A stretch of DNA of 64,000 nucleotides, taken from Tetramitus jugosus (lineage: Eukaryota; Heterolobosea; Eutetramitea; Acrasida; Vahlkampfiidae). The notes beneath the pieces are model-generated. The model worked only from the letters and a program-made list of their open reading frames with translations. It searched no databases and had not been told where the DNA came from. This document shows positions 1 to 64,000 of this stretch, piece after piece; position 1 is the first letter of the stretch, and each line of letters opens with the position of its first letter. Made by a program: the position numbers and the translations under genes. Location: the NCBI GenBank assembly GCA_937625935.1, contig OW569347.1, forward strand, positions 558,001 to 622,000, in the 5' to 3' direction.

Positions 1-1943
1 AGGTCATTTGTTGCTGCTATGAATTGACCTAAATTGGCCAATACAACAGCTCTCATCATCAGTGCCTCAATATTCTCATAAGATTTGGAATTATTAGTAG
101 CTTCAACATACGTGTTCGCGACCTTAAGAGCAAGTTGGAAATCCTTGCCCCAGTCAGTCAAAATACGCAACTCAAGATCATACACAGAAACAAGCAGATC
201 GGATGATCCAGATTTCATATGTGGTTCAGCATTCTTTCTATAATAGTCTAGCGCACCTTCATAATCACCATTCCATCGCTTACAACTACTGATTAATAAG
301 TGTCGTAGCAACTGGAGATCATTCTTTTCTTGTTGAGAGATCTTCATTCTTCTCAAAAGGCTCGGCATTCGATTACAGAATTCTTCCAACTCATCATATC
401 GAGCTAGATACAGCAGACAGTTGATATGCTCCTTTATTACATCGGGCATGTGCTCTGGTGATAACGATTCGACCATCTTGATATCTTCTAGCGCTTTTTC
501 AAAATTTCGAACTTGGTAATAGCACGTGCTTCTCATTAAATAAACACCAGGAGTTGCCATTTCATTCTCGGTGCACTTATTGAATGCTTCCAAAGCTTCT
601 TCATATCTCTCTTCCTTACTCAAGCAAATCGCGTAAATGAGTTGCGCTTTCTCTCTCACCTCACCTTCGACATCCATCGACAATAACTGCTCTGCATCCT
701 TCATTGCATTCGCTATTTTTCCTCTCTCCATATAAATAAGAGCTCTCAACTCTAATGAAGGATGATTTCCATCTCTCAGGATTTCATTCAAATCCTTTAG
801 TGCCATCTCCTTCCGATTCTTCAAATAATGAATGTTGGCTCTTGTGGCCAACTCGGATCTCAATTGCTCATTCACGGTGTCTAATAGTTTTTCTCTCTCT
901 GACTCGTAAATTGACTCATCCATTCGAATTTCTTCCAACTTGTTTCGCAATCGCTCATCAATTAAAAAATTAATGTATAACAGAGCCTTGTCCAATCGAT
1001 TCAAGCTCATCAATGCTTCTACTCGCAAGCTACAAACATCATTCAAATCAAAGAAGATATCATCCTGGTCAATATACCTTTCCAACACTGGTTCCATCGC
1101 CAACACCCTATCACTATAACTCAAAACTTTGGAGTACTCTGTCAATCGATACAAAACAGTTGTGTACTGCTTACCAACAAACAGTTTCCATCCGAGAACA
1201 AATTGATGATCTTTCAACTCTTCTTCACTCAATTCCTCAGCATCCTTCATACTCAATGACTCTTCTCTCTCTGACAATACTTGGGTCCACTGATCCAAGA
1301 CTTGTTTTGCTTCCAATAATGAGTTCTCATCTCCCGTATCAATCAAATCGATAAGTGTCTTGGTATGAGACTCCAAATCAAACTCTGCTTCTTCTGCTCC
1401 TTCTTCTTCCTCTCCTGTTCTAAAGGGCAAAAATTCTCCACTCTGAAGAAAAGCATTCATCTCATCATAGTCATTATCTCCCAAAATGGGATAACCATTC
1501 GTGTCTTGTGTTCTGGCTTTGGCCTTCGTTGTACCTGAGGTCTTTGTGGCCTTCTTTGTGGTCTTTGTAGTAGTAGTTGGAGTCACTAGATCCTCTTCAT
1601 TTTCAACTTGAATATCAATAATGTTTTGATTGGCATATCTCTGTTCTTGTTGCTGCTGTTGTTGATGTAGCTTTTGAAGCTTTTGTTGTTGTTTGAGTAG
1701 CCAACCATCGAGAGTGGCAACTGAAAGCTTTTTCTTCTTGATTGTTGTTGTTGTTGTCGTCTTTTTCTTCTTTATTGGATGCAAAATGGGAGAGCATGTG
1801 GTGGAGAAGCACAACAGAGCTTGTTGTCGTTGAGTTATTGTTGTTTCATGTTGGCAGATCAGGAGGGGGACATTGGATCGATGGGTAGCGATCTTGAATT
1901 GTGGTTGTTGGTGCGAGAGTTGCTTGAGGATAAATGGGATCAT
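1..1943 (-). CDS. TPR-repeat protein, C-terminus beyond window edge
   Basis: The frame is open from an ATG at 1943 down to base 1 with no stop, so the gene runs off the left edge. The first about 110 residues are low complexity (Gln runs, Lys/Thr runs), then comes an acidic stretch, then a long helical region with TPR-like 34-residue periodicity, for example the segments reading ALDYYRKNA, ALKVANTYVE and ALMMRAVVLANLGQF. TPR arrays are protein-interaction scaffolds; the partner cannot be told from this part. The start is the first Met after an upstream in-frame stop at 2058-2060, but the N-terminal tract is poorly conserved in style and a Met further in is possible. Which TPR family it belongs to is not recognised. 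About 150 bp separates it from the end of the next gene, transcribed the same way. Confidence 0.75.
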   Translation of the reverse strand, partial: MIPFILKQLSHQQPQFKIATHRSNVPLLICQHETTITQRQQALLCFSTTCSPILHPIKKKKTTTTTTIKKKKLSVATLDGWLLKQQQKLQKLHQQQQQQEQRYANQNIIDIQVENEEDLVTPTTTTKTTKKATKTSGTTKAKARTQDTNGYPILGDNDYDEMNAFLQSGEFLPFRTGEEEEGAEEAEFDLESHTKTLIDLIDTGDENSLLEAKQVLDQWTQVLSEREESLSMKDAEELSEEELKDHQFVLGWKLFVGKQYTTVLYRLTEYSKVLSYSDRVLAMEPVLERYIDQDDIFFDLNDVCSLRVEALMSLNRLDKALLYINFLIDERLRNKLEEIRMDESIYESEREKLLDTVNEQLRSELATRANIHYLKNRKEMALKDLNEILRDGNHPSLELRALIYMERGKIANAMKDAEQLLSMDVEGEVREKAQLIYAICLSKEERYEEALEAFNKCTENEMATPGVYLMRSTCYYQVRNFEKALEDIKMVESLSPEHMPDVIKEHINCLLYLARYDELEEFCNRMPSLLRRMKISQQEKNDLQLLRHLLISSCKRWNGDYEGALDYYRKNAEPHMKSGSSDLLVSVYDLELRILTDWGKDFQLALKVANTYVEATNNSKSYENIEALMMRAVVLANLGQFIAATND

Positions 1944-2094
1944 TGCTTGTGGTTGGTTTTTGAGTGTGAAAAAAATAGAAATTTGAAGTTGTTGATTGTT
2001 TGTTATTACTTTATGTTGTTGTGTGTACAGGGAGTTGTTGTTGTTGCTTGTTGAATTTCAAGCAAGCAATGGAGCAGTAATGGAATGAACATTC

Positions 2095-3762
2095 TTAATG
2101 CCAGATGTGCAACAATGACACAACGCTACCTACAAAGAGAGCAGTGTAGAGTGCTGCCTTGTAGTAGAAAGAGCTACTGTCATTGTGGGAATGAGAACCA
2201 GTGCTCTCTCTTGGAAGGATGCTGCTCTCTTGAGTTCCTGGCGTACTTTTAGACTTGCTTGGTGTTGGTTCTGGCTTCACTATGGATTCACTTGGAGATG
2301 GTTTTGGGACTGGAGAAGAACTGTAAGATGGAGAAGGAGGATAACTTGGCGATGGTAGAGGAGAAAGGGAGACCTCGGGCGTTACACCGTCCTCACCACT
2401 GCCTGGGAAGTTGTGACCAAATGGTCTTGGCGTAATTTGAGTCAAATCAAGACCAGTTTGCTTCACTCCAACCAAATCGTACTCGCTGTTCTTAAAGTTC
2501 CACTCTTTGTATGACGAGTCAGCCAATCCCTGAGCTATTGCTTCAAACACAACATCCTTCTTGTAAGCTCTGTCAGGAACAAAGACTCCAACCATTGTGC
2601 TGTCCTCTCCCTGTTTTTCAGAGTTAGGGGCGAATCTGACAAGACCCATTTGTTGTTGATTAGGAGGCTTCAAGGTTTCTTCGTTGAACTCAAAGAACAA
2701 ACCACCAATAGATCCCTTGGTCATATATTGAACCATTGGGCGGTATTGTTGATTGATCCAATCTGGTCGGCCTGCAGTCTGTGAGTCTTGGTCATGCATG
2801 CCGAACTCACCAACGAGAACGGGCAATCCAAATTCCTTACTCTTGGCTTCCCAACCAACAAAGTTATTGTTCGTGTCAGGTTCCCACAAGGTGTTTATAA
2901 AGACATCTCTGTACCCAGCATTTGTCATGAAAATGTCAACATCAATCTCGTCAGTCAACATGTTGTAACTCTGAGGCAAATCGACTTCACAAGTTGTGAC
3001 AGGAATGATTCTGTTCCATCTTTCAAGAGTGTACTCACGAACCTTGATAATCATCTTGTTCACGAGAGCTCTCAAATCTGGCTTGCTGTAGAGACCAAGC
3101 TCGTTACCAACAACCCACATGAGCAATGCGCTGTGGTTACCGATTTCATCGACTCGAGCCTCGACAAAACGATTCAAGTCATCTTCACTATAGAGAGTTA
3201 AAATGGATTCCTCAGAAACAATTGGCACAATGACTTTCAAGCCATATTCTGCTGCAGTGTCCATAAAGGTTCTGTGCTCTGGTGCATACTGTTTGTATGG
3301 AACGTACTTGGAATAGATGGTGGGATACTTCTCAATGAGTTCCTTTGTGAAGGGGGACATGTGATACACTCTCATAGCATTGGCTCCCATGTCTCTCATG
3401 AGAGGGAAGTCTCGTCTCCAAACTTCTCTCCACCATGGACCAGAAGGATGAGGAGATCCACCATTGTCACTATTCACTCCATCAAAGTAATCTTCAAAGA
3501 TGCAGGCATCGTAGTACACACCCTCATGATTAATCTTCTTAGAGCACAATCCAGCTTCATTGGCTCTTCCTAAGGGTTGAGGTGAATAGTTGACTCCCTT
3601 GATGAAGAATTGTCTGGAGCCTGTGAACAATTTCAAGTTTCTGACAAAGACATCATTCTCATCATATTTTTCTTTCATTTGTACTGCAGCAATGGTGGCC
3701 ACGAGTAACAGAAGTGCTAACGCTCCTGTTATCAGGTTATACTTGTTTCTCGGTATGTTCAT
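2095..3762 (-). CDS. Membrane-anchored TIM-barrel glycosidase/glucanosyltransferase-like protein
   Basis: This 555-residue protein resembles TIM-barrel glycoside hydrolases of the GH2/GH72 type. Seen in the sequence: an N-terminal hydrophobic segment (about residues 10-28, signal peptide or signal anchor), a FFIKGVNYSP opening strand, RVYH, the acid/base motif VVGNELG and the nucleophile motif VGEFGMHD. A Pro/Ser-rich linker of about 70 residues follows, then a hydrophobic C-terminus ending in HIWH, which looks like a GPI-attachment signal or tail anchor. By family knowledge such enzymes remodel beta-glucans or other surface or cyst-wall polysaccharides; the exact substrate is inference. The longest open frame extends upstream to 3852 but starts at TTG, so the ATG at 3762 is chosen. 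A 5'-UTR intron upstream cannot be excluded. Confidence 0.8.
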   Translation of the reverse strand: MNIPRNKYNLITGALALLLLVATIAAVQMKEKYDENDVFVRNLKLFTGSRQFFIKGVNYSPQPLGRANEAGLCSKKINHEGVYYDACIFEDYFDGVNSDNGGSPHPSGPWWREVWRRDFPLMRDMGANAMRVYHMSPFTKELIEKYPTIYSKYVPYKQYAPEHRTFMDTAAEYGLKVIVPIVSEESILTLYSEDDLNRFVEARVDEIGNHSALLMWVVGNELGLYSKPDLRALVNKMIIKVREYTLERWNRIIPVTTCEVDLPQSYNMLTDEIDVDIFMTNAGYRDVFINTLWEPDTNNNFVGWEAKSKEFGLPVLVGEFGMHDQDSQTAGRPDWINQQYRPMVQYMTKGSIGGLFFEFNEETLKPPNQQQMGLVRFAPNSEKQGEDSTMVGVFVPDRAYKKDVVFEAIAQGLADSSYKEWNFKNSEYDLVGVKQTGLDLTQITPRPFGHNFPGSGEDGVTPEVSLSPLPSPSYPPSPSYSSSPVPKPSPSESIVKPEPTPSKSKSTPGTQESSILPRESTGSHSHNDSSSFYYKAALYTALFVGSVVSLLHIWH

Positions 3763-4134
3763 CTGGACAACAGTATCTGCACTTTCGTTACGATATATAC
3801 AGGTGGGATAAGCAATTGAGTTAAGATTGTGGGTTTGAGTTGGTTGTGACAAAGTACCTGGATATCTGAAAATCTTTTTAAATCGGACAGGGCCTTTGGA
3901 CCAAACACAAATAGGCGCCAGTCAGAAACTTCTACCTGTAGGCGGGTACTCAAAAAAAGTTGTCGCACACTAGCAGGTCCTATTGGACAGAATAGGATGT
4001 CAACTTCCTCGTAATCGGATCCATCTAACTACTACCCGTTGAGGGTCATAGTTCAAATGATGACCTTGTCAGATGACATGAATCAAACATCCGGATAAGC
4101 TGGATATATTATTCCGCATTGTAAACATCAGATC
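3763..4134. promoter_or_regulatory. Divergent intergenic region (glycosidase / DPP III)
   Basis: A 372-bp gap between two genes transcribed away from each other, so it must carry both promoters. Apart from AT-rich stretches near the DPP III start (around 4105-4125) no motif, RNA gene or repeat is visible. Confidence 0.4.
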
Positions 4135-6372
4135 ATGATTCTATTTTTGAAAACGACAAAGAACAATCCCAACCCAATGTCATCAGCAAGATTGTTTCTC
4201 GGCGCACAAAAGCACAAGCTTTGCACAACAAGCCATCATCCATTTTTTGTAAGACGATCACTCTCGCAGTCGCTCATCCATCAAATTAGAAACACCATGT
4301 CATCATCCACCAATCAAACAGTTGCTCTCGTTCTCAAAGACGAAAAGCTAAAGCACTATGTCTGTCCTGAGAAAGTGCCAGTGTGTAAGCTTGAGGTCCA
4401 AACTGCATTCGATCTGCTCACCAAGGAAGAAAAATTGTATGCTCACTATTTTGCAAGAGCTTGTTGGGCAGGTGCACCCATTGTTCTGCAACAAGTGTCA
4501 AAGGAATCTCCCAAAATTTTCAATTTCTTGGTTGCCTTCTTTAGTGATGCTTCTGTTGTTAAGGCCTCTTCAGACAGCACAAACGAACAAGTTCTCCAAC
4601 AATTCAAGATTTATGCTTCTCTGTTCTTTGGTAACATGGGTAATTATACGTCTTTTGGTGACTCAAAGTTCATCCCAAGGTGTGAATCATCAGACTTGGA
4701 ATCAATTGTTCTCCAGACAAAGAATGACAAGTTGATTCAATTGTGGAATGGAGTCAAGCACGACTTGTATTCATTGACCAAGAGAGAATTGGACTTTGGA
4801 AATTCTACGTACTATAATGATGAGGTCACTCAGGCCGACGCAGAGAAGGTTCAAGAGTTTTTGAATGCAAACAACATCTCTGCTTACAATACTAGATTGT
4901 TCAAGACTGGTGACAATTCATTTGAGTTGCGATTGGCTTCTGGTGAGCAGTCGGAGCCTGTTGAACATCAATTCAAGGGAGTGACCATTAGAATTGTTCA
5001 AGGAGATTATGCAAAGTATATGCACCAGATTGTGTCCAACTTGAAGAAGGCTCTTCCTTACGCAAATGAAGTTCAAACAAAGATGATTGAAAAGTATATT
5101 GAACACTTTAGTGGAGGAAATGTCGAAGATCACAAGGAATCACAAAAGTGGTGGATCAAGGACAGGAGTCCAGCCGTTGAGACTAACATCGGTTTCATTG
5201 AGAGCTACAGAGATCCATTGAGAGTGAGAGGTGAGTTTGAGGGATTTGTAGCTGTGGTCAACAAGGAGATGAGCAAGAAGTTCAATGAGCTTGTCGATAG
5301 CGCACAGGAATTGCTCAAGGAGCTCCCTTGGAACAAGCGTTTTTCCGATGGTACTCAACCATTTGAGATTGAGAACTTTAGCAAGCCAGATTTTACTGCA
5401 TTGGAGATTTTAGCCTTCGCTTCCAGCGGTCTGCCAGCCGGTATCAACATTCCAAATTATGAAGACATTAGAGAGCACATTGGATTCAAGAATGTCAGCT
5501 TGAGCAACGTGTTGTCTGCTACTTCACCAATGGAAGAGATCACCATGCTCAAGAAGGAAGATATCCCATTGTTCAAGCAGATGAAGGGCAAGGCATTCGA
5601 AGTCCAAGTAGGAATTCACGAGTTATTGGGACATGGCAGTGGAAAGGCTGTTGTAGCAGATAAGAATGGAGAATTGCCATTGGATCTATCCAAGGTGATT
5701 AATCCATTGACCGGAAAGGCCGATATTTCCACTTATTACAAACATGGTGAAACATTCAATGCAATGTTTGGAGAGATTAGTAACTCGTATGAGGAATGCA
5801 GAGCAGAGTCCGTTGGCATTTATCTGTCTACCTATGATCATATATTGAAGATATTCGGACATGAGGGTAACGAGGCTCGCGAAATTGTGTACATTAACTG
5901 GTTATTGATGGTGAGAGCTGGCCTATTGGGACTTGAATTTTATAATCCTGATTCCAAGAAATGGTTGCAGGCTCACATGAGAGCTAGATATTGCATCTTG
6001 AATGTTTTGCTTGAAGCTGGAGAAGATTTTGTGCAAATTGTTGAAGAGGATGGCAACTGCTATGTAACATTGGATAAGAGCAAGATCCAAACTGTTGGTA
6101 TGAAAGCGATGGAAACTTTCTTGCTCAAGCTCGGTATTTACAAGAGTACATGTAATCTTGCCGATGGTGTTTCAATGTATCACAAGTACACTGAGGTTGA
6201 TGATCGATTCTTGCGTTTGAGAAAGATTGTTTTGGAAAAGAAACAGCCAAGAAGAGTATTTGTTCAACCACTCACAATTGAGGACGGAGAAAACGTCAAA
6301 TTGCAAGAGTTTGAACCTTCATATGAAGGAATGATTGAGTGCTTCTCAAAAATTACAACAACTCTTGATTAA
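4135..6372 (+). CDS. DPP3: Dipeptidyl peptidase III (zinc peptidase M49)
   Basis: This 745-residue single-exon gene has the M49 hallmarks: the zinc motif HELLGH at residues 495-500 and the second motif EECRAE at 553-558, which supplies the third zinc ligand. The family removes dipeptides from the N-terminus of short peptides, normally in the cytosol. Length fits the family (about 700-750). The first ATG (4135) adds a 54-residue basic, Ser-rich N-terminus that looks like a mitochondrial presequence; a second ATG at 4297 (Met55) opens the conserved enzyme directly. Both forms are possible. It converges on the Dicer gene, whose stop lies 46 bp from its own. Confidence 0.95.
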   Translation: MILFLKTTKNNPNPMSSARLFLGAQKHKLCTTSHHPFFVRRSLSQSLIHQIRNTMSSSTNQTVALVLKDEKLKHYVCPEKVPVCKLEVQTAFDLLTKEEKLYAHYFARACWAGAPIVLQQVSKESPKIFNFLVAFFSDASVVKASSDSTNEQVLQQFKIYASLFFGNMGNYTSFGDSKFIPRCESSDLESIVLQTKNDKLIQLWNGVKHDLYSLTKRELDFGNSTYYNDEVTQADAEKVQEFLNANNISAYNTRLFKTGDNSFELRLASGEQSEPVEHQFKGVTIRIVQGDYAKYMHQIVSNLKKALPYANEVQTKMIEKYIEHFSGGNVEDHKESQKWWIKDRSPAVETNIGFIESYRDPLRVRGEFEGFVAVVNKEMSKKFNELVDSAQELLKELPWNKRFSDGTQPFEIENFSKPDFTALEILAFASSGLPAGINIPNYEDIREHIGFKNVSLSNVLSATSPMEEITMLKKEDIPLFKQMKGKAFEVQVGIHELLGHGSGKAVVADKNGELPLDLSKVINPLTGKADISTYYKHGETFNAMFGEISNSYEECRAESVGIYLSTYDHILKIFGHEGNEAREIVYINWLLMVRAGLLGLEFYNPDSKKWLQAHMRARYCILNVLLEAGEDFVQIVEEDGNCYVTLDKSKIQTVGMKAMETFLLKLGIYKSTCNLADGVSMYHKYTEVDDRFLRLRKIVLEKKQPRRVFVQPLTIEDGENVKLQEFEPSYEGMIECFSKITTTLD

Positions 6373-6417
6373 ATCTTGCAATAAATAGCTATTTATTCCA
6401 CACAAGTGTGAATATTG

Positions 6418-9400
6418 TTACTTGAGAAGAAGAGCTGGATTCTTCTGTACTGCGATATACGCTAGTTTTGCTGCGTGTTTCTTGCACTCCTTCTTGTTCA
6501 TGGCTCGGGCAGACGAGATCTCTCTGCCCAAGATTTTAACTGTAACCTCCTGACCAGGTTGCACTTCTCGGAAATCGTATTGGGGAGGTAAGAGACCCTT
6601 CTTTTGGCAAAGGATTTGCAAATCACTCACAAAGTTTTTGTTATCATCAAGTTGCTCAGCATCAATCTCGGGGGCAGATCCATAACTCGATGGTGGCTGT
6701 GATAAGCTCATCAAGTATTGCACGAACGCCTCTAGACCTTCACGAGCAGCTTCCAAGTCAAAATTTGAATCAACTAAAATTGCACCTGCTAAAGCTTCGA
6801 CAACATCAGCAAGAATTTTGGGTGCGGTCCTCGTATACCACTCAGCCTTGGATGTAATCTTCCAAGTTACATACTGATTAATATCTTTGACCATTTGAGT
6901 ATCGTCGAGTATAAGACACTTAAACAACTTTGCTTGGGTAGCAACAACTGCCAAGGCATTGTTGTTCACCAAGTTCTTTCTCATTTGTGTTAATTCACCA
7001 GGAATGATGTCGGGATGATCAGTCATTATCTTCTCACTCAAAATTAAGTCAAGAACAGCATCACCCAGAAATTCTAACCTCTGATAACTAGGCGAATCAG
7101 AAATAGAAGCATGAGTGCACGCTTGACCCAACAACATGATATCAGAGAACTGATATGGAAGAATGCTTTGTAACAAGCTGGCCTTTAAGACAATACTTTC
7201 TTCTCTACTTGGAGATAGTTCTCTCCTAGGAACAGCTGGGTACTCGTCTTGATGAATAGTGAGTCCGAAAGTACAGCAAAACTTGAGCGCTTCTGAAACC
7301 TTTCCATGAGTAAAACAAGCTCCAATTAGTGCTTCGACGACATCAGATATTGTTTTCATAGGAATTTTCATTGAGTTGCCAGAATTTCGCCACAACTTCT
7401 TTTGGAACGGATCCTTGCATATAAAACCTGCAATATTGTTCGACACAGCCAAGTTGTACAAGTTAAGATTGCTGACCTCGATGTGTTTAGAGATTGATAG
7501 ATTACCCTCTCCTTCATCTGGCTTCAGTCTGTAGTTGTGCAAACAAGATAGATACTTGAGAACAGAATCCCCAATAAATTCTAGCCTTTCATAGTTGTCT
7601 GTTGTGCTAGCGAATGGGGCTGTTATTGCTGTCTGAATCATGTCGAGAGGGCAAGCGAGATTGAATTTCGCTTTGATTTCTGCAATTTAGGTTGGAGAGG
7701 TTAGTAGATGAGACTAGTCAGGGAACTCATGAAAATGATGAACGTACCTTGTGCGTGTATGTGTTTTTCGAGTAAGTACAGTATGGATGGGATCAGGTAA
7801 AGAGTGTTGTAGGCTCGAGTAGAAAGTGTAGTCTTTTCCAAGAGCTCTGGAAACAAATAGGTATGAGATTGTGATTCCTTCTGCTTCTTCTCTTTGAAGT
7901 AAGTAAAGTTTGAAGCAGATTGATAACTCACTTGGACCATTCTTTGCTGGAGATCTTTGATTTGGATACCATACTTTCTTCTGTAGTAATCATAATAAGT
8001 GGAGGATCCCATGAAGCAATCGCTGGCGTAGACAGGAGTTGATGTTTCTACTATCGAGTAGTATGTCTCAGAGGATTCATACTTCTTCTTGTAGATGGTT
8101 GTATGCTCAACTTCATCGGCCCACAGATAAATCGATAAACGGTGGTCTACATGAACTGTTCCTTGGGGATTAATTTGCTTCATTAACCGCTCGCTTTTCA
8201 TCCTCAATTCTTCTTCCCGGTCCTCTGTCAGAATTTCTTGCTTCTTGAGCTGTAAGGTGATATATGAAGGAGTGTTCGATCGAACATAGAGTTTGATTGG
8301 ATCTTGTGATACATCGACAGCATCAAACAATCCTATTTGAAGCCCAGTATCCTCTCCATTCTCCATAATTCTATACATGTAGATTGCGTTTGACTTGACA
8401 AAACAACTCGACACATGTTTTTCATATTCTTTGATTCCTGCGTTTTCCAAAGGAGATGCAGGAGAAAGTGTGGTAATTACCTTCTCTTTTGGTAGCAATT
8501 GATCTGTGAGTTCTCCATGCTTATGCAACGCTTGAATTACTTTCAAAGTAGCTAATCGCTTTGCTTCCACCTTTTTGGAAGCAGGTGGACCCAAGAAGTG
8601 GCGATCTGGTAGGGGACATGTGTCTGGCATAACAATGTGACATCTAAATGAAGGAATACAACCGGGTATAGGTTCATAAAGGTCCTTAAATGGGTTGGTA
8701 GTTCCACCAACCTTGTTACAGTAATGATTAAGTAAGCTAATACTATTTGCAGCTGTCACCTTGGCTCCAGTAGACGCTACCATGTACTCATCACCTGGTC
8801 TGTCTACAACTACTTGATTAGAACCCAATCTCACATAGGATGGTAGCTGAAGGGACATTTCTTCGCTCCTCTTGATCTTCTCTTGCCGATTCAGCTGTTC
8901 TACGTTTGCTCTTTCTCTCATGACATAGTAGTTCGCTGCTTGTACTCTTGCCCGACCTCTTGACTGAACATGAGATATCAAATCTCTGGGCATGTTGAAT
9001 CGGACTACCAAATCACATAATTGAATATCTAAACCTTCTTCTGCGACACTAGTGGCGATGATAAGATTGATTTTTCCCTCTCTAAACTCCTTTGTGATTC
9101 TGATTTGTTCAGATCGAGACAAGCTGTCATCTCCCCCACTGCCTACTAAGACTTCGCACTTAATGAATGATGGCCCATGTTCCTTGAACAAAATTTTAAG
9201 TAACTGGGCAACTGCTCTCCTCTCGACAAAAACGATAGACCTAAAATTCTGTTCATTGTCACGGCGCAACTCGGCCAACAGTTCAAATGTTTTTATCACC
9301 TTATCGCTCACTGTTTTTTCAAAAGTGAAGATTGATTCAAGTACCTTCAACTCATTAGAACCAGGAGCTTGTAATTCTAGATATTTGTAAATAGCATAGA

Positions 9401-10190
9401 GCCCTAATTCCTCAGATATTGTTCTCATTGAGTCTTCATTCATCTTAGTCAAGCCGAGCCAGACTGGTAATTGAAAATACAGGCTTTCATCTAGTATATT
9501 CTGGTACTCCTTGACGTGTTCCTTTGCTTCCGTTACATAAGTACTCAGTTCTTGCTTCATTTTTTCGTCAAGAGTTACTACAATACTATCCATATTTGCC
9601 TCTAGTGTGTCCCTTTTCTCAACCATTAGTTGAAAAGTTCTTTGGCTGTTGACTGGAGAAGCAGTCATACCAAATACTTTTGGCTTCCTGGTTGACGGAT
9701 GATAGTAATCTCTCATGATCATCTTGTATGGATGATTTTCCATACAGTGATGACATTCATCCATGATTAACAACTCCACATCCTCCATTCTCATCCATGG
9801 AGAATGACCCAACAAGTGAAGGAATATCTGTGGTGTCATCACCAAAATCCTCTTTTGTCTCATTAGCTGAGACTTGTTGCTATTGATACTCAGAACTCCA
9901 CTCTCTCCCAGATAGATTCCCACATCTGTCTCCTTCAAATCCAGTTCATGTTTTATGACACTTGCTTGTTGTTCTGCCAAAATCTTGTTGGGAGTAAGCA
10001 TGATGATCTTCCTGTTACTGGTGGTAGTGTCTTGTTGAAGTTCTTGCGCTTGAACTGCCATCATGTGTTCAATCAGCATGACGGCTATCAAAGTTTTGCC
10101 AGTGCCCGTTTCATTGACAGCAATGACATTTTCTTCACGTGCTCTTTCGAAGATATAGGTTTGGTACCCTCTTGGGGAGGTCTTTGTCAT
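6418..10190 (-). CDS. DCL: Dicer-like ribonuclease, two exons
   Basis: Exons are 7748-10190 and 6418-7679. The 68-nt intron opens GTACGT and closes TTGCAG, and the phase-1 join restores one 1,234-residue frame. Domain order: DExD/H helicase with Walker A GTGKT (Lys about 32) and MDECHH; helicase C-terminal part (SRGRAR); a Dicer-dimerisation-like segment; a weakly defined middle region where a PAZ domain would sit; RNase IIIa (ERLEFIGDSVL, about residue 845); RNase IIIb (QRLEFLGDAVLD, about residue 1,017); and a C-terminal dsRBD. Both RNase III domains keep their acidic residues, including the later DVVEAL motif, so dicing activity is expected. Dicer cuts dsRNA into siRNA-sized duplexes. The start is ATG 10190; the frame continues upstream only from a GTG. 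Confidence 0.93.
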
Positions 10191-10541
10191 TATTGCTATG
10201 GTGTTTGTTTTGTTCTGGACTCTCGAAGACTTTTTCAACACCTGATAGCGGAGAAATAATCGAAGGAGGGTCCTTCAAATCGGACCTTCGACCTTCCAAA
10301 GCTGTTCACCTGTTCTATCCACAATTTAGAAGGTTATTGATAACAAGGGCGAGGCTGTTGCACTACAATATGATCAATCCAAACAAAACAGAGAATCGTA
10401 AATTGCTATGTTTTTGCCGTTGCTCTTTTTATAGCTTTTCGTTTACATTGGCCAAAGCTCGCAGAGCCTTACATTATGTCCCAATGAGGCTCGTAGAGAC
10501 GTCTCTTTGATTGACGTGACCAGTTGATATCATCTTGGCGG
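10191..10541. promoter_or_regulatory. Dicer upstream region with an inverted repeat
   Basis: A 351-bp gap upstream of Dicer and downstream of the next minus-strand gene, so it should hold the Dicer promoter. An imperfect hairpin lies at 10260-10291: TCGAAGG pairs with CCTTCGA, with an inner TCC/GGA pair and an AGGG bulge. No coding signal was found. Confidence 0.4.
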
Positions 10542-10880
10542 CTATGACTTCTTCATCCCGTTAAGCACCAGTCCCTCTGTTACCTGTTCGATGGCATCTA
10601 CCTCGATGCTCAACATTCCTTGAGGGTATTCTTTGCTGGTTTTCTTGATCGGTCTTCGCGACAATTTGCCTTCCCTCAGTCGCAACTGACATCTGATGTC
10701 AATGCAACTATCTCGTGCCACTCCTAGCGTCACTAACTCGTCTCCTACCTTCATGGCAAGGAATCTTCTACTTTGAACTTCAGTTAAAAGCTCTGGGGCA
10801 GCACACAGCGTGAAAACCATAGATTGATTTGCTGATATGATGGATACCAGCTTGTCAAGGTATTTCCCTACCGCACACAT
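10542..10880 (-). CDS. Small protein of unknown function (112 aa)
   Basis: A 112-residue frame from ATG 10880. The N-terminal half is hydrophobic-alternating and the middle is basic (GKLSRRPIKKTSK), followed by a beta-like segment GMLSIEVDAIEQV. The pattern could be a small OB-fold or Sm-like beta barrel, but I do not recognise the family. Coding status rests on a long uninterrupted frame in a dense genome and protein-like composition. A short upstream intron is possible, since GTATGT lies about 35 nt before the ATG. It sits between the Dicer promoter and tRNA-Gln. Confidence 0.55.
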   Translation of the reverse strand: MCAVGKYLDKLVSIISANQSMVFTLCAAPELLTEVQSRRFLAMKVGDELVTLGVARDSCIDIRCQLRLREGKLSRRPIKKTSKEYPQGMLSIEVDAIEQVTEGLVLNGMKKS

Positions 10881-11071
10881 CTTGCGAGGACTTCATCTTT
10901 GCATTACATACAGCTTGTTGTCTCTCTTGTGTGAAGAGTTCCACTTCGCACTTTAGCACTCAATATTTATGTTTATCTTGTGGGAATACTTCAGAAAGCG
11001 GAAGTCTGCACCACGTGACGATCGTGAAAAAATGAAATCGGCCAAAAACGAAGTGTTTTGACATCATCGGA

Positions 11072-11142
11072 TCTCCTATGGTCTAGTGGTATGATAGCGG
11101 ACTTTGAATCCGTTGACGGTGGTTCGATTCCACCTAGGAGAA
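11072..11142 (+). tRNA. trnQ-UUG: tRNA-Gln (anticodon TTG)
   Basis: The acceptor stem TCTCCTA pairs fully with TAGGAGA (11135-11141), followed by discriminator A. The anticodon stem is GCGGA/TCCGT around loop CTTTGAA, giving anticodon TTG at 11104-11106. The T arm is GGTGG-TTCGATT-CCACC. There is no intron. A TTTT run at 11147-11150 fits Pol III termination. It lies between two protein genes. Confidence 0.95.
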
Positions 11143-11244
11143 CATATTTTGTTCGTTGCCATCGTAATTTTACCGTAAAGAAGCTTGCTGATATTTTCAC
11201 TGCATTGCCACAAAAAAGCAAACAATTTCGCATTATTTAGTAGT

Positions 11245-12846
11245 ATGACAGACGTAAGTGTAATAATAATGATAATCGTCTCACTTAGCTCTAAAACTAA
11301 CTCTCTTTTAGTTCGTAGACCAACCAGATTATTGTGGATACTTGAAAAAGAGAGGAGGAACCGTCAGGGGTTATCGAAGTAAGCGTTTCTTCGTCTTTTC
11401 CTTTCTTTTTGTAACATGGTACAAATCATTATTTTAACCTTCTTTATGAATAGAGAGATGGTTCGAACTCAGAGGGAAGCACTTGTACTATTTTAAAACT
11501 CAGAACCAGATTCAGTCTCCACAGGTTAGTTTGCTCATTTTTATCTTCAGGTGATTGTTTGAAAATTTAACGATGTTGTTGTTTAGAAACCTACTGGAGT
11601 GATATCTCTCATTGACACATCCATTGAGGAGAATCCAAAGGACAAGTACGGATTCCGAATCAAGGGAATTAATTTGGCCAGAGTTTACGAACTTCAAGCT
11701 GAAAACGAGCCTGAATACGGTTCTTGGCTACAAGAGATTGAGAAGGCAATCAACTATTCCCCTGAGAATGACGTTGATGGTCTCAACGAAATCAAGAACG
11801 AAATCTTGTCCAGCAAGGGAGAAAGTCAACAGATTTGGGCTGATGATTCCAAGAGGAGTTCAGTATCAATCGACGACTTTGAGTTGTTGTGTGTGATTGG
11901 ACGTGGTAGCTTTGGAAAGGTGATGAAGGTTATGCATAAGAAGGAAAAGCAAATCTATGCAATGAAGATATTGAAGAAAGATGTAATTGTTAAGGAGTCT
12001 ATGGTCGCACATACTTTGTCTGAAAAGAAGATCTTACAAGAAATGAACCATCCATTCATTGTCTCCTTAAAGTGTGCTTTCCAAACGGAATCAAAGTTGT
12101 ATCTCGTGTTGGACTTTTTGGCTGGAGGTGAACTCTTCTATCACTTGAAGGAAGACACAAAGTTCACGGTCGAAAGAGCCAAGTTCTACATTGCCAGTAT
12201 TGTTCTCGCTTTGGAGCATTTGCACAAGCACAATATCATCTATAGAGACCTGAAACCTGAGAATGTTGTGTTGAACAATGAAGGATACGCAGTCCTGACT
12301 GACTTTGGCTTGGCAAAGTCATCTGTAAATAGTACAAACCCAACGTATACCTTCTGTGGTACTCCAGAATACTTGGCACCCGAAATTCTCAAGGGCAATG
12401 GCCATGCTAAGGCTGTCGATTGGTGGAGCTTGGGAATTCTCCTGTATGAAATGTTGGTTGGTCTCCCGCCTTTCTATTCTGAGAATATCAAGGAGATGTA
12501 TGAGTTGATTCTCGCAGCACCACTCAAGTTCCCAAACTCTGTTCCAATGGACGCTCAGAATCTATTGAGAGGTTTGCTTGAGCGAGATGAGAAGAAAAGA
12601 CTCGGTGGTGGTGTTGCTGATGGTGCAGAGATTAGAGCTCACCCATTCTTCAGTGATATCAACTGGGAGAAGATGATCGACAAAGAACTTGAACCTCCAT
12701 TTGTTCCAAACATTAAGGATATGAAGACCTCAACAAAATACTTTGATGAAGAGTTTATATCAGAGCGACCTGTCGATACCTTCTGCGAGCCTATTGTTGA
12801 TCCCTCTGCAAAGACTGATTTTTCTGATTTCAACTTTTCAGCCTAA
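11245..12846 (+). CDS. Akt/PKB-like PH-domain AGC protein kinase, four exons
   Basis: Coding exons are 11245-11253, 11312-11378, 11454-11524 and 11587-12846, giving 468 residues. Exons 1-3 rebuild the start of a PH domain (GYLKKRGG, then KRWFELRG), completed in exon 4. The kinase domain follows: glycine loop GRGSFGKV, catalytic RDLKPEN, DFG, and the T-loop TFCGTPEYLAPE, with its PDK1-type threonine. The AGC tail ends FSDFNFSA. PH plus AGC architecture is that of RAC/Akt kinases, which are recruited by PI3K lipids at the plasma membrane. Oddly, the residue at the hydrophobic-motif phosphosite is Asn (12832-12834), not Ser/Thr. The first coding exon is only 9 nt (Met-Thr-Asp). SGK or another AGC subfamily remains possible, but the PH domain favours Akt. 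Confidence 0.93.
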
Positions 12847-12896
12847 AGGATTGGGAGGAAAAGTTTATGTCTTGGCAACGATTAAAATGTAACTAA

Positions 12897-14739
12897 CTAC
12901 TTTATCAGTCCTTGTCTCTTTAAGTCCATATAGGTCTTTTTGTTAAATACATTTCCCTCTTCATCCTCATACTCCTCCATGTCATCAGACTTCCATACAT
13001 GAGATCCCTCTTCCTTCTTTATCTTGTCCCACAATGCCCTCGCATCAGCAATCTTAGTGATCTGGTGGAAGTGCCTCGTGTTAGGAATACGCAAGCAACG
13101 CATGCCATTGGCATGTCTCCACTCTTGGAAATGCTTCTCAAATGCACGCGGTCCCCAATAGCTATAATTTCCACATATTTCACATGTAAACTCCTGATTC
13201 AGTCCATAGAACTTGTACAACCAGAATGGAATTGGTTTTCCATCCCATCCAAGTGGCAAATTGAGAGGATTCGATGATCCGATACTATCATCCTCGTCTC
13301 CCTCCTTCCTCCGTTCCATCGCTGTTTGAAGTCCTAATTTCTCTTCCATCATCTCTTCTCTGGCCAAATCATTCTGTATCTCCTCCCATGTTCTCACTTG
13401 TTTCTTTTCCAATTGAATCATTGTTGACTCAATCACATCAGATAACAGCCCTACTAACATGGAACACACAACTTCATACTTTGCAATTTGTTTCATCAGT
13501 TCAGTATTAATCTTTTTTCCTTTTCTTCTGTGTCTTGTTCTCTTCTTTTGTTCCTTTGTGTTTGTTGATCCTTGTTCCGTTGCAGTCGTAGCTCCCTTTT
13601 GCTCTTCTTTTGATGAATCTTCATGGTTCTTTTTCTTGGCGTTGTTATCATTGTTGTCGTTGACTTGTTGCTCACTTGATTGTGTCAAATTCCTCGGTTG
13701 ATTCACCGTGTTTGAGATGGTTTCATAACCCGGTACGTCACCCCTATTCCACTTGAGCTCAAAATCACTATTCGTCTTGTTCAGCATCTGATCCAAGTCT
13801 GACAATGGCTGAGTCTTTTGATAGAACTGAACCAAATAATCATACAATTGCTTCAAATAATTCAAGTATGGATCATTGCACTTTCTTCCATTTTCAATCG
13901 TACTAAAATGCGACAATTGACTCAAATAGGTTAAATAATCCATTGTCTGAGTGACACTGTCCTGACTGTGATCATCAGTCTTCATCTTCTGTTTTTCACT
14001 GTTCATCTTGAGTATCATGGGTAGATTGATATACATCTGATACAGGTGATTCAAATCCACAAATCGACCATAGTGCTCCTCACCTGTAAACTGCACCTGT
14101 GTTTCAATCTTTTGTTGAAGTTGTCTCGATGCCTGTTCCAACGCCATTTCTTCCATTGCAATCTCGTCCAACACACTTGTCGCACCACCACCACTACCAA
14201 CACTACTACCACTAGCAGTCGAAGAAGCAGTATTGTTATTTGATGATACATCGACATCATGTTCTTGATCCAATGGCCCAGTCAACATGTTCATTGCTAG
14301 CTGATCATCCATCATGGACACTGCAAATTTCGAATGATACTGAATCAATGATTGTAATTGAGTATCGAATTGACTCATTGTGTCATTAATGGAATCACCA
14401 GTAATTGATTTTAGTTCCTTGTCTCTGTATGATTCCTCATCTTCATCTTCATTCACTGGCTCATCATCAATTTCATCGTACAGTCGGAGTAATTGTTTCG
14501 AATGAGATTGAATGGAGGAGAGATGATCGTTGATTCTGTGATTTTGAAAGAGTGTTGCCTTGTGCTGTTTCGATGTGTCTTGTGTTAGCTCTGTTGTTGT
14601 TTAACCAAAAAAAAACACATGTGAGAACAATGAATGTACATACAGATTTGGCCTTGTGTTGAAACTCGTAGACGATGCCTCTGACGGATTGTTCAATATC
14701 GATATGGTGCTGTCGTGTTTGATCAAGATAGGTAGACAT
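12897..14739 (-). CDS. SF3A3: Splicing factor 3A subunit 3 (SF3a60/Prp9)
   Basis: Exon 1 is 14644-14739 and exon 2 is 12897-14588, separated by a 55-nt intron (GTATGT...ACAGAG). The acceptor is fixed by frame: only the AG ending at 14589 keeps phase 0. The 595-residue product ends with the family-defining U1-type zinc finger (CEICGNYSYWG...HFQEWRH), then GMRCLRIPNTRHFHQITKI and a terminal LKRQGLIK. SF3A3 is part of the U2 snRNP SF3a complex and is needed for branch-site recognition. The middle carries Asn/Ser/Gly-rich and Lys/Glu-rich insertions. It converges on the AGC kinase, whose stop is about 50 bp away. Confidence 0.95.
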
Positions 14740-14858
14740 GTGTGCTTCGAGTGTGAATGGTGTTGATTTTTTGGGAGTTTTTTGTGTTTGATCGTTCAGA
14801 GTTTTGCTCGAAGTTTTTTGTTCGATCACACTTCACCGACATGATTGAACAAGGTTCT

Positions 14859-15589
14859 TTATCGTTGTTGGTTGTGGTTGTATTGGAGAGGAGATTGAAT
14901 TGGATTGTCTCTCTCATGCTCGTAGGATAGAGAGTAAATGTCCTGAACTCCTTGGGTCGTACCTTCTGACAGAGTTGTATGCGATTCATAAGCTCGTTGA
15001 TATCCATGTATCGAGTGTATAGAGGTGAACAACCGACTCCACAACTCCTTATTCCCTCCTCGATCGCCCTCAATCGCTTTTTCGTTTTTGGATTCAGCTG
15101 TGCTCAACTTTACTTGAAGACTTGGAGGGTAATCAGGAGTAGCCTTAAGGAATGACATGTTCTTTATGCAACAGCTAGTCCAATTGGGCGATGGTTGAAG
15201 GTATGAAATCTTTACTGCACTCATGAGAAAGGATTTATCTTTGACATACTGTCCAACTTCAATTGAGTGCCAATTCTGAGCATCATCTTCGTAATGTGCG
15301 TCTTTCATAAGCCTCAAACGTGAGACCAGAGTGATCCACTCTGAGCTTTCCATCTCACAATACTGTATCGTTATAAAACAGCAATAGTAGTTCCTAAAGG
15401 TGATACGCTCAATCTTTGCCCATACCATTCATTAGCAACCAGATTCGAATGAACAAAAACACATGCACAACCTGCATAACTAACCATTGAAGGAACATCA
15501 AAATACAAAATCTGTGATAATGTACAAGGTCTAATCTCTGTAGATTTTTCAACAGGTTTCAAACTGAACGGAACAGGTATCAACTTCAT
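14859..15589 (-). CDS. NICN1: Nicolin-1-like tubulin polyglutamylase complex subunit
   Basis: Exon 1 is 15485-15589 and exon 2 is 14859-15413, with a 71-nt phase-0 intron opening GTTAGT, for 219 residues. The segment ERITFRNYY, then a tryptophan-containing strand, then LQPSPNW matches the pattern recalled for nicolin-1 (ITFKNYY, RQPSPLW), and the C-terminus keeps a DI-x-x-LSY ending. Length agrees with the family (about 213). Nicolin-1 is a subunit of the neuronal-type tubulin polyglutamylase complex, which modifies axonemal and other stable microtubules; this fits a cell that can build flagella. The gene sits 119 bp upstream of the SF3A3 start on the same strand. Confidence 0.85.
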
Positions 15590-15708
15590 GTCCTTCTTCC
15601 AATCACAGTTTCAGATTAACACGTTTCCGTAGTTTGTTCACACTGGCTCAAGAATCGGTGAAACTTTTTCCACCAACCAAAAAAAACGCAAGAAACAAAT
15701 CAGAGAAA

Positions 15709-16581
15709 ATGATGCGTCATCGTTTATTATCACCACAAATGATCTCAATTGCACGAAAACACATTTGTCTCAATGTGCGATCCTCACCCACTATGACCAT
15801 CACCACCACTCTCCACAACAATACTCAACTCGCCAACAAGCAAACCAATCACCAGCAACAACAACAACAACAAAACAACAGTGCAAATGCGACTCACACT
15901 AATAATCATATCAATAATCAGCAAACAAAGAACAACAACTCTTCAACAGCACAGCAACAACAACAACAACAATCCATTTTCAACATGACTGAAGAAGAAT
16001 TGAAACAAAACATTCCCAAATTCTCTAATCAAGACTCTGAAAAATTGGAAAAAATGTTGCAAGATATTCTCAGTGGTAAACAACAAACATCATCATCATC
16101 ACAGTCATCACAATCATCATCATCATCAGACTATCGACCCATCATGATCATCAACGTTGTCCTGTTGGCCCTATTCGTCACTAGTCTTCTCATGAGATAT
16201 AGAGACGAGTTGATGCATGATATGACAAAGGAGTTGTTGGTTGATACGAGAGATGAGTTGGGCAATGAATTGTTGAGATTGAAGCAGAGTCGATTGGATT
16301 TGATTGAATCATTGTTGAATTCGTCTGATGCTCATCCTGCACTGTGCAATGCAAAGTGTCAAAAGTTTGTGCAAGAGTGGAGAGAGAGAATGGAACAGGA
16401 GGACCAATCTGCTGTGAATCAGATTGTGGCTGATTCGTTGGCCCATTTGAACAAGAAGCCAAGCAAGATGAGCATTTTGGAATCGAGTAGGAATGCACCA
16501 ACAACAACAGCAGCAGCTACTGCTACCAGCGCTCCTACTGAAGCTCCACAAACGTCCAATAAATCTTCAAGAATGATTTAA
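15709..16581 (+). CDS. Q/N-rich single-pass membrane protein, probably mitochondrial
   Basis: 290 residues from the ATG-ATG at 15709; the longer frame upstream starts at TTG. The N-terminus is basic and hydroxylated with no acids for about 30 residues, which suggests a mitochondrial presequence. Poly-Gln and Asn/His tracts follow (15850-15975), then an acidic helix, a Ser run, one transmembrane segment (IMIINVVLLALFVTSLLM) and a charged helical C-terminus with Thr/Ala-rich end. No family is recognised. It diverges from the nicolin-1 gene, with about 120 bp between start codons. Confidence 0.8.
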   Translation: MMRHRLLSPQMISIARKHICLNVRSSPTMTITTTLHNNTQLANKQTNHQQQQQQQNNSANATHTNNHINNQQTKNNNSSTAQQQQQQQSIFNMTEEELKQNIPKFSNQDSEKLEKMLQDILSGKQQTSSSSQSSQSSSSSDYRPIMIINVVLLALFVTSLLMRYRDELMHDMTKELLVDTRDELGNELLRLKQSRLDLIESLLNSSDAHPALCNAKCQKFVQEWRERMEQEDQSAVNQIVADSLAHLNKKPSKMSILESSRNAPTTTAAATATSAPTEAPQTSNKSSRMI

Positions 16582-16807
16582 ATGAACAACAACAACAAAT
16601 ACGAATTTCAATAAAACAAGAGTTCTTTTTGGTGAATTTGTAAGGACAAGGTACGAAGTGTTGTCCTTGTTGTTTTTTTTAATTTGATATTTTTGATTGG
16701 GTTGGGTGGTTGTTGGGTGAATAATAGGATAGACTATTGGGAGAGAATGGAGATGATGAAAGAAACAAACTTGGTGCTTGTTTCTGATGATTGTGTAACA
16801 GAGTATT

Positions 16808-17110
16808 TTAGTTTTGATCGGCAATTTCTCTTTCCAAGACGTTATATAACAACAGTTTCTCAATCAAGTCGACATGGGTCAGAACCATTCTTCTGCAGCA
16901 ATATCTCTTCAACTCGAGCTCGTTCAGTGCATCACTGTAGACAATGATAATTGTGATGATGTTAGAATTTTGTTATTTGGTAACACAAAAAGAATGTCAT
17001 GTGAAAGAAACATACCCAGGTGTCTTTTCAGCCTCAAGCAATTTGAGATATTGATCCCATTTGTTACCAATGACCTTGCCACAAGTGAAGCATCTAACAG
17101 GTATAATCAT
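16808..17110 (-). CDS. RPB10: RNA polymerases I/II/III subunit RPB10 (RPABC5)
   Basis: Exon 1 is 17016-17110 and exon 2 is 16808-16934, with an 81-nt intron (GTATGT...CTACAG) in phase 2; product 73 residues. It begins [18 protein letters not shown] and continues with [11 protein letters not shown] and [10 protein letters not shown], the canonical RPB10 signature with the CxxC and CC zinc ligands. RPB10 is a zinc-binding subunit shared by the three nuclear RNA polymerases. The frame stays open upstream to 17248 by chance; the universal MIIPVRCF start argues for ATG 17110, in AAAAATG context. Confidence 0.97.
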
Positions 17111-17201
17111 TTTTCCTCGTTTTTTGTGTTTGTGATTTTTTGCGCAAATTTCAGTGCTCAAAGAACAGTTTGAAGTGAAATATTCTGTCGTTTTACTCCG
17201 A

Positions 17202-18205
17202 CTACAGAGCGGACAAATCATCCAAGTCGCTGTCGGATAGAGTCTCACCAGAGGAGAGATCGGAATCAGACAAGTCCAGAAGCTCTCTTGTTCTCTTAGA
17301 GTACTTCAATGAATTCTTGGATGATTTGGGCTTTGGTTTAGAGCCTTCCTTATTGTTTCCAGAGCTCCTTGGTAGAGTATGTGTGAGGTCATGAGGTTGA
17401 GTTCAGAGTTTGTATTCAGAATGTAATCTACATAACTTGCGTCAGGGATTGAAAATATTAGATAGATTCATCAAATAATTAGTGTCTAAATACCTTTGAG
17501 TCCTCTTATTTGGTCTTGGAGAGAATCGATTTCCTTTGTCTTATCTTGAACATACTCTACAAACTCACTTCTCGTTGATTTTAACTTGTCATTCTCACTC
17601 TCTAGCAGGTCCTTGTATTTATCAATTTGTGAAATGTATTCTCTCTCAAGCTGTCTCAAGTATGGATTCGATCTCCCAACTAAGTCGGTCTCCAATAGAT
17701 ATGCTTGAGATCCAATGGGACCAGTATCAATTGGAGAATTTCGATCTTCAGACACAGTAGATGTTAGAATATCTTTCCTAAGAATCGAACTTCTTCGTGT
17801 TTGCTCTAGATTTGGTGCTTGGACCTCGTTCTTATCGGCTGATCCTCCTTGTGACATAGCTTGTTGTCTTTCAAGAAGTGATAATTGTTTCTTCATTATC
17901 TTCATTTCCTTTCTCTTGAGTTTTACGAACTTTTTCACCTTTGATCGAAGTATCTTCTTCTCATGCTTAAGCTCTTTGACCTGTTCTCCCAAGGTTGAGA
18001 CTTTATTGTTCAATCCCCAACGTTAAATATCAAGTATGATGTAACACTTCGAAGGAACTGACTTACTTTCTTCTTGATACTCGAGCTCTCTCCTTGCAAA
18101 TTCTCTCTTGTACACTTCAATGTACCTTCTCAAGCGTAGAATTGTCGTATCCTTGGACTTCAAGGATGATTTGAGCTCTATAATCTGATGCTCCCACTCT
18201 TCCAT
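17202..18205 (-). CDS. Coiled-coil protein with acidic SDSD tail, three exons
   Basis: Proposed exons are 18067-18205, 17494-18000 and 17202-17344, giving 262 residues. The first intron (66 nt, GTAAGT...AAAG) is secure by frame. The second (149 nt, 17345-17493) is chosen because its phase-1 join leads into a protein-like tail containing [13 protein letters not shown] and ending DDLSAL; other acceptors shift frame or hit stops. Heptad-rich Lys/Glu/Leu helices dominate residues 1-70 and 140-200. No family is recognised. Its start lies 198 bp from the start of the divergent secreted-protein gene on the plus strand. Confidence 0.7.
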
Positions 18206-18403
18206 AATTTACACTTATTTTTTCTGTCCATTGAAATTCTCTTGGGCGGGAAGAAACGGTTGCACCATCTTCGGCCGATCGACATTGTAGATGACATTAT
18301 TTCTCCCGTCGAACTCCCACAAAGGGAGTTATCTCGCATCCGAGAACACAAAATTCTCTTCTTGACATCATCCACTTTTTTCTGCAAACACGCACATACA
18401 GAC

Positions 18404-18859
18404 ATGTTGAAGCTTAGCTCCGGTGCCTTCTTGGCTGCTCTTCTCTTGGCAACCACCCTCGTGTTGATTTTCTTTACTGGCGACATCTCTGCTGCTAGAT
18501 CCAGAATCATGAGAGGAAAACCAATAAAGTATCATCGTCGTCATTACTCTTTGGGAGAAGCCATTCCTGCCGCTTTCCTCAAGTCAACCTTTGAACCTGA
18601 AGGAGGAAATATTCCTTCACTGACAAAGAGATTGCAATCCTATCAAATGGTTCAAAGTGATGCGATTCACAAGAGTGGCACTCCAAAGAAGAAGCCTTCT
18701 ACTCCACCACCTACATCTGTTCCAGATTGGGATTATTGGGGTGACAATGTCATTCCTGCAAGATTTTTGACCAAGACTGCTCCACAGAACATTGCTCTTC
18801 AGAAACCAACAGGACAAGTGATTCGCTTGATGGCAAAGAAGCAGGCCATGATGGTGTAA
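18404..18859 (+). CDS. Small secreted protein with two internal IPA-FL motifs
   Basis: 151 residues from ATG 18404 (the longer upstream frame has no good signal). A clear signal peptide is present: AFLAALLLATTLVLIFF then GDISA. The mature part is basic and Pro-rich and contains two related motifs, EAIPAAFLKS and NVIPARFLTK, about 60 residues apart, each preceded by an aromatic or glycine stretch. The second runs into APQNIAL. No known fold is recognised; it could be a secreted or lysosomal accessory protein. Confidence 0.7.
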   Translation: MLKLSSGAFLAALLLATTLVLIFFTGDISAARSRIMRGKPIKYHRRHYSLGEAIPAAFLKSTFEPEGGNIPSLTKRLQSYQMVQSDAIHKSGTPKKKPSTPPPTSVPDWDYWGDNVIPARFLTKTAPQNIALQKPTGQVIRLMAKKQAMMV

Positions 18860-18943
18860 AGCTCTCCTGAAAAGTTTTTGCAATAAAGCATCTCGAAGGA
18901 TGTAAGCTTTCACGAAGTTCAGATATTTTTCTATTAGTGAACA

Positions 18944-19954
18944 ATGTCCTCTTGTTGTCTGGTTGAAGGCAAATCACTTGACAAAAAAATGAAAGTAATC
19001 ATTTTGGCTGCTGGTTATGGCACTCGGATGCAAAAGGATATTGCTGATCTGGAGAGATCGAATCCAGATGGGTATCAACAGTATAAGCACTTGCTCGGAA
19101 TTCCAAAACCCTTATTGCCACTGAGTCAATTGCCCCTGATTGACTATTGGATCCAATCGATTGATTGTTTGAATCAAAAGCTTCAAAAGACACTCATTAG
19201 CAAGGAACGTGATGTTTTTATTGTGACCAACAATGTGTTTTACCCTCAGTTCCAGGAATGGTGTCAAAAGTCTCATTTCCCTCTGGAGAATGTGTTGAAT
19301 GATGGCACAGGGTCGAACAATGATCGACTAGGAGCCATAGCCGATATCCAGTTTGCAATATCGCACTACAGACGAGAGCAACAAGAGGAAGAAGATTTGA
19401 TGATCATTGGAGGTGATACTCTATTCTCTGATTGCTTCCATAGTGACATGTTGAGTCGTATCATGACAAAGGAAGGTTTCTCGAGTCAGGAATGCAAGCG
19501 ACCAGTCTTGTTGTACTATACGTTGAGTCCTTTGGTCAACATCAGTGAAAAGGGTATCATAGAGGTAGCTCCAATGGAGGATCTGGAGAACAACGATGAG
19601 CTAACACCAATGAAAGTTGTCAAATTCCTCGAAAAACCAAAGCCACACGAAACAGAGTCCCGCTTGGCTAGTCCATGCTTTTATTTGCTTGACAAAGCAT
19701 CAGTTCCTCTCGTTCAATCATTCCTGGATCAGATCAATATCGATGCTACTACGTCATCCAACGATTCTGTTGTTACAGTTGACAACAGTTATCTGAGAGA
19801 TGCACCAGGACACTTTGTGCGATATCTGACACAAGTGCAACCAACCATTGCATGCTACCAGATTGAACAACGGTTCGATGTGGGACACTTGAATGAGTAC
19901 ATTGAAACAGATGAGTACTGGAAGAATCATCATATTGACACCTCTTCTCACTAG
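18944..19954 (+). CDS. Sugar-phosphate nucleotidyltransferase family protein
   Basis: 336 residues. Met16 begins VIILAAGYGTRM, the nucleotide-binding loop of the NTP_transferase family; IPKPLLPL follows (the usual KPmlPv lysine motif) and GGDTLF supplies the metal-binding Asp. Such enzymes condense a sugar-1-phosphate with an NTP to make NDP-sugars; the substrate here cannot be read from sequence. The first ATG (18944) gives a short extra N-terminus; ATG 18989 opens directly on the Rossmann strand. No left-handed beta-helix domain is seen at the C-terminus. Confidence 0.85.
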   Translation: MSSCCLVEGKSLDKKMKVIILAAGYGTRMQKDIADLERSNPDGYQQYKHLLGIPKPLLPLSQLPLIDYWIQSIDCLNQKLQKTLISKERDVFIVTNNVFYPQFQEWCQKSHFPLENVLNDGTGSNNDRLGAIADIQFAISHYRREQQEEEDLMIIGGDTLFSDCFHSDMLSRIMTKEGFSSQECKRPVLLYYTLSPLVNISEKGIIEVAPMEDLENNDELTPMKVVKFLEKPKPHETESRLASPCFYLLDKASVPLVQSFLDQINIDATTSSNDSVVTVDNSYLRDAPGHFVRYLTQVQPTIACYQIEQRFDVGHLNEYIETDEYWKNHHIDTSSH

Positions 19955-20036
19955 TTGTATTCGTTTCCTTCCTTGATAAAAAAGCAAGCATTCACTTGAA
20001 CTTTTCTCATTTTGGATCGAAAAACACACCAAGAAA

Positions 20037-21543
20037 ATGCTCCTCAAAAACAAGCGCCAATCACAGCAATGCCTGTGGCAACACTACAGGCATCGCCCTC
20101 ATCAACACAAATCATTGTCATGGATCATCACCACAAACAAACATAATCATGGATCGCAACAGCAACTGAGAAACATGGCGCTTGCACCACCTCCCAAAAC
20201 GTATGTCTTTCCACCTACTCAGCTATAGCTTTCATTGACTTTTTTCTTTTCGTAGCTTTCCTCTTGTGTTAGCTTTAATCTTACTCTGTTTATTTTATTG
20301 TTTGTTCATTAGTGTTGTTTTTGATAAGGAGGTTCACATGATGCACAAGAACTATTCTGCTACGTTGACTCACCAGGCTCAATTCGACTATTTGAGAGAT
20401 GAGATGACTGAGAACATGTTGGAGAGAATTCCATTGATCTCTCGAAGTTTTCCCAAAGTGGCTGAAATTGGTAGTGGAAAAGGCTATTTCCTATCCAAGC
20501 TACTCAAGCAGTATCCTATAGAAAGTAGCTCTTCAAGCCAGAATAACAAGGATAATGATGAACTTGATGAGAATAGTTCATTGTTTCAATCATTGATGAA
20601 AAGATCAAACAGCAGTGGTACATTGACATCTTCAACGACACGTTATCCAATTGAAGATTTGGGAATAGAGTACTATGCCATGTGTGATGATTCTGAATTG
20701 TTGTTGCGCAAGGATGATTTTGGTTTGCAGTGGACGGATCCTGATCCAGCGATATCTTCTCGATTCATTGGTGCATCCAATACTGCATCTATTATTCAAT
20801 CAGCCAAGATTATACGAGAACAACAGCAGCAGCAGGATCAAGAATCAAAGGCAATTACAATCGATAAAATCAAGTTGAACACATTGGACACGAACGATTC
20901 GACAGCGCAAGTACTTGGCGATTTTGGAAAGTTGCCATTTGAGGAAAGGTCAATGGATTTGGTGTTGGGAGGTGTTTATATGCATTGGATTAATAATTTA
21001 CAGGGATATTTGGCTAACATCAGAAGTATTTTGAGGCCAGATGGAGCATTTATGGGCGCAATGCTCGGAGGCGATACATTGCATGAACTGAGAACGAGTT
21101 TTGTATTGGCAGAGCAGGAGAGAGAAGGAGGTGTCAGTCCACATGTCTCCCCACTTGTTTCGATCCGTGACGCAGGTAATTTGTTGGCTGGGGCTGGATT
21201 CTCGATACCTACTATTGACAGCGATGTTTTGACTGTGTATTATCCAGATGCTTTCACATTAATGAATCATTTGCAAGCCATGGGTGAGAATAATTGTTTA
21301 TTAGCTCGAAGACCAAACCTGTCTAGAGAAACCATCTATGCAGCCGCAGCCCTATACGATTCATTGTTTAGAACAGAGAAGGGTGTGCCAGCCACCTTTG
21401 AAATTATTTATATGATTGGTTGGGCACCTGATCCAAGTCAGAAAAAGGCAGCCAGACGTGGTTCTGCACAGATTCATTTAAAGGATTTGGCCAGAGAAAT
21501 GGGCACAAGCGTTCATGTGGCAGCAGAGCCAGAAGAACAATAA
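20037..21543 (+). CDS. NDUFAF5: NDUFAF5-like complex I assembly methyltransferase-fold enzyme
   Basis: Exon 1 is 20037-20200 and exon 2 is 20313-21543, separated by a 112-nt intron (GTATGT...CATTAG) in phase 2; 464 residues. Exon 1 is a basic, acid-poor mitochondrial presequence. Exon 2 begins VVFDKEVHMMHKN, matching the conserved F-D-R/K start of NDUFAF5, then AEIGSGKGYF (SAM-binding loop), LGGVYMHWINNL and GGDTLHELR. The family hydroxylates an arginine of a complex I subunit in the mitochondrial matrix. An Asn/Ser/Gln-rich insertion separates the SAM loop from the rest, which makes the protein longer than the animal one (about 345). Confidence 0.93.
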
Positions 21544-21642
21544 AGTGTATTCCATTTTGCTCGTAGTTCAACCACAAAGAAGTGAATATCATCGCCAACA
21601 AACACCTCTCAAAAATATAGTACAATGCATTCGAACAAGTCT

Positions 21643-22932
21643 TCAACGGTTGGTTTCATCATCTCGTGCTTGAATCTCGTCCATTGCATAAAATAGCATG
21701 TAACCTGTTTCGTTAATGCCCACATGTTCTCCTGGACAACCATACAAACTTCTCACAAATGATTCATCTGTTCGAGTCACAATATCATCATCGAACATGA
21801 CCCATTTATCTCCACTCTTGACCACTGCTTTATAGTGACCAGAATTTGGTCCACTACCCACATGAATAATGACGCCAAATAAAGACATTAATTGATCTGT
21901 CGGTGTGCGCAATTGCATTGGATATGCAATTCTGTATGGTAATTTTCGATGTTGTCCAATTCGTTCATCATACTTGAATCGTTTCAAGTGTAAACAGAGT
22001 ATCTGTGGCCATTTTGTCACAGTGGATCGCTTCTGTGCTTCTTGTAAACTGCAGCAATTGTCACAAAAGAATTTGTCGTTGCCTTTGAGAAACTCTGGAC
22101 TTGAGAATCGATGCAAACAATGTGAAAGCGAGGTATTTTGTGTCACATCCAATGACAGCTCCAAAAATTGTTCTTTTCTCTCAGAGCTCGTCTCACATGT
22201 GATACATCTGGTATCTGTTGTGATCTCTCCCTCGAACAGAGCATGGAAAAACGTCTTGTTATTGTTCATGTTCGTAGTGCTCTGCGATACGAGAGAATTG
22301 AGAGCATTGTAGCTTGAGCTTGGTGATACACCCATCACTGAAGAGGAAGAGTCATTGTTGCTTGAAGATTCAACAAGCTTTTCAATCACATGACTTCCAG
22401 AGTCTATATCAGAAGACGTTGACGATGAAGCAGTGGATAGCTCTTGATATCTCTGTTGTTCTTGTAGCTGCAATTGCTGTTTTTGCAGTGTTTCAACACA
22501 CGAGTTGATCAAGTAGCTCCAAAACTCTTGTGCATCCTGGTGCATCAACGTATTGAAAAGAACAGCTTCGCGCCGTAGCTTTTGAATAAATTGTTTTGGC
22601 GCGATCGCGCTGCCTTTTTTCTTGTTCACTGTAGTGGAGCCTTCAATGGCGCCCATTTGCTGAAACAAATGACACAGTGCAATTAAAATACCGGGTTCAT
22701 CCTCCCAATTGAACCCCCTTTGTGTATTCGATTTTGTATGGTGTAGCTGCGGAATATTTTTTGCGTGCGACAGTAAATATTGTCGGAAAGGTTTACAATA
22801 AAATAGAACTTGAAGAACACTGTTGGCGTAACAAGTGTTTCCAAAGTTTTGTAGACCAAAATAACGCTCTCCATATGTTAGTGGATCATGCGGCTCAAGC
22901 TCCTTTTGTAACTTTGTCTCTGTTAGGCCCAT
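21643..22932 (-). CDS. USP12/46-type ubiquitin carboxyl-terminal hydrolase
   Basis: 429 residues from ATG 22932. The catalytic Cys box is FGLQNFGNTCYANSVLQ and the His box is GPNSGHYKAVVK followed by WVMFDDD. Two CxxC pairs (CITC, CDNC) form the zinc finger. The motif EHYFGL-like start and the short length place it with USP12/USP46, deubiquitinases usually activated by the WD40 protein WDR48/UAF1. An insertion rich in Gln and Ser sits between the Cys box and the finger. It converges on NDUFAF5 with 99 bp between stops. Confidence 0.9.
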   Translation of the reverse strand: MGLTETKLQKELEPHDPLTYGERYFGLQNFGNTCYANSVLQVLFYCKPFRQYLLSHAKNIPQLHHTKSNTQRGFNWEDEPGILIALCHLFQQMGAIEGSTTVNKKKGSAIAPKQFIQKLRREAVLFNTLMHQDAQEFWSYLINSCVETLQKQQLQLQEQQRYQELSTASSSTSSDIDSGSHVIEKLVESSSNNDSSSSVMGVSPSSSYNALNSLVSQSTTNMNNNKTFFHALFEGEITTDTRCITCETSSERKEQFLELSLDVTQNTSLSHCLHRFSSPEFLKGNDKFFCDNCCSLQEAQKRSTVTKWPQILCLHLKRFKYDERIGQHRKLPYRIAYPMQLRTPTDQLMSLFGVIIHVGSGPNSGHYKAVVKSGDKWVMFDDDIVTRTDESFVRSLYGCPGEHVGINETGYMLFYAMDEIQARDDETNR

Positions 22933-23124
22933 GATGACTGATGGTGGATTTTATGAAAATATGAAGGAATGTGAAACAGTGATGATGGTTACCAGATGTG
23001 TTGCGTTTTTGATTGATGTTTCTTGCTGATTTTTGTTCCGACTTTTTATGTTGCCCGACCAATCCGACGATTTTTTTTTGAGTTTCAGTTTTACAATATT
23101 TACAACAATATCAGAAACTTTGTA

Positions 23125-23724
23125 TTAACATGTTTGTTTCAAGACTTGAATGACCCTGTTCATGAACTGAGTCTCTCCTTGCTTGCTTGTATCAATAATG
23201 TACAAATTGTGGCTCTTGGATCCCAATCTAGAGTAAACTTGAGCATCCAAAGTTGGTTTCAGCAATGCCCACCAGTTGAAGCATGTGACATACTCTTTGA
23301 CTTCTCCCTGTTCAAATGCAACGGGGAACTTTGGAATTTCTACACTGTCTGGTACATAGTCCTCATCATCTTCATCTGCACTAGTCTTGCATGGTAAGAT
23401 GAATGCAATGATACCATCTTGCTGATTCAACAAGAGTTCCAATTTCTCTGCACTGTCACTGTTCACAATACCCAACAAGTAAGCTCTCTTCTTGACTGTC
23501 TTGTCTTCATTGAGAAGGAGTGGTGAGCTACTGGTAGTCAACATACCGAGTTGATTGACCTCGATGAGTTGAGAGATGAGAGAACTCGTCTCGGATTCCA
23601 ACTTGAGTGTGAATGGGGATGTGGTGGTAGAAGGATTGTTCAAAAATTGCTCATTCAGTTGGATGAGTTGCTTGAATTCTTGTACCTGTTGATACTGTTG
23701 ACGATCTGTGTTGTTGAGAGCCAT
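23125..23724 (-). CDS. Unknown conserved-looking protein (199 aa)
   Basis: The ATG at 23724 lies in AAAATGGC context and opens a 199-residue protein; the longer upstream frame has a basic non-conserved leader and is disfavoured. The N-terminal third is a Gln-rich helix, then GIVNSDSAEKLELLLNQQDG, an acidic DEDDEDYVPD stretch and a C-terminal alpha/beta segment (NLYIIDTSKQGE). It has no signal peptide or membrane segment. I do not recognise the family. Confidence 0.7.
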   Translation of the reverse strand: MALNNTDRQQYQQVQEFKQLIQLNEQFLNNPSTTTSPFTLKLESETSSLISQLIEVNQLGMLTTSSSPLLLNEDKTVKKRAYLLGIVNSDSAEKLELLLNQQDGIIAFILPCKTSADEDDEDYVPDSVEIPKFPVAFEQGEVKEYVTCFNWWALLKPTLDAQVYSRLGSKSHNLYIIDTSKQGETQFMNRVIQVLKQTC

Positions 23725-23898
23725 TTTGTGTTCGTTTGTTGCTGTTGTTTTGCTGTGTGTTTGTTTTCGTGGTTTCGGGAAGATCTTGTCACTTGGTTTT
23801 TTGATCCGTTCGCGGAAAATTGTCAACTCTCGAAGGAACAACATTGGGGATAGCATCATATGTGAAGAGTTCTTCTTTTATTTGTCAATCAAAGAAGT

Positions 23899-25251
23899 TT
23901 AAGCCTTGACAGTACCAGCGTATGGTTGACTTTCAATACCACACTCGTTGACACCTCTTCTGATCCAGAAGAAACCGTTCAAGCCCCACTCTGGTCCCCA
24001 AGAGTTAGCAATAATCCAGTATGGCATGTTTTGGGACTCAGAGACACCCCAGCCAATCAACTTGACAGCGTGACCACCGAGCATTGAGCCAGAGACATGG
24101 TGATAGACACCACCGCTGTAGGACAAGAAGTCTTGGTAGACGGTGAAGGCAACTTGAATTGGACCATGGGCCATCAAGTCTGCTTGAATTTCATGGACAC
24201 CACCGGTAATGTGATAGGTTCTGTCAGCGTGGTAGAACTTTGGAGTGCTGCCATCGTTACACTTGGTGCTGCACTTTTCGACTTGACCTGCGCCAGCAGT
24301 GTATGGCATGCAGGCATCAGTTGGCAAACCGTCCTTCTTCATGAAGGCCCATGCGTTTTGCAAATATCCACCATTGCATCCATAGTCGTGCTTGTCGCAA
24401 GAGACCAAGAATTGAGGGGAAAGAACTTCATTGACGGATCCGTTGGTAGCAATGCAGAATCTGTCGGACAAGACTTCAGATCCGCTGAATGCCCAGCAGG
24501 AACCACACTTTTGTTGGTTTCTGATTGGATGAATGCACTTGCCGCCCAATGGTTGAGTTCTCCAGTCAAAGTTGGTTGGATAGTCCTTGGTCTTTTGTGC
24601 AAACATGGCTTCTCTTTCCTTGTTGATGAATTGAGGCACAATCTTGGCACCCATGTACTTGCGTTGAACTTGGCTCAAAGATTGACCTTCGAACACCTTG
24701 TTGACACCAGCCTTCCATGCAACACCTTGCTTGCTGTTAATCTCAGCAATCAACTTGTGGTCAATGGCTGGTTGTTCCTCAGAAATGGCAGATGCACCGT
24801 CCATCATAAAGTTGAATTGAATACAGGTGTAAGTGTTGTTCTTTCCGTCGGCCAATCTAGCAGTACCAGTGTATGGACCACCTGGTGGAGCAAAAGCAGG
24901 AACATCTTGCTTGATGGTTTGATCAAACTTGCCAACAGCGATTGGGCATGTCAAGAAACCAGCATCACAAACGTTTTGTGTTCCCTGATAGAGTTGAATT
25001 CCACTGTAAGCAACATCAACAGAAACAATAGCATCGCTACCAATAGCTTGCTTGAGGTCACCAGTGACGTGGAGTTGGAATGGAGCACCGCTCTTTGGAG
25101 TGGATGGGGAGAATTCGACAGTAGCAACATTGATCAACCAAGATGGATCTTGCTTGTCACCGCTACAAAAGGTCCAGATCTTGCCCTGGGCTGAGACGTT
25201 GGCAGCCATCAGGAAGCAAGCGAGAGCTGCAATTAAAATTACAAATTTCAT
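23899..25251 (-). CDS. Secreted ML-domain / cathepsin B-like protease fusion
   Basis: 450 residues from ATG 25251 (the frame extends six codons to a TTG). Order: signal peptide (1-21); an ML (MD-2-related lipid-recognition) domain, about 25-150, with FCSGD, VCDAGFLTCPI, PPGGPY and a late Cys, matching the NPC2/PITP-like pattern; a cathepsin B-type propeptide (AGVNKVFEG, about 178-200); and a papain-family protease with the oxyanion Gln246, Cys252 in KCGSCWAF, GGHAVKLIGWG and NSWGPEWG. The His-His occluding loop of true cathepsin B is absent. By family, it is a lysosomal or secreted cysteine protease; the ML part suggests lipid or membrane binding, or delivery with lipid cargo. The whole gene is one uninterrupted frame. 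Confidence 0.93.
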   Translation of the reverse strand: MKFVILIAALACFLMAANVSAQGKIWTFCSGDKQDPSWLINVATVEFSPSTPKSGAPFQLHVTGDLKQAIGSDAIVSVDVAYSGIQLYQGTQNVCDAGFLTCPIAVGKFDQTIKQDVPAFAPPGGPYTGTARLADGKNNTYTCIQFNFMMDGASAISEEQPAIDHKLIAEINSKQGVAWKAGVNKVFEGQSLSQVQRKYMGAKIVPQFINKEREAMFAQKTKDYPTNFDWRTQPLGGKCIHPIRNQQKCGSCWAFSGSEVLSDRFCIATNGSVNEVLSPQFLVSCDKHDYGCNGGYLQNAWAFMKKDGLPTDACMPYTAGAGQVEKCSTKCNDGSTPKFYHADRTYHITGGVHEIQADLMAHGPIQVAFTVYQDFLSYSGGVYHHVSGSMLGGHAVKLIGWGVSESQNMPYWIIANSWGPEWGLNGFFWIRRGVNECGIESQPYAGTVKA

Positions 25252-25494
25252 TGTTGTTCGTGTGTTCAAATAATAATAATGTTTGTTTGTTGTGGCGAAA
25301 GTTTTTTTTTTGCTTGGATGTTCACTGATGTTGTAGCAAGCGCGAACGATCCCTGCAAGGTTTGCCGAACTGGAAAGGACATTGTAAGAAGGGGTTCAAT
25401 GAATTTTGACGGGGAAAATATCGCCATTTTTGATTAAACCTGAAGCTTCGCAGGTCTGTAGAACAGATACTGGCTCAGATTTTATCCAGAAGCA

Positions 25495-26280
25495 ATGAAG
25501 TATCAAAAGGTGGCGCAAATCATGCGTAAAAGGTGCGCTCCTCTTGAAGAGTTTTTGTTCGCGACATTGCGAATAACCCAATCAAAATCCACAAACCGAT
25601 TCAATATCATGAGCTCACTGGTGAGACACCACAACCAACAACAACACTGGGAAAGTATCTTCACTTCCAAGGAACTAGAAAAAGTGAGCTGGTATCGTAC
25701 TGACGCAGGGTTATCCTATGAGCTGATTTCCAAGATTACAGGAAGTCTCAAGGCAGAGAATGTCTCTATGATTGATGTTGGAGCAGGAGCGAATCCCATT
25801 TTGATTGAGCAATGTTCAAGAGAGCTTCCACATCGTATGAGTATTACAGTGCTCGATATTTCTCAAGTTGCAATCGATACCATGAGAGAAAAGCTGGGTA
25901 ACAGGAAGGATGAAGTGAATTTTCTCGTTGGCAATGCATGTGATAGCTCGGTGCTTACAGGACTGGATGGAAAAGTTGATATCGTCCATGATCGTGCCGT
26001 GTTTCACTTTTTGACTGATCCTATTGATAGGGAGTTGTATCTTCAGAACATGCACAGGCTGTTGAAGGAAGGAGGTCACTTGATTCTTGGTACATTTGCT
26101 CTTCCTGATGGACCTCTTCAATGCTCAGGCATTCCCATAGTGAGATATGACGATAAGTCATTGAAAAACGAATTGGTTAAGTACTTTGAGTTGGTTGAGA
26201 CAAAGCATGAAATGCATGAAACTCCTTCACAGTCCAAGCAACACTTTGTGTTTGGTCACTTTACTAAGAGAAGTCTTTAG
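25495..26280 (+). CDS. Class I SAM-dependent methyltransferase
   Basis: 261 residues from ATG 25495; Met39 (ATG 25609) is an alternative that removes a basic leader. HWESIFTSKELEKVSWY is followed by motif I VGAGANPI, an acidic end of strand two (VLDISQVAI), and HDRAVFHFL with GGHLILGTFA. The layout resembles bacterial small-molecule methyltransferases of the thiopurine/TehB-like group. The substrate is not known. The compact size and bacterial-like pattern may hint at old lateral acquisition, but this is not shown. Confidence 0.85.
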   Translation: MKYQKVAQIMRKRCAPLEEFLFATLRITQSKSTNRFNIMSSLVRHHNQQQHWESIFTSKELEKVSWYRTDAGLSYELISKITGSLKAENVSMIDVGAGANPILIEQCSRELPHRMSITVLDISQVAIDTMREKLGNRKDEVNFLVGNACDSSVLTGLDGKVDIVHDRAVFHFLTDPIDRELYLQNMHRLLKEGGHLILGTFALPDGPLQCSGIPIVRYDDKSLKNELVKYFELVETKHEMHETPSQSKQHFVFGHFTKRSL

Positions 26281-26465
26281 GTTTAGGACAGGAATCCTAT
26301 AAAGACTTTATGTCAAGCCAAAATATCACTTCTCCCGTTGTCACTTCTATTTGAACAGGCTTGAGGTTAAGGTGGCGCAACTGCCACAAGAATCCAACCT
26401 AAATTCAAGACCTATAAAAGGTGCTCGGTTTCAGAACAAGGTGTCGAACTATGTATAATAAATCT

Positions 26466-28271
26466 TTATTGTGCATCTTGTGCCAACAATTCCTCTTTAG
26501 TTTCCAACTTGATGGTAACATGCTGCTTGTTGCGCAGCAGGATAGCCCAAATTGTCCACATGAGTGCCACGATACACATCAATATCATCATAACAATAAC
26601 TAGTGTGGTAATCGATCCGGTTCTATCATAAATTATACCCGAGGCAGTAATACACAGTATGACTGCAGAACTATGGAAGAAACCAAAATCAACACTCATC
26701 ACTCTTCCCATGTACTTTCCAGGACAAACGAGGTAGATTGAAGATGTTGATAACACCCATACTGTCCCTCCTCCAATGCCTATCATGACATGAGCTAGCA
26801 AGAATGGTATGACGTGCTTCTTAGCAGACACTAACACAAGAGCAAACCCGGACACGACTGATAAATAACTCAAAACAAGTATCGCTCTTGTCAACCTTGG
26901 ATCCCAAAGTATGTAATCCATATTCTCGTCATCGGGCGTAACTTCTTCTCCATTCGCTCTTTTTTCTTCAAGTCTTCTTCTCTTTCTTCTTCTCAATATC
27001 AGATTTACTGTTCTTTCGACAAGCACTGGTGTTAGGCCTGAAGAAAGACCACTGAGAGCCTTTGTAATACCAAGCATAGCAGACGCATCATTTCCAATTC
27101 TAAAGTATGAGTCAGAGTATTTGAGTGATATGATATCAAAGGAAGCCCAGCACAACGCACCGGATGACTTGAGCAGACAAAGTGACAAAAGATAGGGATG
27201 CTTGATCAGAAACAGGAAACCTTGCATCATTTCGAAGAAATAGTTCTTGAGAGATGCAGCAATGTATCGTATCTTTGATACTTTCTTCAATGTTTCAATC
27301 TTTTGTTGCTCTTCATCTATCGTGTCGTCATTCAGTGCTACTTCATCTCCATTTTCCTCTATAGGAGACATCTGTCTGAGTTCAATCTCAGATGCAGGAC
27401 TATCAGGAACTAGTTCCTCTTCGACTTGTGGTTTCTCTTCGGTTGAAAAGAAATCTGGAAACTTGCACAACCGGTACACACAGAATGAAGATGCTAGAAA
27501 CGTAATCGCATCGACAATAAAGTTTGCAGATGGACCAGCGACCGATGTAATCAACCCTCCCAAACTACTACCCACAAAACTACAAAACATCCATGTCAAG
27601 CTATCCAACGACTTTGCGACCAGAATATCGGATTTATCTTTCACTACCACGGGCACTAAACTATCCTTGCACGGGTCAAAGAAGGCATTCACTGCCCAAA
27701 TGGCAGCCAAAACACCATACAAGATAAAATAGGAGAGATTGAACCATGAGACCAACAAAAACAGTGGAACCAACAATGCTCTCAACAAATCAGACGCCAA
27801 CATGATATATCTCTGATCAAACAAATCAGCAGTGACTCCAGAGAAGGGAACGAGCAGCACTGGAGGAATAAAGATGCACCATGAGATGGCACTCACCGAT
27901 AATCCACTCATTGCTTGCTTTGAAGTTCTCTCTTCAATGATACTATAAATGGCAATCTGAGACAGGAAATTTCCAGTGACTGAGATGATACCGGACAAGA
28001 AGAGCCACATGTACTTTCTGTTGTGAAGCAACAGATTTACATATTGTCCAATCGATCTCTTCAGATCCAATAAAATGGAAGGAGATTTTTCTTCTTTTCG
28101 CTGTTCTTGATGCTCTGGTTCTTGTTCTTCTTGTTCGTTCAAATGAGGTGGTGTCGTTGTCTCTTCGCGTTCATCGTCATCTGCATAGATGACTGTTGTG
28201 GCAATTCCACCATTTGTATTGTCCATGTCATTGACAATTTCATCCGTGGGTACACTCTCACCTATAGTCAT
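26466..28271 (-). CDS. MFS transporter (MFS_3-like exporter)
   Basis: 601 residues from ATG 28271; the longer frame begins at TTG. After an acidic about 80-residue cytosolic N-terminus, about twelve hydrophobic segments are visible, with SGVTADLFDQRYIM (the loop 2-3 motif A position) and a long acidic and basic loop between the two halves. Resembles the MFS_3/enterobactin-exporter branch by overall pattern; cargo unknown. It diverges from the TTC38 gene, with only 133 bp between start codons, so the two share a promoter region. Confidence 0.85.
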   Translation of the reverse strand: MTIGESVPTDEIVNDMDNTNGGIATTVIYADDDEREETTTPPHLNEQEEQEPEHQEQRKEEKSPSILLDLKRSIGQYVNLLLHNRKYMWLFLSGIISVTGNFLSQIAIYSIIEERTSKQAMSGLSVSAISWCIFIPPVLLVPFSGVTADLFDQRYIMLASDLLRALLVPLFLLVSWFNLSYFILYGVLAAIWAVNAFFDPCKDSLVPVVVKDKSDILVAKSLDSLTWMFCSFVGSSLGGLITSVAGPSANFIVDAITFLASSFCVYRLCKFPDFFSTEEKPQVEEELVPDSPASEIELRQMSPIEENGDEVALNDDTIDEEQQKIETLKKVSKIRYIAASLKNYFFEMMQGFLFLIKHPYLLSLCLLKSSGALCWASFDIISLKYSDSYFRIGNDASAMLGITKALSGLSSGLTPVLVERTVNLILRRRKRRRLEEKRANGEEVTPDDENMDYILWDPRLTRAILVLSYLSVVSGFALVLVSAKKHVIPFLLAHVMIGIGGGTVWVLSTSSIYLVCPGKYMGRVMSVDFGFFHSSAVILCITASGIIYDRTGSITTLVIVMMILMCIVALMWTIWAILLRNKQHVTIKLETKEELLAQDAQ

Positions 28272-28404
28272 TTCTTTGTTTGTTCGTGAACGAACGAATG
28301 AGAATGCATTGAATTTTGAGTTCACGATCCAGATTGAACTCGGATTTTCGCCGAAAAACAACCAATCAGAATCGGGAAGATCGTGTGAAATCAAACATTC
28401 GAAT

Positions 28405-29838
28405 ATGAGCGAGAACAAGGAACAAAGTGTGACAATGAATGATCTATTCTATCAGGCAGTGGTTGCTCTTGTTTCATGGAAGGATCCAACACCACCTGTT
28501 GAAAAGGCACTAGAGCTACAACCAAACCACTTTTACACACTTGTGTTTAAGCTTTTGCTAGATGTGTTGGGCACTGGTGTTGTTCTGACTAGTGAATCCA
28601 TTACGAATCAAGTCAAACAGGTCAATGAGCTCTACAAGACACTTATTGAAGAAGAACAAGGCAATAACGGTCGTGCATTCAACGATTTATTGGCAGTGTT
28701 CATGAAGGGCGTGTTACAATTTTCAAGCGGTCAAATGAAGTTGGCTACGGAGACCATGGAAGATTTCATTTCGAGATCGTTGCTCTCTGGACGTCTAAGC
28801 GATAATGTTGACGACAAGAAGTACTCTGAAGAAGATGATCAACTGGAACGGGCATTGGCATTGTTAGCGCTCAAGTTGAACCATGATTCATACTTTTATC
28901 TGGGTCAATCGAATGATATTTATCAGTCTGTTGAGCGTGTGATTGATCATTTAGAAGGTATCTATGGGAAGTCCATTTATGGCTATGCGTTAGGCATGTA
29001 TGCATTCGGATTAGAGGAGAGCTATCAGTTCAGAAAGGCTGAAGAAGTGGCGAGAAAAGCGCTAGAGATCAACTCGGATGATGCATGGGCAGTTCATGCA
29101 GCGACTCATGTCATGGAAATGGAAGGCAGACAAAGTGAAGGTATTGACTTCCTGTCGAAAACGGAAATGAATTGGAGTGTCAGTGGCCCACTTGCCTGTC
29201 ACCTCTATTGGCACTGGTGCTTGCATCTGATTGAGTTGGATCGATTCAGCGAAGCCATTCGCTTTTTTGACAAAGAGATTGAGAAGAGATGTCGATCGGG
29301 TGCAATGCTTGATCTGGTTGATGGATCTTCTCTCCTGTTCCGTATCTCCTTTGAACATAAGGAGATGGTTGATGGTAGATGGGAGGCGATGCAGCAACTA
29401 TGGCTACCACATATTCATGACCATGTTATGGCATTCAATGACGCCCATATTGCCATGTCCTTCCCGGACAAAACATCTGTCATCTCCGAGTTCTTGTCCT
29501 CACTTGAGAAGTATGCAAGTTCAGGACCTGAACAGCAAATTAATCACGAGATTGTCACAACTGTTGGTATCAATGTCGTGAAGGCTGTAATTGCATACAA
29601 TGAATCCAAGTTTGAAACAACTGTTGAGCTTCTAGCACCAGTCATACTCGAGAAAACACTCATCCATATCGGCGGCAGTCATGCACAACGAGATGTGTTC
29701 CAGTTGTTGCTCATCAATGCATGTCTACGATCTGGTAAACTGGACCTCGCAAAAGAATTGCTCGCGGAAAGAAAGGCAGCGAAACCAAACAGTGGACAAA
29801 CTGATCGTCTGCTTCTCAAACTACAACAACAATCATAA
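28405..29838 (+). CDS. TTC38: Tetratricopeptide repeat protein 38 homologue
   Basis: 477 residues from ATG 28405. The core reads GYALGMYAFGLEE, then ALEINSDDAWAVHAATHVMEM, then LACHLYWHWCLHLIE and AMLDLVDGSSLLFR, which matches the TTC38 family in order and spacing. Length agrees with the family (about 470). TTC38-like proteins occur from bacteria to man, with no settled biochemical role. The frame continues upstream into the divergent MFS gene; the ATG at 28405 is the first that avoids this overlap. Confidence 0.92.
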   Translation: MSENKEQSVTMNDLFYQAVVALVSWKDPTPPVEKALELQPNHFYTLVFKLLLDVLGTGVVLTSESITNQVKQVNELYKTLIEEEQGNNGRAFNDLLAVFMKGVLQFSSGQMKLATETMEDFISRSLLSGRLSDNVDDKKYSEEDDQLERALALLALKLNHDSYFYLGQSNDIYQSVERVIDHLEGIYGKSIYGYALGMYAFGLEESYQFRKAEEVARKALEINSDDAWAVHAATHVMEMEGRQSEGIDFLSKTEMNWSVSGPLACHLYWHWCLHLIELDRFSEAIRFFDKEIEKRCRSGAMLDLVDGSSLLFRISFEHKEMVDGRWEAMQQLWLPHIHDHVMAFNDAHIAMSFPDKTSVISEFLSSLEKYASSGPEQQINHEIVTTVGINVVKAVIAYNESKFETTVELLAPVILEKTLIHIGGSHAQRDVFQLLLINACLRSGKLDLAKELLAERKAAKPNSGQTDRLLLKLQQQS

Positions 29839-29877
29839 TATAATAAAAAATAGATGTATTGGGGTTTTATGAAAGAT

Positions 29878-31646
29878 TTACTCGGACTTCTTGCTCTTCT
29901 TTTCTTTCTTATCCTTCTTGTCTTTCTTTTCCTTCTTCTCCTTCTTTTCTTTCTTCTCCTTCTTGACCTTCTTCTTCTCAGATTCTTCGCCGTCTGCTTC
30001 ACGCTTTCTCTTCTTGTCCTTCTTATCCTTCTTTTCGGACTTGTCCTTCTTCTCTTTCTTGTCCTTCTTTTCCTTCTTCTCCTTCTTCTCTTCTACGACC
30101 TTTGGTGCTTCGACTTCCTTCTTAGCAACACCGTTCGTTGGAGCAGGGGTCTTCTTTTCAATGGCAGTAACATCGGCAGAGCTGTCATATTCAGCAGCTT
30201 GTCCCCGGAGCTTAGCAGGATGAGCTTGACTTCTGAAAGCTTGAGCAGTTTGCTTTTGACCTCTGGCAGAACCGGAGAGAGACTTGGCAGTGAATCCTTC
30301 AAGGTTGCGCAATCTAGCCTCAACCTTCTCTAGTGAATCAATACCAATGGTGGCGTATTCCTTCTCGCCCATGGCGTCCACTCTGGATGAAATGGCGCAC
30401 TTTGCAGCCAAAACACGAGCAATCTTACCCTTGTACTTTGCAGGGGCCTGTCCAATCAATGACGCATTATACAGGAGACCATACTTTGGAGTGTTGCTGT
30501 TGGATTTCAATGCTCTGAACAATGCCTTCTCAGCACCGAGGATTTGCACAGTGGAGGCAGGGTGCTTTGCCAAACTCAACAAACTACCAGCGTGAGCAAT
30601 CAATCTAGCACCAACCAACTCACCAACCAAATGGGTCAGATTAGGTGCAATCGCCTGCATTCTATTCTTCAAATAATCAAACAATTGTCCTCTGTACTCG
30701 GTAATAGAAATGACTTCGTCACACAATTTGCAAATATGGCTAATGTCTTCCTCATTGATTTCAGTACCCATGGAAATGATGGCAGCGTCCTTTACTTCCT
30801 GTGCCAACTCCTCTGGCAAAATCTCATCAAGGTTCACAGATTGTGCAGTGTTTCTGTCCTGTAGCATTTTTGCAGTCTTTGCGTACAACATGTTGTCTGG
30901 AACAATCTTTGCAAGTTCAGGGAAATGCCATCCGTACCATTCCTTGACACGCATGGCATAAATATTTAATTCCTTGTCCATGTCGTCCAACAATCCAATT
31001 GCTTGAACAATCATTGTGTCAATTTTATCTGGTGAAAACTTGAGCTTGAATCGGGACAAGCTGTGAGAGAGACCAAGAGACATTTGATTCATTTCCTTCT
31101 CAGAGGAGACATCACTCAACAGAGAGGACAATTGACAACGGATACCTCTCATAATTTCCAAGGTGTTCTTGTCGTAGATGCATGAGACACCAACCTTGTC
31201 TTGAATGAGACCACCAAGAATTTTGTCACTGACAATCAAAGAGTCGGATTTCTATCACATCATTCACAAGTGAAATGGATGGTTAGCATGGTTGGTTCCA
31301 CATAAAAAAAAATGGCATAAAATAGAAATGCGTGGTTTGACAAAAAAAAATGCAGTGTGTTGCGCGGTGAAAATGACGCACACAAATAACATGTTCTTCA
31401 TACCTTCAATTCATTCTTCAAAAAGGATTTGAGTCCCTTTCCGAGCTTTCCTTCAACCAACTCGACAGCAGCCTTTGTGGCTTCAGCAGTGTTTGCAAAC
31501 TTTTCAAAACTCTTCAATTTAATGACGTTTTGTGCCTTCTTTGCGGACAAAAAGTTTGATTCTATCGTTTTGGCATCAGTTATTTTTCCTTGGTCAAGGA
31601 CTTTGAACAATGCAAAGCCAGCAGGTGTTTCAAATAAGACGAACAT
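29878..31646 (-). CDS. NOP58: Box C/D snoRNP core protein NOP58
   Basis: Exon 1 is 31404-31646 and exon 2 is 29878-31251, with a 152-nt phase-0 intron (GTATGA...GATAG); 538 residues. It begins MFVLFETPAGFALFK, contains the Nop domain (LVGELVGARLIAHAGSL, then ALKSNSNTPKYGLLYN) and ends with about 75 residues of KKE/KKD repeats, all typical of NOP58. It scaffolds fibrillarin and the L7Ae/15.5K protein on C/D snoRNAs in the nucleolus for rRNA 2'-O-methylation. The intron is the longest in the window; I looked for a nested C/D snoRNA and found no convincing box pair. Confidence 0.96.
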
Positions 31647-31760
31647 TTTTTGTTTCTTCGTGAGCTGTTGTTGTTGGTCAAGAGAGTTTGAGTTTTTGCG
31701 GCGAATGTGTGTGAATTGAGAAAAATTTTGTTTTCGTGACAGCAAGAAAAACTTGAACCT

Positions 31761-32830
31761 TCAGCAATGTTTGTTTTTTGCGCCCATGGCTTCACACGAC
31801 ATGACTCTTTGCATAAATCTGTTGAACGTGTGTGAATTTTCACGACTGCATGTATTGATTGAATCTTCAAAGTCAACCCATCGGCGAAATATTTTCATGT
31901 TTTGAATACAACAATCTGCACCTAGTTCTGAGCAAATTTCATTCATCTTCTTGAGTTTACTCAACTTTGAATTCTTGGTGGCCTGGTTGAACCAAGAGCG
32001 GCTTTGTTTCATTCTTCTGGATCAACTTGTAATCATGTAGCTTCATGATGAGCATTGTAATACTCAATAAGTATCTATCAATGCTTTCCGTGGCCACCTT
32101 ATTACAGATGATTCTCGAAGTACAACTTGGACAATTCTGTGTGGCTCCATTTCTTCTCCAATGGACAAGGCTGATCAAAATCTCCAATATCCAGTTTCCT
32201 TTCATCTCAACTAGGATTTTAAAATGAAACCTCTGACATCCAGGTGAACCCAGTTTTGGCTGTGCATGAAATCAAGTCCTTTTCAAGAAATGTTTTCTCT
32301 GATAGAGCCGAGAATTCATAAACAGATCCAGGATATTGTGGCATCACCCTTGCGGTAAAGGTACAACCAAAGCTTTTGTTGATTACGATGTGGTACGAAG
32401 TGGATTTGTTTGGATGCTAAATCCTTGAGGTTTATTCAACTTCACAGAGAATTTGTCACGTTTAAGATAGGTATTGTTGTGGCAACTGTGAATAACAAAA
32501 CCTATGATTGTTCTTCTCTCACAATATAACACTGATAAAGTGTAAGTTACTGCTATGTGACCTTCAACTTTTACTGAAACCACAGACAAATAAATGATTT
32601 GTCTTCAAAAAAAGGAAGAAACTTGATCTTTCCTGGATTGGCACAAATCTGAATTGGAGAATGACGAATGGCAACTCAAGACAACAGCATGAATTCCTGC
32701 TCCATCAACGGTTGCTTTGACAGATGATAGCCATCATCCATGAGCTCATTCGACATTGGAGATCATGAACACCTCGGAGTCTGACTGAACGAATGTCCTT
32801 TGCGATCTCCTTGGTGTTGTATGGAGTCAT
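31761..32830 (-). pseudogene. Eroded or unresolved multi-exon gene
   Basis: Minus-strand protein-like fragments follow one another in the same direction but in different frames: an ATG at 32830 opening PYNTKEIAKDIRSVRLRG; a segment VKATVDGAGIHAVVL; then VSVKVEGHIAVTYTLSVLY (32383-32589); VMPQYPGSVYEFSALSEKTF; WILEILISLVHWRRNG (31957-32205); and CSELGADCCIQNMKIFRRW (31761-32012). In several places the frame changes without a good splice pair, so a decayed gene is more likely than an intact spliced one. No family is recognised. The rest of the 31647-33167 gap shows nothing else. Confidence 0.35.
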
Positions 32831-33167
32831 TGTTCGCGTTTTTCTGCGAGGACCAATTTTAGTCCGGAGTTGTGAATTAGAACGGGCTTACAAAATGGGT
32901 ATTTTCTCGGAGTCTGAGGTTCTCCGGTGATGAAAAAATCGTGCCCAACACACACGTTTGTTCACCACTCCGGTAACTGGAAGAAACCCAACAGCGCGTT
33001 TTTTGCCTCACTTGAAAAACAACAACAACAAATCACACGCACACATCACCCACAACGAGAGTGTCTGAACAACGACAACAACAAAAAAAATCAAACATCC
33101 AATATCAACAACACTATTTCTCCTCCTTCACTCTCACTAAATAAACCAAAAAAACTAATAATCAAAA

Positions 33168-34521
33168 ATGTCAAATATACATTTATCGAGAATTCAACCC
33201 ACACAAAGTGCCGAAGGATTGTTGTTCCTCGGCTTCAATCAAGACTTTAGCTGTATTGCTGCTGGAGTTCACGATGGATTCCGTATTTTCAACTGCGACC
33301 CATACAAGGAGACTTTTAAGAGAGGTAAGAAATCAATCACACGAGACAACAACAAAAAATCTTTTGTGACATATTTTTTTGTTGATCAAAAAAAAAAGAA
33401 GTGTACTCACACTTTTGTGATCATATATATAGCATTCTCTGGATCAATTGGTATTGTTGAGATGCTTTTTAGGTGTAACATTTTGGCTATTGTAGGTGGA
33501 GATCCAGAGCCAGCTTTCAGTAAAACAAAGGTGATCCTGTGGGATGACAATCAATCTAGTCCAATTGGTGAGTTGGCATTCAAGGCTGATGTCAAGGCTG
33601 TTAAGCTTCGAAGAGAAAAGTATGTGTCGTCGTCATGACAGGTTTTTTTTGTTGTATTTTTTTCTCTCTGAGATTCATTTTTTTGCTGACACGAAAAATG
33701 ATTTTTTTGTCGCTCTTGCTATTTATTTTTTTTGGTGATCATTCACACACAGAATTGTTGTCGTGTTGGAGAATTATGTTTATGTGTACAACTTTGACAA
33801 GTTGGAAAGAATTCGCAAATATGAAACTTGTCTCAACAACAAGGGACTCGTCGCACTCTCACCAGTCGACGAATGTGTTTTGGCCTTTCCACACACCACA
33901 AAGGGAGTTGTCAGAGTTGAATTGTTGGACTCTGACAAGTCTCACTTGATCAATGCACATGACAGCACCATTAATTGTATTTCATTGAATGCGAATGGAT
34001 CAAGATTGGCCACAGCCTCCGAAAAGGGTACTCTGATTCGTATCTTTGACACATTTACCGGTGCAAAGCTACAAGAGGTGAGAAGAGGAACAGAGAAGGC
34101 TGATATATACTCGATTGCCTTTAGTCCAGACTCGAGATTCTTCTGTACATCATCCGACAAGGGAACGATTCACATTTTTGCGTTGAACAATGACACACAA
34201 CAGGGCATGATCAGTGGCAGTCCACCACCTGTTTCCCACATTGCAGAACCAATGGACAATAGCAGTCTGTTGAAAAAGTTGTCATCCACGAACAGAAAAT
34301 CAAAAATTTCCTTCTTTGGTGGCTACTTTTCATCCGAGTGGAGTTTCTCGTGGTTCAAGGGACCAGAATGCCCATCCATTTGCTGCTTTGGTCAAGACAG
34401 TGCTAGTGTGATTGTTTTCACTGCTGAAGGATCGTATTACAAGCTGTCATTCGATACCGATAAGGGTGGTGAGTGCACGAGACGTGCCTTTACGAGATTC
34501 TTGAAGGCTGACAAGAATTAG
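33168..34521 (+). CDS. PROPPIN WD40 protein (Atg18/WIPI family), three exons
   Basis: Exons 33168-33324, 33433-33619 and 33753-34521; introns of 108 and 133 nt; 370 residues. The predicted joins give GSIGIVEMLFRCNILAIVGG and REKIVVVLENYVYVYNF, typical of PROPPIN blades 2-3. The phosphoinositide-binding motif appears as VRRG rather than F/LRRG, followed by YSIAFSPDSRFFCTSSDKGTIHIF. PROPPINs bind PI3P and PI(3,5)P2 through two basic pockets and act in autophagosome formation and vacuole fission. Size fits the short WIPI3/WIPI4 branch. Part of a tandem pair with the gene at 35087. Confidence 0.93.
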
Positions 34522-35086
34522 ATGGATGGGAGATATTGTTCGAAAACACAGTATGATACCCATTGATCTAATCTCATGTACAGCCACACAACAAGAGCAC
34601 CACATGGAGCATTCAATGACCCAGCATCAGCAAACTGACAAAACACATGTCACTTGCGCATTTGACTGCTTTGTTCTTGGTGTTCTTCTCACTCTCAAGA
34701 AGAAACAAAACAATCATTCCATGAAACCAACTCCTCCAAAACAAACAACACTACTGAACCAGTCCGTTCGACTAACTAATAAAACCAAAACCCCAACTGC
34801 TTTATTTGACCCAACTTACCCCAACAAACTTTTCTGCACCATCTCATTGTCACATGCCAACAACAAAGAATCTTGTCAATGTGCACCTGTCAATCGGAGT
34901 GGAGAACTTTCCCCGAATTAGATTGTGCAATATCAGAAAAAAAACAGCGACAGAGCAAAGACAAAAAACAACATCATCACCATAAATATTGCATCAGCTA
35001 ACTAACGACTTCCTGCAAAGCATATCTATTGAACTTTCGGGAACACCACATAAACAACAACAACCTCAAATACCATATAATACGAT
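34522..35086. other. Intergenic region between two PROPPIN genes
   Basis: 565 bp holding the 3' end of the first PROPPIN and the upstream region of the second. A 131-residue frame at 34526-34921 is His/Gln/Thr/Lys-rich with no protein-like pattern and starts 4 bases after the previous stop; I regard it as untranslated. AT-rich poly-A and poly-T tracts occur near 34935-35080. No RNA gene or repeat was seen. Confidence 0.4.
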
Positions 35087-36719
35087 ATGAAAGAAAAAAT
35101 ATTGCATGCGAGCTTTAATCAGGACTGTTCATGCTTGTCCATTGGAACTGACTCATCATTCAAAATCTATAGTGTCGATCCATTTCGAAAATGTTTTGAT
35201 CATGGTATGTTTCTCTTGTTTTTCATTTTTCATTCTTCAACTGCCGTTGTTGTTGTTGAAAAAAGCAAATCATCATGATGATTGTTTGGATAATGACGGT
35301 GATGATGAACGCAGCATCATTATTTCTATTGTTGGTGTTAGCTTTTGCAAAGTTCTTCTGACCTCACACACTGCATTTTCATTGAATGACATGAACAACA
35401 AACAACGAACAAAAATTCTAGAGGGAGGCATGAACTGTGTACAAATGTTGTATAGTACATCCCTGTTGGGATTGGTCGGTGCTGGACAACAAGCCAGTTT
35501 TTCTCCGCGCAGACTCCAACTGTTCAACACATCGGAACAAAAAATGATTTGCGAGTTTAATTTTGTGAGCAGTATTCTCAATGTTTTGATGACAAGGAAA
35601 CGGTTGGTCGTAGTCTTGGAATGTCGCATCCATTTGTTTGATATTAGCACAATGAAAATTTTGAGAACGATTGAAACAGCGAGCAACAAGAAGGGTATTT
35701 GTGCACTGGTGGAGCACGGCAGCGAAGAGACCAATAATTATATTTCGTTTCTGGCGTATCCATATGGCACCAACATGATTTCGTCATCTTCGTCATCGTC
35801 CTCGTCGGGGTCTGCCTCATCATCCTCGTCCTCCTCAGGTGTGCTCTCATCCTCACTGCCCGCATCGTCCATGATGTCTGCTCATGTGACGTCATCGTCA
35901 TCGCCGTCCTTGTCTTCTGCATCGCCGTCTAACGCTACTCTGTCTTCCTCTGTTGGAAGTCACAGTGGAAATGGAGGGGGTATGATGGGTGGTAACAGAG
36001 GCAGTCTCAATCTCGGCGGTGGTGGTGGTGGTGGTGGCAATCTGATCAACAATAGCAGTGGCAATAGTGGAGATGATAAGAGTCAATTGTTGGGTGATAT
36101 TGTGATTATGGATGCCATATCGGGAAGACCATTGAATGCCATTCGAGCACACAAGGGCAAATTGTCGACGATACAATTCAATCGAGATGGAACACTACTT
36201 GCAACAGCTTCTGAGAAGGGAACTGTGATTCGAGTGTTTTCAGTGTTGAATGCGTCACAATTGTGCACGTTGAGACGAGGATCCTATGCTGCCACCATCT
36301 ACTCGATTGCATTCAGCAGTGATTCGTCGCTTCTCAGTGTTTCGAGTGACAAGGGCACTGTTCACGTGTTCAAACTGGCCAAAGGATACTATTCTGGATC
36401 ATTGACCTATGATTCTTCTGATTCACTTTCTTCTTCACCTTCTGCAAGTGAACTATTGTCCGAGAGTCATCCTCAAAAGAGAAAGCAAATTGGAACATTG
36501 AGTGATACGATAGGGAACTTGTGGGATAGTGTGCGTGATTTTGCACACGCCAAGGTCAAGTTTACAAACAGTATGGACTGCAGAAACATTTGTGGCATCA
36601 CTCCCAGTGGTAACACACTGATGGTGATGACCTTTGATGGTTACTTGCACAAATTTTCTCTGGATCTGGTGAATGGTGGTGAAGCAAAGCTTGAAAATTC
36701 CTATTCATTGTTTGGATAA
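35087..36719 (+). CDS. Second PROPPIN (Atg18/WIPI1/2-like) with Ser/Gly insertion
   Basis: Exon 1 is 35087-35204 and exon 2 is 35266-36719, with a 61-nt phase-1 intron; 523 residues. Key segments: HASFNQDCSCLSIGTDSSFKI, MNCVQMLYSTSLLGLVGAG, the canonical LRRG motif, and YSIAFSSDSSLLSVSSDKGTV. Between blades 4 and 5 it has a low-complexity insertion of about 90 residues, a Ser run followed by a Gly run (35780-36040). The intact LRRG predicts PI3P binding. It is more divergent than its neighbour and the two look like an old tandem duplicate or separate Atg18 and Hsv2 lineages side by side. A further small intron in the segment after exon 1 is possible. Confidence 0.88.
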
Positions 36720-37077
36720 CTCACAAAGCAACAACACAGAGCAATTCCAACCAAACATTATGTCAAAAACAGGCAGAAATCAAACAATCCTATCTTTCTC
36801 CTAAAATAAAGTATGATAGTATCAACTATCTTGGCAGAGTGACCTTGCTACGGAGTATTTCGGCTTTTTCTGCCTTTCCCATTGAAATGGAAGGTGGACC
36901 TCGCCCCGGTGAAAACCTCAATAATGTGTGTGAAAAATCCATCGTTCGGAACTGGGGCACCCTGACATCCCAGACACAAGCCCTTCAAAATTCCACAACA
37001 AAAAACACGGCACCACAACCTTGCTACAAACAAACAAACATCAACTTCACAAAACAAACAAGAATACCTCATTAAAG
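36720..37077. other. Intergenic region
   Basis: 358 bp between two plus-strand genes: 3' region of the second PROPPIN (an AATAAA-like element near 36804) and promoter of the PX gene. No coding or RNA signal was seen. Confidence 0.35.
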
Positions 37078-38238
37078 ATGCAAGTTACCATCTCTGATAC
37101 TTCTACACAAAAAAATGCACAGAACAATGGTTACACTGGTTACCATTTGACTGTCGGCTACAACATGAACGGTATTTCCACTAGTTGGACATTGGTGAAA
37201 CGATACAGCCAGTTCTTCCAATTGAACACTGTGCTCGTTCGTGCTTTCCCAGGTATTGCCTCTCAATTACCCCGATTCCCGCCAAAAATTTTGTTGAACA
37301 TGACACCAAAGGTCATTAGTGACAGACAGACCAATTTACAGCTGTGGTTGACAGCAGTGCTCCAAACTCCTCACTTGGTTGCCTCTCCACACATTCAAGG
37401 ATTTTTGGAAGTAGCTCAACATGCTGTGCCAGTGACTACAGTCACCACTACGACTACTACGACAAGTGGTGTTCCTTCCGTCACTCCATCATTGAACATG
37501 AATTTGGGCGGTTTGAACTTTAATTTGTCCGGCGGTGTCACCACACCTGCAGTTCAGGCAACAACCACTGTTGTATCCACAACTGGTCCTTCCACGCCTT
37601 ACTCTGCAACGGCGACTACACCTTATTACACTGATCCTTCCATGAGTGCATACCCAGCAGCCACAATCCAAACACAGTACAACACTGGTTATCCAACAAC
37701 AGATAACTACTCAATGACTGTGAGTGCCAATCCACATGATCCTTATGCTGTGAATGCTTCCATCAATCCAATGATTTCCGTCGGTGTTGCACCACTGAAC
37801 GCAAACTTGAGTTTCAACATGACGACTTCCCACTCGTCGTCATCATCCTCTTCATCATCGATGCCATATGTTCAGACAACTACTTCCACATGGGATAGCA
37901 GCAGCCAACAACAACAACCTGCTTCCATCATGTCTGCATGGAGCTCCTCTCCTGCTATTGATGCTCAAGCATTCAATGAATTGTTGCAAAGCTTCCGGGA
38001 TCAAGCCTTCTCTGATGATAAGCTCAGCTTTATCAACAACTTTTTCAAGAATCATTACTTTACCAGTGATCAAGCTGTCCAGTTGATTGAAGCATGTTCA
38101 TTCAGTGATGAAGTTGTGGCAGCTGCTATTGCTCTCCACCCAAGACTTGTCGATCAAGACAAGTTCTTCAAGGTGTTGGACAAGGTTACCTTTGACAGTG
38201 ACAAGTCCAAGATTAAGAGCTCTCTTGGTTTGCTCTAA
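37078..38238 (+). CDS. PX-domain protein with C-terminal DUF4476
   Basis: 386 residues from ATG 37078, in AAAGATG context. Residues about 5-110 form a PX domain: SWTLVKRYSQFFQLN (the basic-Tyr-Ser motif that binds PI3P), the Pro-rich FPPKILLNM loop and RQTNLQLWLTAVL. A Thr/Ser/Tyr/Pro-rich linker of about 180 residues follows. The C-terminal about 90 residues (FNELLQSFRDQAFSDDKLSFI, then FTSDQAVQLIEACSF) match DUF4476, a helical domain of unknown role found in bacteria and protists. Likely endosomal. The domain pair is seen directly; the partner is unknown. Confidence 0.88.
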   Translation: MQVTISDTSTQKNAQNNGYTGYHLTVGYNMNGISTSWTLVKRYSQFFQLNTVLVRAFPGIASQLPRFPPKILLNMTPKVISDRQTNLQLWLTAVLQTPHLVASPHIQGFLEVAQHAVPVTTVTTTTTTTSGVPSVTPSLNMNLGGLNFNLSGGVTTPAVQATTTVVSTTGPSTPYSATATTPYYTDPSMSAYPAATIQTQYNTGYPTTDNYSMTVSANPHDPYAVNASINPMISVGVAPLNANLSFNMTTSHSSSSSSSSSMPYVQTTTSTWDSSSQQQQPASIMSAWSSSPAIDAQAFNELLQSFRDQAFSDDKLSFINNFFKNHYFTSDQAVQLIEACSFSDEVVAAAIALHPRLVDQDKFFKVLDKVTFDSDKSKIKSSLGLL

Positions 38239-38428
38239 AAAAGCACTTGTACTAACTGACCTACTGACACACAGACAAGAAAATAAAAAGAGGCATGATA
38301 TCTCGAGCTGACAGATATTTTTTGTTGAGGTGGTCAAAAACACGCGAACAAAAAAGCTTTTTAAGAACATTGCAATCAACAACAACTGTTGAATCAACCA
38401 TTCTTTGACTTATTCCATTCACGAAACA

Positions 38429-38827
38429 ATGACCATAATAACACCAACGACGAACATGAGGTTCATGTGCCTTCTCATCCTTTCACTCTGTTTTTTGCTC
38501 ATTTGCCATACCGTCTCAGTCTCCGCAAGCTTTTCACTTGATGCACAAGAATTCCTTTTGGGTGAAGAGGAACTCCTTTCGTCTGTCAATGGTACGGCAA
38601 GTAGCAGTGAAAGTGGTCCATTACCCATTTTCAAGAGCAAGGCAACGGCTGGTCTCTGGATTGGATTGATATTGGGAGCTGTGGTGAGTCTATCAGTGTC
38701 CTGTGTGTTTGTTGTCATGGCCATTTACATGATTAGGTTCAATCGGTTACAACAATATGCAAAAATGAATGAACCTTCAAAGTATCATTCACCACTGGAG
38801 GCAGCAGCAGCTAGAGAAGATGATTAA
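38429..38827 (+). CDS. Small type I membrane protein
   Basis: 132 residues from ATG 38429; ATG 38456 is an alternative. A signal peptide (CLLILSLCFLLICHTVSVSA) precedes an about 45-residue extracellular part with one NGT glycosylation site. A transmembrane segment (GLWIGLILGAVVSLSVSCVFVVMAIYMI) and a short basic tail with a Tyr-based motif follow. No family is recognised. Probably a surface or endomembrane protein. Confidence 0.7.
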   Translation: MTIITPTTNMRFMCLLILSLCFLLICHTVSVSASFSLDAQEFLLGEEELLSSVNGTASSSESGPLPIFKSKATAGLWIGLILGAVVSLSVSCVFVVMAIYMIRFNRLQQYAKMNEPSKYHSPLEAAAAREDD

Positions 38828-39088
38828 GATTGCTCTGGTATCAGCTCTCTCTTGTTCCACCAGATTGATAATGCATGAATTGTGTGTTCGCTGTGTCTGT
38901 GTCTCTGCTGTGTGTGCGTGAGAGAGATTCCTTGGAGAGCTCTCGATTGATGTGTAAATACGTCGTTGAAAAAGCGCGACACTCTCGCTTACTTTACAGT
39001 AAAAGAAAAACTGTTTGTTCGCTCCAATTCTGGCTCGTCGTTTGGATTCTTCTCTCTTGTTCGTGAACTGTCATGTGTAGGGATAATA

Positions 39089-40000
39089 ATGAGTATGTTT
39101 ATTAAGAAAAGAGATCACACTCTCAAGAAATCAGAGAATGAAAATGACCTGCCACTTCGAAGAGAGAATTACATGGACAAATTGAAGAGTAACACGAAGT
39201 TTATTCCAGTAGACTCTCTCTTTAATGTTACTTCAAAGCAAACAACAGCAAATAGGCATTCCTCTAGATTGATCACATCACCTCATCTTACCATACCTCG
39301 TTTACCATTGAACAAGTTGTTATTGCTGGCTGAGATTCAAGATGAGTCGCATCGACAAGTGGATCAGATTCAACAACGAGGATATATAAGTACATATAGA
39401 TCTGGTAGAAGAGTTAAGATTTCTGCACGGAGATCTGAACAAATAACGGCGACCCATCGAGCGAGAAAGGAACATATCGTTTTGGATAAGATACCTGAAT
39501 CGTTGCTGCATCATGTAATGAGTTACTTACTATGTCGGCACACCCAATTATCATTTTATCAGCTCATTATTCATGGTATAGATCCTCCATCTCATCAGAA
39601 TAGTGAATCCCATGAATTTACATTGTTTCGATTGAGAGAGATTTCAAAGTCATTCCACCGAGCGGTGATGTCTCGGTTAAACATGATTGAATGGGTGTTG
39701 TCCAGAACTTATTTGAGAGAATTCGGTAGTTTCGATGACAGTGTTTGGGTTACAGCTCCACTAGCCAAAATTGTACTCGTAAGACGAGAAAATCCTTCGT
39801 TTCAACTGGATCTAAGTAAGAAAGGAGAGTGGGTGTGGTTGCATGGAGCCAGCTTGGTCAAATTTCATCCACTCAGTCGAGACAAAGGATTTTCCTTCCA
39901 ATTTTCGCCCAAAGAAAAGTCATCTCTCCCTATCATGACCATTAAGGTGGCGGTCTACTGTCCATCAAGCCATAATAAAAACATTATGGTTTCCCGATAA
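39089..40000 (+). CDS. F-box-like protein of unknown role
   Basis: 303 residues from ATG 39089; the upstream frame starts at TTG. Basic and Ser/Thr-rich N-terminus, then IPESLLHHVMSYLLC followed by REISKSFHRAVMSRL, a pattern like an F-box helix pair split by an insertion. The rest has no recognised repeat. Its last codons overlap the hairpin cluster and the 3' end of the Fanzor relic on the other strand, so the extreme C-terminus may be derived from that insertion. Confidence 0.55.
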   Translation: MSMFIKKRDHTLKKSENENDLPLRRENYMDKLKSNTKFIPVDSLFNVTSKQTTANRHSSRLITSPHLTIPRLPLNKLLLLAEIQDESHRQVDQIQQRGYISTYRSGRRVKISARRSEQITATHRARKEHIVLDKIPESLLHHVMSYLLCRHTQLSFYQLIIHGIDPPSHQNSESHEFTLFRLREISKSFHRAVMSRLNMIEWVLSRTYLREFGSFDDSVWVTAPLAKIVLVRRENPSFQLDLSKKGEWVWLHGASLVKFHPLSRDKGFSFQFSPKEKSSLPIMTIKVAVYCPSSHNKNIMVSR

Positions 40001-40050
40001 GACACCTTAACGCTCCTACATAATCGGGATTTACATAGCAGCTTGATGGA
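39961..40050. repeat. Nested inverted repeats at the 3' end of the Fanzor relic
   Basis: Three stems occur within 90 bp. The outer stem is TCCATCAAGC (39961-39970) with GCTTGATGGA (40041-40050). Inside lie CCATAAT/ATTATGG around a 6-nt loop (39970-39989) and TCCCGAT/ATCGGGA (39992-39998 and 40023-40029). Read on the minus strand they lie across and just beyond the relic's stop codon, where TnpB and Fanzor elements carry their guide RNA scaffold. The structure is seen; the guide RNA role is inference. Confidence 0.55.
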
Positions 40051-40294
40051 GTGAGCCTTGGAGGTGTTCCACCATTTTGATTAATTCTTTTGCGACCTTT
40101 TTCTTCCTCTTGCCTCTTGAAGGCATCGGGACGTGACTGTCCATCCATTTCTGTTCTCAGTAGATGGAGCATGTTCTTGGCCGCATTGATGTCTCTGTTG
40201 TGAGTCACTAAACATTTAGTGGTTGCACACTGTTTAACTCCTCGAACGACAGAGACATTCAACTTCGATGTCCACCCCAACAAGAAGCAAAAAT
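39984..40294 (-). pseudogene. Fanzor (TnpB-like RNA-guided nuclease) C-terminal relic
   Basis: About 103 codons remain. The sequence reads KQCATTKCLVTHNRDINAAKNM, here split as the zinc-knuckle part KQCATTKC and the RuvC-III part NRDINAAKN, followed by MDGQSRPDAFKR. This CxxxxC...NRDxNAxxN pattern and the downstream G-x-x-RP-x-x-F motif are typical of Fanzor proteins. The usual ERTSK-C element is degraded to GWTSKLN, and everything N-terminal (wedge, RuvC-I, RuvC-II) is missing. The frame continues upstream only into the tRNA-Glu gene, so it has no start of its own. Confidence 0.75.
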
Positions 40295-40367
40295 CTCCCA
40301 TACCGGGACTCGAACCCGGGTCTCATGGGTGAGAGCCATGTATCCTAACCAACTAGACTATATGGGA
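40295..40367 (-). tRNA. trnE-CUC: tRNA-Glu (anticodon CTC)
   Basis: On the minus strand the acceptor stem TCCCATA (40361-40367) pairs with TATGGGA (40296-40302). The anticodon stem CATGG/CCATG surrounds loop CTCTCAC, with anticodon CTC at 40331-40333. The T arm is CCGGG-TTCGAGT-CCCGG. There is no intron. A TTTTT run follows directly (40289-40293), fitting Pol III termination. The same strand then carries the Fanzor relic. Confidence 0.95.
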
Positions 40368-40478
40368 ATTATATTTATCTTATTTTACGAAAGCTCAAAA
40401 ATTCAGAAAAATCTAATTTTATGCCAACTTTTCCGTTCACCAACAACAAGCTGTTAGTTGAGTTTGACCACCATTTTC

Positions 40479-41427
40479 ATGCTACAAACTCAATCATCTT
40501 GTGCTTCCCTCGTTTATAAACATCACCCTGTCCAAAAAGTTGCTTCAGAGCGAAATGTAAGATTGACAAGATCGAACATACTGCAGACATCTAATCATTT
40601 TACTATGAGTACTGGTAATCTCGGTGGTAGACAACTCATGTATCATTTAACAGAGAGTCACAAAAAGAATCTCTCCAATCCTAAAAAGAGAATTGATAAT
40701 TCTTTGCCTTGGAGTCATCGAGAAGACCTGTCTAGCAAATTGCAGAAGCAACTCTCTCCGGTTAGAGAAAGGGGAAACAATAGGAACTCAAAGTTCTCTG
40801 GAGGTGGAAAGAACAACAGTTCAAAATCAGAGAGTAGGACTGAGTCTTCTTCTTTTTCTCAAAAGTATGTGTTTTTGGCAGTGTACACCTATCAGATTCA
40901 CCGTTGAGTAAACTTTTTATTCGTAGATTACATCCTATACATCACCTTGTTGATGGCAAACATCATGAGGCTTACAGAGGATTTGTGCAGCTTCTTAGTG
41001 AGTTGGGAACTGACGCATCATACTTCATTGCTCAAGCTGCTTGCATCGATGCAGAAGAGAATCTACTCCTACAGGACTATTGTGGAATTGATCCCTTCTT
41101 TGACGACTTGATAGTAGATGAAGTAGAATCGGAGGATATGTCAACACTAATAGATGATATGGATGATGAGGATGACGGAGAAGAGGGTTATGGATACTTG
41201 GATTACCATGAGAACTTGATTGGTCAAGATACTGCACGAGTATTACAGAATGAACGACCAGTTGACAAACAAACCCTGGAGTATTCTTCAGCTGGTATGT
41301 AGATTGAATACTATATCTCTATTCTACACGTGACTGACATCTGTTCTGCTCTCTGATCATAGCAATAACTGAAATGATGTTTACAGACTCGGTCCCAAGT
41401 GCCAATCATGCCAGTAGTAACATTTGA
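40479..41427 (+). CDS. Unknown protein with acidic C-terminal region, two or three exons
   Basis: Exons 40479-40864 and 40927-41294 (62-nt intron, GTATGT...TCGTAG), and probably 41363-41427. If the third exon is not used, the frame stops at 41302. The third exon is favoured because the apparent stop lies inside a consensus GTATGT donor (41295) and a phase-1 join through the AG at 41362 gives a 272-residue product. The first half is basic and Ser/Asn-rich; the second begins KLHPIHHLVDGKHHEAYRGF and includes LGTDASYFIAQAACIDAEENLL, then a strongly acidic stretch (DDMDDEDDGEE). ATG 40605 is an alternative start. Family not recognised. Confidence 0.65.
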
Positions 41428-41628
41428 CCTCGCGTCAATGCTACAACAGTGTTGACGAGTTGTAAAGACCTGGTCTTTTGACCTGCGCAGCCCAAAGTAT
41501 CAATTCCCGCAAGAACCGAGCGAATATTCATACCCGGAAAATCTTTGGTCCAAACACTTGTGAACACTTTGTGTTGAATCTCCAAAAGACCACAAACAAC
41601 AACAAAACAACAACTTTAGAGTAGCACC

Positions 41629-43446
41629 ATGTCAATGCGCTTCTTTTTGTCTTCCAGAAGCACTGGAAAACGATTGTTGCAGTCTCCGCATGCAGCATTT
41701 CACATCCAAAATCAACATCTCACAAAAAGATTCTTTCACACTTTGCCGCCAAAACATTTCTACGATAATCACTTTTTTGGCGGCGCACAGGAGACCAAAA
41801 GCTTTCACAACTTGAATGATCGCACAACAACATCAAAAACAACCAACAATGAGGAACAACAACCAAAGAAAAGACATCCATCATATGACGAACTCGAAGG
41901 ATCTGATCAACATCGAAATCAAGTATGGCAACGTGCCTACGAACAAGTCAAATCAGCTCATAGCACTCTAGAAGAAACAATGAAGTTGTATCAATCGAAA
42001 CCAAAGAGCTATGAACTTCTTGTCTCTGTTGCCACACTATTTGGTGCCCTTGTCTTGCTTTACTATAGCTTTGGAAGGCCTTATTTACTCTCAAACAACA
42101 ATATCAATACCAATAACAACAGTAAGAGTAGTAGCAAGGGTAGTAGGAGTAGTAGTAGTGGTGATGCTAGTGCAACATCTGACAAGAATGATTTATCAAT
42201 CTATTATCACATGTTGATTGATTCTTGGTTCCAGTACATTGACAATGGCATGTTTTCAAGCAAGGAAATGGCAGCAAAGATTTGCAAAGAACTGGAGGCA
42301 CTTTCATTCACCTTATCAAGTCCATCGTCATCGTCACACAAGAGTAAACTTAGAAACGGCAGCAGTAAGAGTAGTGATGGTGGTAGTGATGGTAGTAGTG
42401 GTAGTGGTGCAGAGGACAGTGTCAGTGTCATTGAGTTCGTGAAGAATTGGTTAGAGGAGAGAAGAGAAAATCTCGTTTCATTGTTTGATCGAGATCGAGT
42501 TGTTTTGAGTGCCGTGTCAACCATGATACGACTAAAGAATGACAGCTTTTTCGAGATGCCAACTCGGAATTTGATTGAAGCAAATGTGATTGGCGTGTTG
42601 GTGAATATTATAACAAAGACTGACAGTAGCAAGAATGGCGATGCAAAGAAGCTGAAAAGAGTGTATTCAATATTGCATCGATTGACTAGTGATGCCAATC
42701 TACATGATCAAATTGTGAATCACAGAGAAACAATGAGCGCAATTTATGATGGTATTTTGAATTGTGAGGATGACCAAGTACGCGCACAATTGGAGAACAT
42801 GTGCCAGCATTTGATTCGGAGTGAGATTTGTTATCCTCGAATATGCAAGGAAAACATTTCAGATCAGATTTCAACTAGGCATTTTCTGAATCGAGAATTT
42901 GGCGATGCACAGGGAACTAATCAACAAGCCATGAAGGTGTATACGTGGCTGTCATCAAATGGAAACGAGCGAATGAAAATGTTGGCTTTGAATAGATTGG
43001 ATGTACGACAGGATGATATGAACACGGTATATGTTTCTGTGCATTTGAAGCCAGAGGTGATTTCTGAATCTGTGATGATGGCTACGTATGCCTACATACG
43101 ATGGATGGGCGAGAATCATAATCGAGTGCCTACACGCTACTTGAGGAAGTTTATTCTTCCACCACTTATGGGTCTCATGTTCTACCGTTCTATTCTTTCC
43201 CCAGTAACTAAGGATCTGTCGAAACAGGCTATGCCTTACTTTATGGAGGGAACGGGCAAGTTTGACAAGTTTGGCCGAGAACAGTTTTCTGTGTCAACAG
43301 GCAACTATTTCTTGTTCTATAATGCCTTGAATGTAGCACTGCCGACCATGGTGTATCTTTTGATTTTCAAGAGAGTCAAGTACCTCATGTTTCCATTCTT
43401 ACTCTCCATGCCCAGGTACTTGGAGGAACTAGAAGACAATGAATAG
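41629..43446 (+). CDS. Mitochondrial membrane protein of unknown function (605 aa)
   Basis: Single exon. The N-terminus (MSMRFFLSSRSTGKRLLQ, then HLTKRFFHTL) is a convincing mitochondrial presequence. One transmembrane segment lies near residue 130 (LLVSVATLFGALVLLYYSF). Asn/Ser- and Ser/Gly-rich tracts from AGT-type microsatellites flank an about 250-residue helical region with armadillo-like spacing. Two further hydrophobic segments occur near the C-terminus (PPLMGLMFYRSIL; LPTMVYLLIF). No family is recognised. About 200 bp of unassigned sequence precedes the start. Confidence 0.8.
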   Translation: MSMRFFLSSRSTGKRLLQSPHAAFHIQNQHLTKRFFHTLPPKHFYDNHFFGGAQETKSFHNLNDRTTTSKTTNNEEQQPKKRHPSYDELEGSDQHRNQVWQRAYEQVKSAHSTLEETMKLYQSKPKSYELLVSVATLFGALVLLYYSFGRPYLLSNNNINTNNNSKSSSKGSRSSSSGDASATSDKNDLSIYYHMLIDSWFQYIDNGMFSSKEMAAKICKELEALSFTLSSPSSSSHKSKLRNGSSKSSDGGSDGSSGSGAEDSVSVIEFVKNWLEERRENLVSLFDRDRVVLSAVSTMIRLKNDSFFEMPTRNLIEANVIGVLVNIITKTDSSKNGDAKKLKRVYSILHRLTSDANLHDQIVNHRETMSAIYDGILNCEDDQVRAQLENMCQHLIRSEICYPRICKENISDQISTRHFLNREFGDAQGTNQQAMKVYTWLSSNGNERMKMLALNRLDVRQDDMNTVYVSVHLKPEVISESVMMATYAYIRWMGENHNRVPTRYLRKFILPPLMGLMFYRSILSPVTKDLSKQAMPYFMEGTGKFDKFGREQFSVSTGNYFLFYNALNVALPTMVYLLIFKRVKYLMFPFLLSMPRYLEELEDNE

Positions 43447-43489
43447 AAATACAATACTGATTTGTTTATTCTCATCAATATTTCGTACC

Positions 43490-46400
43490 TTACACAAACC
43501 AGAATAGTTCGAGTTTAAGAATTTGGAATCTGGTGCTGCTGCCCGCCAATGGTTCATTCTCGAATGTGACACAGGATTGACTGGATCCTTCTGATATCAT
43601 ACTATCGAATTGAAGACCTGGACCATCGCCTCCTCCTCCTATCACTAGCTTATCCTTTCTTCCCATAACAAAGTAGTCATTCTTACGACTCCACTTGTAC
43701 CTGGTTTCCACAGGATACATGGAATAGAGGAAGGTATCGGTTGTACCACAGTATCTATAGGTTGGTTCGAATGATTCGCCCAGATAGGCACCAAGCACAC
43801 AGGTATTCTTCTTCTTTACCTCCTTTGTTGGAGCTTTTGTTGGCTTCTTCTTTGTATCAGATTTGTGTTGCTTCTCCTCTTCTTCCTTCTTCAATTCCTT
43901 GCGCAGAGATCGTCCTTCTCTTGCTTGTTGCTTGATTAGTTCAATAATCTTTGCACTGTCTTCTTCATCATCCGCTGGTGTGTCAAGTGTTTCTGGTAAT
44001 ATTTCATGAGACACAGGCGACTCCACGGGAGATGAGGCTATTTGATCATTGTCAGGATCCTCCATGTCTGAAGGGACTGCAAGAATAACCATGACACATG
44101 GACCACAATCTTTGCATGCATTGAACAAGCTAGACAAGCTGTATCCATCTCTGGATGTAGTGAACAATAAGTCCAGGGTTCTAACTCTCTGTCTGTACGG
44201 TAGCCATGAATATAGCAATTCCCATTGAGACATGTCAGTGATGATTTCGGATTGAGTCTTGATTCTTGGTTTGACTAAAGTATTGACCTTGCCGACCAAC
44301 TTCAATGGATCAATATTTTCTCTATTCTTTTCATCAAATGATTTCATGTGCTTTCTTCTCAGACTCAAGCTGTAGGCACGCTTGAAGAATGGCAAGGTAT
44401 CTGTCATTTTGAGAGATAGATCCGTGATTAGCAGAGGCATATATGTTGGTGATTGGCATTCCAAAATCTTCTTCTCAAAGGTTTTCAAAATGGCAAAACC
44501 AGTTCTGTACAGAACCTTGCAACCTTCATTGACGAACCCATCAAACATGTTCATCGAGAAGTGGAAAGGCAAGAATGAAACAAACAATCGCTTGAACCAT
44601 TGATTGGCCAACTTTGACAGGTCGAACTGAATTTTCTCAAAGTGTTTTGCAACGTTTGGAATCTTCTTGGCAATAATGTCCTTGAATGTCTCAACAAACA
44701 ACACATTTTGAATCTTGTTCAGTCTGAAATACCAATTTCCCTTTCTGGAGTGTTTAACCATTTGATGAACTGTAGCATAGGCCTGTCTTTCGTTCATTAT
44801 CATCAATAAGATATGAACCATTTCAGGGATCGATGGTGCGAATTCAATATCTGGATTCTGATCTGCCAAGACACACAATATTCTCTTGGCTGCTGAGAGT
44901 CCGTTTGGATTGAGATAGAACCATTCCCGATCAATTGCAGATGGATCAACTTGTGACTCATCATCACTGTCATCATACTCATCCTCTGATTTCAAATGCT
45001 CTGTGTGAGAGTGATGTGTCTTGATTGATGTCTGAGCGTGGCTATGACCAGGCAAATTGCCACCAAATTCTGCAACCACACGAGGATTGATCGCTTCAAT
45101 CGATTGGCTTGTGCTATCTGACTGCTTGTATGATCCGTACAACTTCTCAAAGTCCTTCTCATAGAATGAAGGTTGCTGTTTCAGCAGTGTTGTCGCACCA
45201 GTAATACCCATCCAAAACACTTTTCTTCTCAGTTCAGGAATACCTCTTCGCATCAATTTCTTCACAACTGGAGTGCACTCCTTGTGTGTCTGAGGAACAA
45301 CATTCACCTTTCTCCATGCATTTTTCCTCTCATTCTCAGCACGCATATACTCGACTGCTTGTTCCTTGCTCATGGATCCACGGGGCAATTTGTTCATATC
45401 GACAAACTTTGAATACTCTCTGTATTTGCCAAGACCTGTTGGACTAACCATCTCAAATCCATCTGAATCAATGTCGTCCTTGTGTTGTTGCTCAGACTTG
45501 AAATCATCGTCACCCACCAAGTAAAACTCATCATCCATCTTCATCTTCTCACCAAAATCAAATCCATTGTCATCATCGTCCTTGGTAGTCTTCTTATCAT
45601 CTGAATCTTCATCGTCTTCAAAGTCATCTGCTTCTTCTTCATCTGAATCCTCAAAAATCTCCGCATCTTCCTCTCTCTTGCCCGTGACAGCACTAAACAA
45701 CTTTTCCTGTTGAATCACAGCTTCTGGTAAAATCTTTTCCAACAGTAGCTTGACCATGGTTTTTCCGGTGCGACCCACTGCAATCTGATCACCACGATTC
45801 AATCTCGTATAACCATGATGAAAAATGTCATAGTAACGAATCGTGAGACCCACAGTCTTGCTACTGTCCTGATTGTTCATCATTTTTTCATAGGCACCGT
45901 GCAACCAAGTCTCTGCAGCTGTAATCACCGAGAATGTCATAGTACTCTGTCCAATCAATCGTTCAACCTTGACCTTGCGCTTCACATGAAATGTAAACAC
46001 ATTTTCACTTGGTTTCGGTATCGCAAATTGCATCTCTGATGTCACTTGAATAAACTTGTTTTGATTTTGGTTGAAGAGCATGACGGCTTGAATAGGATTA
46101 TACTGCTGCAACCATTCACTCTGATCCGACTTGATGAGACTGATAATGTCCTTGCCTGTAATGTGAGTCAATTGTCTCACTTGATCATATGTGACACTAG
46201 TGTTCACTGGTGCTTGATGACCACTCGTATGATGACTACTAGTAGTAGTAGCATGTGATGATGATGACGACTTGTTGTTGTTGGTATTGGTGTGGTTAGT
46301 GATGGTAGGAGGATTCTTCATCTTGAGTCGACGCTTGAGAATGTGAGCAGCTGTTCTCGGTATGGTCTTTGCATACTTGTCAGACTCTTCAAAGTACTTG

Positions 46401-46504
46401 ATGACAATGATCTTTTGTGGTTTTCTCTGTTGTTGTTGTTGTTGTTGAGAGGGTCTTGGAGCTTGTTGTTCACCATGTTGATGATGTTGTGGTTGTGGCT
46501 CCAT
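43490..46504 (-). CDS. TBC-TLDc protein (TBC1D24-like)
   Basis: 1,004 residues from ATG 46504. The N-terminus is Gln/His/Asn-rich, then comes a conserved-looking segment and a long acidic stretch. A TBC domain (RRGIPELRRKVFWMGITG, later KRILCVLADQNPDIEFAPSIPEM) follows, and a C-terminal TLDc domain with GAYLGESFEP and a closing strand near KLELFWF. TBC plus TLDc is the TBC1D24/Skywalker arrangement, which acts in vesicle trafficking and oxidative-stress protection. As in TBC1D24, the YCQG glutamine-finger motif of RabGAPs is replaced. An insertion of about 100 Lys/Glu-rich residues interrupts the TLDc domain. Confidence 0.88.
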   Translation of the reverse strand: MEPQPQHHQHGEQQAPRPSQQQQQQQRKPQKIIVIKYFEESDKYAKTIPRTAAHILKRRLKMKNPPTITNHTNTNNNKSSSSSHATTTSSHHTSGHQAPVNTSVTYDQVRQLTHITGKDIISLIKSDQSEWLQQYNPIQAVMLFNQNQNKFIQVTSEMQFAIPKPSENVFTFHVKRKVKVERLIGQSTMTFSVITAAETWLHGAYEKMMNNQDSSKTVGLTIRYYDIFHHGYTRLNRGDQIAVGRTGKTMVKLLLEKILPEAVIQQEKLFSAVTGKREEDAEIFEDSDEEEADDFEDDEDSDDKKTTKDDDDNGFDFGEKMKMDDEFYLVGDDDFKSEQQHKDDIDSDGFEMVSPTGLGKYREYSKFVDMNKLPRGSMSKEQAVEYMRAENERKNAWRKVNVVPQTHKECTPVVKKLMRRGIPELRRKVFWMGITGATTLLKQQPSFYEKDFEKLYGSYKQSDSTSQSIEAINPRVVAEFGGNLPGHSHAQTSIKTHHSHTEHLKSEDEYDDSDDESQVDPSAIDREWFYLNPNGLSAAKRILCVLADQNPDIEFAPSIPEMVHILLMIMNERQAYATVHQMVKHSRKGNWYFRLNKIQNVLFVETFKDIIAKKIPNVAKHFEKIQFDLSKLANQWFKRLFVSFLPFHFSMNMFDGFVNEGCKVLYRTGFAILKTFEKKILECQSPTYMPLLITDLSLKMTDTLPFFKRAYSLSLRRKHMKSFDEKNRENIDPLKLVGKVNTLVKPRIKTQSEIITDMSQWELLYSWLPYRQRVRTLDLLFTTSRDGYSLSSLFNACKDCGPCVMVILAVPSDMEDPDNDQIASSPVESPVSHEILPETLDTPADDEEDSAKIIELIKQQAREGRSLRKELKKEEEEKQHKSDTKKKPTKAPTKEVKKKNTCVLGAYLGESFEPTYRYCGTTDTFLYSMYPVETRYKWSRKNDYFVMGRKDKLVIGGGGDGPGLQFDSMISEGSSQSCVTFENEPLAGSSTRFQILKLELFWFV

Positions 46505-46702
46505 TTTGTTGTGAAATTTTGTGGGTGTTGGATGACGCTTGGCACGCACAAATCTTCTGTCGTCTCTGTTTGTTGTTTTTGTTTTTTGGCTTTTTGTGCC
46601 GCGAAATTTTCGGGGTTTCTCTTTCGGGGTGAAGATTCCCTTGTGTTATTGGAAGGAGAGATTTTGTTTTCGTGACGACACAGCGACGGATATTACAATG
46701 CT

Positions 46703-47725
46703 TTACTGTTGGTTTTGGTTGTTGATTGTTTGGGTGCTGAGGTGTTCAAAGATGGCACCCAAGTGACTCAATACATAGTGAGGCTCGTCGTCCTTGTCCT
46801 TGACGTTCAAAATTTCCTTTTCTGTGACCACGCCACTCAACACGGCAACAGTGTTCACACCTCCCAGGTTACCCATTTTAATGTCAGTTTCCAGACGATC
46901 ACCAACCATGCACACTCGTTGTCTGTCCTTGATATCAAACTTGTCACAAATGTAATCGAGCAAGAGACGGTTTGGCTTTCCACAAATTGCATCAACTGCA
47001 TATCTGGCACTGCCTGTTGAGACAGCACTCACAAAGGAACCTGTACCAGGAAACATGTGACCATTGGAGTAAGGAAGCCCATCATCCGTGTTTGTTGCAA
47101 TCAACAAACACTCTGGATTGGATCTCAACAAGAACACTGCCAACGCAAGCTTATAATTGTTAAACAAATTGTCATAGCCAACAACAACAGCAGGCACATC
47201 ATTGGCAAAGTTTGGTGACCGAGACAGCCATTCCTTTGAAAATGCTTCCTCAGAGAACGAATGATGATCGAATTCATTGACTCCAAAGTACTCAACTCCC
47301 GCCAAGGTCAACTCCTCTGCAATACCTTCTCTCCCAATCACAAACACCTTCTTTTTCTTCATTCCTTCTGTATCTGTAGTCGTCTCACTTGTTTCTGCTT
47401 CTGAAACCAATGAAAAATTGGCATGTTCCTTGTGACAGTACTGAGAGAGGTACGTGGCAGCTGCAAAGCTACTTGTTAGGATCTCATCCTTATGCACATC
47501 AATACCCATGCTACTAAACTTTTTAATATAGCCTGCACGTGACTTTGTGCTATTGTTCGTAATGAAATACACTCGTTTGTTGATGGATCGGAGATACTGA
47601 AGGGTTTCTGGTGCATTTTTGAGTGGATGGTTGCCCTCCCAGATGACACCATCACAGTCAAACATGAAAATATCAATTGAGTCTACAAAATTTTGAATGT
47701 CTGACAAGGAAGACAGGAATTTCAT
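46703..47725 (-). CDS. HAD phosphatase (phosphoglycolate/pyridoxal phosphatase-like)
   Basis: 340 residues from ATG 47725; the frame extends upstream only from TTG. HAD motif I is FMFDCDGVIW, motif II is YFITNNSTKSR, and motif III/IV is MVGDRLETDI with GGVNTVAVLSG. The type C2 cap and overall pattern match the PGP/PDXP family, which dephosphorylates 2-phosphoglycolate, glycerol-3-phosphate or pyridoxal 5'-phosphate in the cytosol. Which of these applies cannot be told. Length is close to the family (about 320). Confidence 0.92.
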   Translation of the reverse strand: MKFLSSLSDIQNFVDSIDIFMFDCDGVIWEGNHPLKNAPETLQYLRSINKRVYFITNNSTKSRAGYIKKFSSMGIDVHKDEILTSSFAAATYLSQYCHKEHANFSLVSEAETSETTTDTEGMKKKKVFVIGREGIAEELTLAGVEYFGVNEFDHHSFSEEAFSKEWLSRSPNFANDVPAVVVGYDNLFNNYKLALAVFLLRSNPECLLIATNTDDGLPYSNGHMFPGTGSFVSAVSTGSARYAVDAICGKPNRLLLDYICDKFDIKDRQRVCMVGDRLETDIKMGNLGGVNTVAVLSGVVTEKEILNVKDKDDEPHYVLSHLGAIFEHLSTQTINNQNQQ

Positions 47726-47851
47726 TGTTTTGCTAGTTCTTCTTGTGTTGTTTGTGTTTTTCCAATTATGAGCGGACAAAATGTCTTACCGCGAATATTT
47801 TTTCTCCGTGTGAATAATCCGCCAAGTAACACGTTTTCTCTATGAAAAAGA

Positions 47852-49246
47852 ATGTCGACAAGCCCATTCAATCCTCAAAAGGTATCATTCACCGATTTAT
47901 TGCAGCAAATCTCCCTATACAAGCAAGATGTCAATTCCCAAAGTGACAACCAAGATATCCTTCACCTCTTGTTCGAAGCTTGTACCGTTTTCCTTGCCAA
48001 ACGTCTCAAGCTAAAGAAGAAGGATGATTTGCTGAAAGCAAAGGAACTTTTGGCGGCGATCCAATTGCTTGATTGTGATCTTCCTTGTCTCTTTTCTGAC
48101 GAGCATCAGATCTTGAAGATAACAAAATTGGCGCAAAAGAACTTTGGCATTACGGTTGTTGTTCAACAAAGATCCAAGAATCCCCATGCTATCCATGATA
48201 ACAATGGCAAAGCTTCATTAGAGCTTGCAGAAGAAGAAACTACAGAAGAACAAGAGGAAGAAGAGCAGGATCAAGATTTCAAGGACTTGCACTCGTCTAG
48301 TGAACATACTTTGACTGCATCCCATCATCAAACAATGGCTCAACGTGCAGACAAGTACGTTCTCTATCAACAATCTGTGCAAGCTGCCAAGCAAGACGTG
48401 TATTTGTTTGAGAAGATTTACAAGGAACACTTCTCACATCAGCAAGCCACAGTGTTTAGAGAAGATTTTTGTGGTACTGCTTGGCTCTGTACCGAGTGGA
48501 TCAAGAGAAACAAGGTGGAGAATATCGCGGTAGGTGTTGATATTGATCAAGAGCCTGTTGGATGGGGGTTGAAGAACAATATCTCAACGTTGGGATCCGC
48601 ATCTGACTCTGTGTTCATTTACACAGAAGATGTACTAAAATTTGATTGGGATAAGAATCTGAGCAAGGAGGCCGCAAGTCATAGGCAATTGTTGGTCACC
48701 GATGACGATGATGACAACGAAGAAGAGGGAAGTGAAACGCACAATGCAACTGTCAAGAAGGCTCACATTGTTTGTGCCTACAACTATTCGACTTGTCTTC
48801 TCCATGAACGATCACAATTGCTTCAATATTTTGCCAACGTCCGAAAATCTATGAGTCCTAACAATTCCATCTTCCTTCTGGACATTCCCGGAGGCGCTAA
48901 GTTATCTAATGGGCAAGAGAGAACAAAGAAAACTCCTAATAGTCAAGTCGTCTACATGTTTGAACAAGAGAGTTATAATCCATGTACAGATGTAGTCAAA
49001 TTTAACATCCACTTCAAATTCACCTCTGACCAATCAATTATGAGGAGAGCATTTTCATTCCAATTTAGAAAATGGGGTATCAGGGAGGTGATTGAGTGCA
49101 TGAAGCAAGTTGGTTTTTCAGATGTGGCAATCTACTGGTGCACCCATACAGCAAACGATCTGGAATTTAGAAAACTTAATCTGGCAGAGCAACGAAAGCT
49201 TCAACAATCGGACCAATGGACTGCCTTGCTGTGTGCCATCTACTAG
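47852..49246 (+). CDS. Class I methyltransferase of the EDFCGTA type
   Basis: 464 residues from ATG 47852. The N-terminal about 170 residues are helical and acidic; the C-terminal domain begins DKYVLYQQSVQAAKQDV and carries REDFCGTAWLCTEW (motif I), AVGVDIDQEPVGWG (motif II), HIVCAYNYSTCLL and the late FRKWGIREV element. This motif set defines a poorly studied methyltransferase family found in bacteria and some eukaryotes. Substrate unknown. It diverges from the HAD phosphatase, with 126 bp between start codons. Confidence 0.85.
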   Translation: MSTSPFNPQKVSFTDLLQQISLYKQDVNSQSDNQDILHLLFEACTVFLAKRLKLKKKDDLLKAKELLAAIQLLDCDLPCLFSDEHQILKITKLAQKNFGITVVVQQRSKNPHAIHDNNGKASLELAEEETTEEQEEEEQDQDFKDLHSSSEHTLTASHHQTMAQRADKYVLYQQSVQAAKQDVYLFEKIYKEHFSHQQATVFREDFCGTAWLCTEWIKRNKVENIAVGVDIDQEPVGWGLKNNISTLGSASDSVFIYTEDVLKFDWDKNLSKEAASHRQLLVTDDDDDNEEEGSETHNATVKKAHIVCAYNYSTCLLHERSQLLQYFANVRKSMSPNNSIFLLDIPGGAKLSNGQERTKKTPNSQVVYMFEQESYNPCTDVVKFNIHFKFTSDQSIMRRAFSFQFRKWGIREVIECMKQVGFSDVAIYWCTHTANDLEFRKLNLAEQRKLQQSDQWTALLCAIY

Positions 49247-49318
49247 CAACATTGTCGTTAGAATCTAAAGTGACAAAAAACAACAACAGAAAATCCAATT
49301 GGTTTGCTCATAAATAAA

Positions 49319-52300
49319 TTATTCTTTTGTTATTCTGTTCTGTAGTTCTTGTGATAAGGTGAAGAGAGCCAGTTTCTTCTCCTGAGTGTAGGCTGTTAAC
49401 TCGTTAATAGCCAAAATGGCTTGTGCAGGGACGAGCCGTCGCGGAATCTTGACACCAACCGCCTTCTCATTGAGACATATCCGCAGAACATCGAGTAGAC
49501 TCTTAAGTCGGCGAGGATCTGCCTTTTCCAGCGATGCTACTTCTTTGGATAACCATAGTGAAATAGTCTCAATAAATTTGGGGCTAGATGCAAACGCGTC
49601 TGCAAGTTGATGCGAGACTTGTAACAGATTACACAAAGAAGGAACCATACTGTATGCCCATGGTTGTTGTTCGACATTGTTCTTCGTGAACAGCTGTATT
49701 AAAGACAGCGCACGGAATGGCTGGGCAATAATACGTTCATATTCGGTTTGTGTATCCGGGGCATTGTTGCTTAATAATTCGCAGAGAGCTTCAATCACCA
49801 TTTGAGGCCACACTGCGCGCGTATTCATCGTCTTAAGGATGCAGAACAGAGCCACAGGACCATCTTGGTTGACCATAAATTCTCTTCGTGTCTCTGCATT
49901 GGTACTAAATGAAAAGCCAAGCAAGAGATCGATGGCAATGTTTTTCATTGGCAAGTCGGCAACAACAATATCTTTCAGTAGAGCAATCGCTCCTTCCTTT
50001 GCTATTGTCTCCTTCCGTTGTATGTTATAGCAACATAACATGAACAGAGCGTTCAAAATATGCACACAAGACTTGCAAGGTATCTTGTCTGGATCTGATA
50101 CATCCTTCTGCTTCAATACCACTGACAATTCTCGAACAAGTGTCTGCAAGACACCGGAGTCAATGACTAACTCCTGTAGGTTAGGATCCGTGAGTGTTGA
50201 AACATTTTTCAAATAGTGAAGAGCATTGAGCTTATCCTGAGGACCTAGCTTTCCTAATATCTCTACCACATCTAACAGCGCACAATAGGGTTAACGAATG
50301 GTTAATAATAATGATTCATCAATAGGATAAAACGCGTATCTCATTCACATACTCTTAATGGCCACCTGGTCTACAGCCAGCATTGTCACATAAACAGAAA
50401 AAGTTAAAAGAATGTTGATAGATTTCTCCAAGTAACCTCGAACAATATCTGTTTCTGTTGGAGCTGGTTTTCGAACAACTACAGTAGCAAACCCATCTTC
50501 ATCATCGCTGGATCCCCAATCTTCATCGTCACTGTCCACGTTGTGCTGTTCGTCACCAATTATTCGCACCATTCTTTTGATGTGTTCACTCAAACACACA
50601 ACTAACTTCTTTGGATCGAACATTCGACACAAGTCTGGTCGCTGCTGTTGGTTACTGCCCGTGTACAGAATATGAGACAAGACATCAATCGTTCTTAGAA
50701 CAGTTTTTCTCACCACGGTATCACTCTCAAAATCTATGAAGAACAACAGTCAATAACAATATTTCAACCAACATGAACAGCTATTGATCAAGACAACATA
50801 CTCTTTGTGTGAAGTAACTTCAATATGATAGATAGGCCTCCAGAAGAAACAAATATTCGGGTACTTGTTGGATCGCCCTCCGTCAGATCGTGTATCAATG
50901 ATATCAGATTCTCAAAAATCTCGGGTACTTCCCAAGTATGCACTAACTCTGATAGGATTGGCAGAATACCAGTCATTAGCAACTTCTCCTTGAGTGCATC
51001 ACTCTTTTTTAAGGAGAGTAGCAGTTTCTGAACCGATAGCACAAGTGATAACGATTTCCTGCGAAGCAAAGAGAGGATAATGATAGTCGATTCGTTCAAT
51101 AAAGTTCGAAATAAAATAGGATACAGTTGACTATCCTCTGCTCTGCGCAAAAGTTCCACGATAATGTTCAGTGCTTCCGCATCGGATGTTTGATATGTAA
51201 TACCATTGACAATACTAGCGGTCTCTTCTTCTATTCGCCTCATTTCGTTCATTTCCATCTCAGATTCATCATCATTTAGGAAGAATTCTTCATCTGTTCC
51301 AATCGATAGTGTTTTCATATTGTAATTCAATCGTTTCTCTAAATCTAGTGATTCGTTGTCGCTACCATTTTCCATTGAATCATCTGAGAAGAAATCAGAG
51401 CTATCATCGTCATTCTCTGATTCCTGATATTCCTGCAATTTTTCACTATTGGACATTGGTATCTCCTTACTTTGCTCCGCCTTCTTCTTTCCTTGCTTTA
51501 TGACAGTCTCGAATGCCCCACTATTCCCGAATGAATCCCACGTATCACTCTTCCAACTATTCGAAAGAGTTGTGTTCCATACATCACTCTTTGTTGGTTT
51601 CTTTATAACTACATGTACGCCACCAGGTGAGTGATGTGATGGACGCGATGACAAAGGTAAATTATCGGCCTGTATGATCCACGGATGTTTCAATAGTTCG
51701 TTGGCCGTCTTCCTCAGCGAAGGTTCCTTTTGAAAACATTGCAATAAGAAATCCTGACACGACGGTGATATGCCTTGAGGCAATGGCGGATGAGGATCCA
51801 TTACAATCTTAAAAAACGCATTCGTTCGATCCAGATCAAAATAAGGCGGCTTTCCAGTTAACAACTCAATCACCATACAACCAACACTCCATATATCGCT
51901 CGCATAAGTCGCACCACTCAACGATATAATCTCCGGTGCCATCCAAAACGGTGTTCCACAAATCTCATTCGTCTGAACGCGCGACAATTTCGAACTGACA
52001 CCAAAATCAGCCAATTTGACATCACCGTCCTTTGTCAACAGCACATTGTCACCCTTGATATCTCGATGAATGATACCTTCACCGTGCAGAATCGATAATC
52101 CTTCCAACACTTGAGCAATATACCGACTGATTCCACTCTCATCAATCTTAAACTTTCTTGTGAGAGCACCCAACGAACCACTCTCCAAATACTCCATCAT
52201 AATATACAAGTAATCACCCGTTCGAATATCATCCTTGTACTGTACGATACGATGGTGATCCAACAGCTTGAGCAATTGAATTTCATTTTGAATTTCTTTA

Positions 52301-52722
52301 ATTTTCTTGGAATCCTTGTTCGCCAACGAAATTTGCTTCACAGCAACCGTTGTCAACGACTTTGTATTAAAAGCTTTGAACACTTTTCCAAATCCACCAC
52401 TAATGTATTGATGAGAGTTCATCAGCACACACAATCACCAATCATTCAACAACAATCATTTCATCATCAAATTTGACAAAATGAGTTGTACAACAAATGA
52501 AAAAACTTGACCACCAAGGATCCTAAAACAAACATACCTGCCTAGCTTATCTCTCATATAAATCTGATAATTTCCAACGATAATCAACTGATTGTCTCCA
52601 CCACCACCAGATGTGGGAGATGATGGAGTGGGTGGATTGGCAGTTGTTGCACCACCACCCAGCACACGCCTATTCATGGGAGAACTGGGATTGTTCCTGT
52701 GGTGCTTGTTGTTGTTATTCAT
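49319..52722 (-). CDS. SepA/Cdc7/MAP3K-epsilon-type protein kinase with ARM repeats, four exons
   Basis: Exons 52538-52722, 50802-52399, 50353-50733 and 49319-50271; introns of 138, 68 and 81 nt; 1,038 residues. Exon 1 is Asn/Pro/Gly-rich and ends in the strand YQIYMRDKLG, joining to SGGFGKVFKA (glycine loop). The kinase domain has HRDIKGDN, DFG and CGTPFWMAPE, the STE/MAP3K pattern. An acidic linker and a long helical armadillo-like C-terminal region follow, as in fission-yeast Cdc7, Aspergillus SepA and plant MAP3K-epsilon. That group acts with a GTPase to trigger cytokinesis; the role here is inferred. All three introns open GTATGT. Confidence 0.92.
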
Positions 52723-52881
52723 TGAACCTGCTGCTCCTTTGTTTGAACAAAAACAAAACAAGAACGTTGGAAAAAATTGTTCGGAGAAATGAAATCGAAG
52801 TTCTGGGACAAAATCGGAGAATTACAAAAGCATGTTCAATTTCGAGACTGATAATAGGCCATTATACAGTTACTATCACCA

Positions 52882-52954
52882 AGCAATTTGGCGCAGCGGT
52901 TAGCGCGACGGGCTCATAACCCGTAGGTCCCAGGATCGATACCTGGAATTGCTA
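52882..52954 (+). tRNA. trnfM-CAU: Initiator tRNA-Met (anticodon CAT)
   Basis: The acceptor stem AGCAATT/AATTGCT gives A1:U72. The anticodon stem ACGGG/CCCGT holds three consecutive G:C pairs next to loop CTCATAA (anticodon 52915-52917). The T loop is ATCGATA, with A54 and A60 in place of the normal T54. These three features together mark the eukaryotic initiator rather than elongator Met tRNA. No intron; TTTT at 52966-52969. Confidence 0.93.
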
Positions 52955-53290
52955 ATAGGAACACCTTTTGTGGCAGCAGTTGTAACCAAATAGATATCGA
53001 GTCCTGGACACATCTTTGAACGAAGGAAACTTCAGGTAAGGTTTATTCAGTTGTTGGCAGTGGTATGAGACGCAACGTGGTTTCATGTCCCTATCAAATA
53101 CTACACGTTTACTAAGTGCTGTCCCATGAAAGATCACCATAATTCTAGACTAACTTAGTCCTTTCGAATCCTGTGAAACAAGGGAGAAACAAACGCGCGT
53201 AATTTTTCATGATACTTCTTGAGTCCCAAACAGACAGCACAAAAAACACAACAAAAGTTTGAGCAAACAGGGAATCATTCAGGAGAACCA
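52955..53290. other. Intergenic region
   Basis: 336 bp between the initiator tRNA and the LRR gene. Contains the Pol III terminator and short AT-rich stretches. A 62-codon minus-strand frame (52952-53140) has no recognisable pattern. Nothing else seen. Confidence 0.35.
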
Positions 53291-54310
53291 ATGGCAATCG
53301 TTGAAATTTATTCTGAACTTTGCAGGGACGCATGGTCAATCATTATCCAGTATTGTGACACCCGAGAATGGTTGCAATTGAGTTACACTTGCAAAGGAAT
53401 CAACCAATTTAAATTCAATCGACTGTTCGTGTCCAACAAGAAGAGAACTCTAAAACGTTCTTTGGGAGACGAAGATATTCATCACTGGTTTCGATTGGGA
53501 CAAGGAACACTGTTCAATATTGACGTCGCGGAGCATCCTTATGTGAGGGATGAACATTTACAATATTTTGTCGGCCAAATACACACGCTCAACATGAGCC
53601 ACTGTAACTCAATTACTAACGATGCGTTTCCGTATTTGACTGGCATTCACACACTTGACATGAGTTTTACCTATCGAATCACGGATAAGTCATTTCCTTA
53701 CTTGACTGGCATACACACACTCCATATGAGATATTGCAATAACATTACAGACAATGCATTTTGCCATTTAACTGGTGTTCACACGCTCATCATTAGTGGT
53801 TGTAAGACTATTACGGACAACGCATTTATTCACTTGACTGGAATTCGTAAACTCCTTATGAGTGGTTGTAAGCAAATTACGGATAACGCGTTTTCTTATT
53901 TGACTGGCATTCACACACTTGACATAAGTTGTTGTAGTCAAATCACAGACAATGGGTTCCCTCATTTGGCAGGTATTCACACACTCGATATGAGATATTG
54001 CAATCAAATAACAGATCAAGCCTTTTCTCATTTAGCTGGCATCCGCACACTCAATATTAGTGGTTGCAAGACAATAACGAACAACGCATTTATTCATTTA
54101 ACTGGAATTCACACACTCTATATGAATGAATGTGATCAAGAATCGATTACTGAGGAGGCACTAGCTTATTTGGATGGTATCCACACGCTTGTTTGTAAGC
54201 GAAGCAATATTGTCAAAGCAGCTGAATTATCGAACATCAACACATCTCTTCGGTCAAGTCAATTCATTGGATGGAGAGAACCCATTATTATAGATACAGA
54301 GAAGTCATGA
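53291..54310 (+). CDS. F-box-like protein with 22-residue leucine-rich repeats
   Basis: 339 residues from ATG 53291 (upstream frame starts at TTG). Residues about 10-60 look like an F-box (WSIIIQYCDTREWLQLSYTC). From residue 94 come nine to ten tandem repeats of exactly 22 residues with the pattern L-T-G-I-H-T-L-x-M-S-x-C-x-x-I-T-D-x-A-F. F-box plus LRR proteins recruit substrates to SCF ubiquitin ligases. The repeat is unusually regular and resembles repeats I recall from giant viruses of amoebae. Confidence 0.85.
   Translation: MAIVEIYSELCRDAWSIIIQYCDTREWLQLSYTCKGINQFKFNRLFVSNKKRTLKRSLGDEDIHHWFRLGQGTLFNIDVAEHPYVRDEHLQYFVGQIHTLNMSHCNSITNDAFPYLTGIHTLDMSFTYRITDKSFPYLTGIHTLHMRYCNNITDNAFCHLTGVHTLIISGCKTITDNAFIHLTGIRKLLMSGCKQITDNAFSYLTGIHTLDISCCSQITDNGFPHLAGIHTLDMRYCNQITDQAFSHLAGIRTLNISGCKTITNNAFIHLTGIHTLYMNECDQESITEEALAYLDGIHTLVCKRSNIVKAAELSNINTSLRSSQFIGWREPIIIDTEKS
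53570..54190 (+). repeat. Tandem 66-bp coding repeat array
   Basis: Eight in-frame units of 66 bp (53570-54097) followed by one longer unit (with QESIT) and a partial one. Each encodes one 22-residue LRR. Units match in length exactly although third positions differ, so the array is old or under selection rather than freshly expanded. Confidence 0.85.
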
Positions 54311-54375
54311 ATTCGTAATTAATTATTGATTGACTCAGTAATAAATACATTGAATGATTCATTTATCAAGGAATG

Positions 54376-56748
54376 TTATTGATCCATTAGAAATCCGAAT
54401 TGGTCTTTTTCTTCTTGTAATTTCTCATAGTGATGGCGAAGAAGAGCAATGAGACGTCGCAAATGCAGCTCAATTCCCGAATCTGAGATGCTAGTATTGA
54501 ACAAAACGTCATCAGTGCAATTGTCATCACAATATCTTGCGAGGCAATGTTCAATACTTTCTTGTACCTCTTCTTTTTCGACTGTTGTCATCCCAGATTT
54601 TTCATAGGCAGACTTACAAAGTTTCTCGATAATGAAACGACATGCTGCTCCGACTGGTGCATCCTCACCACAACTCTTTTCAATATCACTGGCAAAACAG
54701 TCAACAAGTGTATCGATCCTATCCTCAAAATCAGCAACCCGTAGAGACACAACTGAGGGACAGTGAATGAGGATATTCATGAATTCGACTGCATGGAGCT
54801 CTACGCTCGACCGATTTTGATAAGAGTACCTGCTGATTGTTAAGAAGAAAAATCTCAATTGATTCATGCGATAGGGGAAAATGACAGGAGCGTAGAGGAG
54901 AGTAACACTCCTTAACTTTGGACAGTGATGGAAGATCGAATCACTTGGTAGGGTAGTGAACTCACATTTGAGTGTGTGCAAGTTTGGACAATGTTCAAGC
55001 ATCCATTCCACATAAACTCCTGCAATTGCTCCCTGATAAGTAAAATCCTCTAAATTGAAATGTCCATAAAATTTGCGGTCTGATGGACCAATTTGATAGG
55101 TGCTAACTCCTTGATGCATTGATCCTTGTATCGCAAGTTTTTTGAGGTTTTCAGGCTGAAGCTGTAGAATAGTGGGTATGAGAGTAGAAGCGCTACACTT
55201 GATTGAAAGTTCGATTAATCCATGACATGTGGTCAAAATATCGCTGGCATCTGTTGGAGTTATCTCGCTATGAATTGCCAGCTGTTGGAGGGTAGTACAT
55301 GCACCAAGAACTTGTTTGATCGAGAGACCACTCAGTTGTTTGAATGCTAACTTTTGCATCTTGCTGAACAAGTGAAGTTCATAGTCTCTCACTTCAATGT
55401 TATATTCCTCAGCAGAAAATGATCTTACACAACGATTACCACATAAATATCCAAAGCGTACGAGTGGTGTTTCATTGTAGTAATAGTAATAGTGGCTGTC
55501 GTGTGTGTATCTCATTTCTTCGATAACTAAAGGACAAGGGACGCTGTTATCCGCCGAGATAGAAACCGCCGAGATTGTTTCACCCCGCTTCGTTGTCACT
55601 TTGAGGCATTTCAATGAATCTCTCAGAATATCGATGATTCGAGGCACAAGCTGCCCCGTACTTTTAATCATGTAATGATCGAGCTCAAGAGTAGCAAGTT
55701 TTGGACAACCCCGAATCATCTCTAAAATATTCCCATTGTCAAGATCCTCGTGAGATGAATGAGCTGGTGCAATCAAGATAAAGTTCTCTAGTTGCTTACA
55801 ATGTTGTCCTAACACTGCAAACAATTCTATTTTGGCTGGGATAGATTGAATGGACAACGATCGTAAATTTGATGCAATCCTGCATAGTCTTACTATGAAT
55901 TCTAAACAGACAGGAGATTGGTGATGTTGTGTCACGCGTGCACGATGATACTCAATTGTCTCTAAACATGGATACTCAGTCATCATGTCATTATCGTGCT
56001 CTGTTTTTTCCAAAATTTGGAGTTGTTCATTAGACGTGATGTACTTGTTGCTCAAGTGCTGGTGCACAAAGAAAAACAATCTGAACTCCTTGAGTTGTTC
56101 ACATGATTGAAAAACAGCTCTCAAGCACTCCAAATCGACCATTGTACAATGGATGGACAGAGATTGAAGGTTATGGAGTATTTCGGGTTCATTCACACTC
56201 AATTTCTTTAACATGTCATGAATGAAGACCGAGTAATCCAAGGATTGCATACCAACAAACTGAATGCTTCTGAATTGACACACTTTGATCAATTCATAGA
56301 GATAATTGAATTGAACTTGACTCAAAGAATGGTAACCATCTGACGACTCGTGAGTCTCTTCCTGGAGTTCTTCCATGGTTTCCTCTTCTTCTCCAGTATA
56401 AGCTGATTGATCAGCACTGGTCTTATCACTGGTAGTTAAGTCTTGTTGCTCCTGTAATGGTTCTTGCTGCTGCATCAAAATACTTCGATTGAACATTTGC
56501 TTGTTGCGCAACACAATCTGTATCTTGTCATACTGCCAGAACTCTGAGGAATGAACTCTGTAGTACATGTGACTGTTCAGCAACGACAACAGATAAAAGT
56601 AAAAGTAGACTGCAGAGAGAGAAGATTGAGCCGGTTCAGATGAAAATGAATTGTCAAACAGAAAGGCGCCCACTTGATGGTAAATCTCCGTTGGCAGTAT
56701 ATCAAAACCAATGACACAGTTTGCCTCGTGGTCGTAATCCTCAGTCAT
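54376..56748 (-). CDS. F-box-like leucine-rich protein (790 aa)
   Basis: Single exon from ATG 56748. The N-terminus (FDILPTEIYHQVGAFLF) is F-box-like. An acidic Gln/Glu/Thr linker and then many irregular leucine-rich segments follow (NLQSLSIHCT, KLATLELDHY, NLHTLKCEFT, KLRSVTLLYA), consistent with an RNI-type solenoid. Likely a substrate receptor of an SCF-type ubiquitin ligase, by analogy. It converges on the neighbouring F-box/LRR gene, with 65 bp between stops. Confidence 0.8.
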   Translation of the reverse strand: MTEDYDHEANCVIGFDILPTEIYHQVGAFLFDNSFSSEPAQSSLSAVYFYFYLLSLLNSHMYYRVHSSEFWQYDKIQIVLRNKQMFNRSILMQQQEPLQEQQDLTTSDKTSADQSAYTGEEEETMEELQEETHESSDGYHSLSQVQFNYLYELIKVCQFRSIQFVGMQSLDYSVFIHDMLKKLSVNEPEILHNLQSLSIHCTMVDLECLRAVFQSCEQLKEFRLFFFVHQHLSNKYITSNEQLQILEKTEHDNDMMTEYPCLETIEYHRARVTQHHQSPVCLEFIVRLCRIASNLRSLSIQSIPAKIELFAVLGQHCKQLENFILIAPAHSSHEDLDNGNILEMIRGCPKLATLELDHYMIKSTGQLVPRIIDILRDSLKCLKVTTKRGETISAVSISADNSVPCPLVIEEMRYTHDSHYYYYYNETPLVRFGYLCGNRCVRSFSAEEYNIEVRDYELHLFSKMQKLAFKQLSGLSIKQVLGACTTLQQLAIHSEITPTDASDILTTCHGLIELSIKCSASTLIPTILQLQPENLKKLAIQGSMHQGVSTYQIGPSDRKFYGHFNLEDFTYQGAIAGVYVEWMLEHCPNLHTLKCEFTTLPSDSIFHHCPKLRSVTLLYAPVIFPYRMNQLRFFFLTISRYSYQNRSSVELHAVEFMNILIHCPSVVSLRVADFEDRIDTLVDCFASDIEKSCGEDAPVGAACRFIIEKLCKSAYEKSGMTTVEKEEVQESIEHCLARYCDDNCTDDVLFNTSISDSGIELHLRRLIALLRHHYEKLQEEKDQFGFLMDQ

Positions 56749-56926
56749 TTATCTGCTTTTTTGGTTGTTTTTTTTTGTTCCTTTGTAAATTTGTCAAACA
56801 ACAGATTGAAGAGCCTCCTGTCGTTCGAGACTTGAACTCGTCGAACAATGGTTTATTTCCACCCTCAACTCTTGCCTTTGTGGTAGGGAATCTGTGCGAC
56901 AGAAATGTTGCACGTTGCTCTCAGCA

Positions 56927-57271
56927 CTAACGCACCCTCTTTTTGTTCGAACAGCGGGACTTTTTTGATTGTTTGCCCGCTTGAGGGCCTAGTTTATCTC
57001 TTGGAGCAGAGTCCTCTTGGAGCAACTCTTTGGCAGCCTGCTCAGCTTCTTGATGTTTAGCGATGAACGCCTCAAACTTTTGAACTCTTTCTTCATTCGA
57101 AGCTTCAAGCACTCTATACTTCTTAAAGAAGAACACCATCTCATCTACGCTCAACCTTCTACCAAGAGCATGAACAAAAGGATTTGATGCTATGTCCTTT
57201 GTGAGTCCTTGTCGATGGAGAAGTTGATAGACCTCTGCCATTTGAATTTCTATTTTAGATTGAGCTTCCAT
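56927..57271 (-). CDS. Small helical protein sharing its start with gene 57786-58841
   Basis: 114 residues from ATG 57271. The first 13 residues (MEAQSKIEIQMAE) are identical to those of the gene ending at 57786. The rest is charged and helical (VDEMVFFFKKYRVLE, then KFEAFIAKHQEAEQAAKELL) with a basic tail. No family is recognised. Because the shared N-terminus lies inside a duplicated block with the promoter, this may be a captured promoter driving an unrelated short frame, or the remnant of a paralogue. Confidence 0.5.
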   Translation of the reverse strand: MEAQSKIEIQMAEVYQLLHRQGLTKDIASNPFVHALGRRLSVDEMVFFFKKYRVLEASNEERVQKFEAFIAKHQEAEQAAKELLQEDSAPRDKLGPQAGKQSKKSRCSNKKRVR

Positions 57272-57375
57272 TGCTTTTATTACTTATGTATCTGTTGTTT
57301 TATCGGCAATCGGGTTTCCTACTAACTTTTTGGCAATCGTACTTCGTAGACGATTAGCGCAAAAATTTCTGGCGG
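57233..57375 (-). repeat. Duplicated promoter/start block, copy A
   Basis: About 140 bp closely similar to 58803-58940. The stretch from CTCTGCCATTTG through the start codon to about 20 bp upstream is identical; further upstream similarity continues with substitutions and small indels (shared ATCTGTTGTTTTAT and TACTAACTTTTTGG). It covers the first 13 codons, start codon and about 100 bp of upstream DNA of the gene at 56927-57271. Confidence 0.8.
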
Positions 57376-57785
57376 AGCTGATTTTTTTATGTTTTTCCGG
57401 TTCATGTCAATTGGTTATGGGCATGTAGTGATGGCTGTTATTGGTGTTTGGGGATCTTTTTGATGGTCGTGTTTCTGAGCATGCTACTCCGTTGTTGCGT
57501 AAGCACTGAGGTAGAAAACCTCTCGCCAATCGATTTTTAGTAGATTCACTGTGGTTCTTCGACGAGCCAGTCTAATGTGAATCACATCGAATCGTTAACG
57601 AATAGCCGTCTTACTGTCACGACTCGGTCCTTGACATTTGAACTTGAAGCTGGATGATTCATACAATTCTCACAAAAACGACACTTCTAAATCAGCTGGT
57701 GAATGAACTTGCTGAGTAATCTCTCCGCTTTATTATTCAATCGATTTCTTTGTTCTTCTTAACACAATAAGAAAAAGTTGTTTCA
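57376..57785. other. Intergenic region between the two start-block genes
   Basis: About 410 bp with no convincing frame, RNA gene or repeat. It should contain the 3' end of the gene at 57786-58841. Confidence 0.35.
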
Positions 57786-58841
57786 CTAAGGCAGCTCTGG
57801 CAAACAACCAATGTTGATAGCATGAAAATGGTTTTCATCTAGATAGGACAAGATATTCGGAACCACGTCTTTCAGTAAGTTATCTACAATAAATTTCCTG
57901 ATGAACAAACAATCCCTTGTGGGGTTTCCAGAAAAAGATGGAGAAACGAATCCCACATAACGTGGACGTAATTTGCTGTACCCAGCAACAAATACTATTT
58001 GTCGCTCAAGTTGTAACAATTTGGCTTTAAGAGCATGAGGGTTCCTCATTAGATTGGACATTGTTCCTTCGATAACACCACAATTATCCTTATCTCGAAT
58101 CCAATAATTGAGTTGAATAGAAGGGGGTTTTGTTCCTAGTTTTCTCTCCAATCCAAGACTAGCAACATGCATTCCATAGTCCGTTTTTTTTAGTTTTTCG
58201 ATTGCTCCAAATCCTCTTCGAACATCAATATCTTCTTGGTCACGATAAAATTGAATTGGTCTCAACTTCTTGTCGACCATCCATTCATATTTTTGTGCGA
58301 GTGTCTTCTCCAAATCCTTTCTAATCAAGAGTTCGTAGTTCGAGGTCGCTTTCAATTCAAGACCTTCTATTTTCAATTCAAGACCTTCTATTTTCAATTC
58401 AAGACCTTCTATTACTTCGAGTACTTGCTGTAAGGTGTCATCCACTTTTTGCAAAGTTTCAGCTTTATGTTTTTCCAACTTTTCTTCTTGCACACTGAGT
58501 ATTACATTCATGTTCTCCTGGTGATCCGTACTCATTTTGTTCATTCTTGCTTCAAACTCCCCTTGAAGTTTTTCCATCTGTTGTTGATGTTCTCTGCTCT
58601 TATCATCCATTCGTTTTTCAAACTGCTCGTGAAACTCTTTCATCCCCTTCAGAAAAACTTGTTGGAACTTCATCATGCCTTCTAGGTTGAATTCTGAGCG
58701 ATCAGTACCTGGTTTCTTTGTTTCCTCTATCTTGAGTTCCTCACAACGTTGGGATGCTTGATTTTCTTGTGCTTTCTGAGGCACAGAGGGTTGAATGGAG
58801 ATCTCTGCCATTTGAATTTCTATTTTAGATTGAGCTTCCAT
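57786..58841 (-). CDS. Coiled-coil protein with IEGLELK tandem repeat
   Basis: 351 residues from ATG 58841. Residues 50-165 are a long coiled coil (Gln/Glu/Lys-rich) that includes three exact copies of a 7-residue unit IEGLELK. The C-terminal half is globular: YRDQEDIDVRRGFGAIEKL, NYWIRDKDNCGVIEGTMSNL, VFVAGYSKLRPRYVGFVSPSF and FIVDNLLKDVVPNILSYLD. No family is recognised. Its start is 161 bp from the divergent OTUD6B start. Confidence 0.75.
   Translation of the reverse strand: MEAQSKIEIQMAEISIQPSVPQKAQENQASQRCEELKIEETKKPGTDRSEFNLEGMMKFQQVFLKGMKEFHEQFEKRMDDKSREHQQQMEKLQGEFEARMNKMSTDHQENMNVILSVQEEKLEKHKAETLQKVDDTLQQVLEVIEGLELKIEGLELKIEGLELKATSNYELLIRKDLEKTLAQKYEWMVDKKLRPIQFYRDQEDIDVRRGFGAIEKLKKTDYGMHVASLGLERKLGTKPPSIQLNYWIRDKDNCGVIEGTMSNLMRNPHALKAKLLQLERQIVFVAGYSKLRPRYVGFVSPSFSGNPTRDCLFIRKFIVDNLLKDVVPNILSYLDENHFHAINIGCLPELP
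58351..58413 (-). repeat. Three exact 21-bp coding repeats
   Basis: Three tandem copies of the 21-bp unit TTCAATTCAAGACCTTCTAT plus T on the plus strand, encoding IEGLELK three times on the minus strand. Exact identity at DNA level suggests recent expansion by slippage. Confidence 0.9.
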
Positions 58842-58940
58842 TGCTTTTATTACTCACTTATCTGTTGTTTTATCAGCAATCGTGGGACTTACTAACTTTT
58901 TGGTAATCGTACTTCGACGACCAGCGCCAAATCTGTCGGA
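58803..58940 (-). repeat. Duplicated promoter/start block, copy B
   Basis: Partner of 57233-57375, here at the 5' end of the coiled-coil gene. The two copies lie about 1.57 kb apart in direct orientation, so one gene body plus spacer sits between them. Confidence 0.8.
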
Positions 58941-59002
58941 CTTTTACTCGGAGAAAAAATTCAAGTCAAAAAACAAAACAACAAAGAACAACAACAAACA
59001 AA

Positions 59003-60061
59003 ATGGACGCAGAGGAACAAGAAGAATATCAACAACTCCTTCTCAAACACAAACAAGAATTGGAAGATTTTGAGCGTCATTTCAATGCTCAAATCGAATC
59101 AGCCAATCCCTCTCTCAAAAAAAAATTAAATCAACGTTTTCCAAAAGAAAAAAACGCACTGGAAGAACGACAATACGAAGAATTATTGCCCTATAAACTA
59201 AGTGGACTATTGACTTTTTCAGATACCACTACTACTACTACTACTCACAATAAGAGTAACAACAACAGTCATCATCATCATCATAGTAGTCACAATAATC
59301 ATAATAGTAACAATCATAGTAGTAATAGTAGTAAAGAAGAACAAGCAAAACAAAAAAAGAGAGACAAGAATAAGAAAAAGGCTGATTCAAAGAAAAAAAA
59401 ACAGGATGAAATGAGAAAACAAGTGCAAGATGAGTTTGAGAGAGAAGGTGGAGTCACGATGCGAATGAAAGAGTTGCAAGCCATTCTCAATCAACTCAAT
59501 CCACTCCATCTTTCGATACATGAGATTGAGTCTGATGGTCATTGTTTGTACAGAGCAGTGTGTCATCAACTGTTGTTGCAATCAACAGCATCAAAAATGG
59601 TGAATCATGTTGAAAATGATGGACAAAATGAGGATGGTGAGAATGATGATGAACATGTGATGATTGAAGAAAAGACGAAAACGACAACAATCAATCATTT
59701 GCAATTGAGAAAACTAGTGGCCAATTATTTGAGAGAAAACAAGAATGATTTCATTTATTTTATGGAGACAGAGGACGGTGATATCATGGACGATGCACAA
59801 TATGAGAATTATTGTAAAACGGTAGAGTCGTCTTCCGAGTGGGGAGGTCAGATTGAGCTCAGAGCCATTGCGTTCATTCTTCAAAAACCGATTCGCATCT
59901 TCCAACAGAGTCAGCAACCAATTCTCATGGGAGAGGAGTTTGTGGATCCGAGTGATCCTGAACAAGGTGTTTTGTCAGTGTCGTATCATCGCAGTTATTA
60001 CTCACTGGGAGAGCATTACAATTCCATTATTGAGACACCAAAGGAAGAAGAACCATTGTAA
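59003..60061 (+). CDS. OTUD6B: OTU-domain deubiquitinase, OTUD6B-like
   Basis: 352 residues from ATG 59003 in AAAATGG context. The N-terminal region is a charged helix (KHKQELEDFERHF) typical of OTUD6, then a His/Asn/Ser-rich microsatellite-coded tract and a Lys-rich helix. The OTU domain carries ESDGHCLYRAV (Asp and catalytic Cys), WGGQIELRAIAF and a final HYNSI histidine. OTUD6B deubiquitinases are linked to translation and proteasome control in other eukaryotes. An acidic insertion follows the catalytic helix. Confidence 0.93.
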   Translation: MDAEEQEEYQQLLLKHKQELEDFERHFNAQIESANPSLKKKLNQRFPKEKNALEERQYEELLPYKLSGLLTFSDTTTTTTTHNKSNNNSHHHHHSSHNNHNSNNHSSNSSKEEQAKQKKRDKNKKKADSKKKKQDEMRKQVQDEFEREGGVTMRMKELQAILNQLNPLHLSIHEIESDGHCLYRAVCHQLLLQSTASKMVNHVENDGQNEDGENDDEHVMIEEKTKTTTINHLQLRKLVANYLRENKNDFIYFMETEDGDIMDDAQYENYCKTVESSSEWGGQIELRAIAFILQKPIRIFQQSQQPILMGEEFVDPSDPEQGVLSVSYHRSYYSLGEHYNSIIETPKEEEPL

Positions 60062-60154
60062 AACAACTTGAAGAGCAACAAACACAAAAGATGGATTCAG
60101 AAACTGTCTGTCTTTGCTCTTGGCAATAAAAAAAGTTCGCATTAGAATTTTATT

Positions 60155-60603
60155 TTACATGAAACGGGAAGTTGTTGGTGGTGCTGCGGTGGTTGTTCCT
60201 TCTGTGGTAGAAGCATCTGTTTCTGATGCGTTCACCTCTGCAACTTCAATCTTTGGTCGCCATTGCACTGGATGTCTCTTGTACAGAGGCCAACCTGGAA
60301 TCGTTAACAGGAGTGACAGAACAAATCCACAGCTATAAATGATCAGTGCCTTGGAAAATTGTTGAGTGGAGAAACCGTACACGACACCCACAACCTGCAA
60401 GAGAACAAGTAAAACATAAAGCAAATATTTCCATATGGGGTCAAAATAATAATCAGAGTCAGTAAAAAAAGTTTTTGATCAACAAATTCAGAATGAAGCA
60501 TCAGTGACGAGTGAAAGGAATCACGTACAGCTGAACCGATCAAAATATATTGATATAGCTTTTCACAGAGCTCTTGACCTCTGAAATCAATACTTTTCAT
60601 CAT
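60155..60603 (-). CDS. SPCS1: Signal peptidase complex subunit 1
   Basis: Exon 1 is 60529-60603 and exon 2 is 60155-60394, with a 134-nt phase-0 intron (GTACGT...TTGCAG); 104 residues. The join gives IDFRGQELCEKLYQ, then VVGVVYGFSTQQF, a second transmembrane segment and LTIPGWPLYKRHPVQW, which is the SPCS1 pattern of two membrane helices with the conserved P-x-W-P-x-Y-x-R-H-P motif. It is an ER membrane subunit of the signal peptidase complex. The C-terminal tail is Thr/Ala-rich and not conserved. Start may be either of two adjacent ATGs. Confidence 0.93.
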
Positions 60604-60684
60604 TTTTGTTTTTGTTTTTTGTTTTGGGAGCGGAATAATTGATTGATCTCTGGAACTCCTGTTGGAATGAATACAATGAGTGAA

Positions 60685-62291
60685 TTATCGTTTCTTTATG
60701 GTTGGACGGAGGAGGTGTTGTTTGTGGAGTGAAGTGGATTGAATTTCCCGAAGTGCATCCAAGTTGTTTGTCAACAATTGAAGCATCTTCTGTGTTTCTT
60801 CTTGTTTCATGGTCAATACTCGTATTTGTTTCTCCATGATCGTCATGAGTTCTTCAGTTTGGTCACGAACCAACATGGAATGATCACTGTCCTGTCCATC
60901 GAGAGAATCTTTGACTCCATGACCGCCACTGGAGGTCAATAGCTGCAGCTCGTACCTTGCACGTACTTCCTTGTACGATTTTGATATTGTTAAACTGGGT
61001 AGGGCAATCAACAGTACTCCCATCATCATTATCGTTGATGCAACAACTTTTCCTTGAGCTGTAATGGGTGCAAACTCCTCGGACATTCCAATTCTAACAA
61101 GACAACACAAGGGTTAAGATCTCAACAGTTCACAATAGATGACAAAGCAAGACAACATACGTTGTTAAGACACTGATAGACCACCACATGGAAGAAGGAA
61201 TAGAATTGAATGGTGAAGTGGTACCATTCGGTCGCAAATAATTCTTCTTCACAGGATCATAGTATCCTCTTTCTAAATAGTGCATCAGTGTACTAGAGAT
61301 GACCATAGCAAACACAACAAACACAATAATCGATGCCAACACGTCCATGCTCTTATGGATGGCCTGAAATATCAAATTCAACTTTTCAGAGTATCGCATC
61401 AGTCGTAGCAATCGAAACAGTCTCAACACCTTGAACACTGACAAAATCTGCACTCGTTCATCGTACAATCCTAACAAGAACAGTGTCATCTCGACATAGA
61501 ATGGACTAAATGACAACAAATCAACCAAATTCATTGGAGCTAACCACAACAATCATCGAACAACAATTTTGATTAGAAATTAACACTTTTCTCAACGGAG
61601 AAAACTAAAGGTTAAAGCTTAAGATCATACCTTTGATAAAATAAAACATCTTCTTAATGTTCCATCCCGTACCACACCACGCATACATCCTTGCTACATA
61701 CTCTGAAGAAAGCAACAATATAATCACTGACTCAATCATTGTAAACACAATGGTAAACTTTCGATCATGAAATTGAGGCAACGACTCCAAAATGACCAAC
61801 ATTGTCGAAACAACAATCGACAAAAAGATGACAATATGAATGCACTGTGAATAAATGGAGTGTTTTGGGTTTTCCAACAATTGAAATAGCTTGTACGGCA
61901 GTGATGATTGTAGCTCTAATGATGGAGGTAAATCATCAAAAGGATAACTTGATAAAGGTGGTGGATTGGCGTTACATTGTTGCTTGTTGGGATATTGGTT
62001 GTGTCGATAGTAGCTTGACTTTTTTGGTTGTGCTGAAAAGCTCTGATTTTTTTCATTGTTAATGTTGCTGTTAAGGGATGTTGTTCGTATCGTTGTGTGG
62101 TCAACTGATGTCGTAGTTGTTGTGCTCGGTGAGAGCAATGGATGCTGCGTTTGATCTTCCATTGAGTCATGGTCAATTAGCAATGGTTCTACTCTTGGAT
62201 TGGAAGGGTCATCTTCAAGATTGAAATCGTTCGTCGGATTCGGCAGTAGATGGCCACTCGGCGCGAAAATCAAGGTCTCAAAGTCAGACAT
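60685..62291 (-). CDS. Voltage-gated K+ channel-like protein with atypical filter, three exons
   Basis: Exons 61631-62291, 61161-61539 and 60685-61093; introns of 91 and 67 nt; 482 residues. A long hydrophilic N-terminus precedes S1-S3. S4 is VLRLFRLLRLMRYSEKL, with arginines at every third position. S5, a pore helix (SSMWWSISVLTT) and S6 follow. The pore join reads TTIGMSEEFAPIT where Kv channels have TTVGYGDMxPxT, so Tyr-Gly of the filter is Met-Ser. S6 (IMMMGVLLIALPSLTI) keeps the Kv-type shape with a Pro. A C-terminal coiled coil (residues about 420-470) could mediate tetramer assembly. The family role is K+ conduction; with this filter, selectivity is open. Confidence 0.88.
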
Positions 62292-62857
62292 CGTAATAGA
62301 AATTCGACACTGCTCTATCTACTTTTTATTTTCTTCCAAACAAGAGGGAACCAATTGCTTGGCACGCAAAGAGGAATTCTGGGAAAAGTGAGCAAGACAT
62401 GTGTCATCCACCCGGAGTGGAAGGTTCGATTTGCAAACGTGTTGTATCGGATGAGGTCGGAGTATATGGGAAATTATTGTCGGGGAGTGGGAGCACAACC
62501 ACCATCATTCAAATTCCACTCACTCTCGTTCAATTCGGATTCATTCAGAGCTGTTCTGTTACAGTATGGTACCAGACTATGAATTAGAAAAATTCAGACT
62601 CATCAGACCATACAACTTGGTTCACTTTACACCAACAATGTACACAACCAGAAAACAGTTTGTTGGAAAATCAGATAAGGTACGATCATTCAGAAGGTAT
62701 TGTGTTCTATATGTCAATGGTGTGGTTCTGCTCATCATTTGTGCCACAGTCATGTATTTTATTGCTGTTGAATGTGAATACCAATCATTGCCAGTATCTA
62801 CTGTCCTATATAAATCTGGAGTAGTACCAAGTTATAGATACTTAAAAACTATAAGTT
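62292..62857. other. Unresolved region upstream of the channel gene
   Basis: 566 bp with overlapping plus-strand frames (62250-62582, 62399-62587 and 62566-62886), none convincing alone. The segment at 62398-62575 reads protein-like (IHPEWKVRFANVLYRM) and could be an exon, and the last frame includes a hydrophobic stretch (VVLLIICATVMYFIA). No ATG plus splice combination gave a clean gene. It must contain the channel promoter. Confidence 0.3.
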
Positions 62858-63659
62858 TCATGATTCATCCATCCATATCTCCATAACATTATAAACTGCA
62901 CGATCTATTTCTTTCAAATCTGACAGTGAGCAGTGCTTCTCAAAGGTAGTCACACGCCGCAACAATGTGGTTGTATCGCACTCACATACGCGTTGATTGA
63001 TCTGTAGTAAACATTGCTTATACGCATCAAACGCCTTCTTTGTATCTGTAACGGCTAAAGTATGAGTTATCTTATCTGAGCTTTCCAATGTATACTTTGT
63101 TCGAGTAAATCCATGTTGCTACTGTAGAAGATCAATGGTTTCTCGACAATATTGTTTTTCACCTCTGGAATAGCTGCTGGCATATCAAGGGTGATTTCTG
63201 ATTCATCGTTGCCCTTTTCACTTTCAACTTGTTCTGTTCGGGACTAACAATCAGCTTCTTGGAGGTCCTCAATGCACAATACTTGAAGCTATCGATACCC
63301 ACATTAGTATCAATCTTCATTATACCAAGATATGTTACATCGAATAGATAATAACATGATGCATCAACAAGAGCAAAAATAAATTGTGGTCGAGAGCCTG
63401 CGAATGTCACTGATATAGCACTATATTGTTCGTGAATGGTGGACTCCATTTCCCAAAGGCGTTTTAGCCAATTATATGCCACCATGCAATCTCCAGCGTT
63501 TGGTAGTGATATGTGATTGTTATTGCATTGTACGAACGTTCTTATAACGAGTATGTAGAACTCTACCAGCTCCTTGGGCAGAAAGTCAAAATTTGCCGTG
63601 GATGGTGGCATGTGGCTGTTGTTTCGTCTCCCGTGTCGTGAAACGCTAGAAATTTCCAT
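62858..63659 (-). CDS. Unknown protein, three exons
   Basis: Proposed exons 63299-63659, 63096-63233 and 62858-63045; introns of 65 and 50 nt, both phase 1 and opening GTATCG and GTATAC; 228 residues. The joins convert three disconnected frames into one: FDFLPKELVEFYILVIRTFV, AYNWLKRLWEMESTIHEQYS, then an acidic EQVESEKGNDESEI, and a Cys-containing helical C-terminus. The start is uncertain: ATGs at 63692, 63659 and 63611 are all in frame, and the first would overlap the divergent plus-strand gene. Family not recognised. Confidence 0.55.
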
Positions 63660-63683
63660 AAACTCCACAAGAAAAACAAGAAC

Positions 63684-64000
63684 ATGAGCCATTTAGAAAC
63701 AAGCCGTCCCTCCGACTCACCCCAGAAGACAAACCACAAGCACACAAACCATCAACAATGCTCACCACAAGCGTTGAAGAGTAGGGTGGCTGACCAACCG
63801 AATGCTCTTGGTTGGTACTTTCGCTTAAGACCGTCATCAACCTACTTCTATCATTTTTACTTTACAGACAATCCCGATACTCAGAAACTCAACTACAAAC
63901 TGCACAGTTGTGATAGATATATTGACAAGTACTATGTTGTGAAGAGAAAGGACAATGGGGACTCTTCTATTAAGGAGGACTACTGGATCAAACATAGATA
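63684..64000 (+). CDS. Partial gene running off the right edge
   Basis: An ATG at 63684 opens a frame that stays open to base 64000 (105 codons and two bases). The first 40 codons are polar; then GWYFRLRPSSTYFYHFYFTD and RYIDKYYVVKRKDNGD read as protein-like, aromatic-rich sequence. No family is recognisable. A TTTACAG at 63882-63888 could instead be an acceptor, making 63889-64000 an internal exon. Confidence 0.5.
   Translation, partial: MSHLETSRPSDSPQKTNHKHTNHQQCSPQALKSRVADQPNALGWYFRLRPSSTYFYHFYFTDNPDTQKLNYKLHSCDRYIDKYYVVKRKDNGDSSIKEDYWIKHR

What the first reader, a model, noticed from the sequence alone, without database searches (positions are those of the whole stretch)
23899..25251. 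ML lipid-binding domain fused to a cathepsin B-like protease
One uninterrupted frame encodes signal peptide, a full ML-type domain with its paired cysteines, a cathepsin B-type propeptide and a complete papain-fold protease with Gln, Cys, His and Asn in place. ML domains (NPC2, MD-2) normally stand alone. Here the lipid binder sits before the propeptide, so activation cleavage could release it, or it could target the zymogen to lipid or membrane. The cathepsin B occluding loop is absent, predicting endopeptidase rather than dipeptidase activity. I am not aware of a described protein with this order.
Basis: partly seen in the sequence, partly recalled or inferred. Interest (0 to 1): 0.75.

Follow-up and report, generated by a model that had tools for sequence, protein, structure and literature searches.

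The report
Lipid carrier fused to cathepsin zymogen
One gene of this protist encodes an NPC2-type (lipid-carrier fold) domain joined to the front of a protein-cutting enzyme precursor, and the two are predicted to come apart when the enzyme is switched on, so that one precursor would supply both a protease and a lipid carrier.

Summary

The fusion is not unique: of 155 listed relatives, 27 are ML-propeptide-C1, one ML-ML-propeptide-C1 and one propeptide-ML-C1. One origin on the catalytic domain is rejected. ML with papain-like proteases is in print for stramenopiles, with ML C-terminal (PMC10084794, PMC12799129); my searches showed no description of this order. Loop loss is ordinary here (26 of 29 fusions).

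Preferred mechanism, inferred and untested: a digestive-vacuole dual precursor whose activation frees an NPC2-like carrier. Support: ML precedes the propeptide in 28 of 29 fusions; the only other ML gene found groups among fused MLs; NPC1 is present, but as two genes. New variant of a known kind.

The parts
23899..25251 (-). whole ORF, 450 aa: ML-propeptide-C1 fusion
   Evidence: frame; Pfam; own-genome match without stops
25189..25251 (-). signal peptide, residues 1-21 (read by eye, ...VSA|Q)
   Evidence: sequence reading; no signal-peptide tool was available; pLDDT under 50 there
24808..25176 (-). ML domain, residues 26-148, Cys 29/95/102/143
24586..24774 (-). cathepsin B-type propeptide, about residues 160-222 (borders set by eye)
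   Evidence: alignment to procathepsin B; Propeptide_C1 24.2 bits, below cut-off; profile from the fusions
23914..24579 (-). Peptidase C1 catalytic domain, residues 225-446, no occluding loop
   Evidence: E 9.3e-65
24496..24498 (-). codon of catalytic Cys252
24070..24072 (-). codon of catalytic His394
24004..24006 (-). codon of catalytic Asn416
23877..23882 (-). AATAAA poly(A)-type signal 17 nt after the stop; none inside the ORF

Best explanation
The ORF joins an NPC2-type ML domain to the front of the propeptide of a cathepsin B-like cysteine protease that lacks an occluding loop, and it most likely works as a dual digestive-vacuole precursor in which acid autoactivation would cut at the propeptide/enzyme junction and free the ML part as an NPC2-like lipid carrier. 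Shown: the domain order, the intact catalytic residues, the predicted NPC2-like fold, the recurrence in other organisms, one further ML gene that groups among fused ML domains, and NPC1 domains encoded in two genes. Inferred: entry to the secretory pathway, the place and fact of cleavage, lipid binding, and hand-over to the NPC1 N-terminal domain.
Against: No cleavage, localisation or lipid-binding data exist here. The second ML gene could carry the NPC2 role alone. The six-frame scan can miss a further NPC2 split by introns, and I read one intron by eye in another gene of this genome. In P0056 the cut might leave ML on the enzyme. In stramenopiles ML sits after the enzyme, where this cut would not free it, which favours a binding-module role for ML on C1 proteases in general. 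The ML tree is drawn with a midpoint root and holds no free NPC2 from other organisms, so it cannot by itself tell loss of the protease from its gain. The full-length model is weaker (pTM 0.67) and does not fix how ML sits on the zymogen.
Confidence: 0.43

Rival explanations
1. ML stays attached and works as a targeting or substrate-binding module: it would hold the zymogen or the enzyme on membranes or on lipid-coated prey such as bacteria.
Against: ML is never C-terminal to the enzyme in the 155 proteins mapped, so the usual activation cut would remove it in 28 of 29. The closest fold is NPC2, not MD-2.
Confidence: 0.32
2. ML is an accessory pro-region: it would help folding, trafficking or latency of the zymogen, with no lipid role of its own.
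For: ML is next to the propeptide in 29 of 29 listed fusions. Several sister cathepsins of the same genome carry unrelated Cys-rich inserts between propeptide and enzyme (ORFs read by eye).
Against: Most listed relatives do without ML (125 of 155). In alignment A1 (20 rows) C102 and C143 are invariant and C29 and C95 are kept in 90% or more, and ML also exists apart from the protease.
Confidence: 0.15
3. Two genes are misread as one (frame artefact, missed intron or separate transcripts).
For: No transcript of this gene was available.
Against: One open frame, no internal poly(A)-type signal, and one at +17 after the stop. The two domains occur together in 29 listed entries, 28 without the near-identical P0001, among them transcript-derived ORFs.
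Confidence: 0.03

Closest known systems
Stramenopile C1A:ML modular proteases (Aphanomyces PLCP-ML, Phytophthora Pain2; PMC10084794, PMC12799129)
   Same: One secreted protein with a papain-fold cysteine protease and an ML domain.
   Different: There ML is at the C-terminus, after the enzyme, on a papain-like protease (passages). Here ML is N-terminal to the propeptide of a cathepsin B-like protease.
NPC2 (yeast NPC2, 6r4m/6r4n)
   Different: NPC2 is a free soluble protein; here it is joined to a protease zymogen. Mammalian NPC2 has six cysteines (recalled).
Procathepsin B (human 1pbh, T. brucei 4hwy/7e3e)
   Same: Best zymogen matches by sequence and fold over propeptide and enzyme.
   Different: No occluding loop; an extra N-terminal ML domain.
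Saposin B-cathepsin B fusions (P0073, P0079, P0091, P0095, P0101, P0107, P0133, P0136)
   Same: Another lipid-interacting module on related proteases: before the propeptide, between propeptide and enzyme, or after the enzyme (Pfam column; places read by eye; P0079 scanned).
   Different: Saposin fold, not ML. Two paper searches (listings of 3 and 9 papers) showed none that describes them.

Membership tests
ML domain family (PF02221) | profile match over the curated cut-off | tested here: met
   53.3 bits against 22.7
ML domain family (PF02221) | ML beta-sandwich fold | tested here: met
ML domain family (PF02221) | binds lipid | not testable with these tools
   no assay; prediction only
NPC2 | free soluble lysosomal protein | tested here: not met
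   encoded as one frame with a protease; release is only predicted
NPC2 | partner NPC1 in the same genome | tested here: met
   NPC1_N in one gene, middle lumenal and sterol-sensing domains in another
NPC2 | hands sterol to NPC1 N-terminal domain | not testable with these tools
   needs a transfer assay
Peptidase family C1A | Gln, Cys, His, Asn and papain fold | tested here: met
   Q246 C252 H394 N416; PF00112 219.2 bits; model matches procathepsin B
Cathepsin B (classical) | cathepsin B-type propeptide | tested here: inconclusive
   Propeptide_C1 24.2 bits, under the cut-off of 32.7; aligns to procathepsin B
Cathepsin B (classical) | occluding loop with His-His | tested here: not met
   absent (alignment; P0001 string); so filed as cathepsin B-like, not cathepsin B
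Stramenopile C1A:ML proteases | ML domain C-terminal to the C1A domain | tested here: not met
   ML 26-148, C1 225-446

The most novel reading that the evidence does not exclude
In this protist the Niemann-Pick C lipid-export system has been rebuilt in pieces: the NPC2 carrier is made inside a cathepsin B-like zymogen and freed by the same acid cleavage that arms the protease, so protein digestion and lipid salvage start together at a fixed ratio, while NPC1 is split into a detached membrane-anchored sterol-receiving domain and a separate transport core.
Probability: 0.25. Interest if true: 0.75.

Novelty: new variant of a known kind. Interest (0 to 1): 0.5.

Why it matters
If right, digestion of protein and salvage of lipid in phagotrophic protists would be coupled by one precursor, much as prosaposin supplies several lipid-handling proteins (recalled). 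It would give a genetic handle on where NPC2-type carriers act, since carrier and protease would appear in the same compartment at the same time. The scattered presence of ML (and of saposin modules) next to cathepsin B-like enzymes would fit repeated selection for lipid modules on this protease family.

Tried and rejected
Rejected: one origin of the ML-C1 fusion on the catalytic domain. The AU test rejects it for all 29 ML rows (28 listed fusions without P0001, plus the window's own) with p 5.7e-101, and for the 26 loop-less ones with p 4.2e-47, in a 68-row tree that I picked by hand from 191 rows. The label comes from the domain map, but I had seen the quick tree before the test; that quick tree also warns of long branches that meet. 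The tests cannot tell repeated gain from repeated loss or exchange.

Rejected: the basic tail of the second ML gene as a decayed propeptide or enzyme. 586 of 1000 shuffles score as high against the propeptide and 108 of 500 against propeptide plus enzyme. No C1 remnant was seen within the 9.5 kb fetched around it (tblastn best E 0.24).

Rejected: loop loss as a mark of the fusion.

Untested: ligand-pocket residues of ML (no coordinates in hand); contacts between ML and zymogen; ML-C1 fusions below rank 120 of the two large searches (5918 and 5257 hits), Naegleria included; a further ML gene cut up by introns.

Full report
What is there. Window 23899-25251 (-) is one ATG-to-stop frame of 450 aa. 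Pfam finds ML (PF02221) at 26-148 (53.3 bits, cut-off 22.7), Propeptide_C1 at 166-203 (24.2 bits, below its cut-off of 32.7) and Peptidase_C1 at 225-446 (219.2 bits). By sequence, residues 166-447 align with human procathepsin B (13-313 of 1pbh) and 151-446 with T. brucei cathepsin B (4hwy). The catalytic Q246, C252, H394 and N416 are in place. The ML part has four cysteines (29, 95, 102, 143), and N138 and N270 are N-glycosylation sequons after the likely signal peptide. The occluding-loop stretch of cathepsin B is missing. No AATAAA or ATTAAA lies inside the frame and one AATAAA lies 17 nt after the stop, which speaks against two transcripts, but no transcript of this gene was available.

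How common is it? Three protein searches (the two large ones list 120 of 5918 and 120 of 5257 hits) gave 155 distinct proteins. Profiles built from alignment A1 map them as 27 ML-pro-C1, 1 ML-ML-pro-C1 (P0131), 1 pro-ML-C1 (P0056), 1 ML alone (P0121) and 125 without ML; none has ML after the enzyme. The set is drawn by likeness to this query, so it may under-represent other orders. Named members are Acrasis kona (P0014) and Andalucia godoyi (P0015; known to me from its ANDGO label, recalled); P0021, P0088 and P0131 bear Trinity transcript names. P0001 (99% identical) is probably the same or a sibling species. All 29 fusions keep Cys, His and Asn; 26 lack the occluding loop, and 3 (P0131, P0132, P0154) have it with His-His. 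The loop is also absent from the plain N. fowleri cathepsin P0030, so its absence is nothing special here.

History. On the catalytic domain the ML label needs 16 changes in a quick 191-row tree, which warns of long branches, and 13 in a careful 68-row tree (rows picked by hand), with at least 7 forced by starred branches in each. One clade is rejected for all 29 ML rows of the smaller tree and for the 26 loop-less ones. Gains and losses cannot be told apart. Two observations suggest that the module is moved or lost readily. The Acrasis fusion P0014 has an ML that groups with the window's ML clade (99/99) but an enzyme that groups with proteins without ML, two of them (P0038, P0100) named Acrasis cathepsins (98/83 and 99/95). 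P0056 and P0142 are 77% identical over 398 aligned residues but differ by an ML domain at the propeptide/enzyme junction.

The rest of the genome. In a six-frame scan only two ML domains were found: this gene and one 267-aa protein on the same contig, which is ML plus a 111-aa basic tail (32 Lys/Arg). Its ML groups among fused ML domains with starred support (the two shortest ML fragments, P0088 and P0125, were left out of that tree, P0017 and P0126 are flagged as long rows, and the root is the midpoint). The simplest reading is duplication and loss of the protease, though the tail shows no remnant of it. The C1 scan lists 32 matches, some of them exons of one gene, and the ML scan found ML at only one of them. 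NPC1 domains are present but in two genes: a 355-aa ORF with NPC1_N and, by eye, one membrane span, and an 862-aa ORF on another contig with the middle lumenal and sterol-sensing domains that matches human NPC1 from residue 386 on. An upstream exon of the core gene, read by eye, supplies the membrane span before the middle lumenal domain and starts at its own ATG shortly after an in-frame stop.

How it most likely works. The protein would enter the secretory pathway, reach an acid digestive vacuole and cut itself at the propeptide/enzyme junction. In 28 of 29 fusions ML is on the side that this cut removes; in P0056 it is at the cut. The ML part would then act as an NPC2-like carrier of sterols or phospholipids, perhaps passing them to the NPC1 N-terminal domain, as yeast NPC2 does (PMC11512107, abstract and passages). 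None of these steps is shown here. The main rival is a tether: ML keeps the enzyme on membranes or prey, as proposed for stramenopile proteases. That ML sits after the enzyme in stramenopiles, and that saposin modules sit on either side in sister cathepsins, keeps this rival alive. On recheck I lowered the first mechanism slightly (0.45 to 0.43) and raised the tether (0.30 to 0.32), because P0056 cannot be counted for release.

What is known. Kiselev et al. (PMC10084794; passages) describe secreted C1A:ML proteases in Aphanomyces and report C1A:ML in several stramenopiles. A 2026 PNAS paper (PMC12799129; passages) describes Phytophthora Pain2 with a C-terminal ML. In my searches (listings of 20 of 111, 2 of 2, 4 of 5, 2 of 2 and 2 of 2 papers) nothing listed describes ML before a cathepsin B-type propeptide, although such proteins lie in databases under the name cathepsin B. 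The library lacks most subscription journals.

Verdict. A real, conserved and recurrent fusion: a new order and a new protease subfamily for a known pairing. Interest 0.5.

Noticed in passing
L064:1261-2328 (+) (C37) and L069 about 2475-5550 (+) (C45): NPC1 looks split into two genes between its first and second membrane spans: an N-terminal domain with one span (PF16414, E 1e-24) and a core with middle lumenal and sterol-sensing domains (spans and intron read by eye). Only one NPC1_N match reached the cut-off.
   Followed up: partly
L018:1171-1974 (-): Second ML gene: ML plus a 111-aa tail with 32 Lys/Arg, grouped among fused ML domains; a near-identical protein (P0121, 263 of 267 residues) is in the protein database.
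   Followed up: partly
P0073, P0079, P0091, P0095, P0101, P0107, P0133, P0136: Saposin B modules fused to cathepsin B-like enzymes before the propeptide, between propeptide and enzyme, or after the enzyme.
   Followed up: partly
P0056 and P0142: Near relatives, 77% identical over 398 aligned residues; one carries an ML domain between propeptide and mature enzyme, and both share a Cys-rich tail without a Pfam call.
   Followed up: yes
L045, L046, L047, L050, L054 and L051, L052, L056: Sister cathepsins of this genome carry Cys-rich repeats between propeptide and enzyme, with Pro-rich linkers in the first five (read by eye in the ORFs).
   Followed up: no
P0005, P0006, P0008, P0009, P0010, P0011: Tandem cathepsins with two propeptide-C1 units in one chain (sequences; domain map).
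   Followed up: no
window 23125-23859 (-): Neighbouring 244-aa ORF matches DUF6919 (37.5 bits, cut-off 27).
   Followed up: no
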